From positions 22,707,501-22,771,500 of the forward strand of contig NC_088308.1 of the NCBI RefSeq assembly GCF_910592395.1: 64,000 nucleotides of DNA, read 5' to 3'. This DNA is from Lineus longissimus (Eukaryota; Nemertea; Pilidiophora; Heteronemertea; Lineidae). Numbering within the stretch: position 1 is the first letter of the stretch; each line of letters opens with the position of its first letter. The notes under the pieces were generated by a model that saw only the letters and a program-made list of their open reading frames with translations, was not told where the DNA came from and ran no database searches. The position numbers and the translations under genes are program-made. Below, piece after piece: positions 1 through 64,000 of this stretch.

Positions 1-2100
1 TAACCTCATATACTTCACATACATAGATGTATTTATTTGTTAAATGTGACGTCCATACAAATTTGTTTAATCACTGACCATATTTCAATGATGTAGTATT
101 GTAGAAAGTAAACCACGTTTTTCTTGATCGGATATCTCAGTCCGTAACCAGAAGCGCTGACTTCGTTCCAGACCTTACGCTTTAAAATTTCGTCACTCTG
201 CGGGAGACGCATAATTTTGTCGTGACAATTCTTTTACGAACCACAGAGGTTCATCACGTGACGTCACGCCGTGACGTTTTGACGGCCACCTGCCAATGCA
301 TTTCCTTTATGTCGTGACCACGTGTGACGGCCAATATGGCAGTGCAAAACAATTGGCAAGTTCATCATGTGCCGTCTATAGTGCTATAGAACCTCTATAT
401 AGTGATATAGAGCGGTGATTTAATAACTGCAGTTTCCCGAGAAAGTCAAATCCGGCATTAGTAATTAACTCATCTAGTGCCCTCCTTCACTTGTTCATCC
501 CAACCGTGTATCACATCACTATCCCATATAATTAAAGCTCTATTTTTTTGAAGAAGTTTATTTTTGAGACACTCACAATATGTATTTGTGGAAATAGTGA
601 TAAGAGAAAGTTTCTGTAAATAAATCAGTTGACTCTGTTGTGAATTAATTGTACATACATTGTATTCTTGTTGTGTGCGAAAGCACGTTGTAGATGGAAA
701 ATAGCTCGCCCACGTTTGAACAAGAATAATGCATACAGCACAAACCTAAACTATTAAAATAAATATTAAAATAACATTAAAATATCTTAGGAAAAAGCAC
801 CGGATCAAAGATAAGATAAAAGACAGTCTTCGGGTTGTCGATTGTCGAAGGGATAGAGGAACGTTTGTGAAATCAAGTAATTTAACTTGGGGTACGGCCT
901 TTCGTATTTAATCTTAGGCCAGGAAAATAGAAATGCAGATGTACACAATGCTGTAGTGCAGTTATCATGCACGCAACTTTGCCGAAATGAGGTACATTTG
1001 TCGACCTACTACATGTATATGTGTACGGTGCTGTGTTAATCATTCTGGGAATCTAGGGGATGAATGGTATTTGTATATTTGTCTTAACAACGGCAATGTT
1101 GAAATTTGCATTCAGTAGGTAATTTACAAGATTGGAAATTTTAAAATTCAATTAAAAATTAAAAATTTGTAATCGACGGCGTGGACCTTTAAAGGTTACT
1201 CCCACTAAGTTTGCCGAAAGTAACGTCATCATATCATCTCCGAAGAGATCGAGCGGGGAGAACGGTGTCTATTTTGTAGTGACATTTATTGTGTAGTTTT
1301 TACAGAATCTCTGGAGTTTTGTATGACGTACACATGTATATAATATTATGGTGTAGATAGTGTCCGATTATGAACATATCAAAGACAGCTAAATAAGAAA
1401 GCTCAATATTATATCATTTGTCCTGAGCGTTGGGCTCATTGTATTTGTAGCATTTATGGACAAATTGCTGTTATTTCTAGAAATAAATGTTGTATGCCTG
1501 TACAGCTAGGGTGTCAATCGAAGAAGTCCAATGAAAATTCAAGTGACCAGCAATTCATAAAGGGCGTTTAAATTAAAACAACGTTTAACTACTGAATAGA
1601 CAGATTCAGGTCCTTGATGGCAATCTTCACATAATATGAATAGGCCCTGAAACTGATTAGAGAAAAGTTACACGCGTCTAACCCTTAAAACGCCCTTTAT
1701 GAGTTCGGCAGTGAATTGATTAATACTTTATACGCACTTTCCATGATACCCTTTGTATAGATATATTATGTATGATTTGTAATGTTTTGTGCAATTTCAA
1801 AGTGATCCTACATGTTAGGCCTATAGGGACAGCATCATTTTGCAAAATTCAGGCTAATGAAAATCAAATATTTTGAACTTCAATGTAGAGAATCCGAGTG
1901 GTAATTACAAAAATCATATGGTAATTTAATGAAGCAGACCATCTCGTTCTTTATCTATACTTCCCACCGAATGCATTCAATAACTTGCCCATCTTGTCTG
2001 ATTTGATTGATAACGTTTTTTCCCTTAATGCCCATGGTTGTGAACTGTAGACGTGAAGAGCTGTAATAAAGTTGATATATTCGTACTTAAGCCTTTTTGC
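1..2100. other. Left-edge region with no recognisable coding exon
   Basis: I see no exon of a known family in this 2.1 kb on either strand. The plus strand has two AATAAA signals, at about 1482 and 2069, each followed by T/GT-rich sequence. This stretch could therefore be the long 3' UTR of a plus-strand gene lying left of the window. That is an inference; nothing in the sequence proves transcription. The promoter-like motif cluster at 254-335 is listed separately. Confidence 0.25.
254..335. promoter_or_regulatory. E-box / CRE / CCAAT cluster (promoter-like)
   Basis: TCACGTGA (254-261) overlaps a perfect CRE, TGACGTCA (259-266). A second CACGTG sits at 319-324 and a CCAAT pentamer at 331-335. 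Palindromic CACGTG is the core bound by bHLH-ZIP factors (MYC, USF, MiT/TFE) and TGACGTCA is bound by CREB/ATF. The density of full palindromes within 80 bp is unusual for this AT-rich background and looks like a proximal promoter or enhancer. No start codon or first exon that it would serve was identified, so the target gene and orientation are unknown. Confidence 0.35.
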
Positions 2101-3740
2101 CATTTATTGGTGGTCCGTCCCCTTAATCAGTGGACGTCGAGAGCTGCGCTGAGCTCCAAGGAGCTTGAACCCCGGGTTGGACAGCACTCAGAGGGACATG
2201 GATGTATTTACATCTGTGAAAGGGAGGAGTAAAGCTCCCCGAAAGCGAGCGATTGGAATCACAAATCGAGTTGACAGCGCCACCAGTGTCGTGGCTTGGT
2301 GTCTAATGTTTTGGGTATAGAAAGTGGCTGACCATGTGGGAAAGAACTTTTTGCTCTGATCCAATGGTGCGACACATACATATGTATTCGTACGGGAGAA
2401 AGACCATTGCGCAGCACCAGTCGCTCTTGAGAACACCAGCGTCATAAGGTTGCGCCTAGCCTTGGGGAAGCCCTCGACGGACTCGGGCTGGGCTGCCCAA
2501 CTGACGATGTATGACAATTCAGGCAACCTTTAGATGGAAAGGTATAGGCGTTTTCGGCAATGCAATGCTCCTCACAGGCCTTGTTCAAAGCATTCGAGGC
2601 ATAAATGAGAGCAAAAAAGTGGTTCTACCTCACGCAAAAATTGCTACTTACAGCAAACTGTTTCTCTCCAAGAGTTTGATGACTCCTAAAGTTACCATTC
2701 GTAGAGATTGAAATGATATTGGCAAAGGATTACCGAGATGACATCGGATAAATTTGCATCAGAAATTCCCTTATCTGCCAGTTTGAACTGTTGCTCGCCG
2801 CAAGACAGGGCCTAAGACGTCAATCCCACAAGGCCTAGCATAATGTCTGAAGTTTTTGGCGGGATAATTCAAAGTTCTTTCATCGCCCGCGTGTTACTTC
2901 GTCCGCAGCAAACAAGCGCGGCCATGAGTTCGCAATTCGATCGTGCGACCTATGATTTAAATAAAAATCTCTATTTTGAAAAAGGTGCGCCATAGGATAA
3001 ATAATGGGAATAATCACACACGCACCAAGTAAATATTGCCGGCTTCAAGCAATGACCTGACAGAATCAACTGACCACGTGCTCGAGTAAAAAAGCCCGAT
3101 CTCCGCATAAGAGTAGCCACCTTTTGGCCAATGATGGAACTAAAATGGTGACCACCACATGCTAGAGTGGGTGTGGCACTGCACAAGGCTATGCAAGATT
3201 GCTTCTGATCTCAATCTCAAGCTAATCCATATATACTCATTATGAAGAGGCCTGCATTGTTGAGTTAGACAACCATGATGCAGATGAAGTTTGGAAGGAT
3301 GTTGTTGACAACATTCCTGTATTATTCTTGGTCTTCAAGAAATTCTCGAGATCTCATCCAAAAGAATGGCGAAGATGAGGTCAAAATGTGCCTCATAAGT
3401 AGTCACTCCTGTCTCTGACATGAATGTCTTTGCATTTAGTACAGCCAATCGAGCAAATATCATTCCATCTTTGACTATATACAAGAGAAAAGGTGATTAG
3501 GCAACCCAGTCTTCCTCTTTCCAGCAAATGTTACTGAAGGTCCAAGAGCCTGCCTTATGATAAGAATCATAGAAAATATTCCATAGATGCAAGAAGAACG
3601 CAATAAACAAAAAATATTTAAGAAAGATTGACTTTTATTACAGTTTTAGATGATTAAAGGAAGAAAAACCATCAAAATAAATACGTGCACAAATTCTAAA
3701 TCTTTTATGGTGAACAGAATAATCAAACCTCTTTTGGCAG
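2100..3740. other. Intergenic DNA, partly GC-rich, nothing recognised
   Basis: The stretch 2100-2530 is more GC-rich than its surroundings and contains a 112-codon open frame on the minus strand (2188-2526). I recognise no domain in that frame and find no splice context. The remainder to 3740 has no supported feature. Confidence 0.3.
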
Positions 3741-3930
3741 GTCAGATAGAGTTACACGAAGTCAACAATTGGGGTCTATCCTCGCTCTCTCCTTTTCTAG
3801 CTTGTAGACTACAATGCTAAGAACATAATATCGCTGAATCAAACACATCCAGGCTCCTGTCCATACTAGTCACCAGAAGTCAACCAATTAGATCCCAAGC
3901 TTCTGCCATTAGCCCCTTTAAAAATCACTG
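3740..3930. repeat. Diverged copy of an interspersed repeat (partner near 43.3 kb)
   Basis: The words GTTACACGAAGTC and GGGGTCT near 3751-3778 recur in the same order and spacing near 43310-43340. Further matches (TAGTCAC..GAAG, TTAGCCCCT, CTTTAAA/CTTAAAG) follow in both places over about 170 bp. The two copies are clearly diverged. The family is not identified. Confidence 0.45.
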
Positions 3931-5767
3931 TGCCAAATTGCAATATTGCAATATTGCAAATTGCAATGGACCGTTTTTGTAGGCCAAAAAATTCAAGGGA
4001 GTATCAATATATACAGACAGAGTTATTATGAAAGAAAAAAATCTGTTCTGATGAGGAAAGATTGAAAAAGTCGACCAATGTATGTTCTGATTGTTTTAAA
4101 CTGATAAAATGATGAAGCACAACTAAACAAATGTAAGCATCAGTAATTCAATATTTTCCTGCACTTAAAACGGGTACATGTTTTATTATACACCACATGA
4201 TTCTGACAAACGCACATACAGACAACAATTTACCTCACCATGCATCATTTGATGCTATGAAAGTGACAACTAAAATGTGTAGGCCTGCAGGTGCATGTAC
4301 TAACTAGACGTGATTACCTTTTATGCACACGTATTAGCAAACTGTGGGTGTTGAGCTGACCCATTCTCAATTACTACTGCGCTTTCAGTTTGTAAAATTA
4401 GCCAGTTGGTGAACGCATGGTTGGCAAACCACCAATTTTATTTGCAAATACTTGTGGGCCTAACACGGTTTGTACATGTACAGAATGTGAAGAGGAAGTT
4501 ATCATATATAAATAGACACACATATACAACTCATCTACCCTGGGTCATGTGACTGACAAGGTCAAGGCTTTCAGGAAAACAAGAATAACCGAAAAACATT
4601 TCCTGATCAAGTGGCCAATTCACCTCTTATCACACGAAGAAAACCTGCATGCGCAATTCCTATCAAAACTTGTTATCACAAGACCTTATCACATGCCTTT
4701 TTCAAGTACTGAACTTTAAATGCCAAGGTACATGTAGATTCCTTAAAGGCTTGTGATCAATGAACAGTTTATCATGAGATCATTTATCGCCTTCGTATAT
4801 TGGATATTGATTTAATCTCAAAAGTCCATATTTCATACGAACAATAACCGACTAAGGAAAATTATGCAATATTTTCAATTCCCAAGGAGACAATTTGAAA
4901 AGGGGACAATATTTCCATGTGAAATAAGTTACCCGTCTTTTAAAAATATTTTACAGGGCTTCCACTAAATTTGGACAAGGAAGTATTCAAAATGCATCGA
5001 ATATCCTTACGTACATGAAGTTCTTCTTTTACTCTTGAAGCCAGAGGTTAGTTTTTGGTGCTTCTGTAGTAATTTTCATCATTTTGCCCTTCTGTTCCCA
5101 GCAGAAGCCCCGAGTTCAACTATTAGCATGGCAAGAACATGAAATATTACTACCGGCACATGAACATGTAGCAGCAAAAGAAGCACACATTTGAGTTTAA
5201 GAAAACTTTTCCATTAACACCGAAGAAGAGAATTAATTATGTAGCAGAAGTTTGTTGCTTCAAAGCCTCATATATCTATCGTGCAATAGACCTGCTTCAA
5301 TATCCCAATAAATATTCAAGAATTAGTATAATCAAACACCAGAGTTCTTTAAGTCCAAATTTATAAATGATGAGTTATACAAAGAAATCAATATATTTTG
5401 AATCTGGGGTTAATACAATTACACTTTTAATAGGGACTGCAAGTCATAAAATGAATTCGTTGCTCAAAAAAGTAAAACACATACGTGCAGTCAATAAACA
5501 AAAATCCTAGAGTAGAATAAATTTCTGATAAGTAATAGCATACATGTACATGTAGCAGACTTCAATTTACAATGTAGACCGATTTGAATATTTTACATGT
5601 CCAAATGTTTGATCTTCATTGAGTTGAATACCGGCGAAACAATCATATTCAGGTTTTTAGTTTATGAATGTTGAAAAATACACAGAAAAGTTCCCAATTT
5701 TGTGTACTTTCTTGTGTTCTTCATGTATGTTTATAAGTGAAGCATGGAACCTGTTGTTAGCTCGGAT
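3930..5767 (-). other. Likely long 3' UTR / downstream region of prosaposin
   Basis: This stretch lies directly downstream of the prosaposin stop codon (5768-5770, minus strand). No coding exon is visible. TTTATT words, which are AATAAA on the minus strand, occur near 4437 and 3633 and are candidate polyadenylation signals. The real transcript end cannot be decided from sequence alone. Confidence 0.3.
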
Positions 5768-8700
5768 TTAGACCTCATTCTTCCAAACATGTTTGTTGCA
5801 ATGTTCAACGGCCTGGAAAGATATGAAAAACATTGATTAGAATTTGGGACATTGAAAACATGCCAAGTAGAATTTCTGGAATTGTCTTCTAGAGGACACC
5901 AGAAATCTGGGGAAGTCACAATCTTCAAGAGATTTACACTTTCAAAAACACTTCACACAAATCAAATTTGATATCATATAGAGCGGACCATCATGGATTT
6001 CACGAATCACCTAATACCACCAAAAATACTTTCTGTTTGGAAAGCCAAAATAATTTTTTTTAAATTTCCAAGTGAAATCACACCCCTGTTCAAATACTTA
6101 CATTACATTTCTTAGCATTGTCGAAGTTGGTACACCAATAGGATGGTCCCCATGTGCATTTCTCTGCTCCAAGAAGGTGAGGTTTAGGTGTAGCTACAGC
6201 TGAAAAGTTGAATCAGGAAGTACAATCAGGAATCCAATCACATGGTTCCACTCAAATGGCTGTGGGGGAAGTCAATCAGGGGAGCAATTTTCTTTGAGGT
6301 GACGTGGTCTGGTGTTTGAGGTGTCGTATCATGCCTTTTTCTTGCCATATTCATAATCTGAACACCCTGGCTTATAGATATCCGGCACTCAACTGACTAA
6401 CTTCTTGTGATCCTGGGCAGGCAACTTAACACTACTGATTTCATTGTCCTCCCATCATACCAAGTGACTTAGTTACATGTAGTTGCTGATCAACATCAAG
6501 CAACTTCGAACATTGGAAGCATGTGAAATTGATCAAACATCATACCTTTTTGAGAGATGCAAAGTCCAAGTTCTTTGCAAATCAACGAAGGCGAAAGTTC
6601 CTGAACCATAAGCTTAATTATTATGGGGCCATATTGTTTCACTAAGGCATCACATTCTGACTTGACAGAGGAAGGCAGGTATCCACAGAGCTGGTTCAAA
6701 GCAGCCTCAATCTGGGTCTGAAATAGAAAACAACATTGAAACAATAATCAACTGACAGGGCTTGAAGTTTTCGGCAAAAATCATGTTTCCATATTTCTCG
6801 GCTCATTTCTTTCTTTTTGGAGCAGATAAACCCAACAGTCACACAGCAAGTGTGTTCTGGCTATGCACTAAAGGCGTAAAGGGGATTATGAACTAATGTC
6901 TATGTACCCAAGACACACTCTGGTCGGTTACTATTGCACTGTTTCATATTCAAGATATAACAGTTTTCAATTAAAGCTAAATGCATGAAATAAATCTTTG
7001 CCCAACATCAGCGTTTTTCGGAGATCATTCAGTTGAGCTGTTTGGCATCAGCATTGAGATGGTACCTTACCTCGGTTGAATTTTTCTCCAGCAAAGCATC
7101 AAGATAGCCAGCAGCTAATTGACAGACTTCACATGACACAGCGCTTTGAAATTTCTCGACAGCTACTGAAATAGGATATTTTAAAACCGTACATTATTCA
7201 TGATATTCAGCTCAGTTGCAATTCATAGTATCACCTCAAGATAACCACTCACATCGACTTGTACAGACCCAGCATTACACAAGGCACTTCTCTCCATTCT
7301 CAATTTCACTTGCGGAAGGCAGGCCTCAGTGGCCTGTGCAGTAAATGCATGTAAAAGTCCACGAAAGTCGGCAGGATTCACCCATTTGTGATATGGCTAA
7401 AAATTGGCAAGCATACTATTGTCTCATGATAATTCCATTTTACATTTCACACAAAAACCTAACTTGAATAATAACTCTTCATTTTGTGTGGCCTCATTTT
7501 CTACTGTCCACTTCAACCTCAGTTGAGTTTGTGGCTGTACATGCACAAATGTGACCTGTATACCTGGGAAATTTATGTACAGTTTAATACTTGGGCAACT
7601 ACGACTGTGATAGTGCCAGCCAACCTCTACACATAAAGCCAAGGTAATTCTACAAGGAATAGTCTATGGGTGGTCTGTATTTCATGGTGGTCTATCTTAC
7701 GGGTGGTCTATAGTACCAGGACGAGCTACCTTTATTCACTGGTGGTTTACAAAGTTTTATTCTCTTGCACACAGCATAAGGTTCCAAATCTTCAGTAATA
7801 ATCTTTATCAATAACCATTCATATTTAGCGACAAAGGCATCACACTGGTCCTTGAAAATTGTGGGCAACTTTGAACAAACCTCGTCAAGAGCTGATAAAA
7901 TAACAGCCTGAAAGTGGACAAAACAAAAAGATGAAATTTACCAGATGATCATATCATACCTTTCTTTGCTTGTGTTGTCTTAGTACAAAGCCCAAGCTTA
8001 GTGCAGACGTCCTTCGGAACGATTTGTAGAGCTAGAAGCTTAACAACCATTGGTCCATACTGTTTCACAAAGTCATCGCACTCAACCTTGACTGTTGCGG
8101 GCATGTAGCTGCAGACTTTATCCAAAGCCTCCACAACCATTGCCTGGAACAGAAGGAAGGAAGTCATGACCTCATTCGAAGAGATCAGGTCATAAAACAG
8201 TGAAGAGCTGCTTGATGGTTGCAATAAATTTCAAGAGTTGATGTAAAATATTTTGCCAAAGAGAGAAAAACCACCAAACAACCATCGTGGAGTAATCCAA
8301 TTATAGACAAACAGCCATAACTTTGATTTTTCAACAGGATTTAATAAGATGCTTCTGATTGACTCGGGCATACTCACCTCTGTTGAATTTTCTTTAAGGA
8401 ATTCGTCAATTTTAGTCACGACCAGTTCACAAATTGGACAAAACTCGATTGATTTCACATTAACTTGGAGTTCCTTTACGAGTTTGGGAGCTTGGTAAGA
8501 CTTTGATTTTGGGCAGACATCAATGAACTGAAATAGGAAAATTCCCATTTTTCAAAGTGAAAAGTGCCAGGGGCCATGTGCCGACAAGAATATGGTTACC
8601 ATAGATGACCTCTGTTACCTTGGAAATCAGGCCAAGGTCAAAATCGTTTGACCTGTCTTTCAATTATGATTGGTGAGAAAAATTGCGCAATGTGGACATT

Positions 8701-11700
8701 TTGGCTTCAAATAAGCTTTAGTCTTCACAACTATCATGTTTCATATGTTTCTTCTCTTTGCATTCCAATGAAGGTTGAACTATTCAAACTGGCCCATTAA
8801 CCCATGAAAACAGATGCTGAAATTTTGCAACTACAATATCCTTTACCTGGCAAATATCCTTGGCACTTATTTCATTGGCAAGTGCAAGAACTATCTTATC
8901 TCCATACATGACAAGTAGGCCATCACACTATAATAGAGAATATATAATTATACCACAGTTCATTTTAAACAATATCCGACTAGAAATACTTCATGTCCAA
9001 AGTAAGGCAAGTGAAACTTGTAAAGGAATACCTAACAGTTGATTTGTTCTCTGGTCCTGTTGGTGTAGTTTTGGTTTATAAACATTACTGAATTGCAGAA
9101 GGTTCAACTAGTGTAGCTAATTGGGAAGAATGAAAGTCTCGTGAACTCACAATGGCTGCCTCGGTATCAGGAAGGAAGTTGCACACTCTCTCCAACTCTT
9201 GTCGGATAGCAATCTCAGTATTTTTCTCCTTCAGTAGAGCCTGCAGGTACATGGCCATAGTTTCACACAGGACACAGGCTTCAGTGCCGAAGACGTACTT
9301 AGGAACTGCAAGATCAATTGAAAACGAAATTCATGATTGTATATCTTGTGAAGAAAATAAGAGATATGTCCAATGATTTTTAGCATGCTTTTCAGGTAAC
9401 TATCCGTCAGGACCCCACTAGTAGAGAAGATCTTCCATCAGGCAGCAGAGGAAATATTTACTTGGTTACAACATGTAACAATGTTGAAGGAAGAATATAC
9501 TCAGTAGCGCGTGTTACATTAATCACTTGTGCTAGGAGACTTTGTGCATGAACAAGCTGGGAAGAATTAACAACTAAGTAGCATCCAAGTGAATTGACAC
9601 TATAAATGTACTATGGTGACACAAAGATGCAAGGAAAACAGCAGCTATAACATGCTTCAGTTCAAACAATTCGTTGAGGTTATTCAATGGTATTCAGTGT
9701 TTTTATTGAGTTGGAGGTATTGAAATACTCAACATCGTGGCAAAAACTTGCTAGAGAAGACCAATTTTTGGGTTGTCACGTCCCGTTACCGTATACCAGT
9801 GAATCAATGAAGGCAAACCTGGAGCCGAGGAAGGGCATGTATCCTGACCCAGCAACTTACCTCTATCCGTTGCAGAACACAAACCAAGTGTAGTGCAAAC
9901 CTCTTTTGGTTTGACGTCATTCACGAGGAGGGTGATGATAGCATTGCCATACTGCTTAATAAGATTCTGACACTCGGTCTGAACCGTCTTTGGCAGAAGT
10001 GTGCACACTTTCTCCACTGCAGTGATGATTTCTTGCTGTAAATTTGACATGCAGGACACTTATCATGATATGATTCCTACAGAGTTTGGCAAATAGATTA
10101 CCTGGTAGGCAGGAACATGGCGAGGTTGGAGTTCTGATGTACATGTAGGAGGAAAGTGGAGGAATGGATAGAAGATTGAAAACAAAATGCGTCTACTTAC
10201 CTTCAACCATGTTTCTCTTTGTGCCAAGTTACGGACAGAAGGCTTTGATATTCACAGCATACGCTTCATACTGTGTCGACGTAATTAGGCTGCTGGGGGG
10301 CACCTGCACAAAAGACCTTTTTCCCCTTTAACAGGGCTCTGTGTAAATTTAACAGATGCCCCAACCAGCTAGATTATGTTGACATACTCTAACATTGTAT
10401 AGTGATATTGCTCCCCGTCTTGATTTCATTCCATGACTTTTTTCCTCACCTTATGTCCTCCCTTGTAATGACCAGTATCCACAGTTATTGCTGCGCAGAC
10501 TAGTGACAAGCGTCAGGGACATCACACAAACATCATGCAAAATGATATGAATACACTACCTCGTTTTGAGGGCTTGCACAAACCAATGAGAGTGCAAACT
10601 TTTTCGGCATCCACGTCGTTGACGAGGAGGGAGATGATGACAGCTCCGTACTCTTTGACAAGAGCTTGGCATTCTTTGGCTATAGTTGATGGCAAATAGC
10701 TGCAGCCTTTGTTCACAGCATCAATGATTTCTTGCTGAAAATTGAAAGGCAGGGAGCTGGTTGGAAACAAGGAAAAGGTACAGGTATTGTAAAGTGAAAA
10801 GGATCCGGAGAGGCTAGGATGAATATTTAACCGTTTGTAAAATCCCATATGAGACTTTCAGTGTTTTATGATAGTAAAAGAGCACTAAGTATTGTGTGTA
10901 TCAAGTGCATTGTAACAAAAAACTACACACGTTTCTAAATAATTTTCGTTTCCAGAAGTTTGTTGATGATTTGATTAAACATTTTGTGAAATCCTATTCG
11001 AAATGGGATATTGGCAATAACCTTTTCAACTATGTTGTTACCAACACAACTACACTACATGTAACTTTGATGGCATACTGAAAAATCGGGCAACAGCTAC
11101 ATGCAAGAAGATGGTTTGATACTAAAACATATTGACAGAAACATATCAGTCGAACATGTGATTGAGTAAGATACATGTACTTACCTCAGTTGCATTGTCC
11201 TTTAATTCAGACTCCAATTTGGATATGAGGAATTCACACACGACACATTGAGTGCTGGAACGAACTGTCAACTTCTTGGCGGCTGGAGACATCATTTGCA
11301 TTGGGACCTGGCTCATGGACTGTACCCCATTTGTTTCTTTCAGGAGGGACATTAAAGGCTTCTTCATGCTAGTGCACAGGCCAATAGCTTTACAGAGGGT
11401 CTCAGGGTCCTGGAATACATTACATGTACATAATATAGAACAATTCATTGACCCCTTTACACAACCAGTGATGTTCTCAACCAGTACGTCTAATGCAATG
11501 CTGGGATCACGACATACATGTATTAGCCATGGCCTGGTGTGGGTCTGGGAACTTGGAGCTGAGAGGGTGATATTGGAATTGATCGTCTTTTAACTCTTGT
11601 CTCAATCAATTCAAAGATGGAGCGAAGCGAAGTGACTCAAACGTCAAAAGAAAGGCGGGCCAAGTTTGGCTCAAGATATAAATGACAAAAACACATTGGA

Positions 11701-14700
11701 TAAGGGGAGTCTTTGAAACTTGATAAAACTGTTAGTCCACACAATGCTGGGGAACTCGCATGGTGTCGGCTTCAATTGGAAGTACTCACTATTTCCTGTG
11801 CAAGGAACTGGAAGATGAGTGGTCCATACTGAACAACCAATTTATCACACTGAAATGGAAAACACCAATAAATATTTTTATCACAATCCAGAATGTGGTT
11901 CGGTTCTTCAACCTAATTTACAATGATGCAAAGTGTAGAAGGCTGCCACCATATTGAAGGTGTCTCTATCTCCATTGTGTCTATTAAAAAAAACATGCTC
12001 CCGACAGACAAACACTATCTAGTATAAACATTGACGACAATCATGATGCTGCCTATAGACTCACCTCGTCCTTTATACTTCCAATATTGCCACATAAGTA
12101 TTTCTCAATAAATGTTTCAATCTCTTGCTGGAAAGGAAACAGAACATTTTAATCTTATGAAATTCTGGCAACCATTTCATAATGTTCGCTATGCGGTTAG
12201 GAGAAGGGGACATCAAAACCTGTATGACAGTTTTTTAGGAACCATCGCTACTGACATAGGTTGCATGTGCAAATTGTTGCGAAATGTGGTTTTAAAAGTA
12301 CTACACAACACTACTTGTATGCAGTGCCAACCAAAAATGTCCTTTGCTACTGAATGTGCATCAGTTTTTCTACTGATAGTTCTTCTACTAGTGATAGAAA
12401 TGGTTATGGGGAAGCTAGCATATTTCCGAAGCCAGCGTTACAAATGTAAGAATAAATGAATAAATACAAACAAGCCCATCATAAACGAATAAAGAATAAA
12501 TGAAGCATAAATAAATAAAATGGTATACAACAAACAAGCAGACGTACAGGACATAGAACCTGGAGAAGATTGCAGAACTAAAAGCATGCAGTACAGCCAC
12601 ACGGAACAATACATTCACCAAGTTCTACCTGCTTTGCCTCATCTGTGGTAATCTTTTTTAATTCTGCAACAGCTAACTTGCACATTTCACATTGCTCAGA
12701 CGGACTAGCTTTCTTGTCACCAGAAGTGTCCTTAGGATTGAATACTTTGACCTGTTTGCAAAAGACAGCGAATTGAGATGGATTGTAGTTTTTCTTCAAT
12801 ATCTTCAATGGTTTACATGTAGATTTAATCACATCTTCAGTACAAATCTAACCTTGAAATGCATTTCTCAAAAGTATGCACAAACCAATTGAAACAGTAA
12901 ACTACAGTTTTGTAGAGTTACACTGAATTCATTATTTTCTATTATTCTCTAAGGAGATTGGAAATTCATCCATAAGTCAATTTATGTGGGGCCGACCATC
13001 AAGAGATTAAAAAATGTCCTCTTAACAACATTTGAGAATTGCATTTCAAGACAAGATAAGTGAACCAAAGTGTGACTAACTCACAGGGCTTATGCTGAAA
13101 TGAAACGTATGGACAATCACAATTTGTAGTTGTACCTCAGTTTTGTTGTCCTTGATTTCTGAACGGGCCGCAGCCATGATGAGCTTGCATACTTCACACT
13201 CCTCACCAGCAGCTTTCACAGGAGCCTGAATGAAGGCAATGAACATCCATTACATTTACATAATATTCAACCATAGAAAATGGGGAGTTTTGATGTTTTG
13301 TGAATTAGTCAACGGTTTTATGTATATCAATCACACTTTTATTTAAATTCGCCACCTTTCCAACACTATCCAGTGCTGTAGTACAACCCAGGACTAAGTA
13401 ATAGGGCTTATAAAACATCACGCATATCAAATGAAGCTGAGGAAATATCAATACCAGAGATTTAAAAAAACAAACCACCAAAGCAACAAAAATGTGCCAA
13501 AAATGTGCTAACTTTCTTGGTTCACAGAACACAAAGTCCCCCGTCTTTTTAAAACTTTGTCTCCTCGATATACATGTACATGTACTTATTCATGCAGTCG
13601 GGCTTCTCAAAAGACACAACAGATTGATTGAATATACTTCATCATATAGCATACCAGCAGAACAGGACACTGGTGACCAAATAGACGTAGGTCATATGAT
13701 TAAAAGCAGTCCTGGTGATCACTATTATCTTTATAACCTATTTTGACTTGATTGAGTCAACACACATCAACTCTGAGAACATGCAGAGCCTGCAATTCGA
13801 AGGGCTTAAAATAGATCATGACCAAGCATTCCTCCACAGTAATTCGCCTTCCTTTCTTCTGCATCTGTCATGTGTCTCCGTTTTTAGCCAGGGAAAAGTG
13901 TAAACCAACACCCGTTTGCACATTGGATATTAAACCTGAACCAGTACTTACATTATGTGCAGGTTCAAAGTTCAGAGTGTGTGATACCGCCTGCATAAAA
14001 CCAATCAAATTCAGCTTGTAATGGTTTGAAAGTAACATTATTTTACTGTGCATACTTGTTTTTACCTTGCTCTTTTGGATGTAATATCCAATCCGACGCA
14101 GACATTGCAGGTTGTCGGATGGTAATAAAACAACGCAATCCTGATGCTAATTAAACATTGTACAATGAACAATATACTGTCTACTGATACCAGAAATCCA
14201 TCACAAGCTAAAGCTCGTCTTATTCCTTTCTGCTGATACATACCTTTGATTGTGTCTTAATCAACTGGACATGACCAAGGATGTTGTCCAAAGGCTTTTG
14301 GCCCTGAACCTTGGCTTCAGGCTTGGGTTTGAACCCTTGGGTACAGAATCCCACAGCAGTGCAAATTGTCTTCGGGTCAAGCTCGGCAATAACCATCTGC
14401 ATGATCTGTGGGAAGAACTCATCAACCATGCTCTTGCACTGTAAGGAAAATCTACATACTTGTACTTGAAATACAGGAATTATATCCTTTCAGTACGAAT
14501 GTTGGTACCATCATTCTTACAAGGCTTGTCAATCTCCAGAAGAATAGACAGTCACTTCAAATCTAGTATGTTGTAAGCTTATTTCTAGATGCATATCTGT
14601 TGCCGGCATTGGTGATTTTGTGTCGTATGTATTATAAACCGCAACTCTTGTCATTACTGCATTGCATTGTTAATGAATGAGTGTACTCTATATTGCAATA

Positions 14701-17700
14701 TAAAGCCGATTTTCTCAAAAGCAATTCAGGCAAAGATTAAATTACCTGGGCTGCCAAGCCAGAATCGGGAATGATACTACAAGCCTGTTCCAAATAAGCC
14801 AGAATCTCCTTCTGCAAGAAGAAAGAGAATAACGTTGAAACATGTACATGTTTTCTACTAACTAGTGCTACAGCATGTGATAACACAAGTCAACTTAATA
14901 CAAGTTCTAGTCATTTTAACAGTCTGGAACTTTTCATAAATTTTTCTACTGGTCAAAAACATCTTGGAGATTTCCAACTATCATTTTGACCCAGACTTTC
15001 AAATTTCAAACTTTGCAATACAAAATCAAACCATATCGTTCATGTGCTTGGCATCCTCCAAGACTTTGAAAACAACTTGAAGTAAGGTCAAGTGTTTTCA
15101 ATTGTTACAAGTGTACATGAATGTTATCTGACGAATAGCAGTACATGCACAAACTGAGCAAGATATTTGGCTGAGCCAGACTTCATTACCTCTCCCCCTT
15201 TAACCTTGTTCAGCACTTCTTTCATAGTATCCTCACAGAACTGACAAAGCTCTCCACTCTTTCCATCCTGAAATATTGGCGGATGTTGGGAAAATGGATG
15301 AATATTGGTTTGGATAAGGAAGGACGGGTTATCAGACTGTTCCATGAACCACTTTTCACGATATCATTAAAAAAAATCAGCTACAAGTTACAACCCATTC
15401 TGAATCGTTTTGTATTTTTCCACGTTGGGCAATTAAAGTACTTTTAAGAGGCACCTTTTTAAACCCCCTCCCTTTTTTCAGGTTGGTTGAGTTTTTTTTT
15501 TCTTTTCTGTACTTGTAATGGTTCATAATTGATATGTAATTTGCTCCACTAAATACTTCAGTAATGTTCGATTACAGCATTACTTTGAATCGCTCCACTA
15601 AATACTTGGGTAATTTGTACACACATGTTCGATTACAGCATTACTTTGAATCGCTCCACTAAATACTTGGGTAATTTGTACACACATGTTCGCTTTAACA
15701 GCACTACTTTGAATTGCTCCACTAAATACTTGGGTAATTTATGTTCGCTTACAGCACTACTTTGAATGGCCAATTCCATCTAAGTGGGCCTCCATTAGAA
15801 CACAATCAAAGCCTATATTTGTACTATGTTGGCCGACAAAGGTTGAAATGTCGATTGTGTGGGATCACATGCTGTTCCCAGTCATACACTTAGTATCACA
15901 TGATAAATACTAGATGACACACTTTATATCCTGCTATGACAACTGTTGTAGAATAAGTAATTGAAATTATCGAGGAAGGCATGGTGGAGATCATTCAAAA
16001 AACTTTAGGACACGGTGTCGAGGAAACAGGAGCAAAAAACAACTTCAATCATAAAATATTGTTGAAGCAACTAATTCTGGTTGCATGGATGAACTGATGC
16101 ACATCACACCATGAAAATTCAACGCCACCCAATCGACCAACTAGTTTTTCATATATAAGACAGACAGCTAATCCTTTAATCTGACCTGCCCGATCTATGA
16201 CCCTATCAATCCTGCAGGCCTATTATTGTCATGTGTATGTAACATTGAATAGTGGTCTTTTTAAAGTCATACCGTACCGTAACATACCAAGGTCTAAGCT
16301 TATATATTTCCCGACAATATCCATACAGACACCTTTTTTTACTATTGGGCCTTCAAGCTGTGGTAAATCTCTAAGAGTTGTATCAGATTATCATAGAAAT
16401 GATAACTCTCGCAATATCAGTTATAATTTTTTTAAATCAGTTATTGTTTTTTATAAGAAATCACTGTGAAGAGTGGTTCATGGAAAACTCTGTGTGACAG
16501 GGATGATGATTGATGTTCTATTCTTGTAGTGGATATCCTGAAAATAATAGCAGGGACAGGACATGATGGAGGGCTGAATTGAATACTTTGATCACCATCA
16601 TTCATACCTCAGTAGCGTTGTTTTCCAGGGCAGTGTCGATTTCTTGAAAGACAAACTTGCAGACATCACAATTCTCATCCTAGGATAGGATAGATACCAT
16701 GCAAATCAGTCATGACAGTCATGTGGATGAAAGGAACAAGTTCTTAATCTTAGATTTTTTAGAAATAAAATTTCACAAGACTAGCCTACTTCATTACATT
16801 TACAATACAACTGCTTAATCAAACCTACAAAGCAAACCATATTTCATATGACTTTCTTATACATTATATCATTGAATTCCAAATCATCCTGAAAAGCAAA
16901 TACATAGCCATGATGTCAACTCAGATGACATAAGTAAAGTATACATCAACTAAGTCTATAAAATGAGCAGACTGCAATATCACTATTAGTCATTTGTTAC
17001 TTGCGCCTCTGTCATGGCCTGCTATTGCTTTAATTCGGGTTTGTTGGAAATGTTGCTGCAGTACATAAACTTCTGAGGTAAACTAAATGTACAAGTAGCC
17101 AGACAGTTTGGATTGGATGCAATAAGAATAAATATCTTACCGTGACAGCTGGAAGCTTCTGGTTCTTCCAAACTGTGCTGATGCAGTGCTGGACGGCATT
17201 ACATTCTTTGGCTGCTTTAATGTGACTGCACCAATATGACGGGCCCCACGTACAACGTTCACTGCCAAGTAAGGGAGACGCGGCAGCTGAAGAAAAAGTC
17301 ATGGTACGGCTAGAATCAAGTCAAAACTCCAATATAAATTTATCAATTGCTCAAAAATTAATTATCGTGTATATCTTGAGTTCTGACTGTAATAAACAAA
17401 CGGTTTTGCTGAAACCTGGACTGTCACCTGCCGTTTAGGCCTGCTATTCTATCTGTTCAAGAAGTTGCTGATCATCAACATCAAGCGCATCGCATGCAAA
17501 ATGCAAGAGTCGGTCAAGAGTATAGGGCCTAACAGAGAACAGTAATAATGTCACTTTTCTAGCCAAAACATTCCAGATCTCGTTGGGCTTCCTGCTCCCT
17601 CAACAGCCTAAACACTTTCGAATGTTTTGACCCCTTACTGACATTAAATTCAGTAGCCTGTGCTGCAGACTACTTGTTTTGGGACACCCCGTACTTCGTT

Positions 17701-18588
17701 GGGTATCAGGCTGTTTCGCTACATTGCCAGTTCGCTACAAGTCGTTTCGCTACATGTGGCGGTCGTTTCGCTACATGGTAGGTCGTTTCGCTACATGGTG
17801 GAGTCGTTTCGCTACATGATGGGTACGGTCGTTTCGCTACATGGAGGACGTTTCGCTACATGGGTGGAGTCGTTTCGCTACATGGATGTAGGTCGTTTCG
17901 CTACATGGATGTAGTCATTATTTTTACTCTATTTTACCCTACTATAATTCCCGGTGGTGACTGCCGGTAAAAAAACTTATACGGTTTGATGGCGCGCAAG
18001 GGGTTCTTGTCGTCCTGGCCTGGGTTAGGCCACATAAAAAAAGAGTTGGTGATCGTCCCCGCCCGCCCCTACGAAAAACGCCCGGCCCCATTTTTTGTTA
18101 AAATCCTAAAAAAGTTGGTACAATGTATATTGTTCACTGCTATAGGGTCAGAATTGCACGATTTATTTCTTTATTTTTATTACTTGCTTAGAAATATCTG
18201 TAGGCCATGCACATTTGTCTCTTTTACTTTTTTGAAAAAAAAAAAAATGACTACATCCATGTAGCGAAACGACCTACGATGTAGCGAAACGACCTACATC
18301 CATGTAGCGAAACGACTCCACCCATGTAGCGAAACGTCCTCCATGTAGCGAAACGACCGTACCCATCATGTAGCGAAACGACTCCACCCATGTAGCGAAA
18401 CGACCTACCATGTAGCGAAACGACTTGTAGCGAACTGGCAATGTAGCGAAACGACAGTAAACCCTTCGTTGCATAAATAACAAAATAGATTTTTCAGGAA
18501 AATAGGTTTGCAGCAATTTGGGGTTTAAGTTCCATACGTATTTAGACTTACCCGCAGCCACTAACAACGAAAGAACAAGGAGCTTCAT
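5768..18588 (-). CDS. PSAP: Prosaposin (saposin precursor), 22 exons with four duplicated exon pairs
   Basis: Precursor of lysosomal saposins, small lipid-binding activators of glycosphingolipid hydrolases. Exons (minus, high to low): 18552-18588 (signal peptide start [12 protein letters not shown]), 17141-17286 (saposin-A domain, CTWGPSYWC), 16608-16679, 15190-15267, 14746-14811, 14244-14438, 13136-13225, 12629-12751, 12065-12127, 11790-11849, 11185-11409, 10560-10734, 9861-10035, 9151-9305, 8847-8927, 8378-8527, 7960-8143, 7730-7907, 7071-7165, 6546-6717, 6102-6199 (second saposin-A), 5768-5812 (stop). The saposin-B halves show CxxC, KENSTE-type N-glycosylation sites, CxxLVxxYGP and VCxxLGLC. 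Taking one exon from each pair gives six saposin-B domains between two saposin-A domains, about 702 residues, all phases closing. Vertebrate prosaposin has four saposin-B domains. Two pairs cannot be joined in frame, so splicing must choose. Family assignment is firm; isoform use is inferred. Confidence 0.93.
6102..6199 (-). other. PSAP: Second saposin-A domain exon of prosaposin
   Basis: Encodes [15 protein letters not shown] and ends in KKCN; the next exon (5768-5812) continues [14 protein letters not shown] and stops. Saposin-A domains flank the saposin-B array in prosaposins and are removed in the lysosome; in vertebrates the C-terminal one matters for targeting. Confidence 0.9.
7730..7907 (-). 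other. PSAP: PSAP exon 18, alternative saposin-B C-half (pair with 7960-8143)
   Basis: 59 codons plus one base, phase 0 to 1, starting [15 protein letters not shown] and ending in KLCKPPVNK. It carries the three C-half cysteines. The neighbouring exon 17 has the same phases and domain part. Joining 17 to 18 shifts the frame and meets a stop within eight codons, so the two should be alternatives. This exon is the more diverged one: KYEWLLIK replaces the usual QYGP. Confidence 0.8.
7960..8143 (-). other. PSAP: PSAP exon 17, alternative saposin-B C-half (pair with 7730-7907)
   Basis: 61 codons plus one base, phase 0 to 1, starting [15 protein letters not shown] and containing [12 protein letters not shown] and VCTKLGLC. 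The intron to exon 18 runs from 7959 to 7908, only 52 nt. That is far shorter than every other intron of the gene and close to the spliceosomal minimum. Confidence 0.85.
9861..10035 (-). other. PSAP: PSAP exon 13, alternative saposin-B C-half (pair with 10560-10734)
   Basis: 58 codons plus one base, starting [15 protein letters not shown] and containing [16 protein letters not shown]. It has exactly the length and phases of exon 12 and about half of its residues are identical, including LVNDV. Splicing 12 to 13 would read out of frame to a stop inside exon 13. Confidence 0.85.
10201..10303 (-). pseudogene. Decayed saposin-B N-half exon between PSAP exons 12 and 13
   Basis: A good acceptor (TTTTGTGCAG) and a good donor (GTAAGT) bound 103 nt. 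Its best frame encodes AVNIKAFCP and then a stop. This resembles [10 protein letters not shown] of the intact N-half exon at 8378-8527. The 3' end, AGAGAAACATGGTTGAAG, resembles the end of the exon at 7071-7165, which encodes LEKNSTE. The second cysteine and about eight codons are lost. I read it as a relic of the N-half that once separated two full domains. The similarity is short, so this is moderate evidence. Confidence 0.45.
10560..10734 (-). other. PSAP: PSAP exon 12, alternative saposin-B C-half (pair with 9861-10035)
   Basis: 58 codons plus one base, starting [15 protein letters not shown] and ending [10 protein letters not shown]. It follows the N-half exon at 11185-11409 (ends KDNATE) in phase 0 and leaves phase 1, matching the entry phase of exon 14 at 9305. 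Confidence 0.85.
12629..12751 (-). other. PSAP: PSAP exon 8, saposin-B N-half (pair with 13136-13225)
   Basis: 41 codons, phase 0 to 0, containing [17 protein letters not shown] and ending DEAKQ. It lacks the Asn-x-Thr/Ser of the other N-halves. Exon 7 (13136-13225: [16 protein letters not shown], ends DNKTE) is also a phase 0-0 N-half, and no C-half lies between them. Confidence 0.8.
15190..15267 (-). other. PSAP: PSAP exon 4, saposin-B N-half (pair with 16608-16679)
   Basis: 26 codons, phase 0 to 0, [19 protein letters not shown] ending KGGE. Exon 3 (16608-16679: [17 protein letters not shown], ends NNATE) is also a phase 0-0 N-half. Only one C-half follows (14746-14811 plus 14244-14438), and no C-half was found in the 1340-bp intron between them. 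Confidence 0.8.
15541..15772. repeat. Short tandem array, about 60-bp unit, four copies, in PSAP intron 3
   Basis: The words GCTCCACTAAATACTT and CACTACTTTGAAT or CATTACTTTGAAT recur at spacings of about 55-64 bp. The middle two copies are nearly identical; the outer ones have small deletions. It lies in the intron between the two N-half exons 16608-16679 and 15190-15267. Confidence 0.85.
17714..18456. mobile_element. Foldback/MITE-like element with repeat-built inverted arms, in PSAP intron 1
   Basis: The left arm (about 17714-17922) and right arm (about 18247-18456) are inverted copies of each other over about 205 bp. Each arm is made of ten copies of CGTTTCGCTACATGG or its complement, including one shortened copy (GTTCGCTACA) at the matching second position from each outer end. 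The 325-bp centre has no coding capacity and holds an A13 run. Long inverted repeats with internal subrepeats and no transposase are typical of non-autonomous foldback-type DNA elements. No clear target-site duplication was found, so the exact ends are uncertain. Confidence 0.85.
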
Positions 18589-18681
18589 TGCGGAAGGTCT
18601 TATCACCACACAACTCGTCAAATCAATGTTTAATCAAAGTGTTCTCGAGCAATATTAGGAATATCGGTCACGAGAATTTCT

Positions 18682-18711
18682 GTCATGTGACTATACATTT
18701 CGGACTTCCGG
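18682..18711 (-). promoter_or_regulatory. PSAP promoter sites: MiT/TFE-type E-box and ETS site
   Basis: GTCATGTGAC (18682-18691) is a 10-bp near-palindrome about 95 bp upstream of the prosaposin ATG. TCATGTGA is the M-box form recognised by MiT/TFE factors and differs by one base from the lysosomal CLEAR consensus GTCACGTGAC. ACTTCCGG (18704-18711) is an ETS site. Both fit a TATA-less promoter of a lysosomal gene. Regulation by a TFEB homologue is inferred. Confidence 0.45.
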
Positions 18712-18719
18712 GTTCATGG

Positions 18720-20349
18720 ACAAATCGTCAGTGCGAGATTTGATTGGATGATAATCTTATCAATTTGACGTCATCAAACTAAACAAAAGCACATGGCATC
18801 ACATACCACGCCACCTTCTGGAGTGATTTCGAATCAGGATATTTGGCTTGTTGACTTTACAAAGTTGTGCTCCTCATACTAAGACCGATCTGGGAGGTGG
18901 TTTAGGGAGCATGACAAAGTTATATGGAAGCCAAAGAAAAGAACACAGTTCGTCTTGGAGGAGGGGGTCAACTATTTTGCAATTACTAAGAAACTGCGGT
19001 TGACGCCAGAAGAGAGTCCTGCTTCATCTTTGGGGGGTTCCACGAAGAGACAAATAGCATTGGCCTATATTTCCAACACCAGACAGCATATGGCATGATC
19101 TACTAAGTAGAATCAAGAACAAAGATGAAGACGTATTTCATGGATCAACAGACAGACATCATAGATTTTATTCCCAAGCACCAATTACAATATCACAGCA
19201 TCCTATATCTACACAGGATAATAATATGAATATTCAAATCTCCTGAAAGAATTTAAATGAGTAACATTACGTGTATAGTGATATGATACAACACATTGAA
19301 TCTCTTTTTAACTATTGTCAATTTTCTCTCTGCTTGAGTTGGACTGATGATCTAAACAAAGGCCAAGCTCAAAAAGGTAAATTTATCAGAATATCTTAGA
19401 AGCAATATCATGGACTGTTAAATCTAGATATAAAGTAAGCATTGACGGGAAATCGTAAGAAGAATCTTGTTTCCTTGGTCTAATTTTGATTGAATCCCAT
19501 GTGTTTCATAAAAGAAAATATAGAGACTGGCAGATGAAAATTCTTGGGCAGCTCGGCAACAAATTCGACAACAATACAGAAAACAACAGGCTAATATCAA
19601 ATAAACTTTCACAAGCATTAGAAAAACATATTATCAAAACTACGATATTTCATGGGAACTGTTGGCACGAGCTAGGTGGTCCAATTGGGGGTCTCCTGTT
19701 GCCTTTTGCACAGTTTATGAACTGCATGTGGTTTGATTTGCATGCAGTGATGCTGAAAGCATTCCTCACACACAAGTGTGACCAGTACAGTACCAATGTA
19801 CTATTTAACGCATTTTTTATATGTCAATACCAAAAATCTCTGGACCACCTGGCTGCTGTCAATAGTCTCAGGAGATGCTCATCAGAATTCGAACAAGTTT
19901 GTTTTCTTTAACAGAAGTACAGTTTATGACAAAAAGATATGGAAATTATTGAACAGTTCACAAATTTTAAAGGCAACAAGTCTAAAATTTTAACAACAAA
20001 GGAAACACAATTTTTGTCTTGTAGAAATCTTTTTAATACATGTAGATAGCAACCCCAAACACCGACCCCCAGATCTGTTATCTCTACATATCATCCTGTA
20101 ACAAAGCACAAACACTAAGAAACCATCTACCGATAGGCTATAGTCATCATAGTGACATAACAGACTTCTTTCGAGATTCAAGATAAGAGGTTATCTCTGC
20201 TAATGAGCACTCGCGTGCATGTAAAACATTAACTACGAGCAAGAAACATCCGTTCCTAAGTTTACATGACCTGTAACAGTAGCAACTACAATGTAGCTGC
20301 CAAAGAACAATAATATGGTATCATTCAATGGTAAAACATACCAAATCAA
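18720..20349. other. Spacer between PSAP promoter and FAM20B stop
   Basis: Nothing recognisable is encoded here. A 141-codon plus-strand open frame (19486-19911) has no domain I know and lies antisense to the expected FAM20B 3' UTR, so it is probably chance. Confidence 0.4.
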
Positions 20350-23300
20350 TCAGGAATGTTTATCAACTAACAAGACTCTCTCCTTCGATTTGTCTTCGAT
20401 GCATTTATGAATGAGCTGTATGATTTTCTTCATCCTACGATCCATTGCTTTGTAATATAAATCAGTGAGAATCGGCGATATCGGATCAGTGGCAAGAACA
20501 GTTCGCAGCACCTGGCTAAGGACACCGTTTTGTAAAAGGACTAGTTTTTCATAAGTAGACTCGCGCAACCTGAAAGCAAGGAAGATAAAGTTGTGATTAG
20601 TATTTTACTTCACAGGACCTCCCCAGACCTTTGTGAAACCTGATACCTAGTATACATGCAGGCTAGCTCAAACTTTTTCACATACATGTACGACAATGGT
20701 ACCAGTGTTTTCATATGAACTTTGATGGCCATATAGCCATTTCTTCATGCTGGTCAGCATTTGGAGTTGGTAATGCTACCAAGAGCAAGCCAATGACTGT
20801 TATCCCGAATGGATTATCATGAACCATAGGCAAGTGGTTTCTCTAACGATATCAAGATTCCAAGGAACCTGTGTGATACTTACATACAGCATTGATATAA
20901 CGGAGCAAGGATAGATAATTCGTCGTGGAATGGATTGCCAAAACTGAAAAATGCAAGAGAATACAATTGATAAAGCGTTAAATACGTGGAGAGAATACAA
21001 TGTAGTAAGAGGGATGAATGTAACATTTGCAATTCATTTAAGTATCAAAATGCAAATGGAACGTAACCTGGCGCGCGGCTTGCGTGGGCAGCCGTGATGC
21101 TGTTAGTGTTATCTGCTCGACTCTGGGGAATAAACAAAAGGTTAGAACCAGCTGAGTCTGGATGTGGCATTGAAAATGCAGGAGGTGTATTGACGGTGGT
21201 GATTTTTAAAACATAAAAATTAATATGTCAGTCGGCATTACCAACGGCTTGTGAAATACTATCAATAGATTTGACGGTTGTGTAATTCAGTTATCTCATG
21301 AAAAATCTCTCCTCTTGATCAGATTTGAGCGATTACTGGGTACCTCCAATGATGTCATTATGGTGTTACCTTTTTGCACTATCAAGTAGCAGCACCATAC
21401 TATCAGTCTGAGTGAATGTCTCGTAGTGATGTCGGTCAGCATTACCGATGAGGTAGTCGAACGCAGCTCCATCTAACAGATCTAAGAGTTGAGGTCCAGT
21501 ATTATATGGGGGAGACTTTTTGACCAACTGACAGAATGAATTGTCAGTTTCCCACCTAGGAAAACAGGGAAAAGATCGGGTTGATAACGGTGAGATAGAT
21601 GCAACTCTATAAACTGTGTTTATATTAAAAGTTTGTCCTAACGGCTGAATCTGTGGGTTTCACTGTAATGATTCAACCGCGCATCACCGAGCAGCTGACA
21701 AATTGTCTTTTACTGTGCCACAGAGGAGGATAAGCATGAAGCACTCATACTTGTACCGGGGTCTGATAATATTCCTGACCTGCACATTTCGGTACATGTA
21801 TAAAATACTCACTTGGCATGTTTCCCCTCCTTATAAGTCCTCCTCCAAGGGTGTGGGTGATTTTTAAGTTTCCACTCAGATGGTAGCCACAGTACCATTG
21901 TACCCTCCAAGACACTGCCATCTGCGCAGACGCCATCTTCAGGACCTTTGCAGTAGTAACATTTTCCAAAAAAACAGGTATTGTTGTCTGAAAATGTGAG
22001 TAGTAAAAGATATTATAAGAATTTAAATCCCATTCCTCAAGTTCAGACTGTATTACAATTTCTCTTTCAGCATATAAGGTATCACTCACCCTTTTTGAAA
22101 AATGTTTGCAGCAGTTTCTCTTCAGCAATGGGCATAACTTCCTCTCTCAGATTGATTCTCCTCCCTACAACCAGAGGTGCCCTATTGAATCCTAATATTC
22201 TGAAAAAAGAATGACTTCACATCAGGCCCGTACTCTGAACAGCGGTACCAAAGAAGAACAGAAATCAGGGCTTGTCTCAATAAGGCAGATAAAGGCATCT
22301 TGCCAGGTCAATGTAGACAAGACTTCAGAGAAACAGTTAACATTTCATATTTGTACAAATGGCCTTTTTGAATCATAGTTTAAGGATTTTTCAGAATGTT
22401 TTTTTAGTCAGGGTACTGACCTGTTAAGATGAAATGCCGCTATTTCTCCATTGTGCCTATCTGCACCAGCATAAGGATTTCCTAATATCACAAAATCTCT
22501 AGCATACCTGAAGAAGAACAACGTCATGGGGAATAGGCATACATGGAGGAAAACAAAAAATATTGGTTTGCACTCAGTTTTTGGCAAGTTTGATTGGATC
22601 CATCAGTGTTTCAGCTCCTTTGCATGAACACTATTAGGAACAGATAATGGAATTGGACTTCTGAAGACCCCAGGCAGAGTTCAGGTATCTTTACTCTTTT
22701 AAAGTAGCCTACAACAGCAGTGGCAGTCAACTGCAACAACTGTTGGTCCTAAGTCTTCTTCCAAATTGGCTCACATCTGGGAATCCAATACAGAGAATCA
22801 GCTAAAAACTGCAGCCTTGACAATCCACTACCTACCACTTAGGCTTGAATGCTGCCCTCTGACCTCCCTCTAAAGTAAGAGACAGCTTAAGTTGAGTACC
22901 GCGATATCCCACATTAGCACCAGTAATTTTCCTAGTTGACAAATCTCTTAGAATGGCACCTGAAAAGACACAAAAGACAACATGCAATAATCTGTGCTGT
23001 TTATCAAGTATCAAATTCAGGTGAAGGCCTATACAAAACAAACTTATGGCCAATCCAATTGAGTGTTTCCCTTGAACTTCCACTCACACAGTCTGGCATT
23101 TTAATGGAGGGCACACTCTTGCCACTGGTTATAAGAAGTACCAACCGTTACAAAGTTGCAGGATTTGTGATGGGGACATTATCATCATCCTCCAACTCAG
23201 GTGGTGTGATCAAAATAACCTACCTAACTCTGGGGCATTATCTGGATGAATCTGACGTGGCTTTACCCACTTAGCAGCTGTCACCCATGGAGACTCGGGT

Positions 23301-23554
23301 AGTTTATAACTGTAATTCAGCCTATATTTCTCCACAAACATACTGACAATAGTTTGTAATGTTTTCTTCGACACCCCAGTGTCCTCTTTTTTGTCAGAAT
23401 CATCATGGTTTGTCTCCGATTCGAAGTAGTCCTGGCTGTCTCGAAGTTCATGGTTCAGCCCATGGTCATGAATCTCGGGTTCCAGGATGATGAAGGATAC
23501 CAACAGAATGAAGAAGACAATCACAACAAAAGCTAACTTGTGGTAATACTTCAT
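20350..23554 (-). CDS. FAM20B: Glycosaminoglycan xylosylkinase FAM20B, 8 exons
   Basis: Golgi kinase that phosphorylates the xylose of the proteoglycan linker tetrasaccharide, permitting glycosaminoglycan extension. Exons (minus): 23224-23554, 22836-22959, 22421-22507, 22090-22199, 21813-21987, 21370-21555, 20884-20943, 20350-20569. The phases close to 430 residues (human about 409). The start [19 protein letters not shown] gives a short cytoplasmic tail and one signal-anchor helix, as expected of a type II protein. Family landmarks in order: [16 protein letters not shown] and FKPKW (nucleotide-binding Lys), [55 protein letters not shown] (catalytic Asp), LLLDSAKSFGNP (metal-binding Asp), [26 protein letters not shown]. 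Human has DNAKSFG where this has DSAKSFG. Assignment is firm. Confidence 0.95.
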
Positions 23555-24081
23555 TGTGATTAGATGACTGACGGCATTTCATCCCAAATCTAGAGTTGGC
23601 AGGCTCTGAAAGAGAGACTGTGACTGTGAGTGAGTGTGAGAGGTGCCAAGTCAGTAGTCAGTGATGGCGAGTAGGCCTAGGCCTAGAATAGATAAACTGA
23701 GTGAGGAGTTAGATAGCCTAGTTCCATTGATACTCCTTATTCATCGGCGTCTATCAGTTCCTTCGAATAATGGACAAAATCGCGATTTTTCACCAAAATT
23801 TATCAAACTATTTTACACCTTAGTTCTTAATTTTACCGCTAGGATTCAATGCACTTGTCGTTTAGTTGTAAACTCGATCTCCCCTTCAACCGGTGTAACA
23901 GTTTTAAATGTCACTCCTCGAAATTGTCTTGTGTTGCCTTGTTGTAGTGTTTTTAGCTTCATTTTACCACAATTTCAACTATTTTGGAACTTAAACATTT
24001 GCTTTTCATTTACAACTTTATTTCACCTTATTGTCTTCAGAATTATTTTTGGGCTAAATCATCACTAGTCCCGTCATTAGT

Positions 24082-25400
24082 ATGACTGTTGTATGTCACT
24101 TGAACAAATTCAGATTGGAAGGAGCCATTCTCGAGTACACTCCAGACACAATCATCTTGACCCTCAATGTATTGTCATTGCTAAGCGCGCCTAATAGGGG
24201 CAGAGGTAACGGAGGCAATACCACTGGAAGTTCAGTATGGGCACAATCGATCGACTTCATCTCTCCCCGCGCTGCAATCAAGGACACTCTTGGGACTGAC
24301 AAGTGCGGTCCTAGAGGTGTCCCGATTAGAGAAGTCAATGTCAAATTTAATAGCAACTACAACTTCGGGACTAAAACTAGTGTTCTTGATAGAGAGGTGT
24401 TTGTTGAGGTAGGTTCCACTGTCAAAAAGTCTTACCGCAATTACTTGGAGGCAGGTCTGCGTTCCAGTCCAACCGTCTGTGACCGTCATCAAAAGTTTTA
24501 AAATCTTGTCCAAGACATGAAGAAATAATAAAAATGATAGATCTGCGAGGTTATTTGCATGCAAATACAGCTAAAGGGCCCCGCCCTGTGTCTTATGTAA
24601 TTGGCAATACCAAAAATCTATTCATGCAAAAGGCCTAAAAACATGCTCAATTTCATAGGCAACAGTAAAGCAACCTAGCGGTAGGAACTGGAACTGAGAG
24701 TTTTGGACCAAGTTTTCAGTTTCATTTTCTGCCGCGAAACAGCGCCACTTGCTCAAATTACGATATTTCGTAGGCAACAGTAATGCAACCTAGCGGTAGG
24801 AATTAGAACTGAGAGTTTTGGACGAAGATTTCAGTTCTCAGTTTTGCCGCGAGACAGCGCCACTGTCGCCTAAGCCAATTTCATACCGATTGGTTTTCAT
24901 GCCTTTGGAAAGTAATCAGCATCAAACTAAGGGCATTTGATAGATAATGACTTGCTTTAGTTGTCAATCAGGTTCAGCACAGCCACATACCAACTTCCCA
25001 CACAAACGACAGTAAATATGATTCTCTGATGGGATCAACGAGGGTGGACGCTTGTTCGGGGTACCTAATGGCTCTATTGATCTTGTCAGTTGTTCAATAG
25101 GAGGCATTCCCTGTACCCTCCGATTAAATCTCGGTGCAGTCACTGATCTTCAAACCTTTAGATTGAACAACACAAGTATTTCAAATCAACTTACACCTAC
25201 ATTCAATTGGAACAAGAAGCTGTATAAAAGGGTAAATTTTTGGAGGCCCAGTTTCTTTTGCAAGTGGGGGAAGAAATTTAAGGAAACAATTACTTTACAT
25301 GGGGTAGGTAGTTGGACTAGCTCTGCTGACTTTGACAGTTGAGCTAAAAATCATCCGTAGTCCACAGCCTTTCATGGAATATCTAAATAAAATGCCAACA
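24082..25400. other. Unassigned region with a 139-codon open frame and a local duplication
   Basis: A plus-strand open frame at 24082-24501 (139 codons, starts MTVVCHLNKF) and another at 25052-25342 (96 codons, starts MFGVPNGSID) match no family I know. Long frames also run antisense across the first. Between them lie two copies of a roughly 110-bp sequence. It could be a remnant of an uncharacterised mobile element; the evidence is weak. Confidence 0.25.
24653..24868. repeat. Two-copy tandem duplication, unit about 110-117 bp
   Basis: Copies at about 24653-24755 and 24769-24868 share GGCAACAGTAA, GCAACCTAGCGGTAGGAA, ACTGAGAGTTTTGGAC and CAGCGCCACT in order, with scattered substitutions. An old tandem duplication. 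Confidence 0.8.
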
Positions 25401-26534
25401 AGATATTTATTAAAGTTTATACAGAATCATTATTTATTGCAAAAATATATGGACCATGTTCATGCAATAATGAGCTACAAATGACACCTGCAATACTGTG
25501 TAGACATTACCCCCGTTTAAAACAAGAAGTAGTGGCTAATCAAATCCCCTATGAGTGCAATCACTCATGTAACTTTTCAGGAGTTTTGCTACTAGTACTA
25601 GCAAAAAACAAACAAGGTGGAACGACAACAGGAAAACCAATCACGTCTTGCAAAAGATCCAGTTCGTATTTTGACATCATTTACTGGCTCCATTAGTTGT
25701 GACGTTGTGTGATGTCATTTGCATCATCAGCCATTGGTGTTGTTTTTACGCTGTCCGCTCAGGCCTTGAAAAGGTACATGTCTCGCTGCGCCGTCTATAC
25801 CGGGATTTATCAAAACCCGCTACCCCATTACCGAAAAATCTCCAACTTAACAATACCCCACATAGACTTTAAGATCATTTCAACCCAGTGCAAACAAAAT
25901 CCTGAACAGCAAATGACAGCAAAAGAAAAGTTAAGTTTTTTTGTATATATTATCTACACAACTTCAGATCCCTGATGACTAATAACAAATGTTATTATAG
26001 CAGAAATTTTTTAGAATTCGAGACAGGCATGCTCAAGGAATAACTTTTAACTCTTCCAGAATTGGTTCAATCTGGTTTATATTGGTGTTTTCGAAAAGGG
26101 GGTTAGTGGGGACGCCATTCTTCTTACAAGTAGGTTTGCATTACAGAGAACTCATGACTCACAAATAGAAAGAACCATGTTGTCGTGTAAGAGGTCTCCC
26201 AAAAGCAATGTACGAGTCAACAAGCTGGTGATGAAAAAAGCTCACAACTCGGCTTATAAGCTACAGTAATGACAAAGACCAACCGATCTTCACTGATGAC
26301 ATATGCATGGATGAAGTCAATGCACTCGGGCCATATTTGCAGTCTTTAAAAGGTACTAGGTTCACTGATGACAACAGCATAAGTTTTGATATGAAGGAAA
26401 ACAAACACTATAATTGTTGTAAAATACATGTATATGTCACTTGACACAATCATAACAGATACAACTGATACCACTGTTTTGGGTTTTAAAGGAGTTTATG
26501 ATGAAAGATTGAAATCTGAAGCATTGTTGCAGCA

Positions 26535-27405
26535 ATGACAGTGAAGCATGCCAAGTGGGTCAATGGCATACACCGTAATGGCACCATGACAAAGCGTGCC
26601 ACGTGGGTCAATGGCATACACCGTAATGGCACCATGACAAAGCGTGCCACGTGGGTCAATGGCATACACCGTAATGGCACCATGACAAAGCGTGCCACGT
26701 GGGTCAATGGCATACACCGTAATGGCACCATGACAAAGCGTGCCACGTGGGTCAATGGCATACACCGTAATGGCACCATGACAAAGCGTGCCACGTGGGT
26801 CAATGGCATACACCGTAATGGCACCATGACAAAGCGTGCCACGTGGGTCAATGGCATACACCGTAATGGCACCATGACAAAGCGTGCCACGTGGGTCAAT
26901 GGCATACACCGTAATGGCACCATGACAAAGCGTGCCACGTGGGTCAATGGCATACACCGTAATGGCACCATGACAAAGCGTGCCACGTGGGTCAATGGCA
27001 TACACCGTAATGGCACCATGACAAAGCGTGCCACGTGGGTCAATGGCATACACCGTAATGGCACCATGACAAAGCGTGCCACGTGGGTCAATGGCATACA
27101 CCGTAATGGCACCATGACAAAGCGTGCCACGTGGGTCAATGGCATACACCGTAATGGCACCATGACAAAGCGTGCCACGTGGGTCAATGGCATACACCGT
27201 AATGGCACCATGACAAAGCGTGCCACGTGGGTCAATGACATACACCGTAATGGCACCATGACAAAGCGTGCCACGTGGGTCAATGACATACACCGTAATG
27301 GCACCATGACAAAGCGTGCCACGTGGGTCAATGACATACACCGTAATGGCACCATGACAAAGCGTGCCACGTGGGTCAATGACATACACTGTAATGGCAT
27401 CTTTT
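26535..27405. repeat. 48-bp minisatellite, about 18 near-identical copies
   Basis: The unit reads through CATGACAAAGCGTGCC, ACGTGGGTCAATGGCATA and CACCGTAATGGCAC. The first copy is degenerate (CATGCCAAGTGGG). The next 17 all keep GCCACGTGGGTCAAT. The last four copies share one variant, AATGACATA instead of AATGGCATA. Because 48 is a multiple of three, the array is open for about 300 codons on both strands, with a 16-residue period (TKRATWVNGIHRNGTM on plus). This is a by-product of the period and not evidence of a gene. Each intact copy has a perfect CACGTG E-box next to GGGTCA. Confidence 0.97.
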
Positions 27406-27479
27406 TACTGTGTGACAGCATCATTCATCTGCAGACCCTAAAGGTCAGAGACTTCCTTGAACCAGGGTTCTCACAATGA

Positions 27480-30400
27480 GCAGCGAAGAAAGTCCACAGT
27501 CAGTTCTTAAAAATATCTGCTCAAAAACTAAGGACTCATTATTTCCAATACAAATTTTCATAGTGGCAGAACAACACCTGAATTGGATGAAGACAGTAAG
27601 ACAACCTTAACAGCAAAGTACTGTAATTAACAGAATTTTAAACAACAAATTCAAAATGGAGTGGACTCTCGACTTCATGCAAGAAACTTAATTTGATTTA
27701 GCGCTCATTATGGAAAGGATCTGGCCCAATGCAACGCATCATAATGCGGGGAGTTTCACGACATTCGCATATCCCCATTCCATTGTACAATTAGAGAGAG
27801 CATAATACATACTATGCAAATATTGCCGGCATACACTAACACAAGAATTGAAAGAGACTTTCTGCTTGATGCCATAGCTCATCTTGACCACATGGTCCAT
27901 CCTTTTAGCACAAATTAATTCACCTTGGTCCGTACTATATACAGTAAGCAATCTAAGTTTCCAATCTTGTGTTTGAAGGGACAGGCATAATATGGCAATG
28001 AACAAATCCGTCATTGTGTTCATGCAGGAACAACTGGACAAGCTATTTCTCACGTCATCTTTGAAGGATCCATGGAGTACCGCTATCATAAAGTGGTCTC
28101 ATTTGAAAAACTTCTCTTATAATTTAAATTTTCCTATCCAATGTTACTTTGTATTTTCTCAAAAATAACACTGCAACAGAGAATATTGTCTATCAACTGA
28201 ATAACGGTACCTCCAAATTGTCCACAAAATATTCCCAAATCAGTACACTCTGAAGAAACCTTAAACTGGCCATTGTAGAAGCATTTACAAGGTATCACCT
28301 TTGAATTTGACGTACATTATAATATATACAGGCTCATCCATCACAATACTTGGCAAATTGTAACACAATTCTGGCAGTTAATTTTAAGAGGATTGAAGTG
28401 AAATGCCTTGCGTCACCACAAAAGAGGCAGATGCAGTATCACCTTTGACTTCAACAGGGTCAGAGCATTCATGATGACATCACAGAAGTTTAACATAGAG
28501 TAAAAGCTCTGAGAGTCTTCATGCAAATAATTGAAGAACAATTATTGACTAATTTTGCTAGTCCAGGTCTTTATTACAGAAGTTAGAGAAATTTCCAAAA
28601 ACACACACTGCCACCTCCCTTAAGACCAAGTATCCTGCTTGAGCCTCTCCAGTGATTATAGATTAAACTGTATTTACATCATAGATACACTATACTGAGT
28701 GCAAGTAATGAAGGCGACACTACATATTATACTCAGAGACAGTTGATTCATTCTAGGAGCACATTTTCAAAACCCCTCTTAAATGTTCCCATCAAGTTAA
28801 GTTGCCCTATTTATACCTGAAATCCTCACAATTCAAAGGTCGAAATCATTCAGCGCTAAAGAAATCCATTGAGAGGACTATAAATACAGCCTTAAACATT
28901 CCCTGTACAAAATTAATTCATCGACCCCCTCTCCTCCGTTACCCAGAATTACCCAATTACAAACCAAGCTCCATCTAATGTGACGCTCTCTTGCTTGAAT
29001 ATCAGTGATATAATCTTAATGAATATACTATATAATAATATGTTAGTCAACGAAACATTGTCACCTTTTTAAAAACTATTCCATCCGCAGGGCTAACGAA
29101 AAGGTAAAAAGTACCATTTTCTAGTTCTGCAGAGCAAACCTTCAGCCATATCTGACTTGTCACTTTTACACCAAATACATACATGTACACAAAGAAGTCC
29201 TAGCTGAAAATTCAGTATGGTTCTTTCGATCAGTTGATCACTAACACCAGAAAATACTACGGTTCCATCACAAAATATTTCCCATGGTCAATTAGGACAT
29301 ATCAAAATATAGCAGGCCTCACATTCATTGTAGCATGCTGCTGAAATTGTTTCCCCAAAGCAAAATCAAATGGTTTTATTTACCAGTCCGACTGGATTCT
29401 ATATCAGAGTTATGCTTTCATCGTCTCCTAGCAAAATATTTTGAGTTTTTCTGTAAGTTAACACAAGTGACAAGAGCAGATGACATAAAATTACAACACT
29501 AACTGACAGAATAAAGGTCTGTTTCCACATAGGCTATTATCACAGTGATTTATGCGCAGTCCAAGATGCATGAATGCGTTTAAACCATCAATGATACAGA
29601 TGAGCTATTTCCTCAAGTCCACTATCTGTAGAAGTCAAGTGTCAAATTGCCATTCTCTGTGATAAATGCTTATATGGAGATCGGCCTTTCATTGCTCGAT
29701 GTATAACATGTTTTAAAGGGCCAAAAGTATCCAAAAATGGCCAGTGCTGAACTGACTATCATGGTGCTGAAAAGTGAAATGAGCAGTGAACTGGAGGCCA
29801 AGTCACTTGCAAGCAGGTAAGAAGTGTTGCTATGTGTTTCATTCTATCAACTGCCATGAAAAGTCTCAGCATACGTATCAGATATTCTTTACTTATTGAA
29901 ATGTCAGTAGCGGTAAAGCTAAAAGTAAAGTCCAAAAGGAAAATCATCAAGTAGAGACAAGATTATACATGAAATAAAGACCAATATCAATATGATCATT
30001 AAATACTTAACGTGCATGAATACCGTACTAGTTTTTAACCATAAATTTACAAGTATTGATGTACAAGTACTTTGCACCACTATTCATTTACAGAAGTCAA
30101 ACCTTCACATCACCATAACTGACAAAACCACTGGTGCCAGAGTGACTAAATAAAGTGCTGTACAATGGCATACATATACAGTTTAAATAGTTATGTGAAC
30201 AAAGACTATTTTTCAGTGCTTCATTACTTGTAGAAGTCCCAGGAATTAGGATCTGTGGCAAAATACATTGGCCTTTACTCTTACACTAAACAGGTTTTAT
30301 AGAGATGTTTGAAAATACATCCCATGTGCCTTTGAATTAACTGAAGAATATTAAGACTTCGTAAGAAACCCAATTTTCTCTCGGCAGCATGGATAATTAG

Positions 30401-31071
30401 GATGGAGGATTGTTTGTTTGCTTAGAACAGATGTGCCATGTATGGGCATAGTGAAGATCAATTGGGTAAACAATTATTCACCCTTAAGTGTTACATTTAT
30501 ATGTTTGTGCACACCACAACTTTTTCAACCTGATGATCTCAAAATGACGATCGAAAAAGTGGAAAACTATCAACTAAGTCAAGCTTAAAAAATCTCTTAC
30601 TAGTTTTCTTGAAGTGACCCTCATCATGTTGAAAATAGACATTGCCAAATTTGCATTCGATTCTTTTGAGCAAAGATAGAATTCGAAAGAGAATCAGCAT
30701 ACATTGCCTGCCATCACTTAGGTCAAGTTACAGAGTCCTTGTGTAGAGGCAGGTCAGGATGCATCAGAAAATGAACACAATCTTTCAATTGCTCATGAAC
30801 AATGTCATAATCATAATCATAATGCATGAAGCACCATCTACACATGAACAATGTAACTAGACAAGTCCTTTGTGCCAACAGAATGCAACGAATACAACTT
30901 CATCTTTAAAATGACCCACTGACCATAAATTAACACATCCAACAAGATATTGAAGGCAAGCAATAGGGTTTCAGAACGGGTTTTATCCAAAAATTCTGGC
31001 TACAATGTTTAAGTTTACACGAGCAAATATTATAAATCTATTATCTTTTGCCTAGAAGACCTGATGACTTC
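27480..31071 (-). other. Likely 3' UTR / downstream region of the distal Rac exon
   Basis: No exon of a known family is visible. TTTATT words (AATAAA on the minus strand) at about 29374 and 28570 are candidate polyadenylation signals for the distal Rac terminal exon, but none is decisive. A 116-codon minus-strand frame at 27739-28089 has no recognised domain. Confidence 0.3.
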
Positions 31072-42884
<11,813 letters not shown>

Positions 42885-43304
42885 CTTGTTCGTTCAGATA
42901 TTCGTCAGAATCCTCTTCAAAAAGACGTGTCCTAGGTGTAAGACACCCCAATCTAACCCAATGTTGTGTCCCAACACGGAACAGTTCCGCTATATAAGGG
43001 TGTGAGGCAAGATGGCGGATATATATACCAACCCCCAACGAAGCATGCTATTTTTAGAAATAAGCATTTTAGTTCTAACTCTTGTTTGTAGAAGTCGCTA
43101 GCGTAGTTTCTAAATTTAGCACACTATTTTAAAGAGACAATATACACCTTTCCAGAAATGGGGCGCTGAGTGTCCGAAATAGTGATGTTGTCATAAGGGG
43201 AAACTAGGCCTTATGGTGGAGGGACAAAGGAGATAGTCATAGTTGACCAACACACTTGAATGCCTTTGATGACGGACAAGGAGGAAAAAGTTAGTTCCAA
43301 GGCA

Positions 43305-43510
43305 ATAAGTTACACGAAGTCGCCAATAGGGGTCTCCCACATATCACAATACGTCGAAATGATGCACGCTTGTACGAGGAATACATTTAGTACTGAATCT
43401 GACATGACCCAGGGGCCTTACTGTGTATAGGCCTATAGTCACATGAAGATGGCCAAATTAGCCCCTCTGCTCCTGCCTATAGTCCCCCTTAAAGACGACT
43501 TTTGATAATT
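43305..43510. repeat. Diverged copy of an interspersed repeat (partner near 3.75 kb)
   Basis: Shares GTTACACGAAGTC, GGGGTCT, TAGTCAC, AAATTAGCCCCT and CTTAAAG in order with 3740-3930. It lies upstream of the Rac first exon. Confidence 0.45.
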
Positions 43511-44615
43511 ACCCCCCCACTCTTAAAACACTGATTTTTCTTGTTAGGACAGAAATCAGGAAGGTTTTTAAAACATAGTCTCCAGTGATGACCGTCTGTC
43601 ACCCCGGATCTTATGTCGCAACCATGTCGTCACACCCTTAGTCCTCCTGTGCAGCCTCCCTGCTGGAGCATGGACCACAACCAAGATTCTTAGTTGGCAA
43701 AGACCGCCTTGGATCTCGTTTTTTCCCGCCATTACCGAGTTTCCGCAAATCTCGCGAATATGAATTACGAATTACGCCTGGCCTTGGCACCACTGTTTGT
43801 TAAATTATGAACTGTGATATGGCTTTTCCATACTCATACTGATGCTGCTCGCCCTGTTTTCAACTCAACTCTTAGTAAATCGATGAAAACTACAGTTATG
43901 AATATACCAATTAATAGTTCGTCAACACATTTGTGACATTGTGTCAAAATCTCAAATGTCCTCGACATTTTTGTTGGGGCACCTGACTGCCCGATCGTAA
44001 CTTCATTAGAGGCAAGCATTATATTCGATGACTATAGGCGTACATCTGTTGGCCCGTAAGAGAAGACAAACCAACATCATTGTTTAACTTCCAAACGGAA
44101 CGCTGACCGATGTACACCGACTGAGAGAAATCCAGTGTCCGTTCTGAGTCAGAGTGTTCCCCTTTTTGTCTGGGAATGCTGCATGCTGAAAGACAGACTG
44201 ACAAGTTTTGCTCTGCTTTCCTCTATTAAAATGTGATGATCTCTCCAGCTGAAAAAAGCGTTACATCGGGGTCAAAAGAATAAAATGCTAATATCGTAAT
44301 TTCAAATTGCCTTAATCGGCCAATATTCAGTATGCTATAAAATGGTAGTTCGACGTTAAATCTACTAAAAAACCAAAAGTAAAAGACGAACTCAATATTT
44401 TAGTTAGCCTATTTTGGTTTGCCGAAGTTTCTTTATGAGAAACTATCAAATCATTCTGACTGCCTGTCCACTTCAACGAAATGTACAGATGCACAAGGAT
44501 AGCGAACCTAAGCAAGTCCTAATGGTATTAACAAGAAGACGTATATCACAGCTCAACTAGGCGAAAACAAAGGATTCGGAGGTGCACATCTGTGTATCTC
44601 TCAGTCATATTGACC

Positions 44616-46855
44616 ATGCCGTCAGAGAAAGACTCTCTGATTAAGAAAGAACCAAATTCCGAGCGGTTCTTTCGCATCCTTCAGCCATGTTTGGCAGAGT
44701 TCGTTGGGACGGCGTTGTTCGTCTTCGTGGCTACCATGTGTATGCAGGATCCACGGACACTGACTGTGGCAGCTTCTCATGGATTTGCGATCACCTCTCT
44801 TGTCATGTGTTTCAGCCATATCAGGTAAGTCGCTTTGTAGACTTCTTGGATCTAAATGCATTCCATTGTAGTTTTTAAATCTATCGGATATGGTGTCACC
44901 GGAACATGTGCTGGTGAACATACCTTTATCCATCACCGAACTATAGGAAAGAACACCTTTTCCACGGGGACACCGATTCACCTACATCGGTATAAGAAGT
45001 GGTGTGAGAGAATTCGACTGCCAAAACAATTTCCTGTTCCGGATTTTCCTCGCTCCATCTCATCACAAATCAAACCAGAATTTTTGCTGCGAGGCGGGCA
45101 TTTGTGGGTAAGAATTCCACATAGATTTTGGCCGTGAATTAGGAAAATAATTTTTTTACAATTCATGATATAACAACCTTATTACTTTTAGTGGCGGCCA
45201 TTTTAATCCTGCTGTCTCCTTTGGTGTCTTACTTGGAGGGGGACTACATCCACCCATTTTCCCTTTCTACGTCGCTTCCCAGCTGATCGGAGGAATGCTG
45301 GGTGCTGCTTGTACCCGGGTAAGTCAAACTGGGTCTCCATAGGGAGCATAAAACCAGTCTAGAATACCGCGAATATCAACGCCTGAATTTCAAGAAGAGG
45401 GAAACATATATGGAGAAGGAGGATGCTTGCATCAATCGAGGATTAAATGACGTCATGTGATGGCTTTCCGTTTTCGTAGTGGCAGTATGCGTTGGAACCT
45501 CCTGATGGCACTATCAACATGATCAAGGAAACTTCCTTGCCCCCCCCCCAAAAAAAAAACTTTGGCGAGCCTAACCAGCACTTTTATTTCAAGTTGAAGA
45601 GTTTCTTTTTTCTAGGGAATCCTGGGCAGCATCATGATCAAAGGCGTCGGCGGCAAGATGATCAGTCAATACGAGAGCATAGACGGAGGTTCCGTTGTGT
45701 TCGATGAGAGTGTGGGGGTAGGCAGGGCCATTCTGACAGACATGCTCGGATGCATGTTCCTTGTCCTCGCATTCTTGATGACATCAGTAGACAGTGTCGG
45801 CAAGAGTTCCAGACTCGCTCCCTTTGCTGTCGGATTCGCGTACATCGTTGGGATATTACAAAGGCAAGTGACGAAGAGAGGCCAGGGTTTTCCTTGATCG
45901 CAAACCGCATAGTACACGTAGAGGCAAAAGAAGGACTATACATTACCTTGACTATGTTACTTCTAAAAAAAACACCAACAGAACATGCATGAATGCCGGA
46001 CGTCAAACTGGAGTAACTCAAGCAGTACTGCATCAAAATGATTCGGTCGCATTGATGAAATCCGGCCATTTCTGTGATTTAAAAATGGTGCCTATTTTGC
46101 TTGCTGATGTCATTGCTGACGACGACAAATTCCTTGCGCTCATCATGATACGCTGAAGCTGAGATACAGTGCTTGGTTCTCATAGGCAGATTTCAATATT
46201 GGCGCGTCAGAACTATACGAGTAGCGACATGTAGATGAACTGTGACTATCCGTTTTAGCTGATATTTTCTTGAATTTGAAATTTCAGCATGCAGATAACT
46301 GGTCCATCATTGAACCCCGCCCGAAGCTTCGGCTCTGCCTTGTGTGTCTGGGTCTACAAACCGTCGATCTGGAAGAATCACTACATCTTCTGGGTAGGAC
46401 CATTCGCTGGAGCAATCATAGCAGCGTTCTTTTTCAGGTATGTATCATCGTTCTTTTGATTGATAGCCTGTGTCATCTCTGGCCCAAGGCCGTTTGTTGT
46501 TTGGAAGGGTGGCTGTAAGTCACAAACAGGCTTTTGAGAAAAATATATATCGTTGAATTGATCCTTTTTATCTTACCAATCAGGAGCTTCCCAAAATCTT
46601 CCGTTCTGTCATTCCTCAAATCTGTTTTGAGGCAGCTGGGGTGAACGGGCGGATGTACGGGGTTTGTTTGTGACATAGCAGGATACCATTCTGAGCTGTG
46701 AACAGCGCATTCTAAGAAAAATAAATAAATATTTCTACTAATCCCTTGTTGTTGACAATGTGAATCTAAATGCAAGATTTACATCTTGTATCATTTTTTA
46801 TTTCAGATTCGTGTTTGCTAGCATAGACCATCGCATTCCGAGACGAAAAAAGTGA
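44616..46855 (+). CDS. AQP8: AQP8-type aquaporin, 5 exons
   Basis: Six-helix membrane channel for water, probably also ammonia or hydrogen peroxide as in vertebrate AQP8. Exons: 44616-44824, 45192-45318, 45616-45863, 46288-46437, 46807-46855; the phases close to 260 residues (human AQP8 is 261). The N-terminus resembles AQP8 ([18 protein letters not shown] against VQPCLVELLGSALF). First pore motif [12 protein letters not shown] and loop [14 protein letters not shown] are as in AQP8; second motif [13 protein letters not shown]. His in helix 2 (ASHGFAIT) is kept. AQP8 has Gly-Cys-Met before the second NPA; here it is Pro-Ser-Leu, so the mercury-sensitive Cys is absent. The intron after 45863 needs a GC donor (GCAAGT) to hold the frame. 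The start is the first in-frame ATG (MPSEKDS); no upstream ATG is in frame. Confidence 0.93.
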
Positions 46856-48559
46856 GACGGATTCATCAAGTTGGCCTCACAATGAGATACCATCTGCCCC
46901 GTATGTGGCAAAGAACTGTATAGACTCGTAATCGAAGTCAAAAATATTACTTTTCGGACTTTAAATCTAGGATTATACATTTACTTGAAATTCGTCATTA
47001 CGAGGATGTGATCGGTAGTCGGTAACTTCTTGGTTCATGGGCCTTTCAAATGGTAATACACGTGATATGGAGAAAACGCTCTTCAATATGGAGTAGATAT
47101 CAAGATACATGTATAAGGTAGCTTTTTCAATTATTGTCGCACTTAGCATATGCACAACATATATCATTGTATCAACAACCCATGGAAATAGAGAAAGAAA
47201 TTTCTGAAGTTACAAGTGATTTGACGAAGATGCTGAAATTCTGAATTCAAGAAAGAAACTTGAGCTGTTCAGCCATTGGCCATTTACCTATTGTTTCTGT
47301 CAAACTGCAATTTTGCAATCGTTGATAAATGTACAATACACTATCACAAAATGTACACGTGCATATCGTTGGTTCTGTTAGGTGATTATTGCAAACCTCA
47401 TAGTAATTAATGTATTCCACCTTTGGTTTTTAAAACAGATCGGGAAATTAAATGTTTGATCAGATGCGCTAAAAAAGTGTCGAACTCTATCACTGAGTAT
47501 AATAGACCTAATGGCTCATCAAGAATGCAATAGATGTTTTGAAACAAGCAATATGTCATTAATAGATAATTGTCTTGGAAATTCCGACAGAAGATCGAAA
47601 GTGTTAAAACAACTCCTGCTTCTTCACATTCTCAATAGTGGTTCTTAACACACATTTGGACACTTAAAGCTGCTAACTGGTAGTTGCAACACATGTAGAT
47701 GTGCGAGTATTTACATCAACAGTAGAATGAAACGAATTTTCACGCATGGCAGTCCAAGCGAGATATTCGGTTGATAACGCTTTGCATACCAACATGACGA
47801 GAGATAACGACATCTTAACACAAGTTGCTTTGCCTCTGATGTTGTATCATTCTTGTAACGTAACATCACATGTATAGGACATGTCATGTACGAAATCTAT
47901 ACCTTGCGCTACCAGAGCCGGGCCTGGACTTACATCACTGAGCCCTGGGCACGTCTCTGTGACACGCCCATGGGCACACAAGAATTTGTCTTCAGTGGTA
48001 CGATATATCCTGTACATTCAAGGGTGGGAGACTGATGGCGGTATGGGAAGAATATTACGGCCCCTAATTCCGTTTTCCCAGGAAGGGGGTAATACGTTAT
48101 TGCCTCCTGCAGCCATGTTGATTGTCAGATGAATCTACATTCTACTACCAAGGAGCCTATGTTCGAGGCATCAAATGATAGGATCATAAAATACACATAA
48201 AATCCGAATAAATTAAACTGTATATCAACACTCATTGTGGCACCTCGTCAGACACAATGTGCAAGCACCCGTGACAAATTTATTCAACATTAAATAGGCC
48301 ACCCTTTATATCACGAAGAGTACTTGAGCATCTGTTTTCACGATATACCGGACAGAATATAATAATTAAGCATGATAAAGTAGTTGGACTACGTAACGTT
48401 CACTGACAGCGTATTCCCAGGCCTGGCACATCTGTTGTGTTTGCTAACGATTTGTCACAGTCTTTTCAAATTCTGCAAACGCAAGCACATATTTTCACTT
48501 AAATTTCCTATTTTATGTAGTCTCAATTTTGCCGGTGCAATTTTGTCTAAATCACCATC
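46856..48559. other. Spacer between aquaporin and calpain
   Basis: No exon, repeat array or RNA gene that I can support. It must hold the aquaporin 3' UTR and the calpain promoter, but no convincing signal for either was found. Confidence 0.4.
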
Positions 48560-51500
48560 ATGAGTTCGGGTGGTGTCTACAGTTATGCGATGCCGCACGA
48601 CGTGGTCGATTTTAAAGGTCAGAATTACGAGCAACTCAAGGCGAATCTTCTGGGGGAGCGCCGCGTGTTTGAGGACCCGACGTTCCCAGCAAGCGATGCA
48701 TCCATTCGTTTGAAGAAGCCGCTCGGAGGAGGGAGGATCGTGTGGAAGCGACCGTGGGTAGGTTCTTAGCCGTTTGAAAACACAAAGCCTATTGCTTGCC
48801 GTCAATTCAAACTTTGAAATTTGAAAGTGAGATTTTTCAGTTACACATTTTCATGTAATATGAATTTCAACATACATGTATACGTGTAGCTGTTGTGTAC
48901 ATCGATATATGAATGTAATCTAAAAAAATATATATACTTTTATTTATAGTCATATTGATGTGTATGGGTTGTTCAGCGGCAACGTTTCTTTCTCGTATTT
49001 ACTTGTGGCACAGAAATAAAGTTAAACGACGAACAGCTATCTCAGACAAGGCGGTAACCAAATCGGCAGGTGTCATGGAACATACGGGGATACTTGAATG
49101 ACGCTGGTTATGAATGAAACACGAATGAAACACTGCAATATGGGGAGCGTTGAACGCGATAATCGGTGACTGATCTCGAAAAAGATGACATTCACCTTAT
49201 CTTGAAACTAGGTCACTGTCAGTTGAAAATTGAGAAAAGACTACATCAAATTGTTCAGTCAAAACTCCTATATACTACAAATGCCCAGCTGAAAAGGTAA
49301 ACATAGCGTGCCTATGAGAAAAAACATGCAAATAACCTTTATTCATAAGGTATTCATTTGCATCAAAGGTGCGTAGAACTTAAAACTTTACGACTAGCCA
49401 CTTTAGTAGATCAGTGGCTTAGCTCGAGCAGGGCGAGGAGATATGCGCCCGGAGTCCGACGCATTGGGACTCAGTCGGGTCTCGTCCATCAGCTGGTGCC
49501 GGGGCGCCTGACCGGGCTTGTGGTAACCAAGAGGTCGTGGGTTCAACTGTGCATCCTAGTTACATGAAGACTACCGTACCAATTTGACCCCTATCTCACA
49601 TGTCCCTAGTCCGACTTTAGCATAAAATGCAATCGATTCAATCTTTCTATAGGAAATTTGTCGCGATCCATGTTTCATCAGAGATGGTGTCAATGCAGCT
49701 GATATCGACCAGGGCGCGCTTGGTGAGTCTACCGCGGGGCAGAAGCTGACGAAAGATTGATCTATACTGCTGGTATACTGCTAAGCAAATGAATAAAGCT
49801 AATTGTTTGGTTATTTTTTTTCTCATAAAACTGTATTTTAGTAGCTGTTGAAATGCAAGATGATTTGCGAGTGTCCCTTAAACGAATTAAAACAGGATAT
49901 GACAACACCACAGACCTTCGTACTTCATTGTGAATCAACTTGAGACAAAACTTAAGAAATTCTCATACTTAAGTCAGCTAAACAAACTTTAAGATTCGTC
50001 AAGAAGCCGGGCCCAGGACTTGACGACACAACAGACCTTCGTACTTCGTCGTTCATACGGATTACAACACGTACCGCTTGTCCTATTGATGTCTTTCTCC
50101 TCGAACGATGGCGGAATATTTTTATTGAAATCTAAAATTTCTGTTCGATTATAAATACATTTTGTACACTTTGTGTTCTGTCAACAGAGTTGGTTGCTAA
50201 TATCATTGTCTCCATCTAGGTGACTGCTGGTTTATTTCTGCCACCGCATGTCTCGCCACCGATGACCAACGTCTCTTCTACAACGTGGTCCAGCCGAAGG
50301 GACAGTCCTTTGCCCCACACGAGTATGCAGGTAATGTCATTGTCTGAATCGTGAAATTATTGTGCTCTAAGAAACCCCTCTAGAATATGCATTTAGCCTG
50401 CGTAATACTTAGCTCTATCGATACATCTCTTCTTTGCTTCGATTCTCTAACCAGCCACCCGTCCACATAAAGTTGAACATTGAGCACTGCACTTGCTCCT
50501 AATTGATACCCTCCGAGACATAAAATTGAAAATCAACTGACAATCCGTGGTGTTTTGGAAGTAAGTTATTTGGGCAAGTTGATCTAGATAAGATGGCATT
50601 TCGAATGAATTAAAGTTACATTTAACTTTCTCAAAGCAAAGCTGAGCACACTCAGCTTTCAGAGGTTATCCAGTGTAAAATACAATGGGAACAGTTACAG
50701 TTGAATGATAAGTTATAGTAAAGTAGGCTAACTCGTTTCGGACAAACTCTTTTTCCTATGCCAACAGGAATCTTCCATTATCGGTTCTGGAGGTTCGGCC
50801 AGTGGAAGGATGTTATCATTGACGACCGCCTCCCCACCATGTATGGCAAGCTAGTTTTCGCCCACAACGTCACTGAACCCAACGAATTTTGGGGGGCCCT
50901 GATGGAAAAGGCATATGCCAAGTAAGTAGAACATGGTATACCATCAATAGTACCTGAGGTTAAAAAGAAAACTGAGTAATAAGAAGAGAATGCGTATGGA
51001 GAAGGAGGATGTTACAAGCCAACAATGTAAGAAGAAGGAACATGTACTGAGGAGACAAGCTGCATTACTTCCGTGGGATCCCGCATCAGGCTTATTATTT
51101 TATATCGCATTGTCTGCCAACAATGGCCTTGTTTGCGAGATACGGTACGCACGATTGTGGTGCATCATAGTTTAAGAACCTCGGTACTAAAGAAATGAAG
51201 TATGTAGAAATCTCCCCATCTTTGGAGCTGTGATAGTTTGTGATGGCTGATTTCAATACCGAGGCATTATTTAGCATTAACCTAGGATGTTTGATCGTCT
51301 TTTCAAAACTACATGTACTACACCATGTACTACATCACCTTATTCAAACAAAAACAGTATATAATGTAATGTTTATCACCACACAGTCTGCTTTCACAGA
51401 GGGTTTTGCTATCTCTGGCTGTTAAAGTAATATATTCGGGTGGGTCACAGTATCACGTCATCCGTAGAGGTCAAGTACTATCCTCAGAACTCATTTTGAT

Positions 51501-54500
51501 TACAATATAAATGCTGTTCTTAAGAGTCAATGGAAGTTACGGTAACATCGAAGGAGGCAAGATTCAAGATGCACTTGTTGACTTCACCGGCGGAATCTCG
51601 GAAGTCTACAATCTAACCGATAAGCAGAACCTACCGAAGGACCTGTTCAGGATAATCCAAAAGAGTGTCAAGGCAAAGTCTATGCAGGGAGCTTCCATAT
51701 CTGTAAGTCATTAATATTGAGGGGCCATGCATCTGTTAATCTCTTTGAGTACGCAATCGTCAACGATACAAGATTTTACAAATCAACATTTTCTTTTCCA
51801 TCATCTAGAGTGAAGTATCATTCGAACTTAGCATTCCTAACTCAATAGATGGTAGTTAAAACTTCGAACAGCTTCTAATCGAGACGCAGTTCGTTCTGAA
51901 ACGACTGGTGCCCAGATCATGACTCTTCAGGCACGACACAACTTCTAGAATAAAATTCTTTCCTTTAAGATAGTCTCATGTTGAAAATTTGCAGGCGAGC
52001 CAAAGAGAACGGGAAGCCAGTTTGACGAACGGACTCTTCAAGGGGCACGCTTACAGTGTTATTGATGTCAGACAGGTAGGGTGCCAAGCACAAGATATCG
52101 GTCACTGAGTTCAAGACCACTTTACCGCCATGAAACTTGGTGATTATTGTATAATATATTCATAATCAAAAAGAGAGAAAGTTACACAGGTTGAGAATAT
52201 AATCAGAGATGCTGAGCTTTGAATATGCTTATACGAACTCTCAGAAAATGTCAGCAGCTGATATTCTAGTTCACTTCGAGATAGAACCGGACTACTATTC
52301 TATTCAAGGGCATTGGAAATATGTTTGTATGTCTTTAACTTGGTATTGCAGATCAGGACACTGGATGGTCGGTCTCACAACCTTATGCAGCTGAGAAATC
52401 CTTGGGGCCATGGAGAGTGGAATGGGGATTGGTCAGATAAGTACGTCATCATAAAGATTTGATTTATTTCAAGAGGAGGGTTTTCTACGAATTGTATTGT
52501 TAATTCGTACTCCTCCTGTCATGACTGTATGACCTAAAGGGATTACTTCTTCATTGAAAGTCACTTGAACCAGTGAAATAAACTGCTCAGAAGGTGAAGG
52601 GGCCTGGTGATTTCAAGTCATTGGGGGAGATTGGGGTTTTACATTGACCACTACCTTACGCATTCTCAAAAAGAATTCTCCACTAGATTTGTAACAGTAT
52701 TTTATTATCATATTTCGTGATGCGTGTTTGTAAATATTCTAGATCTCCTGTATGGAATCAGGTTTCCGACAGTGAGAAACGAGGCATAGATTTCGCGAGG
52801 GCAGATGATGGAGTGTTCTGGATGTCATTCGAGGATTGGCTCGCGAACTACACAGAATTTCAAATATGCCATCTCTCCCCAGATTCCTTGACAAGCGACT
52901 CGGTAAGGAGTTTGACATGTACCTCTATCCAAGTTGGAATTCACAGGACTGAGCTCCACACAGGTTCTGTTGGGGCGTCTTTCTTCCGCACATTAACTCA
53001 AGTATGCGTGTCACTCTGTCTGTATATCAGTTGCCATTTTTCAATCAGTAAAGGTCCGTAGTCAAGGGTTCATGACCAAAAAGCAGCCTGCAAGGTTTCA
53101 ACCCCGCCTATTTGTGTCAGAAAAAGAGCAAGAGCTGTTGGCATGATCGTTATGTCGATGGCTTTTCTTCCTTCCAGGCCAAGACGAAGTGGCAGTGTGT
53201 TCGTCATGATGGTGAATGGGTACATGGGGTCAGCGCTGGTGGAAGCGGCAACCCACCTTACCAAAGTAGGCTATGTGCTCAGATTGGCTGATCTATTTTG
53301 CCAAAATATCCCACTACCTTCTTTCAAAATATATAAGCATGCCGAGCATTTTCAAGTATTTTTTACGATGTCCGAGAGGCATATTTCGCTCGCCGTGTAC
53401 ATTTTTACTAATACGCAGTTCAATAGCTTCTTGACCAGTAAGGTTGTTACATCGACATCTTTCCTTAAATTAACGTCTTCCCTTTTTCTCTAAAGCGCTC
53501 TACTGGAGTAACCCTCAGTACAGCGTTCATTTACAAGATGCGAACAAGGATGACGACAGTGATGACTGTACCATGATCATTTCCCTGATGGAGAGAGACA
53601 ACCGGGCAAACAGTGTCGCCACCGCCATGGATATCTATAAGGTAGGAGCTGTTGATTAGCCAACTTCAGAATTATTCCTTATACTCCGAGTAAGATGAAG
53701 TTTTGTCAGGCGTATGGATTTAAAAGTCCATTTACATGGCCATGAATTTGCTGAGAGAGATATTAGTACAGTATTTCGTATTAATTTGTGGATAGCATTT
53801 GCCTACCACAACGGTACACCGCAGTAGCGATGTTAAAAGGCTTTTGGGCCAAAACAAATCTTATTTGATGTTAGCCGAATGAAGCAGCATGGAATAACAA
53901 CGCAGATCCTTGTGCTTAACGTTAACGTAAACAACCTTTTCAGCTCAAGCAAGGTATGCCTGTTCTCCTGACTGGCGAAAACTATGAGAAGAAGGCATTG
54001 CGTTACTTGAAGAATACTGGGTCGTATTCCTTCTACCGAGAAGTTACCATGCGTTTCGTCACGGATCCTGGCGTCTACGTCATTGTGCCGAGCACCTTTA
54101 AGCCCGGCGAAGAGAAAAAGTTCATGTTTAGGATATTCACTGAAAAACCTATTTCTTCTGCGTAAGTGTTGGATAACATGATCATGTCGACCCCCTATCC
54201 AGATTTATATTGCTGTGCTCAGAAGTGTGTCTGGGATAGCCTGCAACACGAATATGCGACGACTGACATAACATTTTACATTCTGCGATATATTTCATAA
54301 TCAGTATCAGATCAATCAGAGTGGGGAAAAATACATGTACTTCACAGCCAAGAATTTTCTGGCAGCCGAGCATACCTTTTAATCCATCGTAGCAAAGCAA
54401 ACGCTCTTAGAAATGAAGGGTTTTTTCCCAACACAAATATGCGCCCCGTACGCCTCAGGGGATGAAAAAACCTACTAGGTATTTCAGTATCTCGAAAACC

Positions 54501-56790
54501 TTATTGGTTTCTCAATACGTTGAAAGGGTGGTGCACATTTGTACTGGACCAAGGCTTTAAGGTTTTTCAAAAGCTCGAATACCGTTATATTCATTAAGAG
54601 TGTATAGCCAATAAGCCAGCCTCGTAAATCTCCGATAGCACCCTTGCTTCTATCATGCCAATACAACAGAATATCTTATTTCTTGCAGAGAAGTCGATAC
54701 CCCAACTGGCCCGATCTCGGTAAGTTTTTCGTGTAGGTAAAGGGAAACAGTTTCTTCAATGAGATCATGACACAGACAGACCTTTTCATACTGAAATAGC
54801 AACTACACTATAGAATGTTCATAACCCTTCTGAATTTATTTAAAAAAATTTCATCTCGACGTTAATTTTCGTATTCTTCGGTTACCTTCACAGTCGACAA
54901 ACCCGCAGCAGGATGTCTTGAAGAAGGCGTTTGACACCTATGCGGGACAAGATGGTGCCATTGATGCCAAGGAGCTCAGACACGTACTGAAGGCAGTATT
55001 CCATGGAAGTAAGTCGGTATCATATTTTTATAGTATGTTTTGTGTCCAATATTGATTCCGTATCGATCTTCAGGCCTTGTAGCAGCTCAAGAATATGAGC
55101 TTTGATTGAAATTCAAGCGATTCAAATTTTGTTCAACCGATGATTGAGATCACCGTATTTGTTGTTCGTTACTGGATCTTGCCATGACCTGATGAAATAA
55201 CTCATTTAGGCTGACCCTTGTTAAAGTAACTAGTACTTCATTTTCATCTTTACCTATATATAGGTGCTGACGTTGCGGAAGAAGATTTCTTCGACATCGA
55301 AACCTGCAGAGCTCTCATTGCGATGATGGACGTATCCTTCTTGCAAATTATGTGTATCGACAGTCTGTGGTGACCCAATTAGCGATGGTCATGACGTCAT
55401 AATTAATGAAGCTGTCTTAAATTAATGTACTTGTACATGTAGCTGAAACTAGTGTACATGAACATATACATGTTATTTTGTTGGCGATGAACACAGAAAG
55501 ACGCCGACACATCACAAAATGAAATAATATCTAAAGTAGTTCCCTCCTTAACAGAATTAAAGGACAACAAGTCGGGTCTGATGGACTACGATGAGTTCCG
55601 TAAGATGTTAGCCGAGATGAAGACCTGGAAGGTATGTAGTCGCCGGGAGAGTTCGGGTAGACAGCTTGCTCTGGGTGGGAAGCTATATATACGATGACGC
55701 ATGCAGCTGATATTTATATTCAACGACGAATATCATCCTCTCTTGTAATGATTTATACGAAATAGCAATCGGTATCTGTTCTGTTGATGGGGTTAAAATA
55801 ATCTTCGGTATACATTCATTTCAGGAAAAGTTTGATAAATATGACAAGGACCAGTCAAACAGCATTGATGCTAATGAGCTGAGAAGCGTCTTCAACAGCA
55901 TTGGTAAGTCAACCAGAACTGGGTGTCTGGTCATAAAGTAAAGTGCCATCAACATAACCAAGAATATGAACTCGTTTTTATTCATTCTACTTATGGAAAA
56001 ACCTACGTTAATGCAGTTTGTGATGACGTCAGCGCCGAATTAAGGTTAAAGGAATAACTCTCTTAATTGTTTCATGCGGGACATTTCAACCTGATCTTTC
56101 TAGGTTTCAACATCAGTCGTAAGGTCCTGCTTCCCATTGTCCGGCGTTATGGTGGCAAGCAGCATGCCCTCAGCTTCCAAGACTTTGTGGTAGCCATGAC
56201 CAAGGTCATGAGCATGTACAGTAAGTAGTTCTATAGTCTGAGCCTTGATAGCTTCATGCATTCTTTGGCAACAGTCAAAATTTGGGTTTACAGTCAAAAT
56301 TTAATAAGCAAGTCGCTGGTATTCACCGTAATTAGATCACGAATTTAATTCCTATCTGATATCGATCATCTTTACTTCAGAGGCTTTCAGCAAATACACA
56401 AAGAAAGGAGAGCCCAACATTGCCCGAGTCACGCTCGAAGAAGTGAGTTTAATTTATAAATTAAAAAAAACAAAATAGCTTAGCGTCCGTTTACTTACGG
56501 TTTTCTACATGTAAAGGTCCGTGCTTAAAGCTCTGCTCTTCCAATGGCAATAGCCGTCATAATTTCGTGTACCGTATTCTGTCGCCAGTTCATACCCAGA
56601 CGGCGCCAGTAACGACATTATTAATAACTTTGAACAACTCTGGGCGCTGTACGAAGAAAAGCCTGCTCTACCACCTGAGGATGCTTTCACATCCGCACAT
56701 CTTAATTTTTGTGGGTTTTCTCTTGTCTTTTTTCTTTAACTTGGCGATTATATTTCGTTTCAGTGGCTGGTGGAATCCATATATTCGTAG
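48560..56790 (+). CDS. Classical calpain (Ca2+-dependent cysteine protease), 19 exons
   Basis: Intracellular protease for limited proteolysis. Exons: 48560-48757, 49653-49722, 50220-50330, 50768-50921, 51525-51702, 51995-52075, 52352-52440, 52743-52902, 53178-53265, 53496-53641, 53944-54161, 54689-54719, 54894-55008, 55264-55331, 55563-55631, 55825-55903, 56104-56220, 56381-56442, 56764-56790. All phases close to 686 residues. Order: short N-terminus with [14 protein letters not shown]; protease core with Cys in QGALGDCWF, His in GHAYSVIDV, Asn in [11 protein letters not shown]; calpain beta-sandwich ([48 protein letters not shown]); penta-EF-hand region with a canonical loop across the 55331/55563 junction ([15 protein letters not shown]) and another at [17 protein letters not shown]. 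The final exon encodes WLVESIYS. All catalytic residues are present, so an active enzyme is expected. Orthology to a particular vertebrate paralogue is not resolved. Confidence 0.95.
49405..49570 (+). repeat. Possible tRNA-derived SINE fragment in calpain intron 1
   Basis: TGGCTTAGCTCG (about 49413) and TGGTGCCGGGG (about 49494) resemble pol III A-boxes, and GGGTTCAACT (about 49538) resembles a B-box. The stretch is markedly GC-richer than its flanks. It does not fold as a whole tRNA, so a tRNA-derived SINE is the better reading. No tail or target duplication was identified. Confidence 0.3.
49900..50062. repeat. Local two-copy repeat containing AGACCTTCGTACTT
   Basis: GACAACACCACAGACCTTCG (about 49900) and GACGACACAACAGACCTTCG (about 50020) are about 121 bp apart in calpain intron 2. 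AGACCTTCGTACTT appears again at about 57553 downstream of the gene, so it belongs to a dispersed family. Confidence 0.55.
54425..54500. repeat. Dispersed repeat fragment (partner near 63.74 kb)
   Basis: ACACAAATATGCGCCCCGTA at about 54435 matches ACACAAATATGCCTCCCGTA at about 63738. Both are followed by CAGGG and, about 30 bp on, by AGGTATTTCA. It lies in a calpain intron and in the polycystin intron at the right edge. Family not identified. Confidence 0.5.
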
Positions 56791-57443
56791 GATGCGAGAT
56801 ATCACAAATTATCGTTGGCTATATGCATTTTCAGTCAAATGGTTAAGGCAGATATATACTCAAAATTCACGGTTACGAGATAAATAACATTTTGTTATGC
56901 GCAATGTAGGAAGAAGCTGCGGGGCTTTTTAACATTACTTACATAATCGGTAAATAAGTAGTGCAAATCCCGACATAGGGCCTATAAGATACACGAGAAA
57001 TGGGAAACATGTCATTACTGGTGTGCACGGTGACTTAAGAGAAGATATGATACTAGTATAGAAAATAATAAGGCCTTCTTGTACACAATGCATACAAATC
57101 GAACGATTTTGTTTGAATTCATCAGTCAGACACAGTGCTGAAATTTGAAGGAACAGTAGTTATGAAATTACCATGCATTGATCAAAGTGGATCGTGTTAC
57201 CGATATGGCATGTCTATGCTATCTCAATCACCAAGTCAAAGAAAACGCAGTTCCATTACTGGATATGAAGGTCAACTGAAGCCTCGGGCCTTCTAAAGCC
57301 TTCTATAACCAGTGCAGGCATTCTATACCTCCTTCAATACGTCGTGCAGAGAGCTGGTCGTGGACGTTCTAGTGCCCTGGTTGGATGCTTTAAGAGATTC
57401 CTAATCAATGTTCTTCTCGATACTGTAATATTAAAAGCTAAAA

Positions 57444-57449
57444 AATAAA
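57444..57449 (+). terminator. Candidate calpain polyadenylation signal AATAAA
   Basis: AATAAA 654 bp past the calpain stop codon, in an A/T-rich run followed by GTATTTTAGT. Earlier variants were not searched exhaustively. It is the first convincing signal before the repeat-rich stretch that follows. Confidence 0.35.
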
Positions 57450-57581
57450 AGTATTTTAGTCGAAATGTTATTGGATGCTAAATAGTGTTTATCTCAAGTT
57501 TGTTTCGGGATGAACTGAAACTTGGATTAAGGACACTTAAATGTATATTGATAGACCTTCGTACTTTGTAATTCGTGATAC

Positions 57582-57674
57582 CCTCAAGGACAGTTCCAAC
57601 GACAAACAAACACCCCATCCTCAAAGCAGGGATTAGTATCGAGAATACCTTCAAGGACAGTTCCAACGACAAAC
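57582..57674. repeat. Two-copy direct repeat, period about 67 bp
   Basis: TCAAGGACAGTTCCAACGAC occurs at about 57584 and again at about 57651, both followed by AAAC and preceded by ATACC. Confidence 0.85.
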
Positions 57675-57927
57675 GATAAACTTTCAGCCTGATATGTTCA
57701 CCGACGTGGATTCGGGGATCCAATTGGCTCACTAATAAGCCCTGCAACGTGACGTGAGGTCTTTCTGCCCTGCAATGAACTCACTTTGCCCCCTCGGAGT
57801 TTTCTTAGAAAAGGGTTTTATGCAGATATGAGGCAAGGTTTCATCAAGTTACATAGATCTCTAGAGTGAGATATTGGGAAAATGTTATGGCAGCTGGTGG
57901 AAAATGGCTTAAATTCTATTGGCCGGG

Positions 57928-58160
57928 TCTATTTGGCAAGCCGCTCGCCGAACAGGCATCTTTTTTTGTCCTGTTTGGAGAGCCGCTTGCCAAACAGCAC
58001 TAAAAAGCCACCCTGTTCGGCCAGCCGGGCTTGCCAAACAGGTAAAAAATCTACCCTGTTTGGCGAGCTGGAGACTTTACAACACATTAGCCAGAGAGTT
58101 CGGCTCTCTATTCAGGACAAAAAAAAGTCGCTGTTTGGTAAGCCGGGCTTGCCAAATAGT
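57928..58160. repeat. Cluster of four imperfect 27-29-bp palindromes
   Basis: Inverted-repeat units at 57928-57953, 57971-57997, 58013-58041 and 58131-58159 are variants of one palindrome whose half-site is CTGTTTGGCAAGCC (second half GGCTTGCCAAACAG). A lone half lies near 58055. All sit within 235 bp between the calpain 3' end and the dehydrogenase. Origin unknown: it could be a degenerate mobile element or an array of DNA-binding sites. Confidence 0.85.
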
Positions 58161-58523
58161 CACTTCCAATTCTATTAGTTGTGTGTAGCCATAACGAATT
58201 CTATACAGTGTAAATACACGCATACATAAAATATGTTAAACAACCTTGACCACATTTCTAGAACAGATCATTCTAGTGGTTTATGCATACGTGTATAATA
58301 TCATGCATGTATAGATACATGTTAAGACGAGTTTTCAGGGGCCTAAACTGTGCCTGTTAAATTGCAAGTCATTTCTAGCAACTGACCACGAGACCAATGT
58401 ACAGCTATAGCTCAGACCGGGAGCTGTACGAGACACCACCACCAGCAGACCAATTTTGAACTTCTTTGCTGTTGCTGGAGTCTGTTGGAGTCGCTTGATA
58501 ACAAGGGGCACTACAAAAACACG

Positions 58524-61500
58524 ATGCCGAGGTGAGTAACACCATTGGTTGAAAGTTCATGTTGTTGTCCATGTATAATGCACACTATCAAACATTTTAC
58601 GACATCATATGGTAACACAAATGTTGTAAAAATATTGCCAGCGCACAACATCGTAAGGAAATCAGTGGTTAATGTAGCTTCTCCGGCTCAGCGAACATTA
58701 ACCCCCGATTTCATCAAAATGAGTTTACAAAGGCCATTTTGCTAAGTCCACACTATCCAACATTTAACAAAATCGAGTCGTACAATATAGTACTATGAAT
58801 ATTTTTAAACATGTTTCCATGTGTACATGTGCACATGCCTTAACGGTTTGCACACAATGCAACATTTTTTGCATCATAATGTTGTTACTCAGTGCCTATA
58901 GTATTCCTTTAATGTTGGCATATCCTAAATTTCACCTTTTTCTTCAAGATTTTCTTGGAGGCAAAAGCGCTTGGATGAACAGGTTGCCATCGTGACCGGC
59001 GCGAATACAGGCATCGGAAAGGCTAGTGCGTTAGATCTTGCTGAAAGAGGTAAAGTCATAAATCAATAAGCAATGCCAAATATTTTCATCTCATCGAACC
59101 TTTATTGTAACTCGATTCCTGTGCTGCAACATAGCTATTGCCATAGGATAAAGATGTTTCATTCCGCCGTTCATTCCTTATTCCCCGGGGCGTAATCAAT
59201 TATAGTTATAGCTGTCGCATTGGGCGCGCATATAACGACACTGATAATCGATTTGAAAAATAATCCGTGAAATTTGAAAAAGTCCCGTATAAGGTACAAA
59301 TGAATTTGAAAACATTTGCTAAATTATCCTTGAAATATTTTGAAAAAGTCCTGTAAAAAGGTATAAAAAAATTTAAAATAATTGTTTTTCGTCATTTTTC
59401 TCCAATACAGGTGCCAAGGTAATTATGGCATGCAGGAACCTGGACAGAGGGAACGAGGCCGCCGATGATATACGACAGACCGGGGTGGAAGCAAGCAATG
59501 TGGTCGTTATGAAGCTTGACTTAGTCGACTATCAGTCTATTAGGGATTTCGTGAACGAATTTAATTCGAGTAAGCCAAACGCTTCTCCTAGTCCACTGGA
59601 ACTTTCATGCCAATAAGTTAAAACATACCACCTGAAAATGGACCACCAATCTTGCTTCGCGAACCAATGCCGCACCATCGAAAATCCATCAAGCGCGTAC
59701 ACCAGCGCTGCAGCTAGTTATAAAATCCGGCAACAGATGGCGCGCAAACAATAATTCGAAAGCGCCGCCTGTCGCCGAACCATCTAACTAGCTAATTGCC
59801 GATCCATTAGCGCGTAGCTTGATGGGACAAATTCGCCCGGCAATTTGTACCGGCAATGGATTGCCGAACAAATTTGTCGCGGCAATGTGGTGGTGTACGT
59901 GCAATTGGTCCACCAATATTTCGTGGTGACGCGCAACTATGGTTTAACTCGAGGAAAGAAATCACTGTAGACAATCCGTTCTGAACGTGTACTGCCACAC
60001 CAAGAATTAGGCAGAATACTCCCTTAAATTATTGGGGTTGTCCTTTTTCGACACCTTCATTTTTGTATGAATGAACTTTATTCTTCAGATTAAATTTTTT
60101 TCTAATATTCTTAAAATGACGTCTCTTGATTTGTTCTTAGGGTACAGTAGTTTGGAAATCCTTATCAATAATAATATGATATCCCAAAGCGCTTTGAGCG
60201 AGAACTATAGTGTCACGGAATTGTGCTATATAAAAGACTCATTATATTATATATATATATATCAACAATGCAGGGGCCTTGTTCAAGAAGCGTACGTTAA
60301 CGCCAGAAGGAAATGAGATGACGTTCCAAGTTAACCATTTAGGTGAGTAACCTACGCATCAAAATGATATATCTACCCGTGATTTGAATGAATACAATTA
60401 TGGTTAATGTACCAGTGTATGTATTGTCTTCGTGACATAGCCACTCCATATTGGGTCGTAGGATGTAATTTTAAGGTACAACACTTATAAGGATCGCCAG
60501 TGTTTTGCCAGTGTGTTTAGCTTGTACGCCTCATTAACGTAGATCTCTTCTCAGACCGTGTCTCAAACGAGCAGCTATATCTCCCGGAAGTAGAGTCCGC
60601 TGGTCACATTCTTTTTTTACGAAAGGGTATTTCAATGCGAATCGGCATTGTAACTGCTCTGTAACCTGTATACATTTTTCAATGGGCTATACCGACCCTG
60701 TCGGCATTATTATGTACACTTGTCCACCCTATACAACAAACAATTGGGCCATTGGAATATACTTCCTGTTTGTATAGCAGGCTCTGCTTATGGCGCGCTT
60801 GTACACAGTGGTCCATAGGCTTTTAAATTTACAAACGTATGTTCCTTTTCCATGGAGCGGGCGGCTTAGAAATATGACAGTGTATTCACGACTACATTGC
60901 CTGACCATGTTTATACGCTTCTTTGCTCCCCTTTCCAGGCAGTGGCGTCACTACATACGCCCTTCATCCTGGGGTCTTTAAAACGGAGCTGGTAAGGGAC
61001 GTCAAAGACTCGTGTTTCTTCCGATTTTTGTCTTGTTTGACTTCGGCGTTTACTAAGTCTGCTGCCAATGGTGCTGCTACTACAATATACTGTGCAACAG
61101 CTGACGATATTCCTAGCGGGGAATACTACAGGTATGTTGTCACTTTTAGTACAAGAGATTACCGACCAAGAAATGTCCCGTTGAAAAATTGAGCTTTTAA
61201 GAATACATGTAACTTTGTCGAAAACCTACAGCTATCAGAAAATGTCAAACTTTTATCGAACATCAAGGACATTGCAATCAACTGCTCTGTAACCTGTATA
61301 CATTTTTCAATTTTAGCGATTGCAAAAGAAAGAACCTCAAAAGCATAGCAAGGAATCCATCAGCGGCAGCAGAACTGTGGAAAGTGAGTGAGAAACTAGT
61401 TGGCTTGTTACCATCAGCAGAAGGCGAGGATCAAAATGATCGTAAAACGTTGACTTTTCAGAAAGCTGACTGTGATATTAAATGTACACTTGCGCTGATT

Positions 61501-61548
61501 GGTCAAAATGTCATGATCGAAAAAGTTCCGGAACTACTACAGGACTAA
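58524..61548 (+). pseudogene. RDH11/12-like short-chain dehydrogenase, apparently broken
   Basis: Recognisable exons: 58524-58531 (MPR), 58949-59049 (VAIVTGANTGIGKASALDLA, the NAD(P)-binding TGxxxGIG), 59411-59569 (AKVIMACRNLDRGNEAA, MKLDLVDYQSIRDFV), 60141-60342 (LEILINN..AGALFKKRTLTPEG..FQVNHLG), 60939-61131 (GVTTYALHPGVFKTELVRD) and 61317-61548 (SDCKRKNLKS..AAELWKVSEKLVG, stop). Family members use NADP(H) to reduce retinal and lipid aldehydes. There are two defects. A 97-bp insertion in the 60141 exon cuts the NNAG motif and shifts the frame. No exon with the catalytic Ser and YxxxK exists between 60343 and 60938, although the flanking phases (1 and 1) still match. An in-frame bypass acceptor at 60273/60274 would lose NNAG. 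Even without the insertion, the product would lack about 65-70 residues of the core. An assembly artefact could explain the missing exon but not the insertion. Confidence 0.75.
60173..60260 (+). mobile_element. Short retroposon 3'-end fragment inserted in a dehydrogenase exon
   Basis: The 88-bp insert carries CAAAGCGCTTTGAGCG and TGTGCTATATAAAAG and then an ATTAT/AT-rich tail. This is the arrangement of a widespread non-LTR-mobilised 3' end (GCGCTTTGAGC...GCTATATAAA plus TTA repeats) seen in many marine animal genomes. It is flanked by ATCAATAAT (60164-60172) and ATCAACAAT (60261-60269), a 9-bp target-site duplication with one difference. The total length added is 97 bp, not a multiple of three. 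The family name is from memory of the motif only. Confidence 0.7.
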
Positions 61549-62833
61549 ATAGGCCTACATCATGCATGTAGTGCAGTTTAGAAATGGCGTGTTGTGAATA
61601 CATGTTAACGATATACTAATTAGTAGCAACGATCGAAATAATGAGAGCAGAGAGAGATCTTTTGACGATGATAATCTATACTATAATGCGCGTTGTGGCC
61701 GCTATTTAGGAGGCGATTTTTGTTTCAAAATTGGGCCTTGGAAATGCGTCGAATTCTTGCAACCTTTGGCTTCGTAGGTCTTGATCATATGTAAGAGTGT
61801 CACTGAGGGTGTCATACGTCGAATATCTTCGTGGTTTTAGAATAAATAACAACTTTTCAGAGAGCACGTCGACTGGAGAGCTCCGCACATTCTCAAAAGC
61901 ATACACAAACTTCACGCATATTCTCCCTGCCACATCAGTATTAGCTTCCAGCACGTATGTAGTGCTATACGACCTGGTCCATGGTGCAGGGTATTAGCAG
62001 GGAGATTAATGATTAGCCTGTTCTATTTTAGTTCTATTCGAGAAACACTGACCTGAGTGATAAGGCAAATTCTGGAGAGTGGCCTACCGGAACATGCAGT
62101 CAGGGTATCAATAAACAGTTATGCCAGGATGGACAAAATATGTACAGTGGCCAGCGCTTGCTCTTTGTTTTATTCTTTACTGACTGATGTTGTCAGTTTG
62201 AATTGCGTTCTGCATCTCTCCATGCGCCTGGCTTTGGTCCGACAGTGGCATTGGGTACGGGAGTGGGTAGGTGATATGCCTAATATGTGAGGGCCTTATT
62301 TGGAACAGGACCTGCTGTCACTGGTCTCAATGCATTGTGCAAAATAGCGTACTCCAATCAATCTATTGGGGGTTGCATGTAGATAGCAGCAATAAGTCCC
62401 TAAATGCAGTTAATTTCGTGTTTAACCTTTAATAAAATTTCAGTAACGTTAGAAATTTAATGTAGCTCAATCATCCTGCCCATTTAACTAATGTATATTA
62501 CATTTCAACTTTGCCCGCTCCATGGGTATATGCTAGTCATAACAATTGGCGTTTGTGGAATGGAGGCAACCAAGCCTAAGCCAGTCAGGCCAGATAAACG
62601 TAATGAAAACAATACAATAGGTGTAGTTAACGTATCGTTATGACACCAGTCTCTACTTCAAAGTGAAAGTATTTATAAAAAAGACAAAGAATACTTTATA
62701 TGTTTCACAATCACATCCTAACGAAGTTGGCATATTGTGTCTTTCAACCACAACAGTGGATATCACGATTATTCTTTGATATACAGAACTAAAAATGTAT
62801 TCTAAAGATTATAAAAAAACGGAAAAAAAATAT
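61549..62833. other. Spacer between dehydrogenase and polycystin 3' end
   Basis: No exon, array or RNA gene that I can support. The two genes converge here, so the stretch holds both 3' ends. Confidence 0.4.
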
Positions 62834-63619
62834 TTAACCAGTCAGAATTGCTCTCTTCTTTTTCTTAGCCTTCGCACCATTTCCCTGGATGGCATCCAAT
62901 TCTTGCATGATCTCCTTGTTGTCAGCCTGTTGGCTGACATACGCTTCAAATCGTTCCATGAACTGGTCCATCTTACTAATCATCTCGTCGCATGCCACAT
63001 CCGTACTGTTGTTTGCCCCTGAAATTGCAACAAATCAGAATGTACGGAGACATGGCGTAGATACGCGACAAGGTTAATTTACATTTATTTCCAACGAGGC
63101 CGACCCCTAGAATTCTCTGTCCAAAAATATGAAAACTAGTTCGTTTAACAAGATCATAGCACATTTAAAAGGCTTGAAACAAAAATTCAGTCGGGAACAT
63201 ACTTTAAGGCTATTTCAGAAGTAAATGCTACTGTGTCAATTTCTTCAAAGTTTTGGTTTTTAAAATCGTAAGCAAACAAACACTGATTAAAGAAATACGT
63301 CGGCCTACTCATACCCTGTGAATTTGACATTTGTTTGACGTACCTTCAATGTATCTTAAACGGCATTCCTGCTGAAATGGCGGTGGGCTCTTGTCTAACC
63401 CGACTGCCTTCTTAAAGGACCCGATCATGAAGGTCACAATCTCGTGGTCCTTAGACGCGTTCTGTTCGGCTATCTCCCCGCTACACATGACGAATGCTTC
63501 CATGATGATGGCCAGCATGAAGTTGATCATTAGGAAGTTGATAGTCAGCACGAAAGAGAAGAAGATTAAGCTTCCAAGTACAGGGGAGGTTTCGGTCAGT
63601 CGCTTGGCATCAAATTTGT
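62834..63619 (-). CDS. Polycystin-family channel, C-terminal two exons (gene continues beyond the right edge)
   Basis: Only the end of the gene is in the window. The exon 63344-63619 encodes KFDAKRLTETSPVLGSLIFF followed by a hydrophobic helix (SFVLTINFLMINFMLAIIME) and then AFVMCSGEIAEQNASKD. This is the layout of the S6 pore helix and adjoining cytoplasmic stretch of polycystin channels. The last exon, 62834-63018, encodes a charged, heptad-like stretch (ACDEMISKMDQFMERFEAYV) and a basic end KAKKKKRAILTG, compatible with the C-terminal coiled coil that joins PKD1- and PKD2-type subunits. Phases join cleanly and the upstream exon enters in phase 1. PKD1-like is slightly preferred over PKD2-like; other TRP-related channels are less likely. 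Confidence 0.7.
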
Positions 63620-63734
63620 CTGAAATGATAATATGATTAGTAATATACATCTATCGTGTGCCTACATGTTCATACAGTGCACTTCTAAAGATAAGGTTTT
63701 TGAGCTTTTGGGAAATGTGTTAGGTTTTATCAGC

Positions 63735-63800
63735 TATCACACAAATATGCCTCCCGTAGAGGCTTTTCAGGGAAAGGCATAGCCCTATAAGGTATTTCAC
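63735..63800. repeat. Dispersed repeat fragment (partner near 54.43 kb)
   Basis: See the copy at 54425-54500: shared ACACAAATATGC, CCCGTA, CAGGG and AGGTATTTCA in the same order. It lies in the intron upstream of the polycystin exon 63344-63619. Confidence 0.5.
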
Positions 63801-64000
63801 AAGCTCAAACGCCTTTACATTTTGATTTTCATTCGCCTGAAACGCAGGGAACGTATCTCTGTTTTGGCCGAAAGTCATATTTCTAAGTGCATTGTCTTCC
63901 CTTATTTTACCATGTTTACCGAGAACCTTTTGGTTTCCTCAGAATATTCAACTTTTGGCCGTCAATCTTTGTACCAGTGATCAGACTCCTTTACATAATT

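Follow-up and report, generated by a model that had tools for sequence, protein, structure and literature searches.

Four pairs of alternative half-domain exons, likely mutually exclusive, in a prosaposin gene of Lineus longissimus

The prosaposin gene of the ribbon worm Lineus longissimus carries four pairs of neighboring exons, the two members of which code for alternative versions of the same part of a SapB domain, and the sequences of these exons make it likely that the four pairs are spliced in a mutually exclusive manner. With such an arrangement, one gene could probably make many saposin sets.

Architecture of the gene and the exon pairs

The analyzed window (the whole stretch of DNA, 64,000 nucleotides) matches the ribbon worm and contains the prosaposin gene on its minus strand. 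The layout of the encoded protein is SapA, six SapB domains (D1–D6), and SapA, and the initial annotation divided the gene into 22 exons. Pfam SapA is found at each end of the protein (two stretches, 105.9 bits), and the protein composed of the a member of every pair contains six SapB_1 stretches and five SapB_2 stretches above threshold. All exons are on the minus strand. Exon 1 (18552..18588) provides the start codon and a hydrophobic N-terminus that was noticed by eye, and exon 2 (17141..17286) codes for the first SapA domain. D1 has two alternative N-half exons, 3a (16608..16679, 72 nt) and 3b (15190..15267, 78 nt), which are followed by the first piece of its C-half in exon 4 (14746..14811) and the second piece with a linker in exon 5 (14244..14438). 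A 39-nt microexon, 5x (13952..13990), falls in the linker between D1 and D2. The alternative N-half exons of D2 are 6a (13136..13225, 90 nt) and 6b (12629..12751, 123 nt), and its C-half is divided between exon 7 (12065..12127), exon 8 (11790..11849), and exon 9 (11185..11409), the last of which contains the end of D2, a linker, and the N-half of D3. The alternative C-half exons of D3 are 10a (10560..10734) and 10b (9861..10035), both 175 nt long. D4 is encoded by exon 11 (9151..9305; the N-half and the beginning of the C-half), exon 12 (8847..8927; the middle of the C-half), and exon 13 (8378..8527), in which the end of D4 is followed by a linker and the N-half of D5. D5 has the alternative C-half exons 14a (7960..8143, 184 nt) and 14b (7730..7907, 178 nt). 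Exon 15 (7071..7165) and exon 16 (6546..6717) code for the N- and C-halves of D6, exon 17 (6102..6199) for the first part of the second SapA domain, and exon 18 (5768..5812) for its end and the stop codon.

In agreement with the initial annotation, the eight paired exons are all found at these positions on the minus strand with AG/GT boundaries, and the members of each pair have identical entry and exit phases (0/0 in pairs 3 and 6, 0/1 in pairs 10 and 14). The description of both members as the same half of a domain holds in that each pair codes for one part, but the parts are helix 1 in 3a/3b and 6a/6b and the remaining helices in 10a/10b and 14a/14b. Each of the eight alternative domains matches both SapB regions of Pfam at E ≤0.001, and the curated cut-off is passed by all of them except in the SapB_1 region of the 6b domain (20.6 versus 25.2 bits). 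Along the gene, the halves follow each other in the order N N C / N N C / N C C / N C / N C C / N C. There are eight N-halves and eight C-halves where six of each are needed, and in this order at most six complete domains with one N-half beside one C-half can be read.

One combination of pair members corresponds to a database record, the NCBI prosaposin-like isoform X3 of L. longissimus, which is a computed model protein and is identical to exons of the window in 727 of 727 residues. X3 contains a single member from every pair (3b-6b-10a-14a) and includes all of the unpaired exons. Two of its features were overlooked in the earlier model: the microexon 5x, which is in frame, and an acceptor of exon 15 that is located 3 nt further in. 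The codon usage of 5x is not coding-like, as its score is equaled or exceeded in 3649 of 4309 intronic windows. Database searches, in which X3 was the one sequence read among the seven members of its 90% cluster, revealed no record containing 3a, 6a, 10b, or 14b. Among other ribbon worms, the X2 record of Tubulanus shares its cluster with a second sequence. A search for transcript fragments with a 270-residue protein piece containing 10b and 14b returned nothing from ribbon worms and a single match, a frog prosaposin with 27% identity.

The six SapB domains are visible in the structure model of X3 (mean pLDDT 65.7). In this model, helix 2 starts directly at the border between the alternative and the common parts in D1, D3, and D5, and in D2 the border lies three residues inside this helix. 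In sequence searches with X3, domains D1, D3, and D6 hit structures of saposins A, C, and D from human or mouse. The best hit in a fold comparison of the whole model, a long multi-domain query for which nothing was found at E ≤0.001, was human saposin D (E 0.015, probability 1.00); with this query, the five best saposin D chains had TM scores by target of 0.84–0.88.

Reading frames and spacing of the paired exons

The claim that the choice of one exon per pair always keeps the frame was borne out, as 16 of 16 combinations are open, with 700–715 residues (702 for the protein with all a members). The proposed upper limit of 16 precursors rises to 64 if 5x and the exon 15 acceptor are optional. 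With one member of each pair per mRNA, D1, D2, D3, and D5 would each receive a single helix-1 piece together with a single set of the other helices, which would give each of these domains its full six cysteines.

In the best reading of the data, the case for exclusivity is strongest in the C-half pairs (10 and 14), where a frameshift results from taking both members or skipping both and where only 52 nt separate 14a and 14b; the N-half pairs (3 and 6) offer a weaker case, because both of their members would fit in frame. When both members of pair 10 are included or both are skipped, a stop codon is encountered after 402 or 342 residues, respectively, and the corresponding values for pair 14 are 573 and 505 residues. 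Such messages would code for truncated chains and would be expected to be destroyed. For pair 3, the frames with both or neither member are open (728 and 678 residues), and the same applies to pair 6 (743 and 672 residues). Joint inclusion in pairs 3 and 6 is thus compatible with both frame and spacing, so the choice between their members, which lack either safeguard, would have to depend on regulation. If both members were joined, one cysteine pair would lack partners in the fold, which holds six cysteines.

The interval between 14a and 14b (7908..7959) begins with GT and ends with AG, and an early stop results if it is retained. With 52 nt, it is shorter than each of the remaining 21 exon-to-exon gaps in the gene, which measure 215–1340 nt, the longest being the gap between 3a and 3b. 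It is also shorter than all of 38 myosin introns that were estimated in the same genome (at least 113 nt) from 88 matches, as the neighboring pairs that passed a profile-overlap filter; the filter dropped one raw gap of 74 nt, which is formed by overlapping myosin matches on C1 (18540169 to 18540244), one of them with internal stops. PMC7969005 gives a steric limit of about 50 nt between donor and branch point. By analogy with known cases, the spacing in pair 14 should physically hinder splicing of 14a to 14b. According to PMC5740500, 9% of human exclusive clusters are under the steric limit, and 60% have exon lengths that are not divisible by three.

The paired exons resemble known mutually exclusive exons, such as those of a human atlas (PMC5740500) and exons 4a/4b of OGDH (PMC7969005), which are adjacent, similar in length, and equal in phase. 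The atlas defines them as adjacent exons of equal phase with lengths at most 60 nt apart in steps of three, and the lengths found here are 72/78, 90/123, 175/175, and 184/178 nt, with equal phases in each pair. A frameshift upon joint inclusion (pairs 10 and 14) and a donor too near the branch point (pair 14) also have counterparts in these sources. Unlike known exclusive exons, pairs 3 and 6 are without either safeguard, and in three of the four pairs the divergence is too great to demonstrate a tandem duplication. Intron–intron base-pairing gave no clear signal among 12 intron pairs, with z values of whole-intron duplex energies from −2.54 to +0.52 relative to 15 mononucleotide shuffles per pair (11 for the last).

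Divergence of pair members and rival explanations

The relatedness of the two members differs among the pairs. Exons 10a and 10b share 33 of 58 residues (dN 0.36, dS 1.70), and 14a and 14b share 20 of 59 (dN 0.63, dS 2.82), with dS values near saturation. Identity is 10 of 30 aligned residues between 6a and 6b and 4 of 22 between 3a and 3b, the latter being no higher than between unrelated N-halves (dN/dS about 1). Within pairs 14, 6, and 3, the members are no closer to each other than to other halves. A tree of C-halves, which comprises 53 columns and has unsettled bootstrap values, was used for 10a/10b and as a caution on 14a/14b: 10a and 10b are sisters (support 90/86), and in this weakly supported tree 14a and 14b do not group together as sisters. 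From these sequences, 10a/10b is the sole pair that clearly behaves as a tandem duplicate.

This divergence bears on an explanation that we regard as unlikely, namely that one member of each pair is constitutive, with the second member surviving as a relic that sees little or no use, such as what is left of a domain after deletion of its other half. It would fit the single combination (X3) that is readable in databases, the resemblance of 3a to late-type domains and of 3b to the first domains of other animals, and the placement of 14a and 14b in different tree groups, so three of the four pairs may stem from domain mergers instead of duplication. However, all eight exons retain splice sites, frame, and cysteines. 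Their codon usage is coding-like in a model that was trained on the other exons of the same gene and to which amino-acid make-up contributes, with 8 of 8 exons scoring above all length-matched intronic windows that are free of stops (from 0 of 133 to 0 of 1975 windows reach their scores). Moreover, the members that are absent from X3 are better or equal saposin matches in three pairs (36.4 bits for 3a versus 13.8 for 3b, 30.9 for 6a versus 15.7 for 6b, and 74.2 for 10b versus 67.4 for 10a), and only 14b is lower (55.2 versus 68.7 for 14a). The NCBI cluster, with at least seven protein versions, also argues against relics.

It is similarly improbable, in our estimation, that only pairs 10 and 14 are exclusive and that pairs 3 and 6 consist of exons that are simply optional, the joint inclusion of which would put two successive helix-1 pieces ahead of a single set of the other helices. 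The four N-half exons, all of phase 0/0 and with lengths in multiples of three, allow this, as do the open frames with both or neither member. Against it, X3 holds a single member of each of these pairs, and a second helix-1 piece would bring a partnerless CxxC into the six-cysteine fold.

Exclusive exons also depend on there being no further partner halves for the pair members, as the initial annotation had proposed. When six-frame segments from the entire window were scanned with profiles, eight N-halves and 12 pieces that form eight C-halves were detected, all within the prosaposin gene, and no additional half stood out between pair members on either strand. The remaining matches in the window reached at most 7.2 bits (N) and 8.1 bits (C), and the best shuffled scores were 9.6 and 7.4 bits, respectively. 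A C-half that is split by an intron may escape such a scan, since exon 7, a genuine piece, reaches no more than 6.7 bits by itself, at background, and the gap between 3a and 3b is wide; a check of the gaps between pair members for the cysteine pattern yielded only unconvincing open segments, and the interval between 14a and 14b is too small for a half. It is thus very improbable that the copies are parts of separate complete domains whose other halves were overlooked. The pairs as two alleles assembled in tandem can be dismissed, because the identity between members, 18 to 57% over aligned residues, is far under the allelic level. Nothing in favor of this explanation was found, although the published assembly did have five haplotypic duplications removed (PMC8593623).

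Predicted saposin variants and comparison with other prosaposins

If the four pairs are mutually exclusive, the effect would likely be the tuning of individual saposins and not the addition of new domains. Exons 3a and 6a contain the sequons NAT and NKT, respectively, and 3b and 6b contain none, so the choice in pairs 3 and 6 would likely switch the usual N-glycosylation sequon of D1 and D2 on or off. Loss of the glycosylation site of saposin B is a human disease allele (PMC10315378). For D5, the best PDB matches are saposin D and saposin C, with 62.5 and 59.0 bits when 14a is used and 67.1 and 53.8 bits when 14b is used. D5 with 14a is likely about equally similar to saposins C and D, and 14b would shift it to a more saposin D-like form.

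Saposins decide which sphingolipids are accessible to lysosomal enzymes, and in vertebrates the four saposins come from one precursor in a fixed proportion. Exchange of saposins by splicing, if true, would uncouple this fixed set and make single saposins tunable, including their N-glycan. We put forward only tentatively, as a possibility that we hold to be less than even, that the gene implements a combinatorial saposin code. It would produce dozens of precursors (up to 64 with 5x and the acceptor optional) by independent choice at four saposins, with glycosylation of D1 and D2 switched and D5 moved toward saposin D; tissues would set their sphingolipid activators by splicing, and Ciona would have arrived at this separately with other borders.

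Vertebrate prosaposin (PSAP, the precursor of saposins A–D) likewise has tandem SapB domains that are flanked on either side by SapA, but L. longissimus has six SapB domains, where PSAP has four, and the four pairs of alternative half-domain exons. Alternative splicing of mammalian prosaposin mainly concerns one tiny exon, exon 8. That mammalian prosaposin is alternatively spliced at all is stated in titles in the reference list of PMC12864279. Among the matches listed in the open-licence literature, the titles and opening parts of abstracts describe no mutually exclusive exons in a prosaposin.

A parallel is found in another phylum. The annotated isoforms X2, X7, and X10 of the prosaposin-like gene LOC100176110 of Ciona intestinalis differ, like the proteins predicted from the Lineus pairs, only in short blocks that are exchanged within saposin domains. 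X7 and X2 are identical in 1078 of 1148 columns, with all 70 differences in three blocks, and the block choices of X2, X7, and X10 are not all linked. In contrast to Lineus, the blocks swapped in Ciona are middle pieces of domains, and they are known from protein records alone. The Ciona swap suggests that such exchanges may be a recurrent route in the evolution of saposins, concealed in annotation. The prosaposins of Glandiceps, Ptychodera, Clytia, and Haliotis cracherodii share many SapB domains and isoform variation with that of Lineus, but their isoforms differ by whole segments of 87 to 97 residues. Swaps were thus seen in one of the five species in which two isoform records were compared, and the other four include or skip segments.

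Gene structure and half-domain exons

Prosaposin is encoded on the minus strand by 22 coding exons (18588 to 5768) in the initial annotation, with all internal sites AG/GT. The protein from the window exons was identical at 727/727 residues to NCBI prosaposin-like isoform X3 [Lineus longissimus] (P0001, hereafter X3), one of several isoforms of this gene already present at NCBI. X3 adds a 39-nt microexon between exons 5 and 6 (exon 5x, 13990-13952) and uses an exon 15 acceptor 3 nt further inside than in the 22-exon model. Pfam analysis of the protein containing every a member of the exon pairs identified 2 SapA, 6 SapB_1 and 5 SapB_2 stretches above threshold. The SapB_2 search of the whole genome gave six matches (20 candidates scored), all within this gene, so a second prosaposin with unsplit C-half exons was not seen.

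In the structure model of X3 (mean pLDDT 65.7, pTM 0.27), six saposin domains (D1-D6) of four helices each are predicted. The border between the exons for the first (N-half) and remaining (C-half) part of a domain sits exactly at the start of helix 2 in D1, D3, D5 and D6 and three residues within this helix in D2; the N-half exon thus covers helix 1 together with its loop, and everything after that belongs to the C-half. Profiles of 859 N-halves and 896 C-halves from 174 homologues, scanned against six-frame segments of the window, found 8 N-halves and 12 pieces making 8 C-halves, all inside the gene. The next-best hits (7.2 bits for N, 8.1 for C) were near the shuffled background (best 9.6 and 7.4), in agreement with the earlier proposal that each pair has a single partner half. 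The halves are ordered N N C, N N C, N C C, N C, N C C, N C, which limits a message to six domains. Every alternative domain matched both SapB regions, although the one with 6b reached 20.6 bits for SapB_1 against a cut-off of 25.2 bits, and codon usage placed each of the eight alternative exons above all stop-free intronic windows of equal length.

Reading frame, spacing and probable exclusive splicing

The N-half pairs 3a/3b (D1) and 6a/6b (D2) have phase 0/0, and the C-half pairs 10a/10b (D3) and 14a/14b (D5) have phase 0/1. The initial annotation was therefore right that entry and exit phases are shared within pairs, and its claim that any one-per-pair choice yields a full frame also held, as 16/16 combinations were open. 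Exclusive splicing of one member per pair is the probable reading, to which X3, frame (pairs 10 and 14) and spacing (pair 14) point indirectly. X3, a computed model, picks 3b, 6b, 10a and 14a. Inclusion of both members leads to a stop after 402 residues for pair 10 and 573 for pair 14, and inclusion of none to a stop after 342 and 505, respectively. The gap between 14a and 14b is 52 nt, versus 215 to 1340 nt in the other 21 exon-to-exon gaps of the gene, and 38 myosin introns in the same genome measure at least 113 nt (lengths estimated from profile matches; the filter removed a raw gap of 74 nt where two matches overlapped). If retained, the 52-nt interval would introduce a stop within 4 residues (the reading ends KKGMI). 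A human atlas of exclusive exons classes donor-to-branch-point distances <50 nt as steric interference and reports that 60% of clusters are incompatible in frame (PMC5740500), and another paper cites a proposed steric threshold of about 50 nt (PMC7969005). Both safeguards are absent from pairs 3 and 6: the frame stays open with both members (728 residues for pair 3, 743 for pair 6) or none (678 and 672).

Predicted consequences of the choice and possible origin of the pairs

Close to the end of helix 1, an N-glycosylation sequon is present in 3a (NAT) and 6a (NKT) and absent from 3b and 6b. Among 13 homologues, 47/71 N-half windows carry a sequon; first domains without one occur in Tubulanus, Owenia, Capitella, Gigantopelta, Dimorphilus and Saccostrea. 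With 14a, D5 scores about as well against saposin C (59.0 bits) as against saposin D (62.5 bits), and with 14b it is clearly closer to saposin D (67.1 vs 53.8 bits). D3 is saposin C-like with 10b (72.3 bits), and with 10a, the member within X3, its best match is again saposin C (67.0 bits), so the choice at pair 10 is subtler.

Exons 10a and 10b (33/58 identical, dN 0.36, dS 1.70) are mutually closest and form sisters (support 90/86), and by sequence they look like a tandem duplicate held under constraint. Pairs 14 (20/59 identical, dN 0.63, dS 2.82), 6 (10/30, dN 0.78, dS 1.68) and 3 (4/22, dN 1.09, dS 1.12) do not appear to show this pattern. In a weak tree, 14a is closer to saposin C-like rows and 14b to saposin D-like rows; the nearest relatives of 3b are the first domains of Owenia and Capitella, and those of 3a are late domains. 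Pairs 3, 6 and 14 may have been born from loss of the inner half between adjoining domains, which would alter their history and leave unaffected the present reading, in which just one member can complete the domain.

Isoforms in other species and further features

Prosaposin and exclusive exons are each well known already; no description of a prosaposin with mutually exclusive exons was found among the titles and abstract openings listed from an open-licence library. Three isoform records of Ciona intestinalis LOC100176110 (computed models) differ solely in short blocks. X7 and X2 are identical at 1078/1148 columns, and the remaining 70 all fall into three blocks (19, 41 and 18 columns) within saposin domains; X10 agrees with X2 in two of the three choices and with X7 in the third, and differs at a fourth place. 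In computed isoforms of Glandiceps, Ptychodera, Clytia and Haliotis cracherodii (two records per species), every difference is the presence or absence of whole segments.

Intron 1 of the prosaposin gene contains a fold-back element (17713-18452) with 100% complementary 110-nt arms (17797-17906 and 18279-18388) built of GTCGTTTCGCTACATGG repeats, and extra complementary arms of 44 nt. A 61-bp tandem repeat (about 2.9 copies, 15543-15740) lies between exons 3a and 3b. Elsewhere in the window are a 115-bp unit (1.9 copies, 90% matches, 24650-24864) and a 48-bp minisatellite (17.8 copies, 99% matches, 26544-27399), which has long open frames on both strands because 48 is a multiple of three. An exon on the plus strand (52687-53061) matches the final part of the protease domain of calpain (PF00648, 39.3 bits), and another gene is therefore located there. 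Beyond the window, two neighbouring matches at C1:1809808-1809903 and 1811021-1811119 cover the same part of the myosin head profile (121-152 and 120-152, respectively) and may represent alternative exons in a gene for muscle myosin.
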